From assembly GCF_007752535.1 (NCBI RefSeq), contig NZ_CP036426.1:8370001-8434000 (forward strand): 64,000 nucleotides of DNA, written 5' to 3'. Made by a program: the position numbers and the translations under genes. Source of the DNA: Tautonia plasticadhaerens (lineage in GTDB: Bacteria; Planctomycetota; Planctomycetia; Isosphaerales; Isosphaeraceae). The notes under the pieces are model-generated. The model did not search any database, was not told the origin of the DNA, and worked only from the letters and a program-made list of their open reading frames with translations. Of the stretch, positions 1-64,000 are shown in pieces. The stretch's first letter is position 1. Every line of letters begins with the position of its first letter.

Positions 1-198
1 GCCTTCGGCTACGGCCAGCAGCCGCTCCGACGCGAGGACGCCACCACCGGGGACGAGGGGATCGAGCCCCCCGTCGGCCGGGGACACGACGAGGCGACCA
101 TCGGCCGCCCCGGCGAGCCGGCCCCGGGGCGGGACGCCCCCCGTGAACAGGTCCACGGCTACCCCGACCAGGCCCGGGGCCCCGACGCCCAGGAATGA
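1..198 (+). CDS. 3' end of an unidentified gene (partial)
   Basis: The first 65 codons of the window form an open frame that ends in TGA at 196-198. The peptide is hydrophilic and rich in Gly, Pro, Arg, Asp and Glu (ending GYPDQARGPDAQE), with no domain or membrane segment I recognise. It looks like the disordered C-terminus of a protein whose start lies left of the window. The call rests only on the open frame and codon style, so another reading is possible. Confidence 0.4.
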   Translation, partial: AFGYGQQPLRREDATTGDEGIEPPVGRGHDEATIGRPGEPAPGRDAPREQVHGYPDQARGPDAQE

Positions 199-287
199 GC
201 CGACCGGGACTCGGCCCTTCCCCGCCGGCCCGGTCGCCTCCGACCGGGCCTCCCGGGCCGACGCCCCCGCTCCCCCGCCTCGCCCGA

Positions 288-830
288 TCACCACCCGTAG
301 AAGCCGCCGTACGGGGAGCCGTGGGCCGGGTACGGCCGCGTCAGATATCCCGGCCCGTACCCGAAGCCGCCGACCGGGCCATAGCCATATCCGCCGTGGC
401 CATAGCCGCCGACCGGGCCGTAGCCATAGCCGCCGTGGCCATAGCCGCCGACCGGGCCGTAGCCATAGCCGTGTCCGTGATTGCCGAAGCCGTGGCCGTA
501 GCCGTGGCCCCGCCGGCCGGCGAGGCCGCCGTACGGGTAGACCGGCCGATCGGCGATCACGCCGGGGGCGACGGGGGCCGGTCGGGGGGGGAGCCCCCGG
601 GCGCGGTCGTAGTAGTAGCCGAGGGGCACGTAGGGCGTCCCCCAGATGTCTTGCATGGCGTTGAAGCGGTCCTCCCAGAAGTCCCTGCCCTGGCCGACCG
701 CCGCCGAGGCGAGGGTCGAGGCGGAGACGGCCGGGGCCCCCTCGGCCGTCGTCGTCGACGACGGCCCGGCCGACGCCCAGGCGGCCAGCGCCGCCCCGAT
801 CGCGAGTCGAGTCCTCAGGTGCCGATTCAT
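288..830 (-). CDS. Secreted Gly/Tyr/His-rich repeat protein
   Basis: A 180-residue protein of unknown function. The start at 830 is chosen because a strong AGGAGGAGGG ribosome site lies about 8 bases upstream and the protein then opens with a typical signal peptide (MNRHLRTRLAIGAALAAWASA, cleavage expected near residue 25-32). The middle carries a short conserved-looking stretch (FWEDRFNAMQDIWGTPYVP). The C-terminal half is low complexity, with a 13-residue repeat GYGYGPVGGYGHG in about three copies, encoded by a 39-bp DNA repeat at 371-475. The His/Gly/Tyr content suggests a surface-exposed or metal-binding structural protein, which is inference. It is divergent from the SUMF1-like gene. Confidence 0.7.
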   Translation of the reverse strand: MNRHLRTRLAIGAALAAWASAGPSSTTTAEGAPAVSASTLASAAVGQGRDFWEDRFNAMQDIWGTPYVPLGYYYDRARGLPPRPAPVAPGVIADRPVYPYGGLAGRRGHGYGHGFGNHGHGYGYGPVGGYGHGGYGYGPVGGYGHGGYGYGPVGGFGYGPGYLTRPYPAHGSPYGGFYGW

Positions 831-1058
831 CGAAGTCGTCCCTCCTCCTGCTCCGGGGTCGGGCGCGACCCCGGGCCACGCGGACCGATCCGTCTCCGGT
901 GATGTGCTGGTCCGAGGACATACATGCAAGCCGCGCGCCCCCGGCCTCGCCGGCCCCCCGCCGGGGCGGGCGACGATCCCATCCGCCTCCCCTTCGCCTA
1001 GACTCCGAAGTAGCGGGCCGGGCCGTCCCCCGGCCCGACCGGGGATCGGGGGACGCCC

Positions 1059-2291
1059 ATGCGACCGGAACTCGAGGAGCGGGGCCTGCTGTTCGCCGTC
1101 GTCGCCCTCCAGCTCGGCCTCGCCGGCCGCCAGGCGATCGGGCAGGCGCTCGACGCCTGGCTCGTCGACCGGTCCCGGCCGCTGGACCGGCTCCTGATCG
1201 ACCGGGGAGTCCTCTCCTCCGAGGATGCCGGGTTGGTCCGGGCCGTCCTCCCCCTCGGCTCCTACCCCGAGGACGCCCTGCCCGACCGCCTCCGAGATCC
1301 CCTGGCCCGTCGGCTGCTCGACTGGTACGCCAACGACCCGGATCCCGGCCTCCACTCGGCGATCGGGTGGCTGCTACGCCGCCGATGGGGGCTCGGCGGG
1401 GCGGTCGACGCCCTCAACCTCCAGCTCGCCTCCCCCGGGCCGGCCGGGGGCCGGGGCTGGTACGTCACCCCGCACGGCCTGCTCACCTTCGTGGTCGTTC
1501 GGGGCCCGGTCGAGTTCCGGATGGGCTCCACCCTGCAAACCGACCCCGACCGCGCCGACGACGAGGCGGCCCACACCCGGCTCATCGACCGGTCCTTCGC
1601 CCTCGCCTCCCGGGAGGTGACCGCCGCCGAGTTCGCCGCGTTCCTCCGCAACCACCCCGAGCTGCCCGAGCACCGGGACCCCTCCACGCTCCGGGAGGCC
1701 CCCACCGGGGACTGCCCCGCCGCCGCCGTCTCCTGGTACGACGCCGCCCGGTTCTGCAATTGGGCCAGCCAATTGGAAGGGCTCCCCGAGGACCAGTGGT
1801 GCTACCCCGAGCCCGTCGGGCCCGGCATGACCCTGCCCGACGACCACCTCGACCGGCTCGGCTACCGCCTGCCCACCGAGGCCGAGTGGGAGTACGCCTG
1901 CCGGGCCGGCTCCGCCGCCTCCCGCCCCTTCGGCGGCTCCGACCCGAGGCTCGAACACTACGCCTGGTCGATCACCAACGCCGATCGGCAGCTCCACCCG
2001 GTCGGCTCGCTCAAGCCCAACGACCTGGGGGTCTTCGACCTGCTCGGCAACGCCTCCGAGTGGTGCGACGCCCCCTACGCCGAGGAGTTCCCCCCGGCCG
2101 AGGGGGACGCCGTGCCCGACCTCCTCCGCCCCTCCCCCCTCTCCGACGACGTCGGCCGAGTCCTCCGGGGCGGCTCCTTCCGGGACACCGCGCCCGACCT
2201 CCGCTCCGCCTCCCGCACCGGGGACCGCCCCGGCTACGTCTGCCCCGGCTACGGCTTCCGGCTCGCCCGCACCCTGCCCTTCGAGCCCTGA
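1059..2291 (+). CDS. SUMF1/EgtB/PvdO-family protein with a planctomycete N-terminal module
   Basis: A 410-residue formylglycine-generating-enzyme-like (FGE-sulfatase) protein. The domain spans about residues 140-405 and shows the family signatures FRMGS, REVTAAEFAAFL, YRLPTEAEWEYACRAG, GVFDLLGNASEWC and VLRGGSF. Residues 1-80 (GLLFAVVALQLGLAGRQ...DRLLIDRGVLSSED) resemble the short N-terminal module that precedes kinase domains in many planctomycete Ser/Thr kinases, but no kinase domain follows. The canonical Cys pair of true FGE is not evident, so sulfatase activation is not claimed; a binding or signalling role is equally likely. The ATG at 1059 follows GGGGGACGCCC, a plausible ribosome site. 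Confidence 0.85.
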   Translation: MRPELEERGLLFAVVALQLGLAGRQAIGQALDAWLVDRSRPLDRLLIDRGVLSSEDAGLVRAVLPLGSYPEDALPDRLRDPLARRLLDWYANDPDPGLHSAIGWLLRRRWGLGGAVDALNLQLASPGPAGGRGWYVTPHGLLTFVVVRGPVEFRMGSTLQTDPDRADDEAAHTRLIDRSFALASREVTAAEFAAFLRNHPELPEHRDPSTLREAPTGDCPAAAVSWYDAARFCNWASQLEGLPEDQWCYPEPVGPGMTLPDDHLDRLGYRLPTEAEWEYACRAGSAASRPFGGSDPRLEHYAWSITNADRQLHPVGSLKPNDLGVFDLLGNASEWCDAPYAEEFPPAEGDAVPDLLRPSPLSDDVGRVLRGGSFRDTAPDLRSASRTGDRPGYVCPGYGFRLARTLPFEP

Positions 2292-2292
2292 G

Positions 2293-2318
2293 GGCCCGGG
2301 CCCTCCGGCGCCCGGGCC
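2293..2318 (+). terminator. GC hairpin after the SUMF1-like gene
   Basis: A 9-bp perfect stem (GGCCCGGGC, 2293-2301, with 2310-2318) and an 8-base loop begin immediately after the TGA at 2289-2291. It sits between two convergent genes and has no T-run. It is read as a terminator from position and structure. Confidence 0.5.
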
Positions 2319-2365
2319 GGGCGGACGACGGGCCGCGATGCTCCCGCCCCCGTGGCCATCGAACC

Positions 2366-5300
2366 TCAAGGGCCCAGCTTCAAGGTTCCGAGGTCGATCG
2401 GCCCGTCGAGACCTCCCCGACCATCCGGGGGCACCGAGAAGGGGCGCCCCGAGATGCGACCGGCTTCATGGTCGTTGAACCGGACGCTCAGGACATAGTC
2501 CCCCTCGGGGACGTCATCGATGCGGAAGGACCCATCCCGAGCGACGGTCGCCATGAAGTACGGCGAGCTCATCCGATGCCGGTCGGACGCCTCTCGGGCG
2601 GCGGCCCATCGCTTGCCCTCCTCGCTCGACCTCCAGGAGTCCCACCACTCCTTGTGGAGACCGGGATCGTCCCGCACCGCCGCCGGAGGCTCCGGCGGGG
2701 GGGGCGGCACCGCGAGATCCAGACGCACGTCCACGAGGGCGAAGCTCCAGAGGACCGGTTCGGCCCGCCCGGCCGGGGCCTCGAGCGTGCCGACGACCGG
2801 GCGTCCCGTCCCGCCGAGGTCGAGCCGTTCGGCCTCCCCGGCAACGAGCTCGACCGGCGACATCCTCGACGAGGTGACCTCGGTCGCCCCGTCGTCGACC
2901 GTCAGCAGGATGTTGCGGCCGATCCATCCCCGGCCCGGGAAGGCACGCTCGAAGGCGAACCGGCCGCCCGCTCCCGTCGTCGCCTCGTGATGCGTGAAGA
3001 TGTTCGGGACGCCGTCGCCGTAGGAATGGATCCCCTCGGTGTTCAGCCAGAGGACGACGTTCGGCGCCGGTTCGGGCCCGACGCGGAAGGTCCCCTCGAC
3101 CCGGGCCCAGCGAGTCAGCGTGACCCGATCCGGGATCCGGCCGCCTTCCGACTTCAGGTGCGCGAAGCCGGCCGGGTGGGTGATCACGACCTGGAACGGC
3201 TCGTCCCGCGCCGGCAGGCGGAACCGACCGCCTTCGTCCGCCTGGAGCCGGATCGCGTAGGTCGAACCGTCGTCGATCGCCCCCTGGGTGACGTTGATCT
3301 GGGAGCCGGCCTCGCCGAGGGCGACCTCGGCGAGGCTCGCCGGCCCGCCGTCGGCCGTGAGGATGGTCGCGGCGATGTCCTCGGCGGGTTCGAGCTCGAA
3401 GTCGACGACGACGTCCCCCTCGTCCGACAGGATGTCTCGCGAGACCGCGACGCGATAGCCGTCGGCCTCGATGCGGACCAGGTGGGCGGGGTAGTCGTGC
3501 GAGAAGCGGACGCGGTACTCCCCGTCCGATGCCTCGTAGCGCTCGTGGGGGATCCAGTTCTCTCTGATCCTCGGGTCACTGTTTCGCAGCCCCGGCGTGA
3601 CCCGGAACGACGCGATCGGCTCCTTCGTCCCCGCGTCGACGACGCGGCCGGAGACGACCAGTGCCCGGGGAGGCGAGAAGACGTACTCCTCCTCCCGGGC
3701 GACCAGCGATCGCTTCGAGAGGCTCATCCCGCCTGGCCGGTAGATGTCGGCCTGGATCTCGTCGAGGGGAGCTTCGTGCCACTCCCAGACGCCCTGGTCA
3801 TTCGTGTACTCGTCGACGTGATCGAACTCGAAGTAGTCGACCGGGCCTCGCCAGCGCTGGGCCATGATCCGGGCCCGGGGGATGCCGATGCCCTGCTCGT
3901 CGACGACCCGGACGCGGATCGTGCCGCCCGGCCGCATCGAGAAGTCCACGGGCCCCATCTCGGGGGAGACCCGCACCTCCTTCAGGTCCATCGCCCGGCC
4001 CTCGGCCGAGACGACGACCCGGGCCATCATCGGCTCGCAGCCCTCCAGGCGATAGACGCCCCGATCGTCCGTCCTCGCCTCCCGGATCTCGTTGACGAAC
4101 TCCGTCCTCACGAGCGCGCCGGCGATCGGCTCGCCCGAGTCGTCGGTCACCGTCCCCGTCACGGTGAGGCCCCGACGCAGCTCGATCCGGGAGTCGGGCG
4201 CCTCTCCCCGGGCCACCCCGAACCCGTCTCGGGGCAGCGAGAGGCGCAGGGGGGCGTAGTCGGGATGATCGAGGCTGACGAAGACGTCTCCCATCGACGC
4301 CGGGACGCTCTCGAAGCGCCATCGGCCCTCGGCATCGGTCCTGATCCGCGTCCCGATGGCGAGCTGGCCGGTGTCGCCCGGCCGCTTCTTGTATTCGATG
4401 CTGGGATGGACCTCGACCCCTTCGATCGGCTCGCCCTCGGGGTCGACGACCACGCCGCCGACGGCCCAGCCCTCGTCCAGCTCGGCGACGAACTCCCCGG
4501 GGATCTCCCGGGGATGCTCCGAGGCACTCCAACTGGCCGAGAACGGCCCGTATCCGGGCTCATGGATGCCGATGCTGAAGCGGTCGGGGCGGCCGGGGAG
4601 CGTGACGGTGAACCGGCCGTGGTCGTCGGCCTTCGCCAGGATCCCGTAATTGCCGACCCGGACGAACTCGCCCCGAGAGATCGCGTCGGCGGTCGGGGCC
4701 GGGGACGTGCGGACATCGAGGCCCACCCCGGGCACGGGGGCGCCCGCCGGCCCGACGACCGTCAGGTTGAACTTGAAGGGATCCCCGGCCTCGCCGTCGT
4801 CGTCGGCCTGGGCCCCGGGCCTCGGCATGGCGCCTGCCGTCATGGCGGACCCCCCGACGCCCAACAGGCCGGCCATCAGCGTGCCGGCCAGGCCGAGCAC
4901 CGCCGTCGCGGCCAGGGCCCGGGCACCGACGCCGGTGGAGAGCGGCCGGGAGGCGTCGAGGATCCGCCGCACGCGCCGTCCCAGCGACGACCGCGATGCG
5001 ATGACCCCCACGAGCACCGGGGAGGCCGGCGGGAGCGACCGCTCGGCGATCTCCAGCAGCAGGCCGGCGTATCGGGAGCGGTCGGCACCGAGGGCGACCA
5101 CGACGTCGTCGCAGACCTCCTCGGCCGTCGCCTCGATGCGCCGCGAGAGCGCCCAGATCAGCGGGTGCACCCAGAGCAGGGCGCCGGCGAGCTGGCGCAG
5201 GAGGTTCCAGGAGACGTCCCGGCGGGCCAGGTGGGCAAGCTCGTGGACGATCGCCTCGCGAGGGTCGTCCTCGCCTTCGGGCAGGAGGATCGCCGGACGC

Positions 5301-6040
5301 CGGAGCCCGCAGAGGCAGGGGCTGGCCAGGTACGGGCTCCGCAGGATCCCGGGCAGGGCCACCCCGAGGGCCCGGGCGAGTCCTCGGGCGAGCTCCTCGA
5401 CCTCGGGCTCGACCCGGGACGCCCGGCCTCGGAGCCGGGCCAGGCGGCGATGACCGACGAGCAGCCGCACCAGCAGGGCCAGCGTCCCCGCGAGCCAGAC
5501 GACGCCGATCGGCAGCGCGATGGACCCGACGTCCGCCCTCGACCACGCGACCCTCGGCCCTCCTCCGGCCGGGCCGGCGTCGGCCTCGGGCGACACCGCC
5601 GCGTCGGCGGCACCCGCGAGCGACCGCCACTCGATCCCAACTTCGGGCCGCGCCGACGGGGACCGGGCCACCGTCCCCGCGTCGGACGAAGGGCCAGGCC
5701 GACGCGGGCCACCGACGGGCACGGGCCCGGAGGTCTCCCCGGGGGCCGATCCGACGGCCGGGGGGGGCGGGACCGGGGCGACCTCAGGGGGCTCGGCCGC
5801 GGCGAGCCGGATCCGGACGCCATCGATCCCCGCCCCGAGCAGCGCCGCCGAGGCCAGCGGGGACGCGAGCACGGCGGCGAGCGTCGCTCGGTAGGAGGCC
5901 GACTGCACGGCCGCCCCGGCGGGACGCAGGAGCCGGCCGGCGGCCAGCCCGATGGCCAGCAGCACGGTCGACTGGATCAGCCAGTTCAGGGCGAATTCCG
6001 ACGCGAGGACCGCGCCTCCCGAGATCGTCTGCCAGGTCAT
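2366..6040 (-). CDS. BlaR1-like M56 metallopeptidase with carboxypeptidase-regulatory repeats
   Basis: A 1,224-residue membrane sensor protein. The N-terminal half has helices near residues 15-38, 55-75 and 173-195, and an M56 zinc-protease site HELAH at 266-270, followed by an EEVCDD element near 305-312, as in BlaR1/MecR1. A helix near 370-395 leads into a long extracytoplasmic part built from repeated carboxypeptidase-regulatory (CarboxypepD_reg-like) beta-sandwiches (VVDPEGEPIEGVEV, TVTDDSGEPIAGALV and VVDAGTKEPIASF). There is no penicillin-binding domain, so the stimulus is unknown. It starts 12 bp after the BlaI-like gene, forming the usual repressor-protease operon. In the known family the protease relieves repression by the partner BlaI protein. 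Confidence 0.9.
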   Translation of the reverse strand: MTWQTISGGAVLASEFALNWLIQSTVLLAIGLAAGRLLRPAGAAVQSASYRATLAAVLASPLASAALLGAGIDGVRIRLAAAEPPEVAPVPPPPAVGSAPGETSGPVPVGGPRRPGPSSDAGTVARSPSARPEVGIEWRSLAGAADAAVSPEADAGPAGGGPRVAWSRADVGSIALPIGVVWLAGTLALLVRLLVGHRRLARLRGRASRVEPEVEELARGLARALGVALPGILRSPYLASPCLCGLRRPAILLPEGEDDPREAIVHELAHLARRDVSWNLLRQLAGALLWVHPLIWALSRRIEATAEEVCDDVVVALGADRSRYAGLLLEIAERSLPPASPVLVGVIASRSSLGRRVRRILDASRPLSTGVGARALAATAVLGLAGTLMAGLLGVGGSAMTAGAMPRPGAQADDDGEAGDPFKFNLTVVGPAGAPVPGVGLDVRTSPAPTADAISRGEFVRVGNYGILAKADDHGRFTVTLPGRPDRFSIGIHEPGYGPFSASWSASEHPREIPGEFVAELDEGWAVGGVVVDPEGEPIEGVEVHPSIEYKKRPGDTGQLAIGTRIRTDAEGRWRFESVPASMGDVFVSLDHPDYAPLRLSLPRDGFGVARGEAPDSRIELRRGLTVTGTVTDDSGEPIAGALVRTEFVNEIREARTDDRGVYRLEGCEPMMARVVVSAEGRAMDLKEVRVSPEMGPVDFSMRPGGTIRVRVVDEQGIGIPRARIMAQRWRGPVDYFEFDHVDEYTNDQGVWEWHEAPLDEIQADIYRPGGMSLSKRSLVAREEEYVFSPPRALVVSGRVVDAGTKEPIASFRVTPGLRNSDPRIRENWIPHERYEASDGEYRVRFSHDYPAHLVRIEADGYRVAVSRDILSDEGDVVVDFELEPAEDIAATILTADGGPASLAEVALGEAGSQINVTQGAIDDGSTYAIRLQADEGGRFRLPARDEPFQVVITHPAGFAHLKSEGGRIPDRVTLTRWARVEGTFRVGPEPAPNVVLWLNTEGIHSYGDGVPNIFTHHEATTGAGGRFAFERAFPGRGWIGRNILLTVDDGATEVTSSRMSPVELVAGEAERLDLGGTGRPVVGTLEAPAGRAEPVLWSFALVDVRLDLAVPPPPPEPPAAVRDDPGLHKEWWDSWRSSEEGKRWAAAREASDRHRMSSPYFMATVARDGSFRIDDVPEGDYVLSVRFNDHEAGRISGRPFSVPPDGRGGLDGPIDLGTLKLGP

Positions 6041-6052
6041 CGTCCCGCCTCC

Positions 6053-6427
6053 TCAACCCTTGCGTCGTCGGTCGATCAACCTCCGAAGCTCGTCCAGCTC
6101 CGCCTCCGAGAGACGCTCGGTCCTGAGCAGGTGCGCGACCAGGTCGCCGGCCCGGCCGCCGAAGACGCGGTCGAGCAGGTCTCGGGTGGCTCCCCTCCTG
6201 ACGCGATCCTCCTCGACGAGGGGGAAGAAGACGAACGTCCTGCCCCGGGCCTCGTGCCCGATCGCCCCCTTGCCCTCCAGCTGCCGCAGCAGCGTCTGGA
6301 CGGTGCTGTGGGCGACCGGCTCGTCCCGGTTGAGGGCCTCGGTGATGTCTCGGGCGCTGACGCGCCCCCGCTCCCAGATCACTCGCATGATCCGGTGTTG
6401 CATCCGACCGAATTGAGCCTCGCTCAT
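6053..6427 (-). CDS. BlaI/MecI/CopY-family transcriptional repressor
   Basis: A 124-residue winged-helix repressor (Penicillinase_R family), near the usual length of about 125. The DNA-binding half is clear (MQHRIMRVIWERGRVSARDI, then AHSTVQTLLRQLEGKG), and the C-terminus has the helical dimerisation segment (DLVAHLLRTERLSEAELDELRRLI). It is first in an operon with the M56 sensor gene 12 bp downstream. A 30-bp inverted-repeat site lies 25 bp upstream of the start, consistent with autoregulation. In the family, the membrane protease cleaves or inactivates this repressor on signal. Confidence 0.92.
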   Translation of the reverse strand: MSEAQFGRMQHRIMRVIWERGRVSARDITEALNRDEPVAHSTVQTLLRQLEGKGAIGHEARGRTFVFFPLVEEDRVRRGATRDLLDRVFGGRAGDLVAHLLRTERLSEAELDELRRLIDRRRKG

Positions 6428-6452
6428 CGCGTTCCCCCCGGACCCGGCGATC

Positions 6453-6482
6453 GTCTACCGCAGTAAATCTAACGAAGTAGAC
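6453..6482 (-). promoter_or_regulatory. Candidate BlaI-type operator/promoter region
   Basis: Perfect 6-bp arms GTCTAC (6453-6458) and GTAGAC (6477-6482) flank an AT-rich core that includes AGTAAATCTAACGAAG. The site lies 25 bp upstream of the repressor start in otherwise GC-rich DNA. BlaI-family operators are dyads with TAC/GTA arms, so this is the likely binding site; the assignment is inference from position and symmetry. Confidence 0.5.
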
Positions 6483-6764
6483 AACACGGGGTCAAGGTGG
6501 AGGTGGACCGACGCAAGTCCTCCCGAACCGCGTCGGTCCCGATCAACGCGAAGGACCGGGCGGATGACCGCGTTCCCGGTCGCCCGGCCGATCTCCCCTC
6601 CGGGGCCCGGCCACGAACGACTCCGCGGCCGAGACCGCCGGGTCGGGGCCGATGCTGGGGTTCCCCCGGCCCCCGGGACGGGGTATAGATCGCCGAGGCG
6701 GATCGACCCGGACCCGGCCGACCGTCTCGCCCGCCGGACGTCTCGGCATCGGAGGAGCTGCTCG

Positions 6765-9011
6765 ATGGCCGATCAGGCCCCGACCCCGCCGGACCGGCTG
6801 CGCCCCCGATTCGTGATCGGCCTGCTGGCGGCCTATACCCTGGCGGCGCTGGTCGCCTCCTACCCCTCCACGCTGCAAGGCCGGTCGGCCCTGGCGGTGG
6901 CCGACCTCACCGACCCGCTCCAGCACCTCTGGACCATGCGGTGGTATCGGGACTGCCTGCTCGGGGGCCGGTCCCCGTTCGTCTCACCGGTGCTCCAGGC
7001 GCCGGTCGGCTCGCCGCTGGGGCTGTACTCGCCGCTGCTCCTGCAGTCGATCCTCTACCTCGTCCTTGCGGGGATGGGGGCGGGGGACGTGCTTGCGTAT
7101 AACCTGATCCTGCTGATCCAGGCCGTCTTCACCGGGTTCGCCACATTCCTGCTGGCCTGGCACCTGCTCAGGCGCCCGGTCCCCTCGGCCCTGGCCGGCC
7201 TGCTGGCGATGCTGTGCGGGCCGATGGTCTTCGCCGCCCAGTCGGGGGGGACGGAGCTGCTCTCGCTCGGCGGCTTCCCGCTGTTCCTGCTCGGCTGGAT
7301 GAGGCTGGTCGAACGCCCCTCGGCCGGCCGGCTCGCGGCGGCCAACGGCGCCTTCCTGCTGCTGGCGCTCGGCTCGCCCTATTATGCGTTCATGAGCGCC
7401 TTCCCCGCCGCCCTGTTCGCGGCCGTCGAGGCGACCCGGGGCGGCGGGCGGGGCGGCGCGGCCTGGCTCCGGCCGAGATGGCGATGGCTCATCGGGTTCT
7501 CGGCAATCGTGCTCCTCAGCCTGCCCCTGGCGGCGCCCACGCAGCTCTGGGCCGCCTGGCAAGGGGTCCCCATGGGCCGCTCCCGGGCCCACTTCGAGCA
7601 GTTCCGGGCGATCCCCTGGGGCTACGTCATCCCCCCCCCGGCCAACCGGCTGACCGCCCTGGTCGTGCCGCCGTTCTGGAGCACCCCCGGGGTGGTCGAG
7701 CGGGAGTCGATCTACCTCGGCGCCGTCACCCTCGGCCTGCTCGGCCTCGGGGCCGTCGGGCGGGTCCGGTTCCGGCACTCGGGGTTCCTCTGGGCCTGCC
7801 TGGGGATGCTCGTCGTCCTGTCGATGGGACCGCATACGACGATCGGCTCGACCCGGATCCCGCTGCCGGGCTCCTGGCTCTGGGACCACCTGCCCGGCTT
7901 CCGGGCGATGCGGGTCCCGGCACGGTTCGGCTTCCTCGGCGCGGCCTGCGCGGCGGTCCTGGCGGGGGGGACGACGGCCGCCCTGCTCGACCGCGTGAGG
8001 TCCCGGCCCCGTCGGCTCGCCCTCGCGGTCGGGCTGCCGCTGCTGGCCCTCGCCGACCTCTCCAGCGTCCCCTTCCCCTCCCGGGCCCTGCCCGACCTCC
8101 CCCCGGCCTACGCCCGGCTTGCCGTCCGGGCCCCCGACGCCCGGATCTGCGAGATCCACCCGACGGGCTCCGGCTTCGACTTCCTCCGCTACGAGTCGAC
8201 CCTGGCCTACTGGCAGTCCCAACACGGCCTGACCACCTCCGCCGGCAACCCCGGCGTCGAGAACCGACGCTTCACGGCCCGGATCCTCGCCTCGTCCCCC
8301 TTCTTCTACACCCTGCTGGCCGACCCCGGTTACCTCGCCGACGATCCCGGCCCCATCCCCCTCCCCCCCGTCCAGGGCGCCCGGTTCGAGGACCTCACCT
8401 GGCTCTGGATCCACGCACACCGATACGATTTCATCGTGATGCACAAATGGACCTGGGACGGCTCCCCGCCCCCCCCGGCCCTGCTCCGGGCCCGGGAACG
8501 CCTGGCCGCTGCGATCGTCGACGAGGACGGGCAGGTCGTCGTCCTCGACCCCCGACGCCTCCCCCCGCCCTCCCGCCCCGTGGCGCTCTGCCGATCGGGC
8601 TGGCGGGAGCGGCTCATCCGGCTCGGCGCCCCGGCGGCGATCGCCGAGCAGGACGCCGAGATCCTCGCCTACAACCCGACCCCCGGCCTCCCCCTCCGCC
8701 TGGAGCTGGCCGCCTCCTCCTACCTGGAGCCCCGGCTCGTCCGGCTCGAGTCCGGAGGCCGCGTCCTCGCCCGCTGGGAGGTCCGCCCCGAGTCCGCCTC
8801 CACCCTGCTCAGCCCGCCGATCTCCCTGCCGGAGGGGATCCACGCCCTCGTCCTCTCCAGCGACGGCGCCTGCCGCCCCCGGAGGCCCGAGTACGCCCCC
8901 GTCCCCGGCGACGAGGCTCCCTTCAGCCTCTGGGTGACCTCGATCCGGCTCCTCCCCGAGCCGAAGGAAACGGCGACGGCGACGGCAGGCCCCACCCCGA
9001 CCGCCCGCTGA
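6765..9011 (+). CDS. Large multi-pass membrane protein (YfhO/GT-C-like)
   Basis: A 748-residue protein. The ATG at 6765 is chosen because GGAGGAG lies 7 bases upstream; the open frame extends further left, but that part looks non-coding. Residues 1-480 contain about ten hydrophobic helices (FVIGLLAAYTLAALVASYPS; SILYLVLAGMGAGDVLAYNL; LIGFSAIVLLSLPLAAPTQL; ALAVGLPLLALADLSS). The early loop DLTDPLQHLWTMRWYRD carries the acidic residues typical of GT-C glycosyltransferases. Residues 480-748 form a soluble domain, probably extracytoplasmic. It resembles YfhO-like or uncharacterised polyprenyl-sugar transferases; the substrate is unknown. The stop is 7 bp from the stop of the convergent neighbour. 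Confidence 0.75.
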   Translation: MADQAPTPPDRLRPRFVIGLLAAYTLAALVASYPSTLQGRSALAVADLTDPLQHLWTMRWYRDCLLGGRSPFVSPVLQAPVGSPLGLYSPLLLQSILYLVLAGMGAGDVLAYNLILLIQAVFTGFATFLLAWHLLRRPVPSALAGLLAMLCGPMVFAAQSGGTELLSLGGFPLFLLGWMRLVERPSAGRLAAANGAFLLLALGSPYYAFMSAFPAALFAAVEATRGGGRGGAAWLRPRWRWLIGFSAIVLLSLPLAAPTQLWAAWQGVPMGRSRAHFEQFRAIPWGYVIPPPANRLTALVVPPFWSTPGVVERESIYLGAVTLGLLGLGAVGRVRFRHSGFLWACLGMLVVLSMGPHTTIGSTRIPLPGSWLWDHLPGFRAMRVPARFGFLGAACAAVLAGGTTAALLDRVRSRPRRLALAVGLPLLALADLSSVPFPSRALPDLPPAYARLAVRAPDARICEIHPTGSGFDFLRYESTLAYWQSQHGLTTSAGNPGVENRRFTARILASSPFFYTLLADPGYLADDPGPIPLPPVQGARFEDLTWLWIHAHRYDFIVMHKWTWDGSPPPPALLRARERLAAAIVDEDGQVVVLDPRRLPPPSRPVALCRSGWRERLIRLGAPAAIAEQDAEILAYNPTPGLPLRLELAASSYLEPRLVRLESGGRVLARWEVRPESASTLLSPPISLPEGIHALVLSSDGACRPRRPEYAPVPGDEAPFSLWVTSIRLLPEPKETATATAGPTPTAR

Positions 9012-9018
9012 TCCGGCC

Positions 9019-11535
9019 TCAGGGCAGTCCGGCCCGCTTGCGGACGATCCACTCGGCCGCCATCAGGCCGAAGAAGGCGAGCAGGCCGGCGGGCGTGTCC
9101 CAGAGCGGCACCTCGGCGGTGCGGGTCTCCTCCACGGCCCGGGGGGCGATGAGGGCGGGCAGCAGCCCGGCCTCGAAGTCCCGGACCACCCGGCCCCCGG
9201 TGATCGAGGCCAGCCGGTCCAGGGCGTCGCGGTCGGCGGCCAGCTCGACCAGCTCGTCCGTCTCCTCCGGGGAGACCTCGAAGCTCGCCTCGGGGGCCGA
9301 GAGCCCTGCCTCCTCCAGCACACCGGCCAGCTCGGGCACGTCGAGCACCGCCACGTACCGCCCCGAGGGCAAGTGGGGGGCCGACGCCTCGAAGGTCCTC
9401 GGCCGGTCGGGGGAGGCCCGCAGCGGCACCAGCGCGACCGGCTCCCGGCCGTCCCGATCCGGGGTCCCGTCTCCCCCCTCCTCGAAGATCCGGGCGGCGG
9501 CGATCAGCTCGGGAGAGACCCCCGGCGCCTCCTCCGAGAACTCGGCCCGGAGCGAGACCGGCACGCCCTCCGGCAGCTCCGGGCGATCCGGCCCGAACCG
9601 GACGAGCCGATTGCCCCCGGCCGTCGGCCCCTCGGCCGCCCAACGGACCACCTGGCCCCAGAAACGGTGGTGGTAGGCGTCCCCCACCCTCAGCCGCCAC
9701 CGCCAGGTGCCGTCGGTCCCCACCCAGAGCACCTTCCCCAGCCCGAACGGCTGCGCCGCGACCACTACGCCCGAGGCGCCCCCATCCTCCCCCGATCCCT
9801 CGTCGACCACCACCAAGGCCGAGGCCCCCGGCTTGGCCCTCCCCGCCAGGGCCCATCCCAGCGGCGCGAGCCCCTCCCAGGCCGCCCGGCTCCGCCCCGG
9901 GTCGGCGGCGAACTGGAGCATCGGCCAGTCCCCCGGGCTCTCCCCGGCCGAGTCCCCCGGCACCACCGCCACCCCGGGCGGGATCGCGGCCCGACTCGGG
10001 TCGACCGCCGACCGATCGACCGCCACCGCCCTCGGGTCGAGCACCGGCAGCATCGCCCTCGCCGACTCGACCCCCGACCACCCCCCCGGCCATCCCCTCG
10101 GCCCGGCGGCGATGACCAGCGTCCCCCCCCGCTCGGAGACGAACGCGTCGAGCCGATCCCACAGATCCGGGGGGGCCAGACCGGGGGGAACATCTCCGAG
10201 GATGATCACGTCGTACGCATTGATCGGGTCCGGTCCGTCCGACCTCGAGCCCTCTCCCGAGTCCCCCGGCAAGGTGCTCGCATACGTCGGCTCCGACCCC
10301 TCCGACGGCGGCGGCGGGGCGAGCAGCACGGCATCCAGGTCGACCCTCCGGTCCCGCTCCAGCGCGTTCCTCAGGTAGCGGAACTCCCACCGGGCCTCGC
10401 CGTCGACCAGCAAGACCCGCGCCGGCTCGTCCCCCACCCGGACGATCGCCGACCTCCGGTCGTTCTCCGGCCTCCCGTCCGATCCCCCCGGCGGCTCGAC
10501 CCCGGCGACCAGCTCCACCGCCCCCGCCCGGTCCATCGGCACCCGGAAGGCGGCGACGGCCCGGACCCCGTCCGGCCCGGCCCGGACCACCTCGCGGAGG
10601 GTGTCCGAACCCGGCACCTCCAGCGTCACGGGGATCTCGGCCCCGGGGTCATACCCGTCGGCCTTCACCTCCACGAGCACCGCCGCCGTGTCCCCGGCGA
10701 AGGCCGACGCCGGCGCCCGGATCGCCGACACCGCCGCGTCCCTCGGCGGCACCGTCGAGCCGACCAGCACCGGGAAGACCGGCACGCCCCGCCTCGCCAG
10801 CTCGCCCGCCCGGGAGTCCTCGCCCCCTCCCGGGGCGTTGCGCCGGCCGTCGGTCAGCAGCACCACGCCCAGCACCGGAGCCGCCCCCTCCGAACCGATC
10901 GCCCGATCCAGCACCGGCCCCCAGTCGGTCGCCAGCCCGTCCCCGGGCGCCTCTCCCCGGTCCAGCGCCCCGGCCAGGTCCGAGACGCTCCCCGACGAGG
11001 CCGCCCGGGCGAAGCCGATCGCCTCCAGCTCGTGCTCCCGGGCCAGCTCTGCAAGCGCCGGGCCCCGGAGGATCCGGGCCGAGATCCCCGCCCTCCGGGC
11101 CGGCTCCCCCCCATGCCCGTCCCCCTCCGGCGCGAGCCCCTCGGCCGTCCGGAGTCGCTCTTGCTCCTCCCCCGGCCGGCGGTCGTCGACCGTCTCCATG
11201 CTGCCCGACAGGTCGACCCCCACGACCACCCGGCCGACCACCTGCTCGGCCCAGGACCGGCGGGCGACCGGCTCCAGCATCGCCACCACCAGCGCCGCCG
11301 CCGCCGCCAGCCGCAACGCCAGCAGCACCCGGCCGACCGACCTAGGGACCAGCCCCCGCTCGTACCGGGACAGCGCCAGCAGCAGCCCCGCCGCAGCCGC
11401 CCCCGCGACCAGCCAGAACCACCCCTCCTCGCCGACGGCCAGCACCAGCCGCCTCCCGCCCCCCAGGTCCAGCGCCACGCCTCCCCTCCCCCACCGCCCG
11501 CCGATCGATCCCCTCCCGTCCCGGCCGATCATCAT
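9019..11535 (-). CDS. vWA/glutamine-amidotransferase-like membrane protein
   Basis: An 838-residue membrane-anchored protein. Two helices near residues 33-55 and 65-88 precede a von Willebrand A domain with a MIDAS start (VVVGVDLSGSMETVDD), in which the later LLTDG segment is also present. A beta-rich CARDB-like part follows, then a ThuA/glutamine-amidotransferase-like region (VLLVDGEARWEFRYLRNALE; DVIILGDVPPG). The protein ends in a single helix and a basic tail (LLAFFGLMAAEWIVRKRAGLP). Such proteins usually sit in MoxR-BatA clusters. A second vWA gene lies at 50378-52630, about 39 kb away. Function in planctomycetes is unknown; a cell-envelope role is likely. Confidence 0.8.
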   Translation of the reverse strand: MMIGRDGRGSIGGRWGRGGVALDLGGGRRLVLAVGEEGWFWLVAGAAAAGLLLALSRYERGLVPRSVGRVLLALRLAAAAALVVAMLEPVARRSWAEQVVGRVVVGVDLSGSMETVDDRRPGEEQERLRTAEGLAPEGDGHGGEPARRAGISARILRGPALAELAREHELEAIGFARAASSGSVSDLAGALDRGEAPGDGLATDWGPVLDRAIGSEGAAPVLGVVLLTDGRRNAPGGGEDSRAGELARRGVPVFPVLVGSTVPPRDAAVSAIRAPASAFAGDTAAVLVEVKADGYDPGAEIPVTLEVPGSDTLREVVRAGPDGVRAVAAFRVPMDRAGAVELVAGVEPPGGSDGRPENDRRSAIVRVGDEPARVLLVDGEARWEFRYLRNALERDRRVDLDAVLLAPPPPSEGSEPTYASTLPGDSGEGSRSDGPDPINAYDVIILGDVPPGLAPPDLWDRLDAFVSERGGTLVIAAGPRGWPGGWSGVESARAMLPVLDPRAVAVDRSAVDPSRAAIPPGVAVVPGDSAGESPGDWPMLQFAADPGRSRAAWEGLAPLGWALAGRAKPGASALVVVDEGSGEDGGASGVVVAAQPFGLGKVLWVGTDGTWRWRLRVGDAYHHRFWGQVVRWAAEGPTAGGNRLVRFGPDRPELPEGVPVSLRAEFSEEAPGVSPELIAAARIFEEGGDGTPDRDGREPVALVPLRASPDRPRTFEASAPHLPSGRYVAVLDVPELAGVLEEAGLSAPEASFEVSPEETDELVELAADRDALDRLASITGGRVVRDFEAGLLPALIAPRAVEETRTAEVPLWDTPAGLLAFFGLMAAEWIVRKRAGLP

Positions 11536-11640
11536 ACCGGTTCGGGCCGCCCCGGTGCGTGGCCGCCCCGTCCCCTCCGGCCCCGGCCCCCCGCCGTCCC
11601 CCCTCGTTCATCCGCGATCCAGCATCCGCCATCAACACGA

Positions 11641-11696
11641 CCGCCGCCGGGACCGGCGGGCCCCCGGTCTCGGAGGCCCGCCGGTCCCGGCGGCGG
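11641..11696 (-). terminator. 22-bp perfect hairpin after the His/Gly-rich gene
   Basis: The arms at 11641-11662 and 11675-11696 are perfectly complementary over 22 bp, with a 12-base loop. The hairpin is about 47 bp past the stop of the 11744-12211 gene and upstream of the next minus-strand gene. It has no T-run. Its length and position favour a terminator that insulates the two genes. Confidence 0.6.
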
Positions 11697-11743
11697 TCGG
11701 CCGGGCCCGCTCCGGCCCGGCTCAGATCTTCCCAGGCTGCCGG

Positions 11744-12211
11744 TCACCGGGGGAATCGATTCGGCCGGTTGATCCCGATCGTGTTCCCGAACGGGTTCGA
11801 GAACCCCTGGTTGATGTGACCGACCTTGCCCCGCTGCGGGCCGAACGCCCCGAAGCCCGGCGTGTACCCGAACCCGGGGGTATAGCCGAACCCGGGGGTA
11901 TAGCCGAACCCCGGCTGATACCCGAACCCGGGGGTGACGATGACGACCGGGCCGCCGAAGCAGCCGCACGAGACGCTCCGGTGTCGTTGGCAGAACCGCT
12001 TCCCGTGCCCGTGCCCGTGCCCCGGCCCGTGGCCGTGCCCGTGCCCCGGCCTCGGGAACGGCAGGATCGAGACGTCGCCCGTCCGGTGGCCCCGGGCCGC
12101 CGGGCCGTCGCCGAGCATCGGGGCCGCATCGGCCGCGCCGACCCCGCCGAGTGCCACGACCGCGAGCAGGGCCGCAGGAACAATCTTATTCGTGAGCGTA
12201 TTCTTCATCAT
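11744..12211 (-). CDS. Secreted His/Gly-rich, PGFGY-repeat protein
   Basis: A 155-residue protein of unknown function. The start at 12211 (ATGATG) is set by an ideal AGGAGGT site 8 bases upstream; a start at the second ATG would shorten it by one residue. A signal peptide is clear (residues 1-30, LTNKIVPAALLAVVALGG, ending ADA). A GHGHGHGPGHGHGHG segment follows, then a Cys cluster (CQRHRSVSCGCFGG), then about four PGFGYT hexapeptide repeats. The C-terminus (NQGFSNPFGNTIGINRPNRF) is not repetitive. The His and Cys content suggests metal binding, by inference. It shares style but not sequence with the 288-830 gene. Confidence 0.75.
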   Translation of the reverse strand: MMKNTLTNKIVPAALLAVVALGGVGAADAAPMLGDGPAARGHRTGDVSILPFPRPGHGHGHGPGHGHGHGKRFCQRHRSVSCGCFGGPVVIVTPGFGYQPGFGYTPGFGYTPGFGYTPGFGAFGPQRGKVGHINQGFSNPFGNTIGINRPNRFPR

Positions 12212-12408
12212 TGGAGTCACCTCCTGGTTCGTCTTCCCACCGCGGGGCCTCGCCCGACCGGGCGGCGGCCCTCCGTTCCGGCGCCTCAACGATCGGCGCC
12301 TCGCACACCAGGAGAGACGCGATCCCGGCCGGGGAGCCGACAGGAAACGCAACCTGAGGAAACAATCTCCATTCGCTCATCAAACCCGTCCGACGCCCGG
12401 CGGGCGGC

Positions 12409-13458
12409 TCATCCCTCGCCCCCTCCCCCGCCGTCACAGCCCCCATCGGGGCCGTCGCCGCCCCCGTCGCCGTCTCCGTCACCCTCGTCGTCGGGGTGGT
12501 AGTCGTACTCCGGGGAGCCGGTGTCGTCCGGGTCGGGCAGCTCGAGCGCCGAGGGGCCGAGGCGGGTGCGGAGGGCCTCGGCCAGATCGATGAACTCCTG
12601 CACGTTCAGGGCCTCGGCCCTCACGTCCCCGGTCAGGTCGATCGACTCCAGCAGCGCATCGACCTGCGGCTTGCCGCTCCAGTGATGCCTCCAGAGGCTG
12701 TAGAGAACGACCCTCAGGTTCTTGCGCCGGAGCGTGAACACGCGACGGACCACGTCGTGGAACCAGGGCAGGTCCGGGATCGCCGCCCGCTTCCCGGCGT
12801 TCGGCGTGATCTTGATGATGGCCGACTCCACCTTCGGCCTCGGCCAGAAGACCTTGGGCGAGAGGATGCGGACGAGTTCCGCGTCGGCCAGCGCCTGCAC
12901 CGTCACCGACAGGGCCCCGTACGCCTCCGAGTGCGGCTCGGCGAGCATCCGATCGGCCAGCTCGCGCTGGATGGTGACGACAATCAGGCCCGGGCACAGC
13001 TCCGGGTGCACCAGCAGGTTGCCGATGATGGGGGTGGCGACGTTGTAGGGCAGGTTCGCCACCAGCTTCAGCCTCCGGTCGGGCGCCACCGCCAGCCCGG
13101 CCCGCAGGTTGTCCAGCACCTCCGGGTTGATCTCGTGCTTGCGCGCCAGCGCGTCCATCTGGAGGACCCGGACATTCGGCAGGCCCGAGGTCGCCTCCCT
13201 CGTCAGCCTCGCCATCGCCGGGTCGATCTCGACCGTCACCACCGCCGACGCCTTCTCGGCCATCAGGGTCGTCAACGCCCCGGCCCCCGGCCCCACCTCC
13301 AGGATCACGTCCTCCGGTCCGATCTCGGCCGACCGGGCGATCAGGTCGTGCGTGTTCAGGTCGATCAGGAAATTCTGGCCGTACCGCCGGTTCGGCCGGA
13401 TGCCCCGGTGGTCGAACAGGTGGCGAAGGTAGGTCAACGTCTGGCGGGGGGTGGTCAT
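12409..13458 (-). CDS. rsmA: 16S rRNA (adenine1518/1519-N6)-dimethyltransferase
   Basis: A 349-residue KsgA/RsmA homologue. It methylates two adjacent adenines near the 3' end of 16S rRNA during small-subunit maturation. Evidence: the N-terminal RYGQNFL motif, SAM-binding EVGPGAGALT near residues 54-63, the acidic VEIDP after motif I, and the catalytic NLPYNVATP motif near 132-140. The C-terminal all-helical domain includes VFTLRRKNLR. The last 35 or so residues are an unusual Asp/Gly-rich tail (DDEGDGDGDGGGDG...), beyond the usual 270-300-residue length. The left end of the GxxExxY cassette begins 7 bp upstream of the start codon, so its leader is cassette DNA. Confidence 0.95.
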   Translation of the reverse strand: MTTPRQTLTYLRHLFDHRGIRPNRRYGQNFLIDLNTHDLIARSAEIGPEDVILEVGPGAGALTTLMAEKASAVVTVEIDPAMARLTREATSGLPNVRVLQMDALARKHEINPEVLDNLRAGLAVAPDRRLKLVANLPYNVATPIIGNLLVHPELCPGLIVVTIQRELADRMLAEPHSEAYGALSVTVQALADAELVRILSPKVFWPRPKVESAIIKITPNAGKRAAIPDLPWFHDVVRRVFTLRRKNLRVVLYSLWRHHWSGKPQVDALLESIDLTGDVRAEALNVQEFIDLAEALRTRLGPSALELPDPDDTGSPEYDYHPDDEGDGDGDGGGDGPDGGCDGGGGGEG

Positions 13459-13464
13459 GGGAAC

Positions 13465-13941
13465 GGGATCTCACGCAGAGGCGCAGGGGCGCGGAGAAGG
13501 GGGAGAGGAGAAGAGATGGTTAATCGAGGTTGTTCGCAACGCGATGGAGACCCTCCTTGATCAGGTGGACATTGAAATTGATCGAGTGGCCGAGCCGGAG
13601 TCCGGTCAGTCTCAGATGCGTGAGAACTTGCTTCCTGTGGCCCAGAGACAGATCCTCGGTCGATTTCAACTCGGCGGGCACCAACCGATCGACGATCAGT
13701 TCCCCCCGGAACCCCAGCTCCAGCTTCACCCCGCCGGAGACCACGGGATCACCTTCTGCGTCTCCACCTCCAGCCCCCGAGCCCTCAGCTCATACGCCAT
13801 CGTCGCCTCAGACACCGACTCCATCAACCCCAGCCCCGGCGCCGTATGGATCCGATACGCCGCATCCATAACCTCCCCCGACACCACATCCTCCCTCATC
13901 TCTCTCCTCTCTCTCTTCTCTGCGCCTCTGCGTGAGATCCC
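13465..13941. mobile_element. GxxExxY cassette bounded by 21-bp inverted repeats
   Basis: The 21 bases at 13465-13485 (starting GGGATCTCACGCAG) recur exactly as the reverse complement at 13921-13941. Inside them, both ends run into similar purine-rich stretches (GGAGAGGAGAAGAG versus GAGAGAGGAGAGAG), so the imperfect match extends to about 45-50 bp. The only gene inside is the GxxExxY gene. The unit fits precisely between rsmA (7 bp away) and ribE (6 bp away), as an inserted block would. No transposase is encoded, so movement would need help in trans. Confidence 0.55.
13520..13899 (-). pseudogene. GxxExxY protein gene, frameshifted
   Basis: Two overlapping frames together give a complete GxxExxY-family protein (PDDEXK-like fold in family descriptions; function unknown). 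The first frame covers residues 1-50 (MREDVVSGEVMDAAYRIHTA ... GLEVETQKVI). The second resumes as SGGVKLELGFRGELIVD ... AELKSTEDL ... LTHLRLTGLRLGHSINFNV. The break is at the CCC run at 13745-13747; one extra C restores TQKVIPVVSGGVKLE. The start at 13899 has GAGGAGAG just upstream, supplied by the flanking inverted repeat. The family's Gly-Leu-Glu-Ser region appears as GLGLMESVSEA. It may be a sequencing error rather than a dead gene. Confidence 0.75.
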
Positions 13942-13946
13942 CTCCC

Positions 13947-14543
13947 CTATCCCCCTCCCACCAGCTTCTGCACATGCTTCGCCAGCATATCCGCCTCGAT
14001 GTTCACCCGGTCCCCCGCCCGCCGGGTCCCCAGCGTGGTGACCGCCAGCGTATGCGGGATCAGCATGATCGAGAACCAGTCCCCCCCCACGTCCACCAGC
14101 GTCAGGCTCACCCCGTCGACGGCGATCGAGCCCTTCTCGACCATCAGCGGCGTCCACCTCGGGTCGATTCGGAAGCGGAGGAAGTCCCACTCCCCCTCGG
14201 GACGACGCTCGACCAGCTCGGCCGTCGCGTCCACGTGCCCCTGGACGAAGTGCCCCCCCAGGCGGTCCCCCACCCGGAGCGACCGCTCCAGGTTCACCGC
14301 GTCCCCGGCCTCCAGGCTCCCCAAATTCGTCCGCAGCAGCGTCTCCGGCCCGGCCTGGACCTCGAACGCCTCGCCGTCGAGGGCGACCACCGTCAGGCAG
14401 CAGCCGTTCACGGCCACGCTCTCCCCCATCGCCATCGGCTCCCCCGGGTCGAGCCCCGGCCATCGGAGCGCGAATCGGCGCCCGACCTCCTCCTCGACCA
14501 CGCGATCGACCCGCCCAAGGACTTCAACCAATCCCGTGAACAT
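13947..14543 (-). CDS. ribE: Riboflavin synthase, alpha subunit
   Basis: A 198-residue riboflavin synthase (the usual length is about 200-215). It dismutates two 6,7-dimethyl-8-ribityllumazine molecules to riboflavin and a pyrimidinedione. The two lumazine-binding repeats are visible: MFTGLVEVLGRV...ESVAVNGCCLTVV and GGHFVQGHVDATAEL...GSIAVDGVSLTLVDV. The N-terminal MFTGLVE is diagnostic and fixes the start. No other riboflavin gene is nearby. The stop is 6 bp from the end of the GxxExxY cassette. Confidence 0.95.
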   Translation of the reverse strand: MFTGLVEVLGRVDRVVEEEVGRRFALRWPGLDPGEPMAMGESVAVNGCCLTVVALDGEAFEVQAGPETLLRTNLGSLEAGDAVNLERSLRVGDRLGGHFVQGHVDATAELVERRPEGEWDFLRFRIDPRWTPLMVEKGSIAVDGVSLTLVDVGGDWFSIMLIPHTLAVTTLGTRRAGDRVNIEADMLAKHVQKLVGGG

Positions 14544-14563
14544 GGCCTCGACCTCTCATCCGA

Positions 14564-16066
14564 TCATGGTAACGGCATCGGCCCGACCGAGGCGCCGATC
14601 GCCTCCGGATCCAGCGGGAAGGTCGACTCAGGGCCGACCTCCAGCACCGCCCGGAGCAGCGCCCGGCGGTCGTCCGCGATCGGCCGGCCGATCGCCGCCT
14701 CCAGCGCCGGCCGCAACGCCCCGGCCTCGGCCGAATCGGGGGCGAGCCGGAGCAGCAGCTCGCAGGCGATCGGCGCCCGCCCCGGATCGTCGGCCTCCTC
14801 CTCGCCGGCCCTCCGCAGGCCATCCAGCACCGGGCCGAGCGCCGCCGGGGAGACGAAGCCGTGGGCCAACAGCACGCCGCCGATCTCCACGCGTTGCTCC
14901 CCGTCCTCCAGCTCGCGCAGGGCCTCGACGAGCATCGACCGCAGCTCCTCGGCGGCCGGGGAATCCGGGCCGATCGACAGCAGGCACCAGGCGATTGTAA
15001 GGTCGTCCCCCCGCTCGACCTCGGCCCGGGCCGCCCCGAGGAGCCTCGGCGCCATCGGCTTCGCCTCCACCGGGCGGCTACGGAGCATCCGGCTGACGGC
15101 GGCCCGGACCCTCGGGTCCGGGTCGTCGGCCACCGCGGCGACCTCCCCGAGGACGGCCCCGGCGACCGGGCTCGAACGGTCGATCTCCGAGAGGACGTGG
15201 AGGATCGCCCGCCGGTCACCCGGCGGGTTGGTCGCGAGCAAGTCGGCGAAGAAACGCGCCTGCTCGTCGCTGGTCCTCCAGCGGCCGGCCGATCCCACGA
15301 CCATCCCGCCCCTCCCGCCTGCCGGCGGGATGACATGCCACCCCGGTTCGCCCAGGGCCAGGATCGCCCCCAACCGGGTCGCGTCGTCCTCGCCCGAGGC
15401 CGCCAGTTCGAGGCATCGTCCCATCGCGCCGGGGTCGTCCTTCAGCAGTTGGTAGGCGAGTCCCAGCGCCCCCATCCACGGCCACCCATCGTCTTGCTCG
15501 ACGACCGCGTAATGCGTGCTCCCGACGACGGTCAGCGCCTCCGGCAGGAGGTCCCCGGCGAGCAGGGACGGCGCCCCGATCGCGGTCGCGGTCGCCTGGA
15601 GCAGCGACAGGGCATGGCCGGCCTCCTGCGAGACGACCTCCTCGGGATCGTCGAGCATCCCGAACATCGCGACGGCCGAGGAGCGGACGGCCTCGGCGGA
15701 GAGGCCGTCGGAGTCGGCCAGCAACTGCCCGCCGATCGAGCCGATCGCCGAGGCCGCCTCGGCCCGGACGTTGACGTTGGGGTCGTCGAGCATCGCCTCC
15801 AGCGCCTCCAAGGCCCGGCGAGCCTGCCGGCCCCGCGCCGGCCGCACCGCGGCGATGGCCGCCCGCCTGGCCATGACGGTCGACCCCTCCTCGCCCATCG
15901 TGCGAATCCCCCGGGCGATCGCGGCCCGGGCCGGATCCCGCTCGACCAGCCAGAACTGGCCGAGGCCGAGCCCCAGCCCCGCCACCGCGATCAGCCCCAG
16001 CAAGGCCCGGAGGCTCCATCGAAGCCGAAGGCGACGGGCCCGCGTCGTGTCGGTCGGATCGGACAT
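14564..16066 (-). CDS. HEAT-repeat protein with one N-terminal membrane helix
   Basis: A 500-residue protein. The start at 16066 follows GAGGAGCCC, and a single helix follows a basic N-terminus (RLRWSLRALLGLIAVAGLGLGLGQFWLVE), so it is membrane-anchored. The rest is alpha-helical HEAT/PBS-lyase-type repeats (ALEAMLDDPNVNVRAEAASAIGSIG; VADDPDPRVRAAVSRML). It is a tandem paralogue of the next gene (16195-17454), sharing the helix layout and the GRQARRAL element. A scaffold or binding role is likely; no catalytic motif is seen. ribE begins just downstream on the same strand, 20 bp from this stop. Confidence 0.75.
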   Translation of the reverse strand: MSDPTDTTRARRLRLRWSLRALLGLIAVAGLGLGLGQFWLVERDPARAAIARGIRTMGEEGSTVMARRAAIAAVRPARGRQARRALEALEAMLDDPNVNVRAEAASAIGSIGGQLLADSDGLSAEAVRSSAVAMFGMLDDPEEVVSQEAGHALSLLQATATAIGAPSLLAGDLLPEALTVVGSTHYAVVEQDDGWPWMGALGLAYQLLKDDPGAMGRCLELAASGEDDATRLGAILALGEPGWHVIPPAGGRGGMVVGSAGRWRTSDEQARFFADLLATNPPGDRRAILHVLSEIDRSSPVAGAVLGEVAAVADDPDPRVRAAVSRMLRSRPVEAKPMAPRLLGAARAEVERGDDLTIAWCLLSIGPDSPAAEELRSMLVEALRELEDGEQRVEIGGVLLAHGFVSPAALGPVLDGLRRAGEEEADDPGRAPIACELLLRLAPDSAEAGALRPALEAAIGRPIADDRRALLRAVLEVGPESTFPLDPEAIGASVGPMPLP

Positions 16067-16194
16067 GTTTGGGCTCCTCGATCGGGATCTCGGCGATCGG
16101 CCCGTCCGATCGATCCGGCGGGCGAGGACTCGGGCCAGGTCGAATCGGCTCCCGTCGGCCCCGGCCGAGGGGCGCGGGCCGGGCGCCGATCGGT

Positions 16195-17454
16195 TCAGTT
16201 GCCGAGCAGCACCGCGGCCTCCTCGGAGTAGAGCACCGCGGTCTCTTCGGAGTTGAAGTCGATGGCGGAGGCGACCTCGGCCAGCCGCATCCGGAGCCAG
16301 TCCCGGAGCCACGGCTCGTCGGCATCTCGGGCGATCCGGGAGGCCCGGACGAGCATCGGCAGGGCCGGGCGGGCCGCGGGGCCCAGCGCCTCCAGCGCCG
16401 ACAGGTCGGCTTGCCAGTCGCGGGGGTCGCCCTCAAGCCGGGCCTCGAACCCCCGGATGATCTCCGACGCGAACGCGTCGGCGCCCCCCGGCCGATTCGC
16501 GGCCAGGTGGACGACCCGGTACGCCAGCTCCTCCCCCCGGCACGCCCCCATGCCCCGGAGCAGGGCATCGGCCACCTCGTCGGGGTTCCCCCAGGCCGGC
16601 TCGAGGCGATAAGCCGGGGTGCCGACCCAGGTCGAACACCTCCAGACGGCGGCCATGCGGACCTCGGCCTCCTGGTCGTCCAGGGCCCGGAGCAGCCAGG
16701 ACGGCGCGTCGGGCAGCGGGTCGTCCGACGGCGGCCCGGACGGGCGAGGTTGCAGGGCCGCCTCGATCGCCGCCCGACGGACGGCCGGGTCGGGGTCGTC
16801 GAGGGCCCGGAGCAGCCAGGGCGGGCCTTCGCCCCGGATCGGCTCTAGCACGCAGAGCGCGGCCATCGCCGCGAGGCGGGCCTCCGCCCTCGACGGGTCG
16901 AGGGAGCGATCGTGCTCCAGCAATTCGCGGAGGTCCCCCGCGACCTCCTCCGGGGCGACCGGCCCCCCCTCCGGCCCGGATCGATTCAGGAGCATCAGCG
17001 CGTGGATCGCCTCGGCCGAGGCCCCGCCGTCCGGGTCGCCGACCCGGTCGAGCAGGGCCAGGGCCGCCGGCCTGACCGTCTCCGAGCCGGTCGGCCCGGC
17101 GTCGGAGATGACCTGGCTCCCCAGGCGGCCGATCATCCGGGCCGCCGAGGCCCGGATGATCGGGTCGGGGTCCTCCAGGGTCGAGGCCAGCAGCCGGAGC
17201 GCCCGACGGGCCTGGCGCCCCCGGGCCGAGCTCATCCCGTCGATCGCCCCGAGCCGGGCCCGGGCGCCCGACTCCCGGTCGGCAAGCACCCCCATCTGAT
17301 GCGAGAGCGTGGCCCGATCCGAGTTTCGGTTCGCCGCCCAGAACTGGAGCAGTGCCATCGCCAGGCCGAGCCCGGCGACCAGCAGCATCAGGCCCCGGAC
17401 GCTCAGCCGGGGACTCCTCCGGGGGGCCGTCGGGGCCTCGGTCGGATTTGGCAT
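16195..17454 (-). CDS. HEAT-repeat protein with one N-terminal membrane helix (paralogue)
   Basis: A 419-residue paralogue of the gene at 14564-16066. The start ATG at 17454 follows GAGGACCC. The N-terminus has a basic stretch and one helix (LSVRGLMLLVAGLGLAMALLQFWAANRN). HEAT-type repeats follow (LLASTLEDPDPIIRASAARMIGRLG; WLLRALDDPDPAVRRAAIEAAL; WLLRALDDQEAEVRMAAVWR). It ends with two near-identical short elements (EETAVLYSEEAAVLLGN). The DNA just upstream of both paralogues is also alike (CGATCGG..CTCGGCGATCGGC), suggesting duplication of the gene with its leader. Confidence 0.75.
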   Translation of the reverse strand: MPNPTEAPTAPRRSPRLSVRGLMLLVAGLGLAMALLQFWAANRNSDRATLSHQMGVLADRESGARARLGAIDGMSSARGRQARRALRLLASTLEDPDPIIRASAARMIGRLGSQVISDAGPTGSETVRPAALALLDRVGDPDGGASAEAIHALMLLNRSGPEGGPVAPEEVAGDLRELLEHDRSLDPSRAEARLAAMAALCVLEPIRGEGPPWLLRALDDPDPAVRRAAIEAALQPRPSGPPSDDPLPDAPSWLLRALDDQEAEVRMAAVWRCSTWVGTPAYRLEPAWGNPDEVADALLRGMGACRGEELAYRVVHLAANRPGGADAFASEIIRGFEARLEGDPRDWQADLSALEALGPAARPALPMLVRASRIARDADEPWLRDWLRMRLAEVASAIDFNSEETAVLYSEEAAVLLGN

Positions 17455-17747
17455 GGTCTGGGTCCTCGATCGGGTGCTCGGCGATCGGCTCGGCTCGGCC
17501 CGTCCACTGTATCCGGAGGGGTTCGCCGGCGACCACGACGGATCGGGCCCGGATCGATTCATTCGGATCCGCCTTCAACCCTGGCCTGCCGCCCGATCCG
17601 GCCGATACAATGACGGCCCGGGGCCCGGCCATCGCCCGGCCCCTCCCTTCGACTCGACTCGACCGCCCCGGGCCGGGGTCGTGCCGGCCCCCTCGAAGAC
17701 GGATCGAACCGATCGCCATCGCTAGCCCTTTCCGGAGGCCGATCGCC

Positions 17748-18668
17748 ATGCTGCCGCCGACCCATCGCCGAGGGTTCCTCGCCGGCACCGCCGCCGCCGG
17801 GGCCGCCGTCGCCCTGTCGAACCGCAACGCGACCGCCGCCGCCCCCGCCGCCCGGCCGCTCAACCCCGTGCCGAAGCGCCCGACCGACACGGTCACGCTC
17901 GGCAACACCGGCATCGAGGTGTCGCTCATCGGCATCGGCACCGGCAGCCACGGCGTGAACCAGGCGAGCAACCAGACCAAGCTCGGCCTCAAGGAGTTCA
18001 CCCGGGTCATCCGCCACGCCTTCGACTCCGGCATCCGCTTCTTCGACGTCGCCGACCAGTACGGCTCCCACACCTACCTCCGCTCGGCGCTCGAGGGCAT
18101 CCCCCGCGACCAGTACGCCATCCAGACCAAGACCCACGCCAAGGACTACAAGGAGGCCAAGAGCCACCTGGAGCGCTACCGGATGGAGCTGGGCGTCGAC
18201 TACGTCGACACCCTGCTCTTGCACTGCATGACCACCGCCGACTGGCCACAGGAATACGCCGGGGCGATGGAGTACATCAGCGAGGCCAAGTCCCAGGGCC
18301 TCGTCCGGGCCCACGGCACCAGCTGCCACGGCATGGACCCGCTCCGGACCTCGGCGCAGCACCCCTGGGTCGAGGTCGACCTCGCCCGGTGCAACCCCGA
18401 GGGCGCGGTCATGGACAGCCAGGACCCCGCCGACGTCACCGAGCAGCTCAAGGCGATGCACGACGCCGGCAAGGGCGTCATCGGCATGAAGATCTGCGGC
18501 AACGGCCAGTTCAAGGAGCCCGAACGCCGCGACGCCTCGCTCCGGTTCGTCTTCAGCCTCGGCTTCGTCGACTGCATCGTCGTCGGCCTGGAGTCCCCCG
18601 ACCAGGTCGACGACCTGCTCGCCCGGTCCGAGTCCGCCCTCGACTTCGCCCGCACCCAGCGGGCCTGA
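17748..18668 (+). CDS. Tat-exported aldo/keto reductase
   Basis: A 306-residue aldo/keto reductase of the planctomycete type. A twin-arginine signal is visible at the start (HRRGFLAGTAAAGAAVALS), implying folded export with cofactor. The TIM-barrel core shows the AKR catalytic set: Asp and Tyr in FDVADQYGSH, Lys in IQTKTHAK, His in TLLLHCMT. The later part (VIGMKICGNGQF, CIVVGLESPDQVDDLL) matches the barrel end. The ATG at 17748 follows CCGGAGG. Substrate unknown. It is monocistronic, closed by a 13-bp hairpin at 18685-18724. Confidence 0.9.
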   Translation: MLPPTHRRGFLAGTAAAGAAVALSNRNATAAAPAARPLNPVPKRPTDTVTLGNTGIEVSLIGIGTGSHGVNQASNQTKLGLKEFTRVIRHAFDSGIRFFDVADQYGSHTYLRSALEGIPRDQYAIQTKTHAKDYKEAKSHLERYRMELGVDYVDTLLLHCMTTADWPQEYAGAMEYISEAKSQGLVRAHGTSCHGMDPLRTSAQHPWVEVDLARCNPEGAVMDSQDPADVTEQLKAMHDAGKGVIGMKICGNGQFKEPERRDASLRFVFSLGFVDCIVVGLESPDQVDDLLARSESALDFARTQRA

Positions 18669-18684
18669 GCCGGGCCCCGGCCGG

Positions 18685-18724
18685 GGCCGATGCGAGGCGT
18701 CGGACGACGGCCCTCGCATCGGCC
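18685..18724 (+). terminator. 13-bp hairpin after the aldo/keto reductase gene
   Basis: The arms 18685-18697 (GGCCGATGCGAGG) and 18712-18724 are perfectly complementary, with a 14-base loop. The hairpin begins 17 bases after the stop at 18668. No T-run follows. Confidence 0.55.
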
Positions 18725-18772
18725 ACCCGCCATCCGTCCATCTCCGGCCGCTCCGTTTCCGAGCCCCCTGCG

Positions 18773-19240
18773 ATGCCCGACAACCGCCTCACCCGATGGT
18801 TCAAGAAGGCCCAGGACGAGACCGGCGTCACTCCCCCGGCCGAGCCGATCCGCCCCGAGGTCTTCGTCGGCTCCGACCAGGAGAAGAACGAGGCCTACGT
18901 CCGGGAGGGGTTCGCCGCCAAGGCCCGGGCCTTCCTCACCAAGCTCCCCATGGCCGAGGACGTCGCCGCCGCCTATTTCTGCATGCTCGACCCCGCCACG
19001 CCCCGGTGGGTCAAGGGCGTCTCCGCCGCGGCCCTGGCCTACTTCATCTTCCCCGTCGACGCCATCGTCGACGCCATCCCCCTGGCCGGCCTGATGGACG
19101 ACGTCACCGTCCTCACCGGCGCCCTCACCGCGATCTCCGCCTACATCACCCCCGAGCATCGCGCCAAGGCCCGCCGCTGGATGCTCGCCGAGCACCTCGC
19201 CGCCCCCGCCCCTCCCCCCGACGACGACCTGATCCCCTGA
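18773..19240 (+). CDS. YkvA-like DUF1232 protein
   Basis: A 155-residue small membrane-associated protein. The DUF1232 signature is clear at residues 80-115 (KGVSAAALAYFIFPVDAIVD, then IPLAGLMDDVTVLTGAL), where the Pro-Val-Asp and Asp-Asp residues are typical. The N-terminus is soluble and charged (LTRWFKKAQDET). Function is unknown for the family. The gene is convergent with the pilin gene, with a hairpin at 19311-19342 between them. Confidence 0.85.
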   Translation: MPDNRLTRWFKKAQDETGVTPPAEPIRPEVFVGSDQEKNEAYVREGFAAKARAFLTKLPMAEDVAAAYFCMLDPATPRWVKGVSAAALAYFIFPVDAIVDAIPLAGLMDDVTVLTGALTAISAYITPEHRAKARRWMLAEHLAAPAPPPDDDLIP

Positions 19241-19310
19241 CGCACCGGCCCGATCCGGCCCTCGGCCCGGGGCCGCCCGGCGGGCGACCGCCGCCGCCCC
19301 GAACGGGGAA

Positions 19311-19342
19311 CGGCCCGGCCACCACCAGGGGGGACCGGGCCG
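19311..19342. terminator. Hairpin between convergent genes
   Basis: The 8-bp arms CGGCCCGG (19311-19318) and CCGGGCCG (19335-19342) enclose a 16-base loop between the convergent DUF1232 and pilin genes. It could serve both strands. Chance occurrence is possible in such GC-rich DNA. Confidence 0.35.
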
Positions 19343-19406
19343 CTCCGGGAGTCGAGGGTCCCGGGTCGAGGACTCGTCCCTCGACCCGAGGCTCGGGCCT
19401 CGCCGA

Positions 19407-20408
19407 TCAGAACTGGTCCGCGCTGATCACCTCGCCGCCCTTGGAGGACGACAGGGCCCGCCAGATCTGCAGGTTGATCGAGTTCTTGACGAACTTGACG
19501 CTGCCGTCCCCCATCCCCACGTTCACGCCCCCGGGGTGTCGGCTCCGGGCGGCCAGCTGGATGCCCGTCTCGCTCGTGCCGGCGGCGCAGGGGGGGTTCA
19601 GCGCGAAGGGATAATTGCAGTAGCCGGCGCTCTGCATCAAGTCGGGCAGGGTGCTGTTCGGCCCGATGTTGCCCACGAAGCTCGCGCTGTAGGCCCACCA
19701 GGAGAAGCCGCGGAGGTCCACGTTCGTGGCGCTCTCGCCGATCACCAGCTCCGAGGTCAGCAGGGTGTTGCTCAGGCCGTCCCGGATGGAGGCGAAGTTC
19801 TGCGTGCTCTTGACCCCGCCCTGGAGCGCGCCGGTGGAGATGTCCGCCTGCGGCGAGCCGATGTCGTTGAAGGGGGCGCCGGCGAAGTTGTAGGTCAGGC
19901 CGGCCAGCGTGATCGGCCCCTGCTGCACGTTCGTGTTGCCGAAGTTGACCACGTAATTATGCGTGCTCACCTGCAGGCCCAGGGCGCCGTAGCCCGGCCG
20001 GCTGTCGGTGCCGTCGCTCGGGCAGAGGTAGGCGGCCACCCGGCTGGAGGTGACGGTGATGTTCTTGTCCCCCACGTAGCGCAGGGGGCCGTCGGCGTCG
20101 CCGCCGATGACGTTGTTGCCGTCGAAATTGTAGGCGTTGTACAGGTTCTGCTGCTCGAGGTAGGGCATCGTGAACAGCAGCCAGGTGCCCCAGCAGCAGC
20201 CCTTCATGCCCGGCGGCAGCGAGTTGGTCGAGTCGTGGTAGTTGTGCATCGCCAACCCGATCTGCTTCAGGTTGTTGGTGCACTGGGCCCGGCGGGCGGC
20301 CTCGCGGGCGCTCTGCACGGCGGGCAGCAGCAGGGCGATGAGCACGCCGATGATGGCGATGACGACGAGCAGTTCGATCAGCGTGAATCCGCGACGATGA
20401 CGAGCCAT
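19407..20408 (-). CDS. DUF1559 prepilin-like surface protein
   Basis: A 333-residue type IV pilin-like protein of the greatly expanded planctomycete DUF1559 family. The prepilin motif is at the N-terminus ([20 protein letters not shown]), followed by the family stretch [20 protein letters not shown]. The C-terminus has the H-x-G-G-x-N ... GDGSVKF motif (SRHPGGVNVGMGDGSVKF) and ends [10 protein letters not shown]. It is processed by a prepilin peptidase in other systems; role here unknown. It appears to share a transcript with the upstream lipoprotein gene (20543-20995), 134 bp away, under the promoter near 21180. Confidence 0.92.
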   Translation of the reverse strand: MARHRRGFTLIELLVVIAIIGVLIALLLPAVQSAREAARRAQCTNNLKQIGLAMHNYHDSTNSLPPGMKGCCWGTWLLFTMPYLEQQNLYNAYNFDGNNVIGGDADGPLRYVGDKNITVTSSRVAAYLCPSDGTDSRPGYGALGLQVSTHNYVVNFGNTNVQQGPITLAGLTYNFAGAPFNDIGSPQADISTGALQGGVKSTQNFASIRDGLSNTLLTSELVIGESATNVDLRGFSWWAYSASFVGNIGPNSTLPDLMQSAGYCNYPFALNPPCAAGTSETGIQLAARSRHPGGVNVGMGDGSVKFVKNSINLQIWRALSSSKGGEVISADQF

Positions 20409-20542
20409 CTGAATTCGATTCCTCGGGTGGAAGTGAGGCGACCGGGGCCGATCCGGATCGGTCCCGGTCGGCCGTCCGGTCAGTCAGGGTCCGATTCGAT
20501 TCGATTCGGGATCGGGTCGGGGGGCGGCGGGAGTGGCCCCGG

Positions 20543-20995
20543 TCACGGCTCGAGCGGGAAGTCGAAGGTGTTGTCCCCGCCCTCGGTCACCTCGGCGACC
20601 AGCTCGGACTGGGCGTTGTATCGGGCGGGGATCCGCTCCTGCATCATCGCCCCGGGTGCCCCCGGGGCCGCCGACGTGTCCGCCGAGCCGCCGGAACTGG
20701 AGGAGATCGAGACCCGGTAGGAGCCCGGGACCAGCCCGGTGTCCCCGGGGATCTCGTACGAGCCGTCCCGGATCACGGCCCCGCCGCCGGTGGCCTGGCC
20801 GCCCGAGGGCTCGAACTGGATCATGCCCTCGGACAGGGGCTCCCCGCCGAGGGTCACCTCCCCGGAGACCGCCTCCCGGGGAAGCTCGTCGCCCCCCGAG
20901 CAGCCGGCCAGCACCAACATCGAGACGATCAGGATCGAGCCCAGCGGCCGGGGGGACCGCCCCGGGCTCGCCGCGCAGGGTGAGGGTGGGCGCAT
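20543..20995 (-). CDS. Small transthyretin-like lipoprotein
   Basis: A 150-residue predicted lipoprotein: a basic start, hydrophobic helix and lipobox (ILIVSMLVLAGC, Cys near residue 32). The mature part starts VSGEVTLGGEPLSEGMIQFEP and continues IRDGSYEIPGDTGLVPGSYRVSI, a carboxypeptidase-regulatory/transthyretin-like beta fold. Such lipoproteins are commonly encoded beside DUF1559 pilins in planctomycetes, as here. The start at 20995 puts the lipobox at a normal distance. It is first in the unit behind the promoter at 21167-21195. Confidence 0.85.
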   Translation of the reverse strand: MRPPSPCAASPGRSPRPLGSILIVSMLVLAGCSGGDELPREAVSGEVTLGGEPLSEGMIQFEPSGGQATGGGAVIRDGSYEIPGDTGLVPGSYRVSISSSSGGSADTSAAPGAPGAMMQERIPARYNAQSELVAEVTEGGDNTFDFPLEP

Positions 20996-21166
20996 CGCGT
21001 CGAAAAAACCTTCCGGAGTTCGAAGAGGGAGGGCCGGCCGGGAGGGTCGGCCCGTGATCCGGGCGGGATGGAGAGCATGCCGCTCGGCGGCATGACGCCC
21101 GGGCGTCCCGACAGCCCGAGGGCACCGGCCGGGGCCGGGCGACGGGAAGGGGACGAGAGATATTCT

Positions 21167-21195
21167 ATTATCTCCCCGCCGGGAGCCATCGTCAA
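21167..21195 (-). promoter_or_regulatory. Sigma70-type promoter for the lipoprotein-pilin unit
   Basis: Read on the minus strand, TTGACG (21190-21195) and GATAAT (21167-21172) are separated by exactly 17 bases, within one mismatch each of the TTGACA/TATAAT consensus. It would start transcription near 21160, giving a leader of about 165 bases before the lipoprotein start at 20995. The AT-rich patch stands out against GC-rich surroundings. Confidence 0.6.
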
Positions 21196-21395
21196 GGGAA
21201 CGATGGTTCACGTATGCTTCTTTGCGAATCTCCCGGATGAGACCTTGATTGGATTGGCCTCGCCCGGCACGACCCGAGGGGAGGCGCCCCGGGGACCCCG
21301 GGGAATTCCCGAGATATCCGCAGAAAACGTGCCTAACCCCCGCTTCAAACCAGATGTTATTGGGGCCGGCCCGTCTCGATCGCCCCCGGGCGGGG

Positions 21396-21440
21396 GCCGG
21401 GGTTCGGGTGCCACGGGTTCGGAAGACCGAACCCGTGCCG
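21396..21440. repeat. REP palindrome downstream of the RAYT gene
   Basis: A 16-base head (GCCGGGGTTCGGGTGC, 21396-21411) precedes an 11-bp hairpin (CACGGGTTCGG, AAGA loop, CCGAACCCGTG; 21412-21437). The same head and hairpin recur in opposite orientation at 22082-22125. This head-plus-hairpin layout is that of REP sequences recognised by RAYT transposases. Confidence 0.75.
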
Positions 21441-21451
21441 TTCCACGTCGT

Positions 21452-22030
21452 TCACGGATCATGCACCCGGGGCAGGGTCGGGTCGATCTCCAGGGGCACC
21501 GGCCGGAATCCGGCATACCAGCGGGCACTGGACCATTCCCAATCCTCCGGGCGTCCCACCAACCCGCGGCGGACGGGATTGCGATGGATGGATTCGACGA
21601 CGCGCAACGCGGTCTTCGGATCCACGAGATTGCGGTCGTATCCGCCCCCCGCCTGCCAGAATCGCCGCTCGGACGTGCCGTCGCCGTGCATGACCGTCAG
21701 CCGCGTCAGCCAATCCGGGGCCTCCCGCTCCAGGAAGGCGATCGCCCGACGACCCACGGGCCGCTTGATCCGCCAGAGGATCTCCGAGACGCGGTCGGTC
21801 GGCTCCCCGGGCCACAGCAGGAGGTGGGCATGCTCGGGCATGATGACGTAGGCCCAGAGGTCGAAGCACGCCCGCGATCGGGCCTCCTCGATCGCCTCGA
21901 CGAGCCAACGTCGGGTCCGATCGCGCGACAGCAACGGCAGCCGACGAGAACACGAGAACGTCAGTGCATGAGCATGACCCGGTTCGTCATCGCGTCGGCA
22001 TCGCTTGCGATGGATCGGGGTCCGGCTCAT
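21452..22030 (-). CDS. REP-associated tyrosine transposase (RAYT, Y1_Tnp family)
   Basis: A 192-residue HuH-type single-strand transposase. The metal-binding HuH motif is in MPEHAHLLL (near residues 64-72), and the helix with the expected catalytic Tyr follows in WQAGGGYDRNLVD. The HRNPVRRGLVGRPEDWEWSSA segment is characteristic of the family. RAYTs cleave and mobilise REP hairpins at single-stranded DNA. Here inverted REPs lie 12 bp past the stop (21396-21440) and 52 bp before the start (22082-22125). The gene is full length with no frameshift, so it may be active. Confidence 0.9.
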   Translation of the reverse strand: MSRTPIHRKRCRRDDEPGHAHALTFSCSRRLPLLSRDRTRRWLVEAIEEARSRACFDLWAYVIMPEHAHLLLWPGEPTDRVSEILWRIKRPVGRRAIAFLEREAPDWLTRLTVMHGDGTSERRFWQAGGGYDRNLVDPKTALRVVESIHRNPVRRGLVGRPEDWEWSSARWYAGFRPVPLEIDPTLPRVHDP

Positions 22031-22039
22031 GGTCGTCCA

Positions 22040-22618
22040 TCAGGCCCCGGGACAGTCCCCGAGTGGCCATGCCCTCCGATCGGCACGGGTTCCGCGGACG
22101 GAACCCGTGGCACCCGAACCCCGGCCACCCGCCCGGGCCGAGTCCGCCGCAGCGCGAGGTGAGGCGTCGATGCCATCTTCATCGAGCGTCTCGCGGACGG
22201 AACGAGCCCAGGCCGTGACCCGCTCGGCATAGGCATCGGCGCAGGGCTCCGACTTGAGGACGTCCGCGACCGTCATGGGCCAACCGCCGACCCGCCACCG
22301 GACCTCCGCATCCCCCTTCCGTCGAGTGACACGCCCGGCCGCCTCGGCCCCACGCCTCGCCCGTCGCCTCAGTTCGTCGATCGTCGCGCGGCCGTCCAGC
22401 GCGTCCGCGACGGCCCCGCGGAGTCCGATCAGGGTGTCGGCCGTGTAGTTCATCGCCCTGGGATGCTGAAGACCATAGGTCGCGACGGCGTAGAAGTGGG
22501 GTAGCAGGCCGGGACCGCCGGGGATCTGCGACTCCAGCAGCAGCAGGGCGTGGAAGTGGTCGCGGCACGATCCGCCCTCGGGCACAGCGGAGCCGCATTC
22601 CGGGCAGGTCTCTGTCAT
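22040..22618 (-). CDS. DUF5946 family protein with a REP-derived C-terminus
   Basis: A 192-residue protein. The N-terminal CPECGSAVPEGGSCRDHFHALL has Cys and His residues suited to zinc binding and matches DUF5946-type proteins, as does the later YGLQHPRAMNYTADTLIGLR. From about residue 150 the frame runs through DNA resembling half of the attC-like site (22141-22167) and then the REP (22082-22125), giving a low-complexity tail (RAGGRGSGATGSVRGTRADRRAW). The original end was probably nearer residue 150, so the tail is likely an insertion product. Function unknown. Confidence 0.7.
   Translation of the reverse strand: MTETCPECGSAVPEGGSCRDHFHALLLLESQIPGGPGLLPHFYAVATYGLQHPRAMNYTADTLIGLRGAVADALDGRATIDELRRRARRGAEAAGRVTRRKGDAEVRWRVGGWPMTVADVLKSEPCADAYAERVTAWARSVRETLDEDGIDASPRAAADSARAGGRGSGATGSVRGTRADRRAWPLGDCPGA
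22082..22125. repeat. REP palindrome upstream of the RAYT gene
   Basis: This is the inverted partner of the REP at 21396-21440. An 11-bp hairpin (CACGGGTTCCG, CGGA loop, CGGAACCCGTG; 22084-22109) is followed by GCACCCGAACCCCGGC (22110-22125), the exact complement of the other copy's 16-base head. It lies inside the 3' part of the DUF5946 reading frame. Confidence 0.75.
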
Positions 22619-22719
22619 CGGACCCCCTTCCCGCGACGCCGCCTAAAGAATCCATGTAAGCCGCGGGACCGCCTCGGGGGTCACCTTGTGGTGGTTGACG
22701 ATCCCTCAATCCCGCGGGC

Positions 22720-22840
22720 GGGTGGCACTGGCGGCTTGCCCGCCAGTGCCTTCTACCAGGCCGGAACACCGGCGGGCAAGCCGCCAGTGCCACCCAGAAA
22801 CAGCCTCCTACCAGTGCCACCCGCCCGCCAGTGCCACCCC
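22720..22840. repeat. Second palindrome family: 25-bp perfect inverted repeat plus a partial copy
   Basis: The 25 bases at 22720-22744 (starting GGGTGGCACTGGCGG) are exactly complementary to 22771-22795. The left copy is itself an 11-bp hairpin (GGCACTGGCGG, CTTGC loop, CCGCCAGTGCC; 22724-22750). A third degenerate copy follows at 22811-22840 (CCAGTGCCACCCGCCCGCC). The sequence is unlike the RAYT-flanking REPs, so it is a separate family. It fills most of the gap between the two hypothetical genes. Confidence 0.7.
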
Positions 22841-22872
22841 GCTGTGGTTCTCCTTGCTTCGGACGCACACCC

Positions 22873-23493
22873 CTACGGGTTGTTTCCGATGGAAGCAACT
22901 ATCGAGGTCACGCGGTCGCCGGAACGGAATCTGTAGACTCTGTATATGACAATGAAGTCGCCCGGCTTCCCACCGATCCAGGGGCTTTCCGGCTCGCCTT
23001 CGGGCGTCTCAGCCGCTCTGAACCTCTCTTTAAGCGATGCGCTGGTGTAGAGTTCCACCGGCCTGCCCGTCTGCGACCTGTAGCTGCGCACGAGCTTGGC
23101 GTCGCGGGGTATGAGCGACTTGGCGGCAGAGCGCGCCTTCGTGGGCGTCACCGCTCCCGCGTCCCCCCACGTTCGCTCGACGTGCCTCACATTGCCGTCC
23201 AAATACATGACGGCGTAACTCTCGTCCTCGTAGTGGAAGAAGCCGGCGACTTCCTGCTCCAGTGCGCCGTGTGTCCGCTCCCAATCTGCACGCGACAAAC
23301 CGAGTCCGCCCGATTTGTAGGCAGGAGCGGTGGGCGGGGCTGTTTGGTTCGGAGCGCTCGGCGCTCCCGGTTCTTTCTGGACGGGAGAGGCGGCAGGTGG
23401 CATTGGAGCGGTATCGGGCGCCGTTTCGTTCTGTTGTCCGCTTCCCAGCATACAAACAGCGAAGGCTACGAGCGCCAAGGCACCAATCTTCAT
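22873..23493 (-). CDS. Small secreted hypothetical protein
   Basis: A 206-residue protein I do not recognise. A signal peptide is clear (MKIGALALVAFAVCMLG). It is followed by a Pro/Ala/Thr-rich linker (residues 25-60) and a folded region of about 145 residues (LSRADWERTHGALEQEVAGF; YEDESYAVMYLDGNVRHVER; FIVIYRVYRFRSGDRVTSI). Its GC content is visibly lower than that of the flanking core genes, suggesting acquisition. It starts 42 bp from the attC-like site, which lies upstream of it. Confidence 0.65.
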   Translation of the reverse strand: MKIGALALVAFAVCMLGSGQQNETAPDTAPMPPAASPVQKEPGAPSAPNQTAPPTAPAYKSGGLGLSRADWERTHGALEQEVAGFFHYEDESYAVMYLDGNVRHVERTWGDAGAVTPTKARSAAKSLIPRDAKLVRSYRSQTGRPVELYTSASLKERFRAAETPEGEPESPWIGGKPGDFIVIYRVYRFRSGDRVTSIVASIGNNP

Positions 23494-23534
23494 CGCTTCC
23501 TCCCCAGGCCACGACAGTGTAACGACTCCGGGCC

Positions 23535-23634
23535 GCCTAACGCCAAAGCTCAGCGGACCGGCACGCCGAGCGAAACCTGTGACTGACCACCAAGCGCCGC
23601 GGCGGGCCGGGTCCGCTGCAGCGCGAGGTTAGAT
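23535..23634. other. attC-like recombination site (integron cassette style)
   Basis: The outer boxes are GCCTAAC (23535-23541) and GTTAGAT (23628-23634), matching the R''/R' consensus of integron attC sites. The inner arms GCTCAGCGGACCGGC (23548-23562) and GCCGGGTCCGCTGCAGC (23606-23622) pair along their length except for two unpaired bases on one side, like the extrahelical bases of attC. The variable middle is about 43 bases. No integron integrase is seen in the window. An IS110-family gene begins about 100 bp to the right; some IS1111/IS110 elements target attC sites. Confidence 0.5.
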
Positions 23635-23732
23635 ACTATGCCCGGAGCGAGCCGGGCGAGTTGCTGTGAGCCGCCGACATGGCAAGCTCCAGGAGGGGGG
23701 TTAGCAGGTCCCTCGGATACGGAGTCTTTACC

Positions 23733-24914
23733 ATGCCAGCGACCCACGACCGCGATCATAGCACGGCCTCCACCCCGACGCTCTACCTGGCCTTCGAGCT
23801 GGGCTGGACCACCTGGAAGCTCGCCTTCGCCGACGCACCGGCCCGCGCCCCGCGTCAGGTCACCATCCCGGCCCGCGACACCGACGCCCTCCGGCGTGAG
23901 ATCGCCCGGGCCCGCCGACGCCTCGGCCTGCCCGACGACGCGCCGGTCCGCTCGGTCTTCGAGGCCGGCCGCGATGGCTTCTGGCTGCATCGCTACCTGA
24001 TCCACCACGGCCACGAGAACCTCGTCGTCGACCCGGCCAGCATCGAGGTCAACCGCCGCGCCCGCCGCGCCAAGAGCGACGGCCTGGACGTCGTCAAGCT
24101 GCTGGCCATGCTCCAGCGGCACCACGGCGGCGAGCGCGGGCTGTGGGCCGTGGTGAACGTCCCCGCGCCCGAGGACGAGGACCGCCGCGCCCCGCAGCGC
24201 GAGCTGATGGCCCTGAAGGCCGAGCGGACCGAGCACTCCAACCGGATCAAGGGGCTGCTGGCCCACCTCGGCCTGGCGTTCGTCGTCGACGGCCGCCTGC
24301 CCGAGCGGCTGGCCGCCCTGCGGCAGTGGGACGGCCGCCCGGTGCCCGAGCACACGGCGGCGCGGCTGCTCCGCGAGTTCGAGCGATGGAAGCTCGTCGA
24401 CGCCCAGGTCCGCGACCGCGAGAACGCCCAGCGGCGGGCCGTCCGCGACGACGCGGCGCCGCACGTCGAGCAGGTCCGCCGGCTGATGGACCTCAAGGGG
24501 GTCGGTCCGGTGGGGGCCTGGCTGCTGGTGCAGGAGATCTTCGGGTGGCGTCGGATCAAGAACCGCCGCGAGTTGGCCAGCCTGGTGGGCCTGGTGCCGA
24601 CGCCGTACCAGAGCGGCTCGTCGCACCGCGAGCAGGGCATCAGCAAGGCGGGCAACCGGCGGGTGCGGTGGATGCTGGTGGAACTGGCCTGGATGTGGCT
24701 CCAGTACCAGCCGCGGAGCGCGCTGAGCCGGTGGTATCACGAGCGGTTCGGCTCGGGCAACGCGCGGGCGCGGAAGGTGGGGATCGTGGCCCTGGCGCGC
24801 AAGCTGTTGGTGGCGTTCTGGAAGTACCTGGAGTTCGGCGAGGCGCCGGAGGGGGCGGAGATGGTGCCCTGGAGGAAGAAGCTCAACGGCCGGCTGCCGG
24901 CGGGTACGGGCTGA
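23733..24914 (+). CDS. IS110-family transposase (DEDD recombinase)
   Basis: A 393-residue transposase, a full length for IS110. The start at 23733 has GGAG eight bases upstream. The N-terminal RuvC-like DEDD domain shows LAFELGWTTWK (Glu where Asp is usual), VFEAGRDGFWL, and KSDGLDVVKLLAML with the Asp pair. The C-terminal Transposase_20 domain has LMDLKGVGPVGAWLL, then LVGLVPTPYQSGSSHREQGI with the catalytic Ser region, and SKAGNRRVRWML. IS110 enzymes work with a structured RNA from the element's non-coding end, here perhaps 23635-23732. Element ends could not be fixed. Confidence 0.9.
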   Translation: MPATHDRDHSTASTPTLYLAFELGWTTWKLAFADAPARAPRQVTIPARDTDALRREIARARRRLGLPDDAPVRSVFEAGRDGFWLHRYLIHHGHENLVVDPASIEVNRRARRAKSDGLDVVKLLAMLQRHHGGERGLWAVVNVPAPEDEDRRAPQRELMALKAERTEHSNRIKGLLAHLGLAFVVDGRLPERLAALRQWDGRPVPEHTAARLLREFERWKLVDAQVRDRENAQRRAVRDDAAPHVEQVRRLMDLKGVGPVGAWLLVQEIFGWRRIKNRRELASLVGLVPTPYQSGSSHREQGISKAGNRRVRWMLVELAWMWLQYQPRSALSRWYHERFGSGNARARKVGIVALARKLLVAFWKYLEFGEAPEGAEMVPWRKKLNGRLPAGTG

Positions 24915-24990
24915 GGGCGAGGGCGAGGGCGAGGGCGAGGGCGAGGGCGAGGGCGAGGGCGAGGGCGAGGGCGAGGGCGAGGGCGAGGGC
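24913..24990. repeat. 13 perfect tandem copies of GAGGGC
   Basis: A 78-bp hexanucleotide microsatellite with 13 uninterrupted copies of GAGGGC. It overlaps the last two bases of the transposase stop codon (TGA at 24912-24914). Being a multiple of three, it stays open in all frames, which explains a spurious Arg-Ala-rich reading. Purity suggests recent slippage expansion. Confidence 0.95.
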
Positions 24991-25402
24991 GAGAATTATG
25001 CTGACCCTCTCACACGATCAAATCTGAGGGCCTGAGCGCGAGCCAGTGAGCGGCCGTCGGCGGGCGGGGCGACCGGGACAGACGCCGGGCCCCCGGTGAG
25101 GGGGCCGTGGGTTAGAGGGGATCGCCCCGCTCACCGGCTGGGAGTCGTCGGCGACGAACGTAGTAATGGGTGCCCCGGAGGTCGAGGCCGCCGGGCACGG
25201 AGAGAAGGTCGTGCCGGCAATCTGCCGCACGTCGCGACGCCAGCCACCCGCCGAGAGGTCGCTTGAGGTCCGGGATTGGGACCAGGAGATCGGGACGGGG
25301 AGGGCGGTCGAGGTCGAAGGATCGGGAGGAGGCCGGTCGCCGGGACGAAGGGCGGGGCCGGCAGCGATCACGGTCCGTCACGGGCTGAGGTGCGTGGAGA
25401 GA
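24991..25402. other. No convincing gene
   Basis: About 410 bases between the hexamer array and the next gene. It starts AT-richer (ATTATGCTGACC) and then returns to high GC. A minus-strand frame at 25112-25381 (ending GGLDLRGTHYYVRRRRLPAG) could be a gene remnant, but I cannot support it. The right end of the IS110 element may lie here. Confidence 0.4.
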
Positions 25403-25645
25403 TCAGTCTTGAGGCTTGACGTCGGCACCTTCATAGAAGGCGTCAGTGTCGTTGGGTGCCTCAAGGTTTTCCTGGAACTCGTTGGTTCCTTGCGCGAAAT
25501 AAACTTTCGTCGATATTTTGCAGATGGCGCACTCCATTTCTTGGTGGACTCGGCCATCAGCATCCGTCTGCTTGCTGTTGAAGCCGGCGGAGTGGTGCGG
25601 CGTTGGTTTACCGCAAGTAGGACAGAGAGACATCAGAGTCGGCAT
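25403..25645 (-). CDS. Small CxxC zinc-ribbon-like protein
   Basis: An 80-residue protein with two Cys pairs, LCPTCGKPTPHH near residues 8-18 and MECAICKIST near 36-45, giving a likely zinc-ribbon fold. I do not recognise the family. The start at 25645 is 18 bp from the stop of the upstream gene on the same strand (25664-26101), so the two are probably cotranscribed. The base composition is clearly AT-richer than the core, fitting an acquired segment. Confidence 0.6.
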   Translation of the reverse strand: MPTLMSLCPTCGKPTPHHSAGFNSKQTDADGRVHQEMECAICKISTKVYFAQGTNEFQENLEAPNDTDAFYEGADVKPQD

Positions 25646-25663
25646 GTCATGATCCTCTGTCGA

Positions 25664-26101
25664 TTATTTTGGTTGAATCCAGATGAGTTCCGCGACGTAA
25701 TACTCTTGCTCGCGACCGAACTTTTCGACCTTTTTGGTTTTAATGTCGAACGTCAAGTTCATCCTGTGATAGTAAATCTTATCCCCAATTTGTTCCGCCT
25801 TGAGCTTCTCCTTGACTAGAATCCCCGAGTCGGTGTTGCACCAGTAGTTCATCTTGTCATTCAAGAGTCCGAAATTATTACCAAAATTTTCCGCTCCGCT
25901 CGCCGTCGCTCCACATTTCCACGAGAATAGATAACCGTCAGTCTCCGAGTTTCTTCGGAAATCGTCCCCGATAATCATCGCGATGGCCCCGGAGACGACC
26001 ACCTTCTTCCCGACGTAGTCCTTGGGGCTCTCGTGAAACTTAAGGGCTTCCTGTACCGTGCTGACCCGTATGTCAGCCCTCGGGGGGTAGTGCATCATCT
26101 G
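25664..26101 (-). CDS. OB-fold-like hypothetical protein, probably 5'-truncated by IS256
   Basis: About 144 residues remain. The first in-frame Met pair (MMHYPPRADIRVSTVQEAL) is at 26098, only 4 bp from the IS256 inverted repeat, and the frame continues into the IS. The opening VSTVQEALKFHESPKDYVGKK...VVVSGAIAM looks like the start of a mature OB-fold domain, so a signal peptide or leader has probably been lost. Cys residues (SWKCGATAS, YWCNTDSG) may pair. The low GC content matches its small downstream partner. I do not recognise a function. Confidence 0.55.
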   Translation of the reverse strand, partial: QMMHYPPRADIRVSTVQEALKFHESPKDYVGKKVVVSGAIAMIIGDDFRRNSETDGYLFSWKCGATASGAENFGNNFGLLNDKMNYWCNTDSGILVKEKLKAEQIGDKIYYHRMNLTFDIKTKKVEKFGREQEYYVAELIWIQPK

Positions 26102-27378
26102 TTCTGTAAAATCGGCTCGGCTTGAAGCGGCGGGCCACCGCCGGTTCCCTTGGAAGGTGCCAACCGAACCAAGGAGACCCCGACGATGACCCACCAGATG
26201 CAGCCTACCGCCCTGGACGAGATCACGGAACTGCTGGCCGAGCACGGCTTCGACGGGCTCGCCTCCGCCATCACCATCCTGCTCAACGAGGTCATGAAGA
26301 TCGAGCGGGCCCACGCCCTGGGGGCCGCCCCCTATCAGCGGTCCGAGCGACGGACCGGCCACGCCAACGGCTTCAAGCCCAAGACGCTGCACACCCGGCT
26401 CGGCCCGCTTGGCGTCGAAGTGCCGCAGACCCGGGGCGTCGCCTTCTACCCCTCGGCCCTGGAGAAAGGCGTCCGCAGCGAGCGGGCTCTGAAGCTGGCC
26501 GTCGCCGAGATGGACGTGCAGGGCGTCTCGACCCGCAAGGTGGCCGCCATCACCGAGAAACTCTGCGGCCTGGAGGTCACCAGCGGCGAGGTCAGCCGTG
26601 CCGCCGAGGCCCTCGACGAGGAGTTGGAACGGTGGCGATCCCGCCCTCTCGGCGAGACGCCGTACCTGATCCTGGATGCACGCTACGAACACGTCCGGCA
26701 CGGCGGCCAGGTCGTCTCGTGTGCCGTCCTGACGGCCATCGGCATCGACACGCAGGGCAAGCGGTCGATCCTCGGCGTGAGCGTCTCGCTATCGGAGGCC
26801 GAGGCCCACTGGAGGGACTTCCTCGCCTCGCTCCAGGCCCGGGGCCTGCACGGGGTCAAGCTCGTCGTCGCCGACGCCCACGCCGGGCTGAAGGAGGCCC
26901 TCAAGGCCAGGCTGACGGGCGTGCCGTGGCAGCGGTGCCAGTTCCACCTGATCGAGAACGCCATGGCCTTCGTGCCCAAGCCCGGGATGCGGAAGGCGGT
27001 GGTGGCGAGCTTGCGGGCGGTCTTCGACGCCCCGGACCGGACGGAGGCCGAGCGGCAGTTGGACATCGCCGTGAGGAAGTACCGGGCGACGGCCCCGAGG
27101 CTGGCCGAGTGGCTGGAGGCCAACGTGCCGGAGGGGCTGGCCGTCTTCGCCCTGCCGCCCTCGCATCGGCGACGGCTGCGGACGATCAACATGCTGGAGC
27201 GGCTCAACAAGGAGTTGAAGCGGAGGACGAGGGTCGCCGGGCTGTTCCCGAACGAGGCGTCGGCCCTGCGGCTGGTCAGTGCCGTGGCGATGGAGATCAG
27301 CGAGGACTGGGAGACGAACCGCAGATACCTGACGATGGAGCCGGAGTGACCCGCCGCAGGGCCGGGAATTTACAGAAA
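26102..27378 (+). mobile_element. IS256-family insertion sequence
   Basis: The ends are inverted: TTCTGTAAA at 26102-26110 matches the complement at 27369-27377, and inner blocks GCGGCGGG(C/T)CAC also correspond. A single complete transposase lies between. No target duplication is visible: the left flank reads GCATCATCTG and the right flank ACGAGGTTGC. A later deletion or recombination at one side may explain this. Total length of about 1.28 kb is typical. Confidence 0.8.
26186..27349 (+). CDS. IS256-family (MULE-like) DDE transposase
   Basis: A 387-residue complete transposase. The start at 26186 follows AAGGAGA. The DDE residues are visible: the first Asp in YLILDARYEHVR, the second in LVVADAHAGLKEAL, and Glu in INMLERLNKELKRRT. 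The conserved C/H element WQRCQFHLIENAM is present. The N-terminal part includes VEVPQTRGVAFYPSAL and the Mutator signature MDVQGVSTRKV. IS256 moves by copy-paste through a circular intermediate. The reading frame is intact, so the enzyme may be active. Confidence 0.95.
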   Translation: MTHQMQPTALDEITELLAEHGFDGLASAITILLNEVMKIERAHALGAAPYQRSERRTGHANGFKPKTLHTRLGPLGVEVPQTRGVAFYPSALEKGVRSERALKLAVAEMDVQGVSTRKVAAITEKLCGLEVTSGEVSRAAEALDEELERWRSRPLGETPYLILDARYEHVRHGGQVVSCAVLTAIGIDTQGKRSILGVSVSLSEAEAHWRDFLASLQARGLHGVKLVVADAHAGLKEALKARLTGVPWQRCQFHLIENAMAFVPKPGMRKAVVASLRAVFDAPDRTEAERQLDIAVRKYRATAPRLAEWLEANVPEGLAVFALPPSHRRRLRTINMLERLNKELKRRTRVAGLFPNEASALRLVSAVAMEISEDWETNRRYLTMEPE

Positions 27379-27388
27379 CGAGGTTGCA

Positions 27389-27541
27389 TTACCCCTCGGG
27401 GCCTGGGTGGGCACCAGCGTCAGGATTAAGAATAGGGGCGTAACCATCGTAGGTATCCTCACGTTCGTCGAGGGTAGCGATTATTGGGCTCTTGCGGCGC
27501 CAACGCCGCCTAACCTTGTTTCGGCGCACGATTCGTCGCAT
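27389..27541 (-). CDS. Short basic ORF next to IS256 (uncertain)
   Basis: Fifty residues: MRRIVRRNKVRRRWRRKSPI, then IIATLDEREDTYDGYAPILNPDAGAHPGPEG. The local GC is lower than in the flanks and the sequence is not low-complexity after residue 17. It stops 11 bp from the right IS256 end. It may be a remnant of a longer gene or a small protein. The upstream frame stays open but reads antisense to the neighbouring gene, so only this part is offered. Confidence 0.3.
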   Translation of the reverse strand: MRRIVRRNKVRRRWRRKSPIIATLDEREDTYDGYAPILNPDAGAHPGPEG

Positions 27542-27976
27542 TTGCGACAAACCGGCGTCCGAATAGTCGTGATACAACACGCCTGAACGCTCGTCTAATC
27601 CCGGTCTCGAATCCAATCTGGCTGCAATCGCCCGAGATTGCAAGGAGGTTCCCGGGATTCGACGTGCGAACACGTTCGAAGGTCGCGGCGGGTGGCCGGG
27701 GCCAGGCAGGGCGTGCCCCGGATTCGGGGGCCGACGACCCCGGGGCATGCGGCGCGTCGACCTGGCCACCCGCCCGGAGACGACACGAGCGTCCGACCCC
27801 TGCTCGGGCCGGTGGCGGGATTCTCGGCCCGCTTTGGGAGAAAAAGTGACTGGGGGGGCCCGATTTCCTGATCTTAAGGGTGTATGGCCGATCTCGGGCG
27901 GGGGGGACGACGGGGTCCCGAGCCGAGCTGAGGCGGCCGGGGTCGAGACGCGCCGGGCACCCAAGAGACTCCCACC
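27542..27976. other. Right margin of the accessory region, no gene seen
   Basis: A 435-base gap in which composition shifts from moderate GC (27542-27660) back to the high GC of the core. No reading frame here has domain-like content and I see no clear hairpin or promoter. It separates the mobile-element region from the next core-like gene. Confidence 0.5.
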
Positions 27977-29620
27977 ATGAAGACGCCGCCGTCGCAGAAG
28001 CAGGTCGAGGCCAACCGCCGCAACGCCTTGAAGTCGAGCGGGCCGAGGACCGCCGAGGGCAAGGCCCGGAGCCGTCGCAACGGCCTGGTCCACGGGCTGA
28101 CCGCCGAGGTCCTCGTCCCCGACGAGGACCGGGACGCCTTCGAGGCGGCGATGGGCCGATGGGACCGGGACGCCGGCCCGGCCAACGTCGTCGAGCGCCA
28201 CCTCGTCCGCCGCGCCGCCGTCGGCTCGATCAAGCTCGACCGGATCGAGCGGGCCCGGGAGGACACCCGACAGGAGGCCGCCCGGGGGGCCGTCCTCTCC
28301 TGGGAGCGCTCCGGGCAGGCGAGGGCCCGCCGCAAGGCCCAGGACCTGGCCAGGGATCCCAGCAACGTCCTGCTCGACCTCGAAGCCACCGCCTTCGGCT
28401 GCGACTGGCTGATCCGCCGCTGGGAGGCCCTCGACGCCACCCTCCGGGTCGGCTCCGGCTGGGACCAGGCGACCGTCCTCCGGGCCCAGCTCCTGCTCGG
28501 CCTGCCCGGGGAGATCCCCTGCCCGGGGGCCGATCCCGGGGCCCGCACCCTCTGGATCCTGGCCTCGGCCTGGTCGCCGAGCCGGGTCACCCGACTCCCC
28601 CGGGCCTCCGAGGCCGAGGCCCTCCTCCCCTCCGAGCCGGAACCGGCCCGACAGGCCCTCCGGGCCTTCATCGCCGACCAGGTCGACCGCCTGGATCGGC
28701 TCCGGGCCGAGTCCTGGGAGGCGGTCGAGGGCCCCGAGTGCCGTGCCGTCGCGCTCCGGGCCGCGGCCGCCGACCCCTCGGCCGGCGGCCAGTTGATGCA
28801 CCGCTACGAGGTGGCCGCCGACCGCTCGGCCAACGCCGCCGTCCGGCTCTACCTCAACATCCGGGACCGCCGACGCCGGGAGATCCTCGAACTGTCGAAG
28901 GAGGCCCGGCACTGCTCCATCCCCCGGGCCCCCGTCGGCGGCGGCTGGTGGTGCGAGGTCGACGCCGACCCGGCCCCCCCCGGCTTCGCGCCGATCGACC
29001 TGCTCCCCGCCCCTCCCGATCCCGGGGACGCCTCGGAGGCCCCGCCCCCGCCCGCCGGGCCGGTCCCGGGCGCCGGGCCGATCCCGGTCGACCCGTTCGC
29101 CGAGGCCGTCGCCGAGGCCCCGCATCCCCCGGTCGGGCCGACGGCCCCGACGGCGTCCGCCCCCGCCCCGGTCGCGTCCCCCCCGCCGTCCGGCCCCGAG
29201 GCGCCCGACGCCCCCGGGCCGATCGCCCCGGCCTCGGCCTTCGACGACTCCCGGACCCGGTCCGGACCCGGCCCGGAGGCCCCCGGGCCCCGCCACCCCG
29301 CCGACCCGACCCGCCGCCCCTCGGTCGCCGCCGGTCCCCGGCCCGCCGTCGCCGTCGCCGACCGACGCGGCCGGCCCGGTGCGCCGGTGCGGAGCGAACC
29401 CATTTCACCCCCCCAATCCCCGGCCAGCCCGGCCCGCAAACCATTCGCCTCGTTCAACTTGGGAAGCGGACCCCCGGGCCCTCGCCCCGACCGTTCTCGG
29501 CGCACCGGCCCGTCCCCGGCCCCCCCGGATCGGGCCTCCGGGGGCGACCGTTCCCCCGATCGGACCGGGGCACCCCCACGCCCCCCCGGCCGGCCCTCGC
29601 GTCCCGAGGGGACCGGCTGA
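27977..29620 (+). CDS. Planctomycete-specific hypothetical protein with a Pro-rich tail
   Basis: A 547-residue protein. The N-terminus QVEANRRNALKSSGPRTAEG...KARSRRNGLVHGL is a recurrent planctomycete signature of unknown function. Residues 60-330 are alpha-helical and rich in Arg, Glu and Ala (RRKAQDLARDPSNVLLDLEA; YLNIRDRRRREILELSKEAR). From about residue 340 to the end it is Pro/Ala/Gly-rich and likely disordered. It has no membrane segment. The basic N-terminal motif would suit nucleic-acid binding, but that is speculation. It borders the mobile-element region. Confidence 0.65.
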   Translation: MKTPPSQKQVEANRRNALKSSGPRTAEGKARSRRNGLVHGLTAEVLVPDEDRDAFEAAMGRWDRDAGPANVVERHLVRRAAVGSIKLDRIERAREDTRQEAARGAVLSWERSGQARARRKAQDLARDPSNVLLDLEATAFGCDWLIRRWEALDATLRVGSGWDQATVLRAQLLLGLPGEIPCPGADPGARTLWILASAWSPSRVTRLPRASEAEALLPSEPEPARQALRAFIADQVDRLDRLRAESWEAVEGPECRAVALRAAAADPSAGGQLMHRYEVAADRSANAAVRLYLNIRDRRRREILELSKEARHCSIPRAPVGGGWWCEVDADPAPPGFAPIDLLPAPPDPGDASEAPPPPAGPVPGAGPIPVDPFAEAVAEAPHPPVGPTAPTASAPAPVASPPPSGPEAPDAPGPIAPASAFDDSRTRSGPGPEAPGPRHPADPTRRPSVAAGPRPAVAVADRRGRPGAPVRSEPISPPQSPASPARKPFASFNLGSGPPGPRPDRSRRTGPSPAPPDRASGGDRSPDRTGAPPRPPGRPSRPEGTG

Positions 29621-29824
29621 CCGGGGGGCGTCCGACGCCCCTCCGGGCCGGGACGCGGGGTGCCCGGGCCTCCCGAGACCGGGCCGGGCGTCGAACACGG
29701 GGACCCCGGGCATCGTACCTGGCTCCGAGGCGTGGCGTGGCGTGGCGAGGAAACGGCCCGCCCCGCCGCCCGACCCTCCGATCAGACGACCGAACGCCCG
29801 AACGACCGCGAAGGAGAGGCCCCG

Positions 29825-30676
29825 ATGCGTGCCGCCGTCGCCGCCCCCGAGCCGCAGACGATGCGATGCCTGGAGATCCGAGGGGGGACCGAGGCGGTCG
29901 AGCAGTCCCTCGACCTGCCCGGCCTCCAGGCGTTCATCTACAGCCGCCCCCACGGCGGCGACGCCCGGGGGGGGGACGTGCACTACGTCTCCGTCTGCGG
30001 CGGGGGGGCGACCGTGCGGGCGGTCGTGGCGGACGTCTCCGGCCACGGGGACTCGGTGGCCGAGTTCTCGGGCGTCCTGCGGGCGCTGGTCCGCAAGCAC
30101 ATCGCCCGGCACGACCAGACGAGCCTGGTCGAGGCCCTCAACCGGGAGTTCGGCGCCCGGGCCGAGCTGAGCCGGTTCGCCACGGCGGTCGTCGCCACGT
30201 TCCTGCCCGGCAGCCACCGGCTGACCGTCTCCAACGCCGCCCACCCGAGGCCGCTCTACTACAAGGCCGACCCCGGCGAGTGGATGATCCTCGCCCCCGA
30301 GACGGCCGCCGCCGCCGGGGCGAACCTGCCGCTGGGGGTCCTGGACGACGCCCCTTACGAGCAGTTCGCCGTGACGATGGCCCCCGGGGACGTGGTGGTC
30401 CTCTACACCGACGCCCTCACCGAGGCCGCCGACCCCTCCGGCCTGATGCTCGGCGAGTCCGGCCTGCTGGAGATGGCCCGCCACCTCGACCCCTCCGAAG
30501 CCAGGCGCCTCGGTCCCGGCCTGCTCGAAGCCGCCCGCCTCTTCCGGGACGGCCGCCCCGCCGAGGACGACGAGACCCTCGTCGTCCTCCGCCACGACGG
30601 CACCGGCACCCGGTTCCCCGGCCCGCTCCAGTTCCCCCTCGTCATGGCCAAGATGTTCGGCCTCGTCCGGGTCTGA
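29825..30676 (+). CDS. PP2C/SpoIIE-family serine phosphatase
   Basis: A 283-residue single-domain phosphatase. The start at 29825 follows AAGGAGAGGC. PPM motifs are visible: GGDARGGDVHYV, the metal-binding VADVSGHGDSVAEFSGVLR, VSNAAHPRPLYY, DVVVLYTDALTEA, and the C-terminal EDDETLVVLR. Such RsbU/SpoIIE-like enzymes dephosphorylate anti-sigma antagonists in partner-switching pathways. No sensor domain is attached, and the regulator with an RsbW-like ATPase domain lies about 9 kb away (39804-40664); a link is only conjecture. Confidence 0.88.
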   Translation: MRAAVAAPEPQTMRCLEIRGGTEAVEQSLDLPGLQAFIYSRPHGGDARGGDVHYVSVCGGGATVRAVVADVSGHGDSVAEFSGVLRALVRKHIARHDQTSLVEALNREFGARAELSRFATAVVATFLPGSHRLTVSNAAHPRPLYYKADPGEWMILAPETAAAAGANLPLGVLDDAPYEQFAVTMAPGDVVVLYTDALTEAADPSGLMLGESGLLEMARHLDPSEARRLGPGLLEAARLFRDGRPAEDDETLVVLRHDGTGTRFPGPLQFPLVMAKMFGLVRV

Positions 30677-30858
30677 CGACGGTCCCCGGGGCCCGACGCC
30701 GGTCCCGAGGGCGGCGGGGGGCGATCACCCCGAGGGTGCGACGCAACAAAAGGTGAATTTCCGGCAGTCATTTTCAGATCCTATTGGTCACGCGGCGATC
30801 GTCCCCTTCGGCCCGGGCTCGACCTCCATCCGACCTGAGTAGTCCATCCACCGTATCG

Positions 30859-31015
30859 GTCGACGGATCGGTTCCGTCCCCCTCTCCCCGCCAGCGGGGA
30901 GAGGGCCGGGGTGAGGGGCCTTCGGTCGATCGCCTGGCCTCTCGCGCCGTCCGAGCCCCCTCACCCGGGCTTCGCCCACCCTCTCCCCCGAGGACGGGGG
31001 CGAGGGTCGGAGAAG
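30859..31015. repeat. Double-palindrome dispersed repeat, copy 1
   Basis: The unit begins TCGACGGATCGGTTCCG and contains two hairpins: CCCTCTCCCCG (30880-30890) with its complement at 30895-30905, and CCCTCTCCCCCG (30979-30990) with CGGGGGCGAGGG (30995-31006). It ends GAGGGTCGGAGA. A second copy lies at 52649-52807 in the same orientation. Both sit in gaps after a gene end. It resembles bacterial intergenic mosaic elements; it fills most of the 30677-31065 gap. Confidence 0.7.
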
Positions 31016-31065
31016 ACCGCCCTCGGACGACATCCGACCCCCCATCCCGGGTTCTCCGTCGTCGA

Positions 31066-32751
31066 TCATCCGACCTCCTCCCCGAGTGTCCCGAGATCCC
31101 GGCGGCGGAAGACCAGGAACTTGGCGTCGTAGGTGAGGTAGCCGATCCCGGGCAGGTTCGCGTCGAAGACGACCGGGCGGAGGGGGGCGGGGACGACGAG
31201 CGAGTAGACCTGGGGGTTCACGTCGAAGGTCCGGACGAGTTCATAGTCGCTCGAGAATCCGGGGACGCGACGGGCCATCTGCTCGGCCTCCCAGGGGCGG
31301 AGCACGGCCCACTCGGGGCGGAGGACGCCGAGGGTGGTGTAGAAGTCGGTGCCGAACCGCCCGGCGGCCTCGACGACCTCCGGGGAGACCAGCCCCGGCC
31401 AGTCGGCCATCCTCGCGCCGCTGAAGTAGCCGATGTAGCCGACGCACTCCAGGTAGACCCGCTCCCCCGGCCCCACCCGATCGGCCAGCCATCGGCCGAG
31501 CTTCGCCCGGTTGCCCATCTCGACCACGTTGGCCTGCACCCGCATCTGGATCGCCGTCAGCACGAAGATCAGCGCCATCCCCGCCCCGACCGCCAGCAGC
31601 GGGGCCGCCGCCAGCACCCAGGCCGGCCGGAACCGGCGGCCCAGCGGGGCCACCAGCCGGGGCACCCCCCGGGCGATCGTCGCCAGGCCCAGCAGCGTCG
31701 CCGGGGGCATGTACCAGGGGAACGAGAAACTCAGGAAGGACAGATACAAGGACATCAACGCGAACATCAAGGAACACGACCGCCCCCAGCGATCCCGGAT
31801 CGGCACCAGCCAGTAGGACACGCCGAACACCCCCATCGCCGCCGCCCAGGGCCAGAACCAGGGGTGCCACCCTTGGCCGTAGCCGACGTTGTGGTAGATC
31901 GGCAGGAACGCCCGGGTCGCCGTGGCCAGGAACCGCCCGACCGGCCCCACGAAGGGGTCGAGATCCTGGTCCAGGTTCGCCTTGGCGAGGATTGTGTGCG
32001 GCACCGGCGACCCGTAATAGGCCCAGGCCCCGGCGAACCAGGGCAGGTAGGCCGCCGTGCACACGAGCCCCGCCTTGAACAGATCCGCCACCTTCGATCG
32101 GAACCGGCCCGGCCCGAACAGCAGATCCGCCGCCGCCGCCGCCGCGATCGGCACGCAGCCGTCGGGCCTCGACCACATCAGGCCCGCCCAGCAGATCCCC
32201 ATCGGCAGCCAGCGCCGGGGCACGTCGTCCCGGGCCACCAGGGCGAGCGTCCCGACCAGGAACAGCAGCAGGAACGCCGTCTCCATGCCGTTGACCGAGA
32301 AGGCGATCGCCTTGACCTCCAGCGCCAGGAACGCGGCCAGCGCCCACCACGACAGCCCCCGGCCCGACGACTCCCGCTCCAGCCTCCCCAGGAGCACCAG
32401 CCCGGCCGCCACGTACGCGACGACGCTCAGCAGCCGGAACGCCCGGATCGCCTCCCGGTACGACCGCTCCCCGGTGACCACGTGGCAGAGCGCCGGCAGC
32501 AGGACGCCCAGCGGCGAGGTGAAGCCGTGGATCCGCTCCCCCGGCTGGAAGACCAGCCCCCGGCCCTCGGCCAGGTTCTCGCTGTGGCGGAAGGTGATGA
32601 AGAAGTCCTCCCAGATGTGGTCGGTGAAGGCCGCATACGACAGCATGCTCAGCGCCGAGGCCAGGGCGAAGGCGACGGCCGGCCACCGGGATCGGGCCGG
32701 GGCCTTCGGCCGGACGGCTCCGCCTCCGGCTTCGGGACGGGAGGGCTCCAT
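31066..32751 (-). CDS. AftB-like GT-C membrane glycosyltransferase
   Basis: A 561-residue protein with about ten membrane helices. The first extracytoplasmic loop carries the conserved run HIWEDFFITFRHSENLAEGR followed by GLVFQPGERIHGFTSPLGVL, closely resembling mycobacterial AftB-type arabinosyltransferases and related GT-C enzymes that use polyprenyl-phosphate sugars. The acidic residues in DHIWEDFF are the likely catalytic site. The C-terminal 120 residues form a soluble extracytoplasmic domain (VYLECVGYIGYFSGARMADW). The acceptor and sugar are unknown. The gene diverges from the deaminase gene, with 191 bp between starts. Confidence 0.82.
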   Translation of the reverse strand: MEPSRPEAGGGAVRPKAPARSRWPAVAFALASALSMLSYAAFTDHIWEDFFITFRHSENLAEGRGLVFQPGERIHGFTSPLGVLLPALCHVVTGERSYREAIRAFRLLSVVAYVAAGLVLLGRLERESSGRGLSWWALAAFLALEVKAIAFSVNGMETAFLLLFLVGTLALVARDDVPRRWLPMGICWAGLMWSRPDGCVPIAAAAAADLLFGPGRFRSKVADLFKAGLVCTAAYLPWFAGAWAYYGSPVPHTILAKANLDQDLDPFVGPVGRFLATATRAFLPIYHNVGYGQGWHPWFWPWAAAMGVFGVSYWLVPIRDRWGRSCSLMFALMSLYLSFLSFSFPWYMPPATLLGLATIARGVPRLVAPLGRRFRPAWVLAAAPLLAVGAGMALIFVLTAIQMRVQANVVEMGNRAKLGRWLADRVGPGERVYLECVGYIGYFSGARMADWPGLVSPEVVEAAGRFGTDFYTTLGVLRPEWAVLRPWEAEQMARRVPGFSSDYELVRTFDVNPQVYSLVVPAPLRPVVFDANLPGIGYLTYDAKFLVFRRRDLGTLGEEVG

Positions 32752-32942
32752 GACTCGGGGTGCTCCTGGCGGCCTCGGTCGGGTCTCGGGGCGGTCCGGC
32801 CCGACCGGGGCGGGCGATTGCCCGGGGACCGCGCCCTGCGGTACCGTTGTTGCCGATCCCGCCCCCCCGGTTCAAGGGGCCCGCGCCGCCCTCCCGGGCC
32901 GTCGCCGGGGGCGGAGGGCCGGGGATCGGGGGTTCGGACGCG

Positions 32943-33410
32943 ATGGATCACGAGACCTACATGGCGAGGGCCGTGGCCGCCTGCCGGCTCGGCATCTCCG
33001 AGGGCCAGTCCCCCTTCGGCTCGGTGATCGTCCGGGGCGGCCGGATCCTCGCCGAGGCGCACAACACCGTCTGGCGAGACACCGACCCGACCGCCCACGC
33101 CGAGGTCAACGCCCTGCGCCTGGCCTGCCGGTCCCTCGGCTCGATCGACCTCTCCGGCGCCGTGCTGTACACCACCTGCGAGCCCTGCCCGATGTGCCTG
33201 GCCGCCTCGCACTGGGCCCGCGTCTCGCTCGTCGTCTTCGGCGCCTCGATCGCCGACGCCGCCGACGCCGGCTTCACCGAGCTGGGCGTCCCCGCCGGGG
33301 AGCTGGCCCGGCTCGGCGGCAGCCCCCTGGTCGTCGAGCCCGGCCCGCTCCGGGACGACTGTCGGGCCCTGTTCGGGGAGTGGAAGGCCGCCCGGGGCCG
33401 CCCCTACTAG
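32943..33410 (+). CDS. Nucleoside/cytidine-type deaminase (CDA superfamily)
   Basis: A 155-residue zinc deaminase of the guanine-deaminase/TadA type. The active site is visible: TAHAEVNAL (zinc His and catalytic Glu) and TTCEPCPMCLAASHWA (PCxxC zinc ligands). The N-terminal SPFGSVIVRGGRIL is typical. The helix and substrate region after PCPMC (VSLVVFGASIADAADAG) fits free nucleobase or nucleoside deaminases better than tRNA-specific TadA, though this is not certain. The start at 32943 is preceded by a GGGGATCGGGGG stretch. A perfect palindrome follows 11 bp after the stop. Confidence 0.9.
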   Translation: MDHETYMARAVAACRLGISEGQSPFGSVIVRGGRILAEAHNTVWRDTDPTAHAEVNALRLACRSLGSIDLSGAVLYTTCEPCPMCLAASHWARVSLVVFGASIADAADAGFTELGVPAGELARLGGSPLVVEPGPLRDDCRALFGEWKAARGRPY

Positions 33411-33421
33411 GGTGGCGAGCC

Positions 33422-33451
33422 CCCGGGCGTTGCGTCGACGCAACGCCCGGG
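33422..33451. terminator. 30-bp perfect palindrome after the deaminase gene
   Basis: CCCGGGCGTTGCGTC is followed immediately by its exact complement, with no spacer. The palindrome begins 11 bases after the deaminase stop. As RNA it would form a 13-bp or longer stem with a four-base loop. No T-run follows. It may be a terminator, or a protein-binding dyad because of its exact symmetry. Confidence 0.55.
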
Positions 33452-33856
33452 CGGCGCCGCCGTCGCCCTCATGCAACGTCCGCCGCGCGTTCCAGCCTCA
33501 TCTGGCCGGCCCGCCCCCACTCCCGGCGATACAAGGCCTGGCTTCGGCCGTGCGCCCATTCATCATTGTTCATGATCATTGAATCTCTCCGTCGGTCGGG
33601 GACGATCAGCCGGGGGACGGGCACTGTCGCCCGACCTCCCCGCTCCGAATCGCCGCCCCTCGCCCCCGGCCCGACGCCGGGGGCGGCGTCCGATCCGATG
33701 GCCTTGTCCGGTCCGCCATCGGCGGCCCGGGGCCGACCGGCCTGCGCCGCGAGGAGTACTCGGCGGGATGCCGATCGAGTCGGATGGCGGGCCCCCGATC
33801 CCGCGGCACGACCCCGCCCGCCGCAGGCCTTCCAGGAGGCGAGCGTCCCCATCTCT
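33452..33856. other. Leader region of the PEP-CTERM gene, no gene seen
   Basis: A 405-base non-coding stretch. An AT-rich patch around 33556-33592 (TTCATCATTGTTCATGATCATTGAATC) contrasts with the GC-rich rest and is a plausible promoter region, but I could not find well-spaced -35 and -10 boxes. AGGAGG at 33834-33839 is the likely ribosome site of the following gene. Confidence 0.4.
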
Positions 33857-34744
33857 GTGTCATCTCGTGAGGGGGCGGCGCCCGGAGCCGGGCGCCCGGC
33901 CTTGGCCTGGCTGCTCGGGCCGGCCTGTGCCCTAACCCTGATCGCCCTCGCGGCCTCGGCGCCGACCGCCCGGGCCGGCTTGATGGTCCAGGCCAACACG
34001 ACGTTCAACGGCGGCAACAACGGCATCAACGTCGACTTCCGATTCGGGACCGGGTCGTGGCAGGGCACCTCGCCCGGCAACTTCACGACGATCGTCCACG
34101 GGCCGAGCCCCTTCGGCACCTGGAACGTCTCGTTCACGACCTACTGCGTCGACCTGTCGGAGTACGTCCAGCCGTCCAGCCCGAACACGGCCATGGTCTC
34201 GCTCACCGGCGAGAGCGGCCTGCTCGACACCAACTCGCGGCCCCGGGACATCGGCGCGGCCGGGTGGGTCCTCGAGAACTACGGCTTCGCCTCCCCGAGC
34301 GAATTGAAGGCGGCCGGCGGCCTCGCCTCAAACGTCAACCTCACCACCAAGGAGGCGTCGGCGGCCATCCAGCTGGCCATCTGGGAGGCGACCTACGACG
34401 GCAGCGGGGCCGGCGGCACGCTGGGCGTCGGTACCAACTACCTCGGGACCGGGTCGCTGACCTTCAGGGGCAGCGCCTATGACAATGCCAACGTGAGTGC
34501 CGTCGCCAACGGCATCCTCAGCCTCCGCGACGTCCGGACGAGTGCCGTCGGCCTGTTCAACTACCCGCCGATCGCCGGAGGGCCCCAGACGCCCGCCGAC
34601 CAGGACCAGATCTTCCTGCCCCCCGCCGGCACGCGGAGCGCCGTGCCAGAGCCCTCGACGCTGGCGATGGCGGCCGTCGGCGGCCTGATCGGCCTGGCAT
34701 CGCTCTGCCGGCAGCGGCTCCGCCGGAAGACGCCCCGGCCCTGA
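33857..34744 (+). CDS. PEP-CTERM sorting-domain secreted protein
   Basis: About 295 residues. There is a signal peptide (LAWLLGPACALTLIALAASAPTARA) and a C-terminal PEP-CTERM tag: VPEPSTLAMAAVGGLIGLAS followed by a basic tail RQRLRRK. The body has a thioester/choice-of-anchor-like pattern (TYCVDLSEYVQPS; AAWQLAIWEA-type segment AIQLAIWEATYDG). PEP-CTERM proteins are cleaved by exosortase and moved to the surface; no exosortase is seen here. There is no ATG at the right place. GTG at 33857 is the best conventional start although AGGAGG lies 17 bases upstream; ATC at 33851 has the better spacing. Confidence 0.8.
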   Translation: MSSREGAAPGAGRPALAWLLGPACALTLIALAASAPTARAGLMVQANTTFNGGNNGINVDFRFGTGSWQGTSPGNFTTIVHGPSPFGTWNVSFTTYCVDLSEYVQPSSPNTAMVSLTGESGLLDTNSRPRDIGAAGWVLENYGFASPSELKAAGGLASNVNLTTKEASAAIQLAIWEATYDGSGAGGTLGVGTNYLGTGSLTFRGSAYDNANVSAVANGILSLRDVRTSAVGLFNYPPIAGGPQTPADQDQIFLPPAGTRSAVPEPSTLAMAAVGGLIGLASLCRQRLRRKTPRP

Positions 34745-34802
34745 TCCCCTCGCCATCCCGCCCGATCGATCCGGACCACGATCGGGGCCGATCGATCTCG
34801 GA

Positions 34803-34840
34803 GGCCCGCCGGCCGGCGTCCCGACGCCGGCCGGCGGGCC
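34803..34840 (+). terminator. 18-bp perfect hairpin after the PEP-CTERM gene
   Basis: The arms 34803-34820 and 34823-34840 are exactly complementary over 18 bp with only CC between them, so the closing pairs must open to form a loop. It starts 58 bases after the stop at 34744. There is no T-run. Strong position and structure suggest a terminator. Confidence 0.6.
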
Positions 34841-34968
34841 ACGAGTCCTGTGTGGGGCCCCCCTGCAAGGGCCCCGACCCCCGACGATTGCGATGGCCCC
34901 GCCCCTCCGGGCGGAGTATGCTTCGGGTCGGGGACGCCGCCGCCCCGTCGACCCGGTGGGGGCCCAGG

Positions 34969-35916
34969 ATGACCAGGCCGATGCTGCGAGATCGGATCGA
35001 GGGCGGGCTGCTCGGCCTGCTCGTCGGCGACGCCCTGGGCGTCCCCTACGAGTTCCACGCTCCCGAGGACCTGCCGCCGGTCGAGGCGATCGAGATGACC
35101 CCGCCCGAGGGCTTCCGCCGGGCCCACGCCACCGTGCCGCCCGGCACCTGGTCCGACGACGGGGCCCAGGCGCTCTGCCTGCTCGCCTCGCTGCTGGACT
35201 GCGGCCGGCTGGAGTTGGAGGATCTGGGTCGCCGCCTGGTCGACTGGCACGGGCGCGGGTACCTCGCCGTCGGCGGCGTGGTCTTCGACATCGGCATCAC
35301 CACCGCCGGCGCCCTGCACCGCCTCCGGGACGGCGTGCCCGCCGAGCTGGCCGGCCCGACCGGCGAGCGGGACAACGGCAACGGCTCGCTGATGCGGGCG
35401 CTCCCCCTGGCGCTCTGGCACCTCGGCGGGGATGCCGAGCTGGCCGACCTGGCCTGCTCGCAGTCGAAGCTCACCCACGGCCACGCCCGGTCTCAGGCCT
35501 GCTGCGCCCTGTACTGCCTCTGGGCCCGCCGGATCCTCCAGGGCGCCCCCGACCCCTGGCGGGACGCCGTCTCCACCCTCCGCGGGCTCTGCGACTACGA
35601 CTCCCCGCTGATGATCGAGCTGGAGGGGGCCATCCGCCCCGACGAGCCCCCCTCCGGCCGGGGCACCGGCTACGTCGTCGACTGCCTCCGGTCCGCCCGG
35701 CTGGCCCTGGACGCCGGGCCCTACGAGGCGGTGGTCAAGGCCGCGGTCGCCCTCGGCCACGACACCGACACCACCGCCTGCGTGGCCGGAGGCCTCGCCG
35801 GCCTGAGGGACGGCGCCTCCGCCATCCCCGCCCGCTGGCTCGACGCCCTGCGCGGCAAGCCCCTGTACGAGCCGCTGCTCGATCGGCTGGTCGATCGCCT
35901 CGGCGAGTCGGGCTGA
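34969..35916 (+). CDS. ADP-ribosylglycohydrolase family protein
   Basis: A 315-residue DraG/ARH-type hydrolase, expected to remove ADP-ribose from proteins or related substrates using two metal ions. Family marks: the N-terminal GGLLGLLVGDALGVPYEF, the metal-binding TWSDDGAQALCL (SDD for the usual TDD), and the C-terminal GHDTDTTACVAGGLAGL with metal-binding Asp residues. The length is standard. The start at 34969 follows GGTGGGGGCCC. No ADP-ribosyltransferase partner is visible nearby. Confidence 0.92.
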   Translation: MTRPMLRDRIEGGLLGLLVGDALGVPYEFHAPEDLPPVEAIEMTPPEGFRRAHATVPPGTWSDDGAQALCLLASLLDCGRLELEDLGRRLVDWHGRGYLAVGGVVFDIGITTAGALHRLRDGVPAELAGPTGERDNGNGSLMRALPLALWHLGGDAELADLACSQSKLTHGHARSQACCALYCLWARRILQGAPDPWRDAVSTLRGLCDYDSPLMIELEGAIRPDEPPSGRGTGYVVDCLRSARLALDAGPYEAVVKAAVALGHDTDTTACVAGGLAGLRDGASAIPARWLDALRGKPLYEPLLDRLVDRLGESG

Positions 35917-36040
35917 CGACCGACCATCCGCCCTCCCCGGAGCGCCCGCCACAATCCCGGAAACTGGTGGAACAAACCGCCCGAGTCCCGGCACCCTGGA
36001 GAGGACACCAACCGTCGGGCCGAGCGAGGGACCGGGACTC

Positions 36041-38439
36041 ATGCCGGGACATCGATCGGTCGCCCCCCGGGGCGACCTGGACACGCTGTTTCGCCTGGGG
36101 GTGATGGGCGACTGGCCCGACTCCCGACTGCTGGACCACTTCGCCTCCCACCTCGACCCCTCCGGCGAGGCCGCCTTCGAGGCCCTCGTCCGGCGCCACG
36201 GGCCGACGGTCTGGCGGGTCTGCCTCGGCCTGCTCCGGGACCCCCACGCCGCCGAGGACGCCTTCCAGGCCACCTTCCTCGTCCTCGCCCGGCGATCGGG
36301 TTCGATCCGGAACCGGGACTCCGCCTCGGCCTGGCTCTGCGGGGTCGCCCGCCGGATCGCCCTCCGATCCCGCCTCGACGCCTCCCGGCGACGCTCCCGG
36401 GAACGGCTCGCCGCCCGGCCCGAGGCCGAGCCCGAGGCGCCCCGGGACTCCCACGAGGCCCTGCTCCAAGAGGTCGACCGCCTGCCCGCCCGCTACCGCC
36501 TCCCGGTGGTCCTGCACGACCTCGGCGGCTGCCCGTACGACGAGGTCGCCCGACGGCTCGGCTGCCCGATCGGCACCGTCAAGGTCCGCCTCTCCCGGGC
36601 CCGGGCCCTGCTCCGACGCCGCCTGACCCGCCGAGGGCTCAGCCCCTCGACCGCGAGCCCGCCCCCGGCCCTGCCCGTCCCCCTTTCCGCCGCCCTCGCC
36701 GACCGCACCGTCCGATCGGCCGTCTCCCTCGGCCTGGGCCGGACCGCCCTCGACGCCCTGCCGCCCGCCGTCTCCGCCTCGGCCCGATGGATGCTCAACG
36801 CCATGATCCTCTCCCAGCTCAAGGCCGCCGCCGCCCTCGTCGCCGGCACCCTGCTCCTGGCCACCGGCGCCGGGCTCGTCGTCGCCTCGCAGGAATCGGG
36901 TACGCCGCCCCCGGGAAACACCCCCTCGCCTCCGGTCGCCGCCTCCCCCGCTCCCCCCGTCACTCGGTCCCACCCCTGGCGTCTCCCCGCCCCGCCGCCC
37001 GAGGAGATCGAGCGTCGCGTCCTGGAGGTCACGGCCGACCTCGACGACCCCTACGACCGGGCCGAAATCCTCCTCAGCCTGGGGCGTGCCCAGCTCCGCC
37101 GCGGCCAGCCCGTCGAGGCGCTCGACACCCTCCGCGCCGCCCGCCTCGCGGCCGAGCAGATCCCCCGCGAGGCCCAACTCACCGGCCAACATCCGATCGC
37201 CCGCATCGCCGCCGCCCAGGCCGAGGCCGGCGACCGCGACGCCGCCCTCGACACCTTCAGCAAGGCCGCCGAGGTCGTCTCCTCCCTGGACGAGGAAGGG
37301 CAACTCCGGAATTGGGGCGGATTGATGCGGGTCTGGCTCGATTCGGTCGGGCGGGCGATCTCCGCACCGCCGCCGACGCCTATGCGGACTTCCTGTTGCG
37401 TCGTCAACAACTCACGCCGAACAAGCTCGTCGAGATCGAGGCGATGGCAGGCGACTTCGCCGAGGCGCTGCGGATCCTCAGGGAATCGGAGGCGTACCGG
37501 AGAGCCAATGGCGATGCGAATCGGACGAACGCCCTGCTCCAGGTCGCTGGCGCCCTCTTGCCCGATGATGCACAGGCCGACGAGAGCCTCACCGAGACGC
37601 GGGACGCGATCCTCTCGAACTCCTGGGGGCCCGGCACCCGGTTCTGGGATCTCACGAGGCTTGCCGAGATCCAGTCCCGCCTCGGCCGGTTCGACGACGC
37701 CCGGGCGACCATCGCGCTCGCCCCCCCTCGGACCGACGGCGGCGACCTGTTCAATTTGGCCCGCGTGTTCGTCGACCTGGCCGAGCGGCAGGCGGCCGAA
37801 GGGGGCCGGGCCGGGGCCCTGGACGCGGTGGATGACACGCTCCGGGTCGTCTCGACGATCGAGGGTCCGGATTACAAGTTCACCCCCCTCTCACGGGCGG
37901 CCAAGCTGCTGCTTTCCCTGGGCGAGGTGGAGCGGGCCGAGGCCGTGATCGGCCGGCTCGCCGAACATGGCATCGAAACGTCCTCCTGGATCGAGCAACT
38001 CGCCGAGGCGAAACGGGAGGCCGGGGACGACGACGACGCCCGGGCCGACCTGCGACGCGCCCTCGAACTGGCCGAGGCCCGTCTCCGCGACCTCATCGCC
38101 GCGCCACCGGAGCCTGCTCGCGACGACCTGCCGGGATACGCCTTCTACGTGACGACCGTCGATCCCCTGTCCCAGGCCGCCGCCGATGTCGTTCGCATCC
38201 ACCTCAAACTCGGCGACCTGGAGGCGGCCTTCCGCACGATCGACGCCCTCCCCGACGGCACCCGGCAAGACGCCCTCCCCGCGATCGCCGCGACCTTCGC
38301 CGCCCGGGGGGAACTCGACACGGCCTGGGGGCTCGTCGAGGAGATCGACTCCCCCGAGGCCCGCAGCCGGGCGATCGTCCGGGTCGCCCTCGAACGGCCG
38401 GCGGAGGCGGCAGGCGACCCGCCGGCCGATCCCGAGTGA
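36041..38439 (+). CDS. ECF sigma factor fused to membrane helix and TPR-like repeats (frameshifted)
   Basis: About 799 residues if one base is restored. Sigma region 2 is at residues 45-125 (FEALVRRHGPTVWRVCLGLL; DAFQATFLVLARR) and region 4 at about 150-195 (LPARYRLPVVLHDLGGCPYD; GTVKVRLSRARALL). A membrane helix follows near 265-290 (LKAAAALVAGTLLLATGAGL), then helical repeats to the end (ALDTLRAARLAAEQIP; LGDLEAAFRTIDALP). This is the ECF type with long C-terminal extension known from Gemmata-like planctomycetes. The frame breaks at GGGG 37314-37317; one extra G restores RNWGRIDAGLARF. Probably a sequencing error, otherwise the repeats are lost. Confidence 0.8.
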
Positions 38440-38534
38440 TCGTGTGGGCGCCGGGTCATCCCCGTCGGGAGAGACCGAATCTTCATCCCGGGAGGAGCCG
38501 GCCGGCACGGGTCGGCGGCGGGGGCGACCCCGGA

Positions 38535-39413
38535 TCAGAGGACGAAGGACAGCTTGCGGCGGTAGTCGGCCACGAGGGGGTCGTCGGGGGGGAGGAGGTT
38601 GAAGAGGGCGAGCATGGTCTGGCGGGCCTGCTCGCCGACGCCGCGGCGGTCGCGTTCGACCAGGTCGAGGCAGGTCGCCAGGGCCTCCTCGTGCTGGCCG
38701 GCGGCGGCGAGGGCCTCGGCGAGGCGGTACCGGGCGGGGAGGTCGTCGGGGTGGGACTCTGCCTCGGCCCGGGCGGCGGCGAGGTCGCCGGCGTCGGCGG
38801 CGGCGAGGTCGAGCGCGAGGCGGGCCTTGACCGCCTCGGCCTCGGGTTCGAGGAAGCCCCGGCGTTCCAGGGCTGCGACCTCGGCCCGGGCCTCGTCGAG
38901 CTTGCCTTGCCGTTCCAGCGCGCCGGCCAGGCCGATCCGGGCCTTCGGCAGCTTGGCGTCGAGCCCGAGGGCCTCGCGGTAGCGGGCCTCGGCGGCGGCG
39001 GGGTCGGCGTCCTCCAGGGCGGCGGCCTCGCCGCAGAGGACCTCGGCGGGGGAGGGCATGAGGCGGTCGAGCCACTGGCGGATCATCGCCTCGGGTTGGA
39101 CGCCGACGAAGGAGTCGACGATCCGGGCGTCCCGCAGGCCGAAGACGGCGGGGATGCCCTGGACGCCGAAGGCCGAGGCGACGTCGCCGAGCTGCTCGGT
39201 GTCGGCCTTCACCAGGACGAACCGGCCGTCGTACTCCCGGGCCAGCTTCTCCAGGACCGGGCCGAGCATCCGGCAGGGGCCGCACCACTCGGCCCAGAAG
39301 TCGACCACGACGGGGACGGACTTCGACCGCTCGATGACCTCCTGCTCGAAGCCCTCACGGGTGGCCTCGATGATGACCCGGGGCGTGTCCTTGTCGCTCT
39401 GGGACGTGTTCAT
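38535..39413 (-). CDS. Thioredoxin-TPR co-chaperone-like protein (CnoX/YbbN type)
   Basis: A 292-residue protein. The thioredoxin domain spans residues 10-125 and has an intact WCGPC redox site at 43-47 (VVDFWAEWCGPCRMLGPVLE) and the cis-Pro region GIPAVFGL. It is followed by about four TPR-like helical pairs to the end (AEARYREALGLDAKLPKARI; ARYRLAEALAAAGQHEEAL). This architecture matches CnoX/YbbN, which protects and hands over oxidised or unfolded clients to chaperones. The start at 39413 is the only sensible ATG. It is convergent with the sigma-factor gene. Confidence 0.9.
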   Translation of the reverse strand: MNTSQSDKDTPRVIIEATREGFEQEVIERSKSVPVVVDFWAEWCGPCRMLGPVLEKLAREYDGRFVLVKADTEQLGDVASAFGVQGIPAVFGLRDARIVDSFVGVQPEAMIRQWLDRLMPSPAEVLCGEAAALEDADPAAAEARYREALGLDAKLPKARIGLAGALERQGKLDEARAEVAALERRGFLEPEAEAVKARLALDLAAADAGDLAAARAEAESHPDDLPARYRLAEALAAAGQHEEALATCLDLVERDRRGVGEQARQTMLALFNLLPPDDPLVADYRRKLSFVL

Positions 39414-39698
39414 GGGATTCGAACCGATGCTCGAGCTTCGGGATGCGAGTCGCGCCGCCGTCGGTGGCGGGGGGCCCGGTCCCCGGCCCCGGCGGCCATT
39501 GTACCACGGCGCCCCGCGGCGGGCGCGACGGCCCGGGCCCGCCCGCCCCCGGGCCGCCCGACGGCCCGGGGCCTCGAAGGCGAGGACCCAGACACCCTAC
39601 ATATCGATACTTGAAAATGGGGCGGGTGATCCCGTCGCTCGGCCCGGGGAGGCGGGCGGCACGCACCCGGCGGAATTCTGGGAATCCGATTCGTTGAT
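39414..39698. other. Intergenic, no gene seen
   Basis: About 285 bases upstream of the thioredoxin gene. A short AT-richer patch at 39597-39625 (CTACATATCGATACTTGAAAA) is the most promoter-like element for the minus-strand gene, but I cannot align clear boxes. No open frame here has protein-like content. Confidence 0.4.
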
Positions 39699-39725
39699 GT
39701 GGGACGGCCGCCCCGGCCGTCCCAC
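39699..39725 (-). terminator. 11-bp hairpin after the receiver-HATPase gene
   Basis: GTGGGACGGCC (39699-39709) pairs perfectly with 39715-39725 across a five-base loop. It lies 79 bp past the stop of the minus-strand regulator gene (39804). No T-run follows on that strand. Confidence 0.5.
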
Positions 39726-39803
39726 GCGGGCCGATCCGTCGACGGAGGCCGGCCGGGGCGGTCGCCGTCTCCGGGCCATCGAGGGCCGCTCGGGGGCGAG
39801 GGC

Positions 39804-40664
39804 TCAGTCCCCCTCGGGCAGGTCGGCGGCGCCGGTGGACTCGAAGCGCTTGACCAGGGTGACCTCGTTGCCCTTGTCGTTGTAGCGGAACTCGTCGACG
39901 AGGCCCCGGGCGAGCATGATGCCGAAGCCGCCCTCGCGGATGCCCAGCTCGTTGCGGACGTCGAGGTGGGCGATCGGGTCGTCGGCCTGGGCGGCGTGGG
40001 GGATGTGGCCGGGGTCGAAGCCGGGCCCCTGGTCCCGGATGATCAGGGTGACGTTGTCGGACTCGATCCGGTAGGTGATCCGGAGCGTCAGCTCGGCGTT
40101 CTTGCGGTGGCCCCACTCGATGGCGTTGGAGCCCATCTCCATCACGGCCTGCTTCAGATCCTTGATCTGCCGCTCGGTCAGGGGGGTGCGGACGTAGAGG
40201 TCCGTGAGCATGTCGTTCAGCTCGGCGAGGTAGTCCGTCTCGCTGCGGATGTCGAACTCGATCTCGCCGGCGGTGCCCCGGGTCATGTGCTCCTCCCGCC
40301 AGGCGAAGGCCCGGTCCATCACCTCGAAGAGCTGGTCCGGGGTGAAGGGCTTGGTCAGGTATTCGTTGGCCCCCACGCGGACGCCGTGCACCCGGTCGTG
40401 CTCGGAGTGCAGGGCGGTGACCATGATCACGGGGATCAGGTTGGTGGCCCGCCGCCGCTTCAGCCGGGCGCAGACCTCATAGCCGTCGACGTCGGGCAGC
40501 ATCACGTCGAGCAGGATCAGCTCCGGGTCGTGTTCCGCGACGGCGGGGAGCACGGCGCCGCCGTCGAAGACCTGGACCGGCCGGTCGCTTCGGGCCTTGA
40601 CGAGCCCGGCCATCAGGTCGTTGGCGTCGCGCTCGTCGTCGACGATCAGCACGGTGCGCGGCAT
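39804..40664 (-). CDS. Response regulator with RsbW-like ATPase domain
   Basis: A 286-residue two-domain regulator. The receiver domain (1-120) has the acidic pair in IVDDERD, the phospho-acceptor Asp53 in ILLDVMLPD and Lys105 in EYLTKPF. The second domain is a GHKL ATPase of the RsbW type: MGSNAIEWGHRKN (N box), IRDQGPGFDP (G1) and EGGFGIMLARGLVDEF (G2). It has no phospho-acceptor His and is likely an anti-sigma or serine kinase controlled by receiver phosphorylation. The ATG at 40664 is preferred over the GTG two codons earlier. It is divergent from the ExbB gene. Confidence 0.88.
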   Translation of the reverse strand: MPRTVLIVDDERDANDLMAGLVKARSDRPVQVFDGGAVLPAVAEHDPELILLDVMLPDVDGYEVCARLKRRRATNLIPVIMVTALHSEHDRVHGVRVGANEYLTKPFTPDQLFEVMDRAFAWREEHMTRGTAGEIEFDIRSETDYLAELNDMLTDLYVRTPLTERQIKDLKQAVMEMGSNAIEWGHRKNAELTLRITYRIESDNVTLIIRDQGPGFDPGHIPHAAQADDPIAHLDVRNELGIREGGFGIMLARGLVDEFRYNDKGNEVTLVKRFESTGAADLPEGD

Positions 40665-40904
40665 GGGCACGCGGTCCCCGACTTCGGGCCTCGGACAGAC
40701 GGGCGGTCATTGTCGCGCGCCGGTCGGCCCGAAGCAAGGCGCAGGCCCGGGGGGGTCTTGCCCCGGCGCGCCCCCCCATCCAAGAATAAGACACCGGATC
40801 GCCCCCGGCCACCGCCCCCGGGCCCCGGCCGGGCCGAATCCACCGCCCTGCCCCGCCGGGCCGCTCCCGAGCCGACCGACCGACCGATCGACCCGAGGCC
40901 GTGC

Positions 40905-41627
40905 ATGGACATCTCGCTGCTGCTGACGATCATCGGCTACGCGATCTACGTGGCCCAGGCCCTGCTCGCCATCTGGGGCATCTACAACTCGGTGATGGTC
41001 TACCGGGGCCTGGGGAAGCGTTCCCTCGACGACGCGAGGGCCGGCCAGCTGCTGGACCAGGTGGCCGCCCTGGTCGGCAAGGCCGGGCAGACGAGGGAGG
41101 CGATCGACCTCTGCAACCGCCCCCCCTACTGGCACACCACGCTCGCCCAGCTGGTGACCGTGGGCTTGCAGAACCTGAAGCGGGGCCTGGCCAAGATCAA
41201 GCAATTGCTGGTGATGGAGTTCCACACCCGGGTGATCTCGGCGATGGAGAACCGGCTGGCCTCGGTGGTCACGGCGGCGAAGCTCGCGCCGCTGCTGGGG
41301 CTGCTGGGGACGGTCATCGGCATGATCGGCGCCTTCGGCAACGTCGGCGCCGGGGAGCGGACCGCGGATCCCGGCAGCCAGCTGGCCGCCTCGATCGCCC
41401 TGGGCCTGTGGACGACGGCCGTCGGCCTGATCATCGCCTCCCCCCTGATGCTGCTGGCCAACGACCTGCAGGGCCGCCTCCGGCTGCTCCGGGACAACAC
41501 CGAGCGGCAGCTCCAGGGCTTCCTCGAATTCCTCGAGCAGGAGGAGGCCCGCCGCGCCCCCGAAGGGCGGGGCGCCCCCTCCCCGCGGGCCGGCTCCGGC
41601 TCCGTCCGGGCCGTCCTGCCCCGGTGA
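40905..41627 (+). CDS. MotA/TolQ/ExbB proton-channel family protein
   Basis: A 240-residue inner-membrane protein. One helix is at residues 5-28 (LLLTIIGYAIYVAQALLAIWGI), and two more flank the conserved loop: LAPLLGLLGTVIGMIGAF and ASIALGLWTTAVGLIIASPL. The TVIGMIGAF and LWTTAVGL motifs are typical of TolQ/ExbB proton channels that energise outer-membrane processes. It is the first gene of a set with two ExbD-like genes at 71 and 75 bp spacing. No TonB or TolA partner is in the window. Confidence 0.9.
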   Translation: MDISLLLTIIGYAIYVAQALLAIWGIYNSVMVYRGLGKRSLDDARAGQLLDQVAALVGKAGQTREAIDLCNRPPYWHTTLAQLVTVGLQNLKRGLAKIKQLLVMEFHTRVISAMENRLASVVTAAKLAPLLGLLGTVIGMIGAFGNVGAGERTADPGSQLAASIALGLWTTAVGLIIASPLMLLANDLQGRLRLLRDNTERQLQGFLEFLEQEEARRAPEGRGAPSPRAGSGSVRAVLPR

Positions 41628-41698
41628 GGGCGAGGGCGGGGACGAGGACGACGCGGCCCCTCCCGATCGACTGAGACTCGACCGAGGCGACCGATCCC

Positions 41699-42139
41699 AT
41701 GCTGCTGCAACGCCAGGTCCGCTCGCCGCTGGACAGCGCCATCGACCTGACGCCGATGGTCGACGTGGTCTTCCAGCTGCTGATCTTCCTGATGCTGACC
41801 TACCGGGCCTCGGCCGAGGCCGAGGTCGAGCTGCCCCCGGCGGCCTACGGCACCGGGGTGGAGGAGACCCGGGCCACGACCCTGACGCTCGCCCCCCGGC
41901 CCGGCGGCCCGGTCGCCGTCTTCTCGGGCATGAGCACCGACCCCGTCGACCGGCTCGACGACCCGGAGGACATCCGGGAGGCCGTCGCCGCCGGGGTCCG
42001 CAACGGTCGACGGCGGGTGATCCTCCAGGCCGACGGTGCCGTCCCCCACGGAGAGGTCCTCCGGGTCGGCTCGATCGTCGCCGAGGTGGAGGGGATCGTC
42101 CTCCACCTCGGCGTCGAGGACGCCGAGCAGGGCGACTAG
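41699..42139 (+). CDS. ExbD/TolR-family protein
   Basis: A 146-residue protein with the standard ExbD architecture: a short cytoplasmic N-terminus, one helix with the proton-path Asp (DLTPMVDVVFQLLIFLMLTY; Asp at VDVVF) and a periplasmic domain (VILQADGAVPHGEVLRVGSI). Second gene of the ExbB-ExbD-ExbD set. ExbD proteins form the dimer within the ExbB pentamer. A good match in length and motif to the family. Confidence 0.9.
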   Translation: MLLQRQVRSPLDSAIDLTPMVDVVFQLLIFLMLTYRASAEAEVELPPAAYGTGVEETRATTLTLAPRPGGPVAVFSGMSTDPVDRLDDPEDIREAVAAGVRNGRRRVILQADGAVPHGEVLRVGSIVAEVEGIVLHLGVEDAEQGD

Positions 42140-42214
42140 CGGGCCCGGCTCGCCGTCCGCCCGCCCCTCGCGATCGCCCCCGAACCCTCTCGACTCCTGC
42201 CGACCCGGGAACCC

Positions 42215-43252
42215 ATGGCCAACTGGGACATCTTCCACACCGATCGCCTCCGGCTCGAAACCGGCCTCGGGGCCGAGGCCGTCCGGGAGGGGATCGCCTC
42301 GGGGGCGATCCGGCCGGATGACCTGGCCCGGCCGGCCGGGACGGACGAGCCCTGGGCCCGGGTCGACGCCCGGGGAGCACTGCTCTCCCCCGAGTCGACG
42401 GGCCAGCCGGGCGGGGGCGAGGGCGAGGGCGCGGGAGATCGGTCGGGGCCCGTCGTCGAGGAGGCGGGCATCCTCGACGACGAGCCCGCCCTCGAAGCCC
42501 AGTTCGCCCCCGAAGACGAGGAGGATGACGAGCCGATCGACCTCGACGACGACCTCGAGCCGACCGGCCAGGTCCCCGACCTTGACGAGGAGCGGACCGT
42601 CGAGCTGCGACGGGCCCCCGCCGATCCCCGCCCCGACGACCCCGAGCCGGACGACTGGGACGAGCTGGTCGCCGCCGCCGGGGGCTCGATGCCACCCCCC
42701 GCCTCGTCCTGGGCCGACGCCCCCCCCGTCGCCGTCGAGGACGCCCACGCCTTCCCCCCCCTCGACGAGCCCGAGGCCTTCGACCCCCTCGACGAGGACG
42801 AGGAGGCCGCCGCCTTCACCCTCGCCGCCGAGCCCCCCTCCGAGCCCGACGAGATCGACCTGACGGCCATGGTCGACGTCGCCTTCCAGCTCGTCCTCTT
42901 CTTCCTGGTGACCGCCACCACCATCTACTTCAAGACCCTGGAGATCCCCACCCCCGAGCCCGACGAGCAGGAGGCCGTCGCCCAGCAGATGCGCACGCTC
43001 GACGAGCTGCTGGAGGAATACATCCTCGTCGAGATCGACCCCCAGGGCCGGGTCCAGGTCGACCGCGAGCCCATCGCCCCCGACGAGCTGACCGCCCGGC
43101 TCCGCCAGGTCCGCTCCGACACCTTGCGCACCGGCATGCTCCTGATGGCCGACTTCGCCACCCCCCACCGCAACGCCGTGCTCGCCATCGACTCGGCCAA
43201 CGCCATCGGCCTGGAGATCGCCATCGCCAAGCCGTCGGCACCGACCGATTAG
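42215..43252 (+). CDS. ExbD-like protein with a long acidic N-terminal extension
   Basis: A 345-residue ExbD homologue. The ExbD core starts only near residue 208 (EIDLTAMVDVAFQLVLFFLV), with the family Asp, and a periplasmic part follows (YILVEIDPQGRVQVDREPIA). The first 200 or so residues are unusual: residues 1-50 (MANWDIFHTDRLRLETGLGA ... GAIRPDDLARPAG) look like a small Trp-containing GYF-like module, then about 150 residues of Asp/Glu/Pro-rich linker. The cytoplasmic extension could bind partners. It follows the standard ExbD gene by 75 bp and likely pairs with it. Confidence 0.85.
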   Translation: MANWDIFHTDRLRLETGLGAEAVREGIASGAIRPDDLARPAGTDEPWARVDARGALLSPESTGQPGGGEGEGAGDRSGPVVEEAGILDDEPALEAQFAPEDEEDDEPIDLDDDLEPTGQVPDLDEERTVELRRAPADPRPDDPEPDDWDELVAAAGGSMPPPASSWADAPPVAVEDAHAFPPLDEPEAFDPLDEDEEAAAFTLAAEPPSEPDEIDLTAMVDVAFQLVLFFLVTATTIYFKTLEIPTPEPDEQEAVAQQMRTLDELLEEYILVEIDPQGRVQVDREPIAPDELTARLRQVRSDTLRTGMLLMADFATPHRNAVLAIDSANAIGLEIAIAKPSAPTD

Positions 43253-43283
43253 CCGGGCAATCCCGGCCCGCGTCCTCGACGGC

Positions 43284-44302
43284 TCAAGGCCCCTCGGGGT
43301 GCCGGGAGAAGGTCCCGGCCTCGGGGATCAGGCGATAGACGCCGAAGAACTCGGAGGTGTGGTTGAAGTTGGCCTTCTCCCGGGCGACCTCGCCGGGGAG
43401 GTCCAGGCCGCGGAGGACCAGCAGCGACGGCCCCTCGGCCACGACCAGGGGGACGCCCGAGGGGGCCCAGGCGCCGCTGTGGCCGAAGAACTCGGCGTCG
43501 CCCTGGGTGCCGGTGGCGTTGCAGGAGAGCATCCAGACCTGATTCTCCATCGCCCGGCAGGCGTTCATGACCTCCCACTGGTAGCCCCAGTAGCGGTCCC
43601 GGGTCACGGCGCCGTAGGAGCGTTCGGTGCCCCCTCGCCAGGCGGCGAGCACGAGGATGGCGTCGACCCGGTGCCGCATCGCCAGCTCCTGGGCCATCGA
43701 GGGGAACCCCAGGTCCCAGCAGGTGAGCACGCCGAGGCGACCCCAGGGGTGTCGAACGTCAGGACGTCCCGCATCCCGCTCCGGGTGTAGACCTGCTCCC
43801 GGCCGGCCGGGGGGAAGGTCTTGTCGTAGATGAGGGCCTCGTCGGCGGCGGGGTCGTCGGGGTCGAAGTCCTCGCAGATGAGGTACGTCGAGTTCAGGAA
43901 CCGGGGGCCGTCGTCCCCCCCGACTCGCCGGGGGCCGTTGACGAGGATGTACCGGAACCGGTCGTCGAGCAGCGCCTTCAGCTCGGCGAAGAGGGCGTCG
44001 TCCCGGGCGTCTGACTCGGCGATGTGCTCCCAGCAATCGTCGCAGAAGCCGCCGCTGAGGCCGAATTCGGGCGTCAGCAGCAGATTCGCCCCGAGCTGCT
44101 TGGCCCGCCTCGCATGGGAGAGCAGGTCCCGACCGTTGCGCCCGGGGTCGTGGCTGATCGGCACGTTGGCGATCGCCACGGTCATCCCCCCCGGGCCGAC
44201 CGTCTTCTCGACGACCTCGACTCCCCCTCCCGCCGGCGACTCCTGGGAGGCGGGAGGGAGCAGCACGGTGGCGAGGAGCAGGGTCGTCGGGAGGCTCGTC
44301 AT
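43284..44302 (-). CDS. Exported carbon-nitrogen hydrolase (nitrilase superfamily), frameshifted
   Basis: About 339 residues when one base is restored. A signal peptide is present (MTSLPTTLLLATVLLPPAS). The catalytic triad is visible: Glu in LLTPEFGLSGGF, Lys in IYDKTFPPAG and Cys in GVLTCWDLGFPSM. The frame breaks between FDTP and WGRLGVLTC at the run 43746-43749; one extra C on the coding strand restores FDTPWGRLGV. Everything either side is well conserved, so a base-calling error is likely; otherwise the catalytic Cys is lost. The amide substrate is unknown. Confidence 0.8.
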
Positions 44303-44447
44303 CGCGGCAGTCTCTCCGGTGGATCGACGAGGATGCGTTCTCGCGTCTCGGAAGACGATCGCCCCCATTGGCTCGGGCCGCAGTCTCTCGGCACCGGACG
44401 ACCTCGCATGTTCAAAGGATAACCGGTTTCCCCGATCGGTCCCAGGC

Positions 44448-46619
44448 TCACACCCGGATCGGCAGCAGGGCGTCGCCGCCTGGGAGGCCGTCCCGGTCGC
44501 CGTCCAGGGGGTTGCGGGCGAGGTCGGTCAGGGCGTCCTCGCCGAGGCCGGGGACGACGACCCTCCACGAGGGGCCGGGCTGCACGCCGGGGCGGAGCCG
44601 GAGCATGAGCCGGAGCTCCGAGGCGTCGAACTCGGCCGAGGAGAACGGCGAGGGGACCGCGTCGAGGCCGTCCCCGGCGGGGCGGAGCAGGTCGTACCGG
44701 CTCGCGTCGAGGGCGCCGACCAGGTCGATCGCCTCGTCGAAGACGACCGACACGACCATGAAGCCCGAGCCGTCGAGCTGCAAGGCGGCGGCGACCGGCA
44801 TCGGCGGCCGGGTGTCCGCCGGGGTCTGCGGGATGTCGACCCGGTAGCCGTAGGCGTCGGCCAGCAGCAGGAGGTCCAGCTCCGTCGGCAGGGCCCGGGT
44901 GCCGACCAGCCCCTCGGGGGCGAGCAGGTCGTAGGCGTGGAAGGTCGGGTCGAGGTGGTCCAGCCCCGGGGAGAGGGCGGCCGTCACGCCGGTCGGCCCG
45001 GAATAGAGGACCGCCCCGCCCGCGCCGGGGATCGGCGAGATGCGGTCGGAGACGTTGTCCTCGAAGCCGATGCCGATGCCCAGCGCGTGGCCCAGCTCGT
45101 GGAGGACCGTCGAGAGGAAGTCGTAGCGGCCGGCCGGGCCGCCGACCAGGTAGGTCGGCGAGGCGGCGACGGGGAACTCCAGGTCGTCCCAGGGGGTCGG
45201 GTCGACGAACCAGCCTTCCCCCCCGCCGTCGGCGTCCAGTTCGATGGTGGCCTCGATGGTCCCCCCCTCGTCGTAACGGACGGTGGACAGCCCGAGCGTG
45301 TCCCCCATGTCCAGGCCCGAGGCCGATCCGCCGAGGAAGGTGACGCTCAGGGTGTTGTCCGGCCGGTTGTTGTCGACGACCAGTCCCTCCCAGACGGCGA
45401 TCGCCCGGTCGATCGCGGCCCGCTCGGCGGGAGAGAAGCGGTCGGTGGCCGTCCCCCGGTTCACCCAGTCGATCCGGAACTCCGGCCGGCCCGGGTTCGG
45501 GTCGGGTTCGGGATCCGGCGTCGGATCCGGGTTCGGGTCGGGCTCGACCCGGCCGGGAGGGGGCCCGGCGACCGAGGGGGGGGGGAGCGGGACGCTGTCC
45601 GGTGCCCCCAGCCGGACCGACGACGCCAGGCCGGTCGACGAGGAGACCAGGGCGAACCGGCTGAACCCCTCGACCGGGCTGAAGCCGTAGACGGCATAGT
45701 CGGTGATCGCGTCGCCGTCGAGGTCGAGCGGCACCGGCAGGTCGTCGAAGCCGCCGAAGGGGACCGATCGGCTCGGGGCCCCCCCGGAGGGGATGATGGC
45801 GAAGCGTCGGAAGCCCTCGACCGGGCTGAAGCCGGCGACCGCGAGGTCGGAGCGGCCGTCGCCGTCGTAGTCGCCGACGGCCGGCACGTCGTCGGGCCCG
45901 CCGAAGGGCTGGACGATCAGGCCGTCCGGGTACGCCACGGTGGGGCCCCCGGAGAGCCGGACCAGGAACCGGCTGGGGGCGTCGCCCTCGCCCGGCCCGT
46001 AGACGCCGAAGTCGGCCCGGCCGTCGCCGTCGAAATCCCCCGAGATCGGCCGGTCGTCCGGCCCCCCGAAGGGGAGCGTGACCACCCCGGCGGGGAATGC
46101 GTCGTTCGGGCCGCCGGAGAGGAGGGCCGCGAACCGGCTGAACCCGTTGTCGGGGCTGTCGCCGAAGACGGCGATGTCCGTGGTCCCGTCGCCGTCATAA
46201 TCGGCCGAGACCGGCCGGTCGTCGGCCCCGCCGAAGGGCTGCAACCGGGCGGGCCCCCCGTCCGAGGGCAGGATCGCGTACCGGGCGAAGCCGTCGAGCG
46301 GGCTGTAGCCGAAGACGGCCACGTCGGCCCGGCCGTCGCCGTCGAAGTCCCCCGAGATCGGCCGGTCGTCGGCCCCGCCGAAGTCCACCTCCAGGCGGCC
46401 GAGGCCCGAGCGGTCGACGGTGAAGGTCCCCTGCCCCGTCTCCTCGTCGGAGCCGAAGACGGCGAGGTCGGAGCGGCCGTCGCCGTCGTAGTCGGCCGGG
46501 ACGATCGTCGAGAGCAAAGCCCGTGGCTCCAGCGGCTCGGCCCGGAACCGGAGGCGGTCGCCCCTCCTCCGCCCTCGGGCCGGGTTCGATCGCTTCGGTC
46601 GGGGGCGCGGGCGCATCAT
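44448..46619 (-). CDS. VCBS/FG-GAP beta-propeller protein with metzincin-like protease domain
   Basis: A 723-residue surface protein. The N-terminus has the planctomycete export motif RFRAEPLEPRALLS. Residues 40-330 carry about seven FG-GAP-like blades (DYDGDGRSDLAVFG; GDFDGDGRADVAVFG), each with a calcium-type DxDGDGxxD loop. A Pro/Asp spacer (PDPNPDPTPDPEPDPNPG) leads to a protease-like region with HELGHALGIGIGFED. HExxHxxG is intact, but the third metzincin ligand position holds Ile rather than His or Asp. The C-terminus resembles a Big-like or bacterial Ig fold (DTRPPMPVAAALQLDGS). Function unknown; likely cell surface. Confidence 0.8.
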   Translation of the reverse strand: MMRPRPRPKRSNPARGRRRGDRLRFRAEPLEPRALLSTIVPADYDGDGRSDLAVFGSDEETGQGTFTVDRSGLGRLEVDFGGADDRPISGDFDGDGRADVAVFGYSPLDGFARYAILPSDGGPARLQPFGGADDRPVSADYDGDGTTDIAVFGDSPDNGFSRFAALLSGGPNDAFPAGVVTLPFGGPDDRPISGDFDGDGRADFGVYGPGEGDAPSRFLVRLSGGPTVAYPDGLIVQPFGGPDDVPAVGDYDGDGRSDLAVAGFSPVEGFRRFAIIPSGGAPSRSVPFGGFDDLPVPLDLDGDAITDYAVYGFSPVEGFSRFALVSSSTGLASSVRLGAPDSVPLPPPSVAGPPPGRVEPDPNPDPTPDPEPDPNPGRPEFRIDWVNRGTATDRFSPAERAAIDRAIAVWEGLVVDNNRPDNTLSVTFLGGSASGLDMGDTLGLSTVRYDEGGTIEATIELDADGGGEGWFVDPTPWDDLEFPVAASPTYLVGGPAGRYDFLSTVLHELGHALGIGIGFEDNVSDRISPIPGAGGAVLYSGPTGVTAALSPGLDHLDPTFHAYDLLAPEGLVGTRALPTELDLLLLADAYGYRVDIPQTPADTRPPMPVAAALQLDGSGFMVVSVVFDEAIDLVGALDASRYDLLRPAGDGLDAVPSPFSSAEFDASELRLMLRLRPGVQPGPSWRVVVPGLGEDALTDLARNPLDGDRDGLPGGDALLPIRV

Positions 46620-46802
46620 CGGCAGGTCGCTCCGTCGGTGGGGTGACGATCCGGCTCACCCGATTATGCATGCATGGTCAACCCCGGGCCATCCGGGTCG
46701 GCCGGGACCCCTCCAAGGCTAGGACCCGGAAGCTCGGTCGGGCGAGCGATTTGCAACCGGTCGCCTGGTCGAATCAGGGTATCGGATCCCGGAGGTCCCG
46801 CG

Positions 46803-47328
46803 ATGGAAGGAGATCGGGAGCGACTGGCGCCGATCGAGGGGGCCGGCCCTCCCGACCGGGCGAGCCTGGGGAGCCGGGGGGAACTGACCCTGGCGATCGC
46901 GCCGACGGCGGTGGTGCTCCTGGTCTTCGGCCTGGTCGAGGTCCTCACCGAGCAGCGCCTGCTGTTCGCCTCGCTGGCCGGGAGCGCCTTCCTGATCTAC
47001 CTCGACCCCGAACACGGCAGAACACGGTCCGGACGCTGACGATCGCGCAGTTGATGGCGGCGGGCCTCGGCCTGCTGGCCTATCAGGCGATCGCCCCGGC
47101 GTACCTCTCCGGGGCGTGGCGATGGTGGCGACGATCGTGCTGATGATCGCCCTCGACGTGGTCCACCCCCCGGCCGTCTCTACCTCGCTGGCCTTCGCCT
47201 TCCGGGCCGGGGACGCGGGCAACGTCACCCTGTTCGCCCTGGCGGTCGGGATCACGGCGCTGCTAGTCGTCCTCCAGCGGGCGGCCCTCTGGCAACTGGT
47301 CCGATTGCGGAGGAGACGGCCCCGGTGA
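46803..47328 (+). pseudogene. HPP-family membrane protein, two frameshifts
   Basis: Three frames in sequence rebuild one HPP-family four-helix protein of about 175 residues: ELTLAIAPTAVVLLVFGLVE ... FLIYLDPEHG, then NTVRTLTIAQLMAAGLGLLA ... YLSGA, then MVATIVLMIALDVVHPPAVS with the diagnostic HPP motif. The breaks are near 47016-47021 and 47111-47117, and each corresponds to one missing base. The start at 46803 follows GGAGG. HPP proteins include a chloroplast/cyanobacterial nitrite transporter. With two breaks, decay is more likely than for the other frameshifted genes, though error remains possible. Confidence 0.7.
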
Positions 47329-47390
47329 CGGCAGGACCGCCCCGAACCGCGAGGGGCCGTTTCGAGTCCGACCGGGGGGAGGGATCGACA

Positions 47391-47774
47391 ATGACCGCAA
47401 TCAGGCCGAAGACGACCGTTCTGTATCGCCCCATCGGCCGGAAGGAACTGGACCTGATCGCCGAGTCCGGCTTCCTGGCTTTCCCGCCGAGATTGCCGGG
47501 GCAGCCGATCTTCTACCCGGTGCTGAACGAGTCGTACGCGACCCAGATCGCCCGGGACTGGAACACGAATGACGCCGCCTCCGGCTTCGTCGGCTTCGTC
47601 ACCCGGTTCCGGGTCCGGTCGGCCTTCCTGGCTCGGTACGAGGTGAAGACCGTCGGGGGGTCGGCGCATCAGGAGTACTGGATCCCGGCCGAGGACCTGG
47701 ACGAGTTCAACCAGAACCTCGACGGCCCGATCGAGGTGATCGCCGAGTTCCTGCCCCGAGGGCGTTCGGCCTGA
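47391..47774 (+). CDS. Small conserved protein ('ADP-ribosylation/crystallin J1'-type annotation)
   Basis: A 127-residue cytoplasmic protein. The pattern TTVLYRPIGRKELDLIAESG, FPPRLPGQPIFYPVLNESYA, QEYWIPAEDLDEFNQNLDGPIEVI is that of a widespread small family often annotated as ADP-ribosylation/crystallin J1, although it has no ADP-ribosylglycohydrolase motif. True function unknown. The start at 47391 is behind a GGGGGGAGGG stretch. It is convergent with the MscS gene, with only 9 bp between stops. Confidence 0.75.
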   Translation: MTAIRPKTTVLYRPIGRKELDLIAESGFLAFPPRLPGQPIFYPVLNESYATQIARDWNTNDAASGFVGFVTRFRVRSAFLARYEVKTVGGSAHQEYWIPAEDLDEFNQNLDGPIEVIAEFLPRGRSA

Positions 47775-47783
47775 CCCGGCCGG

Positions 47784-49283
47784 TCACCGGCCATCCGGCT
47801 GCAGCAGGTTGTCCCCCTCGTCGCCGACCACGTCCCGGGCGACCGTCATCGCCTGGTCGATCGCGTCGGGCTGGGCGTCGCCGGCGGCGCCGGAGGAGGA
47901 GGCGACCTCGGCGTCGATCCGGAGGTTCGATCGGGCACGCTCCGGGGCGCGGTGGGGGGTGCGGGCCCCGGCCGGCTCTCCGTCGTCGCCGACGAGGGAG
48001 ACGTCGACCCGGTCGGCCATGCTCAGGACGATCGTCGTCGGCGGCGGGGTGATGCCGGCTTCCTGCAACGCGACCTTGGCCTTGAGCCGGGCGTCGCTCT
48101 GGAGCTTGAAGGCGTCGACGCCCCGGCTCGGGGTCCAGAAGTAGGTCCGGAGGCGGACGCCGCCGGCCTCCAGCGACTCGACCAGGGTCCGGGGCGCGGG
48201 GGAGTCGAGGATGCCGTCGTGCCCGAGCAGGGCCGAGGCGATCGCCCGCTGCGCCTCGACGGCCGAGGCGTCGTAGCCGATCACCACGTCGAAGCAGGAG
48301 CGGACCGCGTCCGAGGCCGTCCGGTTGATCACCACGTTCTTGAACACCGCCGCGTTGGGGACGCGGACCTGGTGCCCCTCCAGCGTCACCAGCACCGTCG
48401 CCCTCGTGGTCAGGGCCCGGACCACGCCGGACTGCCCGGCCACCTCCACGTAGTCCCCCACCCGGAACGGCCGGCGGACGCCCAGCAGGAGCGAGGCGAT
48501 GAAGTTCTCGGCGAAGTCCCGGAAGGCGAAGCTCAACGCCAGGGCCACCGCCCCCGCCAGGCCCACCACCGAGAGCACCGCCCGGGCCACCCCCATCACC
48601 TCCAACGCCGCGTAGACCCCGACCAGCACGATCGCCAGGCCGATCACCGACGCCGCCACCGACCTCAGCAGGACGCTCTCGAAGAGCGGCGACAGCAGCG
48701 CCTCGGAGTATCTCGAGAAGGCCCGGGCCAGCAGGATCGAGCCGATCAGCACGCCCAACGCCGCCAGGGCCGCCAGCCAGGTCCTCGACACGAGGTCCCA
48801 GAACGCGCCGAGCCGCTTGGCCAGCAGCGCCCCGGCCGAGAGCACCTGGGCGTCGGTCCGGGTCTGGTTCAGGACCAGGGTCACCCCCTCGACGCGCCGG
48901 ACGAAGTCCCGGAGGCGGTCCCGGACCTCGGCGTCCTCGACGTGGCCGGTGAGCGTGACCACCCCCTCCTCGACTTCCACCCCGATCCGACGGACGCCCG
49001 GGTAGCGCGGCAGCAGCCGCCGGAGCTTCCGCTCGATCTGGTCGTCCGGCACGAGCTGCTCGACGGCGATCGGCCCGGCGGCCTCGGCGATGGTGGCCTC
49101 GGGGTTGTCCTCGGTCGGGGCCGGAGTGGCCGCCTCGGCTCGTTCGGAGGGCGGGTCGGCGGCGTCTCCCCCGATCGGAGGCAAGGCGACCTCCTCCTGG
49201 CCGGGGGCGGCCGGGCCGGGACCGAGCAGGAGCAGGGCGAGACCGAGGGACAGTCCGAGGGGCGATCTCGGGAGGATCGTCAT
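47784..49283 (-). CDS. BON-domain mechanosensitive channel (MscS family)
   Basis: A 499-residue membrane protein. A signal peptide (LGLSLGLALLLLGPGPAAPG) is followed by a BON domain near residues 78-140 (IERKLRRLLPRYPGVRRIGV; VVTLTGHVEDAEVRDRLRDF). Then come about four helices and the MscS core (VGLAGAVALALSFAFRDFAE; LGVRRPFRVGDYVEVAGQSG; VLVTLEGHQVRVPNAAVFKN). The pore helix residues match small-conductance channels that release solutes on hypo-osmotic shock. The C-terminus is a long hydrophilic tail. The periplasmic BON domain could sense lipid or anchor the channel. Confidence 0.9.
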   Translation of the reverse strand: MTILPRSPLGLSLGLALLLLGPGPAAPGQEEVALPPIGGDAADPPSERAEAATPAPTEDNPEATIAEAAGPIAVEQLVPDDQIERKLRRLLPRYPGVRRIGVEVEEGVVTLTGHVEDAEVRDRLRDFVRRVEGVTLVLNQTRTDAQVLSAGALLAKRLGAFWDLVSRTWLAALAALGVLIGSILLARAFSRYSEALLSPLFESVLLRSVAASVIGLAIVLVGVYAALEVMGVARAVLSVVGLAGAVALALSFAFRDFAENFIASLLLGVRRPFRVGDYVEVAGQSGVVRALTTRATVLVTLEGHQVRVPNAAVFKNVVINRTASDAVRSCFDVVIGYDASAVEAQRAIASALLGHDGILDSPAPRTLVESLEAGGVRLRTYFWTPSRGVDAFKLQSDARLKAKVALQEAGITPPPTTIVLSMADRVDVSLVGDDGEPAGARTPHRAPERARSNLRIDAEVASSSGAAGDAQPDAIDQAMTVARDVVGDEGDNLLQPDGR

Positions 49284-49356
49284 GGGATGGGGGCTCCTTC
49301 GCCGGGCGACTCCCCCGAGTGCAGGGCAAACGACGGGCCGAAGGGGCCCACCGCCC

Positions 49357-50136
49357 TCACTCCCCCCCCAGCCGTCTCCGCAACTGCTCCAGCTCCCGAC
49401 GGAGCCGATCGGCCTCGGCCTCGGCCTCGGCGGCCCGGGCGTCGGCCTCGGCCCTCCGGCGCTCCTCCTCGGAGCGCAGGCGGTCGGCCTCGGCCCGCCG
49501 GCGCTCGGCCTCGGCCCGCCGGCGGTCGGCCTCGGCCCGCCGGCGGTCGGACTCGGTGGCCCGCTCGCGACGGGTCAGCAGGCGACGGCCGGTGGCCGGG
49601 TCGATCAGGTCCAGGCGAGGGCCGTCGCGTTCCAGGAGCAGGCCGAGCACGAGGCTGGGGAGCCGGCCGTCGACCGGGGGGATCGGCTCGTAGCGGCCGT
49701 CGACGAGCCGATGCCCCTGGAAGGGGGGCTTCAGGTAGTCCTCGGTGGGGTCGATCTGGAAGTATTCGGGCACGCGGAGCACGTCCTGGTAGAGCGTCCG
49801 CTTCGTTGTCTGGTCCTCGCGCCGGGTGGTCTTGGAGGTGACCTCGATGACCACGTCGGGCCCCTTGCCTTCGAGCCACATCAGGTAGTGGTCCCGGGGC
49901 TTCTTGGGCACGCCGAGGACGACGAAGACGTCCGGCGCGACGTGTCGTCGCCGGTTCCCTTCCTCGTAGAAGAGGAGGAGGTCGCCGGAGACATACACGT
50001 TGGGGTCGTCGGCATGGCGGTCGTCGAGGATCTCCAGGAGGTCCATCATGATCCGGCGGTGCAGGTCGGTCTCGGCCATCGGCTTGCCGTCGGAGGTGGG
50101 GTAGTCGATCGGCCGAGATCGGGAGGAGGTGGCCAT
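49357..50136 (-). CDS. Uma2-family (DUF820) PD-(D/E)XK nuclease-like protein with coiled-coil tail
   Basis: A 259-residue protein. The Uma2 domain covers residues 1-180: VYVSGDLLLFYEEGNRRRHV, APDVFVVLGVP, and the PD-(D/E)XK-like GPDVVIEVTSKTTRREDQ. The C-terminal 80 residues are an Ala/Arg/Glu-rich heptad coiled coil (RRRAEADRRRAEAERRRAEA). The start at 50136 has AGGAG eight bases upstream; the open frame extends much further but lacks protein-like content. Uma2 genes are highly expanded in planctomycetes and cyanobacteria, with unknown targets. Confidence 0.9.
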   Translation of the reverse strand: MATSSRSRPIDYPTSDGKPMAETDLHRRIMMDLLEILDDRHADDPNVYVSGDLLLFYEEGNRRRHVAPDVFVVLGVPKKPRDHYLMWLEGKGPDVVIEVTSKTTRREDQTTKRTLYQDVLRVPEYFQIDPTEDYLKPPFQGHRLVDGRYEPIPPVDGRLPSLVLGLLLERDGPRLDLIDPATGRRLLTRRERATESDRRRAEADRRRAEAERRRAEADRLRSEEERRRAEADARAAEAEAEADRLRRELEQLRRRLGGE

Positions 50137-50377
50137 GATCGGGGCTCCTGGGCCGAGGCCGGGGGCCGGGGTCGCTCGCTTGCGGGGGTTCGGGCGGGCC
50201 CCGTAGGATGTCGGGGTCGATCGTAGCAAATCCCCGATCCCCGGACAGCCGAGCCGAGCCGAACCGGGCCGGCCCAGGCCCGACCCGACAGGCCCGCCGC
50301 CCGATGCCGCCCGACCCCTCCCCCTCCCCAGGACCCGCCGTCGCCTCCCCGGCCGATTCCCCCGAGAGGCCCCCCTC

Positions 50378-52630
50378 GTGAGCTTCGCCAACGCCGCGAT
50401 GCTGCTGGGGCTGCTCGGGGTGGCGATCCCGGTGCTGATCCACCTGCTGAGCCGTCGACGGGTGCCGACGATCGCCTGGGGGGCGATGCAGTTCCTCGAA
50501 CTCGGCCGGAAGGCCCGGGCCCGGCTGAGGCTGGACGACTGGCTGCTGCTGGCCTGCCGGATGCTGCTGCTGGCCCTCGTGGCCCTGGCGGCGAGCCGGC
50601 CGATCTGGTCGTCGGGCGTCGGGCCCGGGCTCGGGGGTGCAGGGCCGAGGGACCTGGTGCTCGTCGTCGACGCCTCGGCAGGCATGGCCCGGCGAGGGGG
50701 AGGGACCTCCTCGATGGCCGAGGCGAGGCGGATCGCCGGCGAGTTCCTCGGCCGCCTCGCCCGGGGAGACGCCGTGGCCGTCGTCCGGGCCGGGACAAGG
50801 GCGAAGCCGATTTCCGGCCCCCTGAGCGTCGACCCCGCCCCGGCCCGGGCCGCCCTGGACGACCTGGCGGCCCCCTCGGGCTCGGCCGACCTGCCGTCGG
50901 CCCTGGCGGAGGCGTTCCGGATCCTGGACGAGCAGGGCCGCAACCCGGCCGCCGAGGTCGTCGTGCTCACCGACGGCTCCCGGGCCCCCTGGAGGCCGGA
51001 CGACCGGGGCCGCTGGCGGCTGCTCCGGGACCTGCACGGGCAACTCCCCTCGCCGCCGAGGATCGCCGCCGTCTCGACCCCCGTCGAGCCCGACCCCGGC
51101 TCGGCCGACGGCTCGGTGGTCGACCTCCGAGCGTCCCGGAGGCTGGTGGCGCCAGGGGGCACGATCGTCGTCGGGGCGACGGTCCGCAACCGGGGCCCGG
51201 CGAGCCTGGAGCGGTCGGCCCAGCTTCGGATCGACGGCGAGGGAGTCCCCGGCTCCACCCGGGCCGTCGGGCCGGTGCCGCCGGGGGGCTCGGCGCCGGT
51301 CGAGTTCCGGGCGACCCTGGACGACCTCGGCGCGCACGCCGTCACCGTCCGGCTCGCCCCCGACGGGGGGACGCCCGACCCGCTGCCGACGGACGACGAG
51401 GAGAGCCTGGTGGTCGAGGTAGCCGAGGCGCTCCCCGTGCTGCTGGTCGACGGCGAGCCGGGCCTGGAGCCGATGACCGGCGAGGTCGACTTCCTCCGGG
51501 CCGCCCTCGCCCCCCGGGGGGAGCAGGCCCCCCAGGTCCAGACCTCGGTCATCCCCCCCGACGCGCTGGACGGGGAGAGCCTGGAACAGCCTCGGGTGCT
51601 CGTCCTCGCCAACGTCGATCGCCTGACCCCGGCCCAGCAGGACGCCGTCCTCGGCCTCCTCGACCGGGGGGGCGGGGTGCTGGTGCTCCCCGGGGACCGG
51701 ACCGACGTCGACTCCTGGAACCGGGACGCCTTCCGGGACGCCCGGGGCTGGCTGCCCGCCCGGATCGGGCCGCTCCGGGGCCGGTTCCTCGACCGGGAGC
51801 CGGTGGCCCGGCCGTCGCCGCCGAGCTTCGAGGGCCCGGCGCTGGGGCCGCTCGGTTCGGGCGAGTCGCCCCCCCTCGGCTCGGCCTCCCTGTTCGCCTC
51901 GTTCCTGCTGGAGCCGGCGGGCGGGGACGACCCGGCCGGGGTGTCGGCCCGGCTCGACTCGGGGGAGCCCTGGCTGGTCGACCGGAAGGCCCCCGGGTCG
52001 CCCGGGTCCGGCCGGGTCGCCCTGCTGGCCGGCCCACTCGACGCGGAAGGCGGCACCCTGCCGGCCAACCCGGACTTCGTCCCGTTCGTCCGGGAGCTGG
52101 TCTTCCTCCTGGCCGACCCCGGCGACGGCGGGCCGGGCTCCGACGCCTCGATCGCCCGCCCCGGGGAGCCGATCGCCGTGCCGATCGACCCGGCGCCCGA
52201 GGCTCTCGGCTCGGCCGTCCCCGTGCGGACCCCCTCGGGCCGGGTCGTCTCCGCGGCCGTCGAACGCGAGGGCGACGCCGCCCTCGCCCGGCTCGCCGAG
52301 GCGGACGAGCCGGGCCTGTATCGCTTCGACCTCCCCGGGGGGCCGCGATACCGGCGGGTCGCCACGCCCGACGGCCCGCCGCCGGATCCCTCCCCGCTCT
52401 CCCCGGACGAGGCCGACGCCCTCGCCGAGGGCTGGCCCCTCTCGTTCTCGACCGACGTCGAGGCCGATCCCCTCCCCTCCTCCGCCCCCCCCGGCCGGTC
52501 TCGCCGACCCCTCTGGCGGGGGCTCTTGCTGGCCGCCCTGGCCGGGCTCTGCCTGGAGGTCTGGCTCACCCGACGCCTCGCCCTCCGCCGGGGGATCCCG
52601 GCGGCGGAGGCCCGGGGCGGAGACGAATAA
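50378..52630 (+). CDS. BatA-type vWA membrane protein
   Basis: A 750-residue protein starting at GTG 50378. The N-terminal BatA module (MSFANAAMLLGLLGVAIPVL; IHLLSRRRVPTIAWGAMQFL) has two helices and is followed by a vWA domain (DLVLVVDASAGMARRGGG; VVVLTDGSRAP). The MIDAS-like DASAG replaces the canonical DxSxS with Gly at the last position, so metal binding may be weak. A CARDB-like beta domain (GTIVVGATVRNRGPASLERS) and a ThuA-like segment (VLLVDGEPG) follow. It ends with a helix (LLLAALAGLCLEVWLTRRLA). It is related in layout to the gene at 9019-11535. MoxR partner not seen. Confidence 0.85.
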   Translation: MSFANAAMLLGLLGVAIPVLIHLLSRRRVPTIAWGAMQFLELGRKARARLRLDDWLLLACRMLLLALVALAASRPIWSSGVGPGLGGAGPRDLVLVVDASAGMARRGGGTSSMAEARRIAGEFLGRLARGDAVAVVRAGTRAKPISGPLSVDPAPARAALDDLAAPSGSADLPSALAEAFRILDEQGRNPAAEVVVLTDGSRAPWRPDDRGRWRLLRDLHGQLPSPPRIAAVSTPVEPDPGSADGSVVDLRASRRLVAPGGTIVVGATVRNRGPASLERSAQLRIDGEGVPGSTRAVGPVPPGGSAPVEFRATLDDLGAHAVTVRLAPDGGTPDPLPTDDEESLVVEVAEALPVLLVDGEPGLEPMTGEVDFLRAALAPRGEQAPQVQTSVIPPDALDGESLEQPRVLVLANVDRLTPAQQDAVLGLLDRGGGVLVLPGDRTDVDSWNRDAFRDARGWLPARIGPLRGRFLDREPVARPSPPSFEGPALGPLGSGESPPLGSASLFASFLLEPAGGDDPAGVSARLDSGEPWLVDRKAPGSPGSGRVALLAGPLDAEGGTLPANPDFVPFVRELVFLLADPGDGGPGSDASIARPGEPIAVPIDPAPEALGSAVPVRTPSGRVVSAAVEREGDAALARLAEADEPGLYRFDLPGGPRYRRVATPDGPPPDPSPLSPDEADALAEGWPLSFSTDVEADPLPSSAPPGRSRRPLWRGLLLAALAGLCLEVWLTRRLALRRGIPAAEARGGDE

Positions 52631-52648
52631 GGGGTGCATCCGCCTTGT

Positions 52649-52807
52649 CGTCGACGGATCGGCTCCGGCCCCCTCTCCCCACCGGTGGGGAGAGGGTCGG
52701 GATGAGGGGTCCCGGCCTTCGACCTTAAGCCCTGGGGATCGCCCGATTCCCCTCACCGGCCTCCGGCCACCCTCTCCCCCGAAGACGGGGGCGAGGGTCG
52801 GAGACGA
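52649..52807. repeat. Double-palindrome dispersed repeat, copy 2
   Basis: Shares with copy 1 (30859-31015) the opening TCGACGGATCGGCTCCG, the first hairpin block CCCCTCTCCCC..GGGGAGAGG, a spacer of similar length, the second block CCCTCTCCCCCG..CGGGGGCGAGGG and the end GAGGGTCGGAGA. The spacer sequence differs more than the palindromes, as in mosaic elements. It lies in the gap between the BatA-type gene and the ThuA gene, directly behind the former's stop. Confidence 0.7.
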
Positions 52808-52989
52808 CAGGCCTGGTCAGGGACTTCCCGGGTCGGCCAACACGGCGGCCGGTCGCCCCTGGGGCGGGCACGCCGGGCGGAGGCGCGTTGCGGAGGGGGC
52901 CGGGACGGGGCAGAATCCGGGTTCTCGAATGCGACGCACACCGACCCGAGACCGACCTCATCGCCACGCCAGCCCGAGGAGAGACGACC

Positions 52990-53814
52990 ATGACCCGACG
53001 CACCTGGCTCGCCCTGGCCGCGGGCCTTGCCCTCGCCGCCTCGGCCCCGGCTTCGGCGCCGGCCGGGGCCCAGGACGAGACGACGAAGATCCTGCTCATC
53101 GGCAAGGACCGCGACCACGCCCCCGAGACCCACGAGTACATGGCCGAGTGCGCCCTGCTGGAGACCTGCCTGGAGCAGACCCCGGGCGTCGAGGCGATCG
53201 TCTCCGACGGCTGGCCGACGGAGCCGGGGGCGTTCGACGGGGTGGATGCGATCGTCCTCTACACCGCCAACGGCGGAGACGTGCTGCTCGACCCCTCCCA
53301 CCGGGAGCAGGCCGACCGGCTGATCGCCGACGGGGTCGGACTGGTGGCCCTGCACTGGGGCACCGGGGCCGGGGAGGAGCTCGGGCCGAGGTTCCTGGAG
53401 GTCATGGGGGGCTGGTTCAACACCGCCTTCGCCGAGATCCCGGTGGTCGACTCCGCCATCCGCCCCGCCGATCCCGACCACCCGATCGCCCGGGGCTGGC
53501 AAACCACCCCCATGAGGGACGAGTACTACATCAAGCTCAAGCACCTCGACGCGGCGAGGCCCGTGGTGCTCTCCGAGGTCCAGGGGACGGACTACCCCGT
53601 CGGCTGGGTGTATGAGCGGCCCGACGGCGGCCGGTCCTTCGGCTACGTCTGCGGGCACTTCCACGACTGCTTCGAGATCCCGAACTACCGCCGGTCGGTG
53701 GTCAACGGCATCCTCTGGTCCGCCGGCCTGGACGTGCCCGAGGGGGGCGCCCCGGTCGAGGCCAGCGAGCAGGACCTCACCCTGCCCCCCGACCCCCGAG
53801 TGCCGGGCCGCTGA
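52990..53814 (+). CDS. Secreted ThuA-domain protein
   Basis: A 274-residue protein. The start at 52990 follows GAGGAGAGACG. Signal peptide: LALAAGLALAASAPASAPAG. The ThuA (trehalose-utilisation-like, glutamine-amidotransferase fold) domain is clear: KILLIGKDRDHAPETHEYM, DAIVLYTANGGDVLL, GVGLVALHWGTGAGEELG, and DHPIARGW...RDEYYIKL. The later VYERPDGGRSFGYVCGHFHD is also typical. ThuA proteins are abundant in planctomycetes and linked to sugar metabolism, with no proven reaction. Closed by the 17-bp hairpin at 53862-53905. Confidence 0.88.
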   Translation: MTRRTWLALAAGLALAASAPASAPAGAQDETTKILLIGKDRDHAPETHEYMAECALLETCLEQTPGVEAIVSDGWPTEPGAFDGVDAIVLYTANGGDVLLDPSHREQADRLIADGVGLVALHWGTGAGEELGPRFLEVMGGWFNTAFAEIPVVDSAIRPADPDHPIARGWQTTPMRDEYYIKLKHLDAARPVVLSEVQGTDYPVGWVYERPDGGRSFGYVCGHFHDCFEIPNYRRSVVNGILWSAGLDVPEGGAPVEASEQDLTLPPDPRVPGR

Positions 53815-53861
53815 TCGCCCGCCGACCCTCCCGCCCGCCCGGCGCGCCGTCTGCACCCGGG

Positions 53862-53905
53862 GGGCCGTCGTCGGGGGCCGACCGCCCGGCCCCCGACGAC
53901 GGCCC
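53862..53905 (+). terminator. 17-bp perfect hairpin between the ThuA and uvsE genes
   Basis: The arms 53862-53878 and 53889-53905 are complementary over 17 bp with a 10-base loop. It ends only 13 bases before the uvsE start codon, so it lies in the uvsE leader and could also affect its translation or expression. No T-run follows. Confidence 0.6.
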
Positions 53906-53918
53906 GGAGGGACGGACG

Positions 53919-55010
53919 ATGGCGATGAGCCACGGCACCCGAGGAACCGCGGCCCCGGCCCCATCCCCGCCCCCCCGCCGCCTCGGCTTCGCCGTGAAGG
54001 TGATGGGCACGCCGGGGCTCAGGAGCAACGACGCCCGGCGCTGGCAGAGCGGGCCGCACCTGCGGACCTCGATCGCCTACCTCCGGGAGATCTTCGCCTA
54101 CCTCGACCGGATCGACGTCCGGATGTACCGGATGTCCTCCGACCTGGCCCCCTACCTCACCCATCCCGACCTCCCCCAGTTCCACCGCCAGCTCGACGAG
54201 TGCGCCGACGAGCTGGAGGACCTCGGCCGGCTCGCCCGGTCGCTGGACCTGAGGCTCTCGTTCCACCCCTCGCAGTACGTCGTCCTGAACAGCCCGGACG
54301 AGGCGCTCAACGCCAGGGGCGCCGCCGACGTCGACTGGCAGGCCGAGCTGCTCGACCGCATGGGCCTGGGGCCCGAGGCCGTGGTCGTCGTCCACGTCGG
54401 CGGCGCCTACGGGGACAAGCTCGCCGGGGGAGACCGCTGGGCCCGGACCTACCGGGCACTCCCCGAGCACGCCCGGCGCCGGCTGGTGCTGGAGAACGAC
54501 GACGTCCGCTACTCGGCCCTCGACGTGCTCCGGATCCACGAGAATTGCGGCGTCCCGCTGATCTTCGACCACCAGCACTACTGGTGCAACAACCCCGAGG
54601 GGCTGGGCCTCCGGGAGGCCGTCTCCCGATTCCTCCGCACCTGGCCGGCCGGGGCCCGGCCGAAGCTGCACTTCTCCTCCCCCCGGACCGAGCTTCGCGA
54701 GGTGGCCCGGAAGAACCGGTCGACCGGCAAGCCCGAGACGACCCTGATCCCCCCCATCTGGACCGGGCACGCCGACTTCGTCCACCCGTTCGAGTTCATC
54801 CAGTTCCTCCGCCTGGTCGCCGACCTGGAGCCCCCCTTCGACGTGATGCTGGAGGCCAAGGCCAAGGACCTCGCCCTGGTCCGCCTCCGACGCGACCTGG
54901 CCCGCTACGCGCCGGATCTCGCGCCGCTGTTCGGCCTCGACGCCGACGCCGACGCCGTCGCCGATCCCGACGAGGAGACGGCCGACTCCGGGCCGACCAA
55001 GGCCGAGTGA
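53919..55010 (+). CDS. uvsE: UV damage endonuclease
   Basis: A 363-residue UVDE homologue. It nicks DNA 5' to UV photoproducts in an excision-repair route independent of UvrABC. The TIM-barrel signatures are present: FAYLDRIDVRMYRMSSDLAP, LRLSFHPSQYVVLNSPDEAL, VVVVHVGGAYGDK, LVLENDDVRYS, LIFDHQHYWCNN and the late VMLEAKAKDLALVRL, which together hold the metal-binding His, Glu and Lys set. The N-terminal 20 residues are a Pro/Ala-rich addition. The C-terminal 25 residues are Asp-rich. Confidence 0.94.
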   Translation: MAMSHGTRGTAAPAPSPPPRRLGFAVKVMGTPGLRSNDARRWQSGPHLRTSIAYLREIFAYLDRIDVRMYRMSSDLAPYLTHPDLPQFHRQLDECADELEDLGRLARSLDLRLSFHPSQYVVLNSPDEALNARGAADVDWQAELLDRMGLGPEAVVVVHVGGAYGDKLAGGDRWARTYRALPEHARRRLVLENDDVRYSALDVLRIHENCGVPLIFDHQHYWCNNPEGLGLREAVSRFLRTWPAGARPKLHFSSPRTELREVARKNRSTGKPETTLIPPIWTGHADFVHPFEFIQFLRLVADLEPPFDVMLEAKAKDLALVRLRRDLARYAPDLAPLFGLDADADAVADPDEETADSGPTKAE

Positions 55011-55070
55011 CCCGCCCCGGCCCGACGGTCGGGCCGAGGGCGCGTCCCTGGGGCGGGATCGCCGGGGATC

Positions 55071-55088
55071 GGGGGGCATCCGCCCCCC
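55071..55088 (+). terminator. Short hairpin downstream of uvsE
   Basis: GGGGGGC and GCCCCCC pair across an ATCC loop, 60 bases past the uvsE stop. It is followed by CGGCGAAAAAAA, an A-run rather than a T-run on this strand. The rest of the 55011-55311 gap holds only a small GATGAC/GTCATC dyad at 55159-55175 and no gene. Confidence 0.4.
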
Positions 55089-55311
55089 GGCGAAAAAAAC
55101 ACGAAAGAATGCGACCGAACCCGCGACGAACACGGCGAATCGGACTACAACCTGACGAGATGACGAGCCGTCATCACCCCGACCTCCCCCCGAGGGGCCG
55201 ACGGCAAGGACCCCGGGGCGAGGGGCGGGTTGCGTCCCCCCGCCTGGTCGAGGCCCGGGGCGACCCCGGGCCCGCTCACCCGGATCCACCGAACCGAGAG
55301 GAACCCCACCG

Positions 55312-55968
55312 ATGTTGACCTGGAAGCTCGCGACCCGACTGGCCCCGCTGGCCCTGTCCGCCGCCCTGATCGGCTGCGGGGGCGGCGACGAGGTCGCCCC
55401 CGAGGGGACCGACCTGGGGGCCGCCCCCGCCGGAGACATGCCCTCCCCCGACCCGATGGAGCGCCTGGGCATGGACACGGAGGGCGAGATGGCCCCGGCC
55501 GGGGAGGCCGCCGTCGAGCCCGCCGAGCCCGCCCCCGCCGAGGAGGCGCAGGACATCGTCGACATCGCCGCGAGCAACCCGGACTTCGAGACCCTGGTCG
55601 CCGCCGTCCAGGCCGCCGACCTGGTCGAGACCCTCAAGGGCGAGGGCCCCTTCACCGTCTTCGCCCCCACCGACGACGCCTTCGAGGCCCTGCCCGAGGG
55701 GACGCTCGACGACCTGCTCCTGCCCGAGAACAAGGAGAAGCTCGCCTCGATCCTCACCTACCACGTCGTCCCCGGGAAGGTCATGGCCGCCGACGTCCTG
55801 GGCATGGGCGGCCAGTCGGCCACCTCGGTCGAGGGCTCGGACATCCCGATCGAGGTCGACGGCGAGACCGTCACGGTCGCCGGCGCCACCGTCACCGCCA
55901 CCGACATCGAGGCCTCCAACGGCGTGATCCACGTCATCGACGCCGTGATCATGCCCCCGGCCGAGTGA
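55312..55968 (+). CDS. Fasciclin (FAS1) domain lipoprotein
   Basis: A 218-residue protein. Lipoprotein signal with Cys near residue 22 ([13 protein letters not shown]). A Pro/Ala/Glu-rich linker follows. The FAS1 domain covers residues 80-218: [20 protein letters not shown], the H1 motif [20 protein letters not shown], and the H2 region [14 protein letters not shown], with [12 protein letters not shown] between. FAS1 proteins mediate adhesion or surface association. Single-copy FAS1 with a lipid anchor is common in bacteria. A 13-bp hairpin follows 30 bases after the stop. Confidence 0.92.
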
Positions 55969-55998
55969 CCGCCCGGCCTCGAACAATGAGATGACCCC

Positions 55999-56034
55999 GG
56001 AAGGCATGCCCGCGACGGCGAGGGCATGCCTTCC
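55999..56034 (+). terminator. 13-bp hairpin after the fasciclin gene
   Basis: GGAAGGCATGCCC (55999-56011) and its exact complement (56022-56034) enclose a 10-base loop. The short CGCGTTT that follows is the nearest thing to a T-tract. It begins 30 bases after the stop. Confidence 0.65.
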
Positions 56035-56221
56035 CGCGTTTCCGGCCGATGGTCTCCCCCCCGGGACGAGCCGGGCCGTGCTCGTCCCGGCCCCGGGTGC
56101 CCCGGGCGAGGCCTTCGACGCTAGAATGGGGCGAGGGCCCGGACCCGGGCCCCCGATCGTCACCACCCCCGCCCCGAATCGAATCGACTCGACCCGAGTC
56201 GAAGCCGGCCGACCATCCACG

Positions 56222-57499
56222 ATGTCGAATTCAACGCTCCGAGACGCCATCGCCCGGGGGCTCGAGCCCGGGGCCGACCTCGCCGCCGAGATCCACGCCC
56301 TGGGGGAGGTCGCGCTGGCCGACCCCGACGACGCGGTCGCCGTCTGCGAGGCGCTCGACCGCCTCCCCCCCGAGCCCCCGGACGACTCCGCGACGAGGTC
56401 CCCGCTGCACGCGGTACTCGGCCTCTTGCAGGGGGTCGAGACGAGGGAGGCCTACGAGGCGGTCGTCGAGCGCGGGGTGCCGAGCCTGGCGGCGGTCGTC
56501 CTCCGCATGCTGGACGACCCCGAATCCGGGACCGAGGCGCGGCGGGGGATCGTCGCCTTCGCCCTCAAGGTGCTCGGCCTGTACCGGGTGCCCGAGGCCA
56601 TCGACCTGATCGCCGAGGCCGCCCATCGCCCGGGGATGGAGGACGCCTACCTCTGGGAGGTCATCTTCCGGACCTTCGACCAGCAGCACCCCCTGCGGCT
56701 GCCCCTCTGCGACCGCCTCCGGGACCCCCTGCCGGGCGGATTCGCCGGGGTCGCCTACCTCGACTTCGCCAACGCCCTGGCCCGCGAGGGGTTCATCGAC
56801 GACCACCCGTTCGACACCCCCGAGGGCCGTCGTCGGCTGCTCGAATTCCTCAGGGACTCCGACACCGAACGCTTCGGCCGGGCCCACAGCGCCGCCGCCG
56901 CCCTGCCGTTCGTCGAGGGGTCGGACCGCGACCCGCTGCTCGCCCTGGCGATGGATCACCCCTCCACCGCCGTGCAGCTGGAAGGGGCCTGGGCCTCGGC
57001 CAAGCTCGGCAGCGAGGCGGGCGTCCGGTTCCTCTCCCGGATGTGCCTGGACCTGAACCACAGCCTCCAGGCCCGCCTCTACCTCCAGGAACTCGGCCGC
57101 CACGACGCCGTCCCCGAGCGCGCCGCCGAGCCGAGCTTCGAGGCGATGGCCAAGCTGGTCGACTGGCTCAGCCACCCGATGGAGTTCGGCCGGGCCCCCG
57201 ACGAGATCGCCCTGGTCGACACCCGGGAGCTGCTCTGGCCCCCCTCCAACGACCTCCGACGCCTCTGGATCTTCCGCTACCGCTACGACCCGGACGGCCC
57301 GGACTCCCCGGGGGGGGAGGGGGTCGGCCTGGTCGGCTCGATCACCTTCGCCCTCTTCGGCGAGACCTCCCCCGAGATGCCCCCCGAGGACATCTACGCC
57401 CTGCACTGCTGCTGGGAGCTCCAGGTCGAGGACGACCCCCGGGCCCCCGCCGACCGCACCGCCGAGGCCGGCCGCAGGCTGCTCGGTTTCGGGGCGTAG
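56222..57499 (+). CDS. HEAT-like repeat protein
   Basis: A 425-residue soluble protein. The body is helical with HEAT-like units (RRGIVAFALKVLGLYRVPEA; STAVQLEGAWASAKLGSEAG). The C-terminal third has more beta structure (RRLWIFRYRYDPDG; GLVGSITFALFGETSP; IYALHCCWELQVEDD). No membrane segment, signal peptide or catalytic motif is seen. The start at 56222 is a good ATG within an AT-richer stretch. I do not recognise a named family beyond the repeats. Confidence 0.7.
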   Translation: MSNSTLRDAIARGLEPGADLAAEIHALGEVALADPDDAVAVCEALDRLPPEPPDDSATRSPLHAVLGLLQGVETREAYEAVVERGVPSLAAVVLRMLDDPESGTEARRGIVAFALKVLGLYRVPEAIDLIAEAAHRPGMEDAYLWEVIFRTFDQQHPLRLPLCDRLRDPLPGGFAGVAYLDFANALAREGFIDDHPFDTPEGRRRLLEFLRDSDTERFGRAHSAAAALPFVEGSDRDPLLALAMDHPSTAVQLEGAWASAKLGSEAGVRFLSRMCLDLNHSLQARLYLQELGRHDAVPERAAEPSFEAMAKLVDWLSHPMEFGRAPDEIALVDTRELLWPPSNDLRRLWIFRYRYDPDGPDSPGGEGVGLVGSITFALFGETSPEMPPEDIYALHCCWELQVEDDPRAPADRTAEAGRRLLGFGA

Positions 57500-57554
57500 G
57501 GCATGTCGGCCGACGGCCGGGATCGACAGGCCAGCACCTCCCCGGGGGTCACCG

Positions 57555-57893
57555 ATGCGAATCCCTCGATTCCGGATGACGATCCGGCGGCTGATGCTCG
57601 TCGTGGCGGCGGTGGCCCTGCTGCTGGGCCTGGGGCTGGGAATGACCCGACGCCGGGCGACGTTCCTCAAGAACGCCGCATACCACACCGGACGGGAGAG
57701 GCGGCATCAGGCCGCCGCGCTCGCGATGGCCGTGTTCGGGCCAACCCCGCCGACGACTCGGGAGGAGTACGACCGGGTGCGGATCCATCAGGAACGACTG
57801 CGGGACTATCACGAGCGGCTGGGGAAGAAGTACGGGCGAGCCGCCGCCCTCCCCTGGCTCCCCGTCGACCCCGACCCTCCCCCGCCGGATTGA
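57555..57893 (+). CDS. Small single-helix membrane protein
   Basis: A 112-residue protein whose start MRIPRFRMTIRRLMLVVAAV...ALLLGLGLGM is a signature of many short planctomycete proteins: a basic N-terminus and one helix, here at about residues 12-30. The rest is charged and helical (REEYDRVRIHQERLRDYHER), possibly a coiled coil. Function unknown. It lies 55 bp after the HEAT-like gene and 57 bp before the P-type ATPase, on the same strand. Confidence 0.7.
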   Translation: MRIPRFRMTIRRLMLVVAAVALLLGLGLGMTRRRATFLKNAAYHTGRERRHQAAALAMAVFGPTPPTTREEYDRVRIHQERLRDYHERLGKKYGRAAALPWLPVDPDPPPPD

Positions 57894-57950
57894 ACGCATC
57901 TCCCCCGACGCTCCCGGCCCACGCCGTCTGAATCGAACGAGGCGCCCTCG

Positions 57951-59897
57951 ATGGAGAAGCCCGAACGCATCGAGCCGAAGCCCGAGGCCGTGACCCGGTC
58001 CTCGGCGATCATCGCCGCCTTCACGATGGCGATGATCGCCGTCCACCTGGCCTGGCGGTTCGGCGTCGGCGGGACGGGGGCGATCCGGGGCATCCCGGCC
58101 GACCGGCTGCCCTTGCTGGCGGCGTTGCTGTTCGGCGGCGGGCCGCTGGTGCTGGATCTGCTGGCGAAGCTGCTCCGCCGGGAGTTCGGCTCCGACCTGC
58201 TGGCGGGCATCTCGATCGTCACCTCGGTGCTGCTGGGGGAGTACCTCGCCGGGGCCCTGGTCGTCCTGATGCTCTCCGGCGGCGAGGCGATCGAGGCCTA
58301 CGCGGTGCGCAGCGCCTCCTCGGTGCTGGCGGCCCTGGCGAGGCGGATGCCCTCGGTCGCCCACCGCAGGCGGGAGGGGGGATCGGTGGTCGACGTGTCG
58401 CTGGCCGAGGTGGCCGTCGGCGACGTGCTGGAGGTCTTCCCGCACGAGATCTGCCCGGTCGACGGCACCGTGGTCGGGGGGCACGGCTCGATGGACGAGT
58501 CGTTCCTGACCGGCGAGCCTTACCTGATGTCCAAGGCCCCCGGCTCCTCGGTCATCTCCGGCGCCATCAACGGGGAGTCGGCCCTGACGATCCGGGCCGA
58601 CCGGCTCGCGGTCGACTCCCGGTACGCCAAGATCATGGAGGTCATGCGGGCCTCCGAGCAACGTCGCCCGCGCATCCGTCGACTCGGCGACCGGCTCGGC
58701 GCCCTCTACACGCCGCTGGCGGTGGCGATCGCCCTGCTCGCCTGGGTCGCCAGCGGGGAGGCGGTCCGGTTCCTGGCCGTCCTGGTGGTGGCCACGCCCT
58801 GCCCGCTGCTGATCGCCATCCCGACCGGGATCATCGGCGCGATCTCGCTGGCGGCCCGGCGGGGGATCATCATCAAGGACCCGGCCGTCCTGGAGGCGAT
58901 CGACACCTGCCGGACCGCCATCTTCGACAAGACGGGCACCCTCACCTACGGCTCCCCCCGGCTCACCGAGATCCTCCCCGCCCCCGGGCGCGACGAGGCC
59001 GAGATCCTCCGGCTCGTCGCCAGCCTGGAGCGCTACTCCAAGCACCCGCTCTCCGGCGCGATCCTGGCCGAGGCCCGACGGCGACGGCTGGGGCTGGAGG
59101 ACGCCTCCCAGGTCGAGGAGCGTCCCGGGATGGGGCTGATCGGGGTGGTCGACGGCCGTCCGATTCGGATCGGCAGCCGGGCGCAACTGCTGGCCTCCCA
59201 TCTCGGGGCCGGGGCCGAGCTGCCCCCCTCGGCCGAGGGGATGGAATGCGTCGCCGAGGTCGACGGCCGGTACGCCGCCGCCTTCCGGTTCCGGGATGAG
59301 CCGAGGAGGGAGGGGGCCTCGTTCATCGGCCACCTCGGGCCGAAGCACCGGTTCGACCGCGTCCTGATCGTCTCCGGGGACCGGGAGTCGGAGGTCCGGT
59401 ACCTGGCCGACCGCGTCGGCATCGGCGAGGTGTTCGCCTCGCAGTCCCCCGAGCAGAAGGTGGCGATCGTCCGGGAGGAGGCGGGACGGGCGCCGACCGT
59501 CTTCCTCGGCGACGGCATCAACGACGCCCCCGCCCTGGCCGCCGCCACCGTCGGCGTCGCCTTCGGCCGGAACAGCGACATCACCGCCGAGGCGGCCGGG
59601 GCCGTCATCCTCGACACCTCGCTCTCCAAGGTCGACGAGCTGTTCCACATCAGCCGGCGATTGCGCACGATCGTCCTGCAGAGCGCCCTCGGGGGCATGG
59701 GCCTGAGCCTGGTGGGGATGGCCTTCGCCGCCCTCGGGTACCTGCCGCCGGTGGCCGGGGCGATCGCGCAGGAGGTGATCGACGTCCTGGCCGTCGTCAA
59801 CGCCCTCCGGGTCGCCTTCCCCCCCCGCTCGCTCACCGACTTCGAGCCCCGGGACGCCCCCGACGCCCCGCCCCCGACCCGGCCCGTCACCCCCTGA
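57951..59897 (+). CDS. P1B-type heavy-metal-translocating ATPase
   Basis: A 648-residue transport ATPase. Motifs in order: actuator loop [13 protein letters not shown] (TGE), the membrane metal site [15 protein letters not shown] (TPC rather than CPC or SPC), phosphorylation [18 protein letters not shown] (HP motif), [15 protein letters not shown], and [20 protein letters not shown] (hinge). Helices are near residues 18-38, 48-68, 80-110, 258-300 and 590-640. There is no N-terminal HMA or His-rich metal domain. The TPC motif is less common, so substrate (Co, Zn, Cd or other) cannot be assigned. A hairpin with T-rich tail follows. Confidence 0.9.
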
Positions 59898-60027
59898 TCG
59901 CCCCCGGGACGGCCGGCGACGACGGCCGGACGGCGGGCCATCGCCCCGGCGTCGGCGGTCGTCTCCCGTCGCCGATCCGGGCCCGGCCGCCGCGATCGAC
60001 GAGGGTCGGCGAGGGTCGGCGAGGCGG

Positions 60028-60085
60028 CCCGCCGCCGGGACCGGCCGGATCGGGCGTCCGGCGGCGGGTCATTTTTCGAATTTTT
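60028..60085 (+). terminator. Intrinsic terminator after the P-type ATPase gene
   Basis: An 11-bp stem, CCCGCCGCCGG (60028-60038) with 60058-60068, is followed by TCATTTTTCGAATTTTT, two T5 runs. This is the only hairpin in the window with a clear T-rich tail. It lies 131 bp after the ATPase stop. Confidence 0.7.
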
Positions 60086-60693
60086 CCCGGAAGCCGCTTG
60101 TGATTGCCACCACGCTTCGCTATTCATGATTGATCCCAAACGGGTGTCCTGCCCGCGAAGGATGTCCGGCGGCCGACCCGCTCCTCTCCTGTCGGCGGCC
60201 GACTCGACCTCCCGGCCGGCCCCGGGGACTTTCGAAGTCCGCGGTCCCCGGCCAGGTGTTTTCGCGTACGCCATCGTCTCGAATCCGCATCACCGCCCGA
60301 ATGTGTCGACGACCCCCGCGCCGCCTGGCGGCGGGAGGCCGTCGTGATCCGTGTTCCGGTCACCCACCTCAGCGCGCGGAGCAGGGCCTCGCCGAGGGCC
60401 GTCGGCCCCGGGTGCGCCCGGCCCCCGCCGAGGATCCGGAGTCGGCCCGCGCCGATCCCCCCCGGAGGTCCCTGGTCTCAATGGCGTCGAACCCCCCGAC
60501 CCGAGGCCCCGGCGGGCGACGCGACGCGTCGGCCCCGGGCGGCGAGGGGGGAGGGATGCGGATCGATCCGACCTGATCCGACTGATCGTCCTCGGATGCC
60601 GGCCACCCGGCAGGGACTTCGATGGCCCGGGCCACGAGCCCCGTCGCACCCGAGCGACTCGCCGAGGAGAAGTCCCGCTCTCGCGGAGTCATC
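60086..60693. other. Long gap, no convincing gene
   Basis: About 600 bases. The first 60 are AT-richer (GCTTGTGATTGCCACCACGCTTCG...TATTCATGATTG) and could hold a promoter, but no well-spaced consensus is clear. Several frames stay open on both strands, as expected at 70% GC, yet none has domain-like content or a good ribosome site before 60694. Confidence 0.4.
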
Positions 60694-60915
60694 ATGAGTC
60701 GATGCGAGATGTTCGTCGCCGTGATCCTGGGGGCCGCCCTGGGCTCGGCGGGCTGCTCCGACCAGGGCGGCGTCATCAACGAGACGGTCCGCCCCCCCGA
60801 CGACCCGGACGCGGCCTCGGAAGGCCTGGCCGCCCCGATCTCCCCCGCGGCCGACGCGCCCCCGGCAGGTCCGCAGTCCATCAAGAACCAGGTCGGCGGC
60901 GGGACGCCGCAATAA
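60694..60915 (+). CDS. Small lipoprotein upstream of the second pilin gene
   Basis: A 73-residue lipoprotein. The start at 60694 follows CGGAGTCATC. Signal and lipobox: [16 protein letters not shown], with Cys near residue 21. The mature part is Pro/Asp/Ala-rich ([17 protein letters not shown]). It lies 113 bp before the DUF1559 gene, echoing the lipoprotein-pilin pairing at 19407-20995, although the lipoproteins are not similar. Function unknown. Confidence 0.7.
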
Positions 60916-61028
60916 TCGCCGCCCCCCCGCGCCAGGCCGTGCCGCCCCCGCCCCGGCGGCCGGCCCCGATCCCGCGACCCCCCGGGGCGATTTCCTACCC
61001 GATCCATTCTCCCGAGGATCCCCTTCCG

Positions 61029-62126
61029 ATGCGACCCGACCATCCCCCCCCGATCGCCGGGAGCCGCAGGCTCCGCGGCTTCACCCTGATCGAGCTGCTC
61101 GTCGTCATCGCCATCATCGGCGTCCTGATCGCCCTGCTGCTGCCCGCCGTGCAGAGCGCCCGGGAAGCCGCCCGCCGGGCCCAGTGCACCAACAACATGA
61201 AGCAGCTGGCCCTGGCCCTGCACAACTACATGGACGTCAACGGCACGACGCCCATGGGCCTCTATTACCAGCGCAACAGCGACGGCGATTTCTACACCTC
61301 GGGCAGCCTGTTCGTCCCGCTCATGCAGTTCGTCGAGGGGACGCAGGTCTTCAACATGATGAACTTCAGCCTGAACATGTACGCCTCGGCCAACACGTCG
61401 GTGTCGGCCGTGGGCGTGGCGACGCTCTGGTGCCCCAGCGACGCGGCGATCAGCGAGAGCCACACCTACCCGGCCGGCACCGGCGCCTTCGATGGCGTCG
61501 AGCTGCCGATGCGCTACTCCAGCTACGCCGGCAACGCCGGCACCTGGTTCCAGACCCCGCCGAACACCTCCACGGTCTTCGGCGAGCGCATGGGCCAGCG
61601 CAACGGCATGATGTACTTCGTGGGCTTCCCCCCGGACATCGGCAAGAGCGGCTCCGCCGCGACGATCGCCGACGTCCGCGACGGCACGAGCAATACCTTC
61701 GCCTTCGGCGAGCGCGCCCACGGCATGCTGCCGGACAGCCAGATCCACGACTGGCAGTGGTGGTCCTCGGGCAATAACGGCGACACGCTGTTCACCACCT
61801 ACCACCCGCTCAACCCGCACCGCAAGATCCCGAACTTCGAGTGCAACGCCGGCTGCGTGAACCTCGGCGGCGGCTTCTCGACCTGGGTCAACTCCGCGTC
61901 CAGCTTCCACCCCGGCGGCGCGAACTTCGCCTTCATGGACGGCTCGGTCCGCTTCCTGAAGGACACGATCGACTCCTGGCCGATCGACACCTCCACCGGC
62001 TTCCCCCTGGGCGTCAGCCGGCCGAGCCCCTACCTCTGGGTCGTCGCCCCGGCGGCCAAGGTGGGCGTCTACCAGGCGCTCTCGACCCGCAAGGGCGGCG
62101 AGGTCATCAGCGCCGACCAGTTCTGA
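61029..62126 (+). CDS. DUF1559 prepilin-like surface protein (second)
   Basis: A 365-residue type IV pilin-like protein. Prepilin motif: [20 protein letters not shown], preceded by an 18-residue leader. The family stretch [20 protein letters not shown] is nearly identical to that of the 19407-20408 gene, whereas the body is diverged. The C-terminal marker [20 protein letters not shown] precedes an extra segment and the ending [10 protein letters not shown]. The central part is larger than in the first copy by about 30 residues. Followed by a 12-bp hairpin. Confidence 0.92.
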
Positions 62127-62156
62127 TCCCGCCCGATTGCCAAGGAGCCGGAATCC

Positions 62157-62184
62157 GGGCCGGGGGGCCATCGCCCCCCGGCCC
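62157..62184 (+). terminator. 12-bp hairpin with CATC loop after the pilin gene
   Basis: GGGCCGGGGGGC (62157-62168) and GCCCCCCGGCCC (62173-62184) form a perfect stem with a CATC loop, 30 bases after the stop. It is followed by a pyrimidine-rich CTCCCCCTTCC stretch. Confidence 0.65.
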
Positions 62185-62355
62185 TCCCCCTTCCTGGGCA
62201 CGGCCCGGGCCCGATCCGGGCCGCACCTCCCCGGGAATCCCCCCGACCGGCCCGGCCAGGGCGGGAATCCCGTTGCATCGGGGGATCGCTCATCCCTAGA
62301 ATCGTGACGTCGGTGCGAGTTCTCCCATCGGTCGATCGGTGCGATGGAGGGCGGC

Positions 62356-62625
62356 ATGGAACACGGCGTCCCGCTCGACCGCCTGCCGGCGGGCCTGCAC
62401 TTCCCCCCCGAGTTCGAGGGCCGCATCCGGTACGACGCCGATCGGCGTCGCCTGGCCTTCCTCGGCTTCATGAGCCGGGCCGATTTCGACACCCTCTCCC
62501 GGCTCAGCCCCGACTGGCCCTACCGCCGGGCCGTGGAGGAGCTGTTCCGGTCCGGAACCGCCGACGACGCCCCCCCTCGATGGGGCCTGAGGCGCCTGCT
62601 CGCGTCGGTCTCCGGGATGTCCTGA
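62356..62625 (+). CDS. Small hypothetical protein
   Basis: An 89-residue soluble protein (93 if the ATG at 62344 is used; GGAGGG at 62346-62351 favours 62356). Sequence features: LDRLPAGLHFPPEFEGRIRY, DADRRRLAFLGFMSRADFDT and LSRLSPDWPYRRAVEELF. I recognise no domain, but the composition is protein-like and not repetitive. Similar short proteins occur in planctomycetes. Convergent with the DUF427 gene, with a weak hairpin between. Confidence 0.65.
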   Translation: MEHGVPLDRLPAGLHFPPEFEGRIRYDADRRRLAFLGFMSRADFDTLSRLSPDWPYRRAVEELFRSGTADDAPPRWGLRRLLASVSGMS

Positions 62626-62627
62626 CC

Positions 62628-62651
62628 GGATCGGGCCGGCCGGGCCGATCC
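62628..62651. terminator. Weak hairpin between convergent genes
   Basis: GGATCGG (62628-62634) and CCGATCC (62645-62651) pair over 7 bp around a self-complementary GCCGGCCGGG loop. It begins 2 bases after the 62356-62625 stop and could serve either strand. Confidence 0.35.
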
Positions 62652-62681
62652 TGCCGACCCGACGGCCCGCCGCCGGGCGGG

Positions 62682-63032
62682 TCACTGCACGACGATCGCG
62701 CCGACCTTGTCCCGGTCGAACGACAGGTGGTCCTTGATCGCGGCGACCTCGGCCCTGGGGTCCTCGTAGCTCCAGGCCACGTCGTCGATGACCCGATCGC
62801 CGACGGACAGGCGGAAGTAGGATGCGTCCCCCTTGAACGGGCAGTGCGTCGACCGCTCGCCTCGATCCATCGCCGCCATGACGACGTCTTCCCTGGGGAG
62901 GTAGTAGGCCGTCGCCATCGCCCCCTCCTTCAGGGCGAGGGCCCGAGTCGAGTCGGCGATCGTCTTGTCGGCGTAGGTCACGAGGACTCGGCCGGCGACC
63001 GGCTCGATGGTGATCTGGTGCGGGTTGCTCAT
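62682..63032 (-). CDS. DUF427 family protein
   Basis: A 116-residue protein matching DUF427: KTIADSTRALALKEGAMATA, then YYLPREDVVMAAMDRGERSTHCPFKGDASYF, and VAWSYEDPRAEVAAIKDHLS. The THCPFKGDA motif is diagnostic. The family has a beta-rich (tandem beta-barrel-like) fold and no established enzymatic role. The start at 63032 places the usual short N-terminus (ITIEPVAGRVLV). Monocistronic. Confidence 0.9.
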   Translation of the reverse strand: MSNPHQITIEPVAGRVLVTYADKTIADSTRALALKEGAMATAYYLPREDVVMAAMDRGERSTHCPFKGDASYFRLSVGDRVIDDVAWSYEDPRAEVAAIKDHLSFDRDKVGAIVVQ

Positions 63033-63403
63033 CGCGGGGCATGCCTCCGGGTCGAGCTCGGGGGGTCTGGTCCGATCGGATCCCTCCCATCCTCGCAGGT
63101 TCCGGGCCTCCGGCAAGGCCGTCGGCCCTCGGAGGGCCGACGGCCCCGTCGCCCACCCCGACGCCGACGCCGACGGCCTCGAATATCGGGACGGTCCCGG
63201 CCGTCTCCGATCCGGGACGGTACGTCGATGGTCTCGCATCGGCGTCGGGCGTCGGGCCGTCGACCTCCGATCGGCCCGGGACTCGCCCGACTGGGGTCCC
63301 CTCCGCCGTCCACATCGGTTCGACCCGGATGAGGGCCGATCGGCGGGCCGCACCCCCCGACGGGCCGACGGGCCGACGGGCCGGAACGAAACGGAGTCTC
63401 GAC
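63033..63403. other. Divergent intergenic region
   Basis: About 370 bases between the divergent DUF427 and cytochrome genes, so promoters for both should lie here. It is GC-rich throughout with short direct repeats (GACGCCGACGCCGACG near 63160; GACGGGCCGACGGGCC near 63360). I could not identify a convincing promoter or operator. Confidence 0.4.
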
Positions 63404-64000
63404 ATGCGACCGGCATCCTCGACGAGATCCTCGGCATCCCTCCGGCGGCTCGGCGCGACGGCGATGCTGCTGCTAGCGTCCCCGCCGACAAGCCGGGCCG
63501 CCGACGACGGCCCGGCCCCTCCCCCCCCGGCCGAGGTCCTGGAGGCCGGCCGGGAGCTGTTCACCCGGTCCTGGATGCCGGGAGACCCGAGGAGCCGGGC
63601 GGGGGACGGCCTCGGGCCGGTCTTCAACGCCCAAGCCTGCGTCGACTGCCACGACCGGGGGGGCGTCGGCGGCGCCGGCCTGTCGGCCCGGAACATCGAG
63701 ATCGCCTCGGCCTCCGGGGGGGCCCCGGGCGGGGCGCCCGGGTTCTTCTACGCCATGAACATGAACTTCGCCGCCGGGCGGTTCGAGTACCGCTTCGGGC
63801 CCCCGCCGTCGGGCCGGGCCGGCCGCGAGCCCGACCCGGCCGACCGGGCGAGGCTGGAGGCGATCCACCCCGGCTTCCGGGAGGCGTCCGGCGTGGTGCT
63901 CCACCGCTTCGGGGTCGACCCCGAATATGCCTCCTGGAGGGCCGGGGTGCCGGGGAGACACGGCCTCGTCTCGGTCCGGATCTCCCGGAGGAACCCGACT
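63404..64000 (+). CDS. Di-heme c-type cytochrome, DUF1111-like (start only)
   Basis: The first 199 codons are in the window; the gene runs off the right end. The start at 63404 is followed by a signal peptide (LGATAMLLLASPPTSRAADD). Then comes VLEAGRELFTRSWMPGD and the first heme site CVDCH in VFNAQACVDCHDRGGVGGAG. This layout fits the DUF1111/di-heme oxidoreductase (MauG/peroxidase-like) group with a second CxxCH further on. The protein is exported and heme-loaded in the periplasm. The electron-transfer partner is unknown. Confidence 0.85.
   Translation, partial: MRPASSTRSSASLRRLGATAMLLLASPPTSRAADDGPAPPPPAEVLEAGRELFTRSWMPGDPRSRAGDGLGPVFNAQACVDCHDRGGVGGAGLSARNIEIASASGGAPGGAPGFFYAMNMNFAAGRFEYRFGPPPSGRAGREPDPADRARLEAIHPGFREASGVVLHRFGVDPEYASWRAGVPGRHGLVSVRISRRNPT

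Follow-up and report, generated by a model that had tools for sequence, protein, structure and literature searches.

A GYF_2-like module on one of two unlike ExbD subunits: a conserved ExbB-ExbD gene trio and candidate proton motor of Isosphaeraceae

Introduction

The proton motors of the Ton and Tol systems are built from ExbB and ExbD, in a 5:2 ratio, and from TolQ and TolR. The N-terminus of ExbD is placed on the cytoplasmic side of the membrane. Two ExbD helices are surrounded by five ExbB subunits, as described in the accessible part of PMC9389320. How such 5:2 proton motors are switched, placed and directed from inside the cell is largely an open question.

The closest working analogy to the locus described here is the gliding motor of Myxococcus xanthus. 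In this motor, one ExbB-type protein (AglR) works with AglQ and AglS, which are both MotB homologs, and the protein GltJ resembles TonB (excerpts of PMC9389320). MglA acts on AglR and GltJ, according to the available sections of PMC12288465. Planctomycetes are also covered by the account of the PVC group in PMC12204202, the accessible text of which describes clusters formed by TPR, tolQ-like, two heterologous tolR-like and vWA transducer genes.

The present locus, from Tautonia plasticadhaerens, shares with the Ton and Tol motors the Pfam families, the Asp of the ExbD helix and the Thr motifs of ExbB. It differs from them in containing two different ExbD proteins, in a genome where the TonB_C domain is not matched. 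With the PVC clusters it shares a tolQ-like gene and two different tolR-like genes; since these tolR-like pairs are in print, a heterologous ExbD pair is not new. On the other hand, a cytoplasmic module is absent from the description of those clusters in the accessible text of PMC12204202, and no adjacent TPR or vWA genes stood out, at the cluster level, among the neighbours of the 33 loci compared here. GYF pairs occur in other planctomycete proteins (PMC7159879, accessible part) and a Bdellovibrio protein carries a GYF-like cytoplasmic domain (PMC12034629, likewise in part). No paper treating ExbD and GYF together was found in the literature searched, nor is their fusion in planctomycetes described there; within these bounds, the GYF-bearing ExbD appears to be new. 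An ExbD with a built-in and conserved cytoplasmic module, in a probably asymmetric pair, offers a defined handle: its ligand would lead to the route of control, and whether such a motor is controlled from within the cell becomes testable. The trio is also a candidate motor for planctomycetes, in a genome that lacks a TonB_C match.

Gene order and conservation of the trio

The window is a stretch of 64,000 nucleotides, and the genome to which it belongs has 9.4 Mb. The three genes lie head-to-tail on the forward strand. ExbB (40905..41627, +), an ExbB/TolQ-type proton-channel subunit of 240 residues, starts with the ATG at 40905 and matches PF01618 (MotA_ExbB) at 6.7e-20, with 71.6 bits for a cut-off of 22.9 bits. 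ExbD1 (41699..42139, +) is an ordinary ExbD/TolR-type subunit of 146 residues, and ExbD2 (42215..43252, +) is a subunit of the same type with an N-terminal extension of about 200 residues, 345 residues in all. The two match PF02472 at 9.8e-15 and 5.8e-18, respectively, and exceed its cut-off of 25.4 bits (55.2 and 65.6 bits). The spacing is 71 nt between ExbB and ExbD1 and 75 nt between ExbD1 and ExbD2, and the coordinates and reading frames proposed in a first-pass annotation hold.

The ExbD2 gene is present in 39 of the 45 genomes of the family (Isosphaeraceae). The six genomes in which it was missed are all 85% complete or less, and it is found in 26 of the 26 good genomes (completeness of 90% or more, contamination of 5% or less). 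A search of the order is the same as the search of the family, as the order holds one family here. Besides the window, the 33 loci compared come from 32 of the 38 further genomes of the family that have the gene. All of them keep contiguous ExbB, ExbD1 and ExbD2 genes together with the extension. Loss of the extension, or a third gene placed apart from ExbB, had been named by the first-pass annotation as telling against its view, and neither was seen in any of the 33 loci; the conservation of pair and extension that it had proposed to examine is borne out, and ExbB with two ExbD genes and such a module recurs in 19 of 20 loci inspected outside the family. The conservation of the extension and of the trio is more than chance.

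The motifs of a proton channel are well kept. Regular expressions for both pore-Thr motifs of ExbB match in 32 of the 33 loci. ExbD1 has a short N-terminus, of about 14 residues ahead of the core, and an MVD motif in all 33 listed loci (31 with a stricter regular expression), and the helix motif of ExbD2, which includes the Asp, is matched in 33 of 33. The proton-carrying Asp is therefore present in the helices of both ExbD proteins, as expected of ExbD/TolR members.

Among the NCBIfam matches listed, all Ton, Tol and Mot equivalogs stay under their cut-offs: ExbB scores 37.9 and 22.7 bits with the exbB equivalogs (cut-offs of 135.35 and 206.2) and 48.1 bits with tolQ (221), ExbD1 scores 22.2 and 15.1 bits with the exbD equivalogs (152.95 and 216), and ExbD1 and ExbD2 score 31.9 and 19.3 bits with tolR (127.3). 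For ExbD2, no ExbD equivalog is listed. In the PDB, the chains closest to ExbB are TolQ (4.1e-7) and then ExbB (0.0015). The genome of the window encodes five other ExbD proteins detectable by Pfam, four of which form two tandem pairs, and none of them has the module. An anti-phage system (Zorya or others) was also considered and found no support when the PADLOC models were run on four proteins; the sole match, a weak Specificity_I in ExbD2 (1.7e-4, 31 residues), is taken as chance.

The ExbD2 extension and its GYF_2-like module

ExbD2 begins with the GYF_2-like module (42215..42385, +; residues 1-57), followed by an acidic and Pro-rich linker of variable length (42386..42805, +; residues 58-197) and by an FTL box (42806..42853, +; residues 198-213, with F201-T202-L203) just ahead of the membrane helix. 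The transmembrane helix (42854..42937, +) contains Asp221 (codon 42875-42877), invariant in the alignment of 31 sequences, and leads to the putative periplasmic ExbD domain (42938..43249, +), for which the side of the membrane is taken from the family; the topology as a whole is that predicted by ExbD homology. The Pfam ExbD match is restricted to residues 211-335, in agreement with the start of the core near residue 208 given by the first-pass annotation. The profile of ExbD2 matches best an unrelated PDB protein (0.24) and then TolR, and in this weak match (E 0.61) position 211 aligns with TolR residue 7, so that some 200 residues of ExbD2 are extra.

The 31 aligned sequences are those of the window and of 30 of its 32 relatives, L035 and L062 being omitted as close relatives of others. 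In this alignment, W4, D5, D36 and R39 of the module are invariant. A start codon coincides with the module start in 27 of the 31 rows, and M, V or L is aligned to Met1 of the window protein in 29 of the 33 ExbD2 sequences. AlphaFold models of the module and of the whole ExbD2 were set aside as evidence, given their two-sequence input (window and L031) and pLDDT of 55 and 44; the low-confidence model of ExbD2 has a helix at residues 216-241.

The identity of the module as GYF-like, suggested by the first-pass annotation, stands at the family level, whereas the window protein itself gives no match to Pfam GYF_2 (PF14237), either as a whole protein or among 26 family modules (the 33 minus seven close relatives). 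At E up to 5, 18 of these 26 modules match GYF_2, the best at 2.4e-6. Scored singly, seven of eight match with 12.6-22.1 bits, below the cut-off of 25.8 bits, and the register is constant, from residues 18/19 to 55/56 of the module on positions 13/14 to 49/50 of the profile. Of ten full-length ExbD proteins with the module, taken from the family and from beyond it, three match at E up to 0.1 with 14.6-17.3 bits. Among the members with bit scores, none reaches the cut-off and the best has 22.1 bits.

The profile-profile comparisons are clearer. The family module profile matches a set of 19 accepted GYF_2 domains, which eight genomes of the window's class supplied, with a probability of 96.0% (E 4.6e-9, 40 columns). 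The modules from outside the family match the same set with 95.7% (first-slot ExbD) and 93.5% (second-slot ExbD), and an unrelated control set gives 0.35%; this control was taken from ExbD1 by position and has seven rows, of which L043 is out of frame. The family module profile in turn matches the outside first-slot and second-slot profiles with 98.8% and 96.7%, respectively.

Compared with the PF14237 family, the module thus shows profile-level homology in a constant register, but lies under the Pfam cut-off where bit scores were seen, lacks the Gly-Pro turn and is fused to ExbD. The Gly-Pro turn sits at the ligand face of GYF domains. It is invariant in the 19 accepted domains, absent from the module of the window and unconserved in the family modules, and the classical binding of proline peptides is consequently not assured. 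Since this turn is unconserved, the module is best described from its sequence as a divergent GYF_2-like domain whose ligand cannot be assumed. The C-terminal tail of ExbB was considered as a general GYF ligand and rejected, because only 11 of the 33 loci have VLPR or LLPR at its end.

Against the PDB, the accepted GYF_2 set matches best AgmX (7z3c, 1e-11), followed by the GRB10-interacting GYF proteins 2 and 1. AgmX is taken here to be GltJ, with 7z3c being presumably the solved structure of its GYF domain, which we assume to be cytoplasmic; GltJ/AgmX is reportedly the subject of a 2024 paper by Attia. The planctomycete trio and the Agl-Glt machinery resemble each other in having one ExbB type with two unlike chains and a GYF domain within the machine. 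They differ in that the GYF domain of Agl-Glt is presumably carried by the TonB-like protein and here by ExbD, and AgmX is not among the PDB matches of the family module profile, for which ribosomal L25 on top (E 0.22) is taken as chance.

A probable motor with two unlike ExbD chains

The gene order, conservation, domain homology and Asp and Thr motifs established by the analysis are consistent with a 5:2 proton motor having two unlike ExbD chains, one of which bears a cytoplasmic docking arm, a reading to which a probability of about 0.6 is given. In this motor of the Ton/Tol type, ExbB would form the pentameric channel and the inner chains would come from ExbD1 and ExbD2, most simply one of each. 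ExbD2 would extend its GYF_2-like module into the cytoplasm on a long, flexible and acidic tether. A partner in the cytoplasm or the membrane probably docks on the module by means of a peptide motif, and this docking would set the activity or the location of the motor from inside the cell. The periplasmic ExbD domains would then act on the cell wall or on a force transducer.

The constancy of the ExbD pair can be followed outside the family. The family module profile matches 59 of the 158 genomes of the class, 28 of them outside the family, and 20 loci from 19 of these 28 genomes were sampled (two places in G049). ExbB and two ExbD genes, with the module, are found in 19 of the 20 loci; the remaining one (L121) encodes a different GYF_2-like protein. 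The module is present on both ExbD proteins in 16 loci (families f3 and f8), probably 17, and on the second ExbD only in L104 (f4) and L122 (f6). In L103 (f6), the second ExbD has the module and the first a weak one (E 0.0029 with the family module profile, in a search of eight sequences). The outside first-slot and second-slot profiles match 68 and 50 of the 158 genomes, family members included. In 35 of the 39 outside genomes matched by the first-slot profile, a second-slot module lies within 1.2 kb (662-1019 nt), the others being G146, with a match on another contig, G087, G052 and G049. The genomes of f2 and f5 gave no match to the family module profile or to the outside first-slot profile. 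Partial matches of the second-slot profile in f2 lie inside long other frames. In a sample of 195 genomes of the phylum, the first-slot profile matches the genome of the window only, which bounds the spread loosely because the sample evidently holds few or no positive families. The 78 pattern matches in viral contigs included no relative.

Of the 33 family loci, 16 contributed to a tree of 62 ExbD cores, together with 10 of the 16 f3/f8 loci, the three f4/f6 loci and five ExbD proteins of the window's genome; ExbD1 of L038 (motif absent) and L117 (long branches) were omitted. Family ExbD1, family ExbD2, f3/f8 first slot and f3/f8 second slot each form a clade (bootstrap 96-100), and the module-bearing second-slot ExbD proteins of all groups form a single clade with 97/74 (SH-aLRT 74). 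The first-slot row of L103 is placed elsewhere, on a long branch. As the slots form separate clades, the unlike ExbD pair is probably old.

The strongest alternative, though a distinctly less probable one, is that two separate homodimeric motors share one ExbB, the arm belonging to the ExbD2 motor alone. The choice between hetero- and homodimer is open even for AglQ and AglS of Myxococcus (excerpts of PMC9389320). Both ExbD slots adjoin a single ExbB in all 33 family loci and in all 19 outside cassettes inspected, which fits an obligate pair instead. A heterodimeric core of ExbD1 and ExbD2 is plausible, as the two slots are old lineages inherited separately yet side by side, and both retain the proton-carrying Asp.

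Linker and module as a probable tethered domain

The linker was described in the first-pass annotation as long and rich in Asp, Glu and Pro, and the counts agree: the 147 residues from 61 to 207 include 47 Asp/Glu, 22 Pro and 5 Arg. All 33 linkers carry a net negative charge (-7 to -73) and the FTL box, as a loose F/I/V/L-T/S-L/F motif, precedes the helix in 31 of 31. Both features would suit an acidic extension whose main role is to cap the channel at its cytoplasmic mouth, entropically or electrostatically, as a gate or a proton antenna, with the module only shaping or anchoring this extension. This explanation is doubtful, since the linker drifts in sequence and in length (93-244 residues across the 33 sequences, as cut for that comparison) and the distal module is conserved, and since the f3-type ExbD proteins inspected have shorter linkers and keep their modules. 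The distance from the module start to the ExbD helix motif varies from 167 to 318 residues (median 228, 33 sequences). Mean pairwise identity among the 31 ExbD2 sequences is 52% in the module, 26% in the linker, 43% in the box region and 64% in the helix and core. A module that is kept while its linker drifts is the pattern expected of a tethered domain.

The receiver-ATPase neighbour

On the opposite strand, and separated from ExbB by an intergenic region of 234 nt (40671..40904, from the ORF coordinates), lies a divergently oriented gene for a protein of 288 residues (39804..40670, -). It is the receiver-ATPase protein pointed out by the first-pass annotation, and both domains are recognised by Pfam (Response_reg, 2.3e-23; HATPase_c_2, 3.1e-23). 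Its docking on the arm, to switch the motor upon phosphorylation, is a further explanation, and an unlikely one. Among the 32 loci whose flank is long enough, 24 have the gene divergent and adjacent to the trio, across 14 genera (L062 ends too soon and was left out); besides it and the trio, any one neighbour cluster is shared by at most 13 of the 33 loci, the antisense frames included in the clustering being disregarded. By regular expressions, an N-box-like motif is found in 24 of 24 proteins and DxGxGF in 23. Against this, the strict receiver-Asp motif is found in only 17 of the 24. In the other eight of the 32 loci (g18 with six loci, g4 and g15), the gene is away from the trio and each genome has an ortholog elsewhere with 67-71% identity, which in G028 and G005 is no more than 20 kb away. 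The gene is present in none of the 20 outside-family loci. Of the first-pass suggestion that this protein controls the motor, the frequent adjacency stands, and the proposed control is weak.

The last explanation, a Tol or Ton energiser of the usual kind whose extension is decorative and carries no weight for function, accounts for the recognisable PF01618 and PF02472 cores of ExbB, ExbD1 and ExbD2, but is highly improbable given a module conserved over the family and recurrent in other families, and given that the trio proteins stay below the cut-offs of all Ton and Tol equivalogs that NCBIfam lists for them.

Candidate transducer

The TonB-like partner that the first-pass annotation had suggested looking for did not appear: TonB_C (PF03544) has 0 matches in the genome of the window, in a search that finds it in three of 14 control genomes, E. 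coli among them. Outside the family, nine of the 19 cassettes adjoin a protein with a TonB-like layout, i.e. a single hydrophobic helix at the N-terminus (by eye), a stretch rich in Gly and Pro, and conservation of the C-terminal domain; this protein is a possible transducer. No member of this group is encoded in the window or in the family loci fetched, and Pfam gives no match at E up to 1 for the six proteins scanned. A broader picture, offered tentatively, is a class of envelope motors common to several planctomycete families and made of ExbB and a fixed pair of unlike ExbD proteins with cytoplasmic GYF-type modules, which in some families would be linked to a non-Pfam transducer family, would be steered by docking on the cytoplasmic side as in the Myxococcus gliding motor and would power an envelope process other than TonB import.

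The gene with the TonB-like layout is convergent and downstream in six f3 loci, whereas in L103, L104 and L122 it lies upstream and is read in the same direction; L104 is a weaker member of the group. TonB and TolA helices have a conserved motif and a His (PMC12204202, accessible text). The hydrophobic helix contains S-x3-H in four of the eight aligned proteins, which may be reminiscent of that motif and His.

Proteins adjoining the cassette and further ExbB-ExbD sets

In nine loci of other families of the class (L103, L104, L106, L108, L112, L115, L117, L120 and L122), the exbB-exbD-exbD cassettes with the GYF_2-like module are adjoined by one protein family, which has a TonB-like layout with a single hydrophobic helix and is a candidate force transducer. 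Across these loci its gene takes two different orientations relative to the cassette, and none of the six members scanned against Pfam matched any family. The genome of T. plasticadhaerens itself contains two further sets of ExbB and tandem ExbD (G000:C1:1287304-1288260 and 3732370-3733304), both without the GYF_2-like module.

Variable segments of the trio

The linkers of the second ExbD contain short motifs, such as DVAFPVL and SRLALPVVxSRD, that are repeated in subsets of the family (e.g., L049 and L059); loose expressions for these two matched 12 and 16 of 31 sequences. The ExbB of the window ends in a short tail, ...SGSVRAVLPR (C-terminus, 41550-41627). VLPR or LLPR terminates ExbB in 11 of the 33 family loci, and several others lack the short tail.

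Genes upstream of the trio

Two reading frames, named by reading their translations as ECF-sigma-like (36041-37948) and TPR-like (36787-38439), overlap in different frames within 36041-38439, an arrangement suggestive of a frameshift at about position 37390. No homolog against which this apparent frameshift could be checked was found in the family loci L031-L033. Downstream of the receiver-ATPase gene, the translation of 38535-39413 (minus strand) reads as a thioredoxin-like protein with TPR-like repeats; such a protein also occurs in L031-L033, at a distance of 3-5 kb in L032 and L033.
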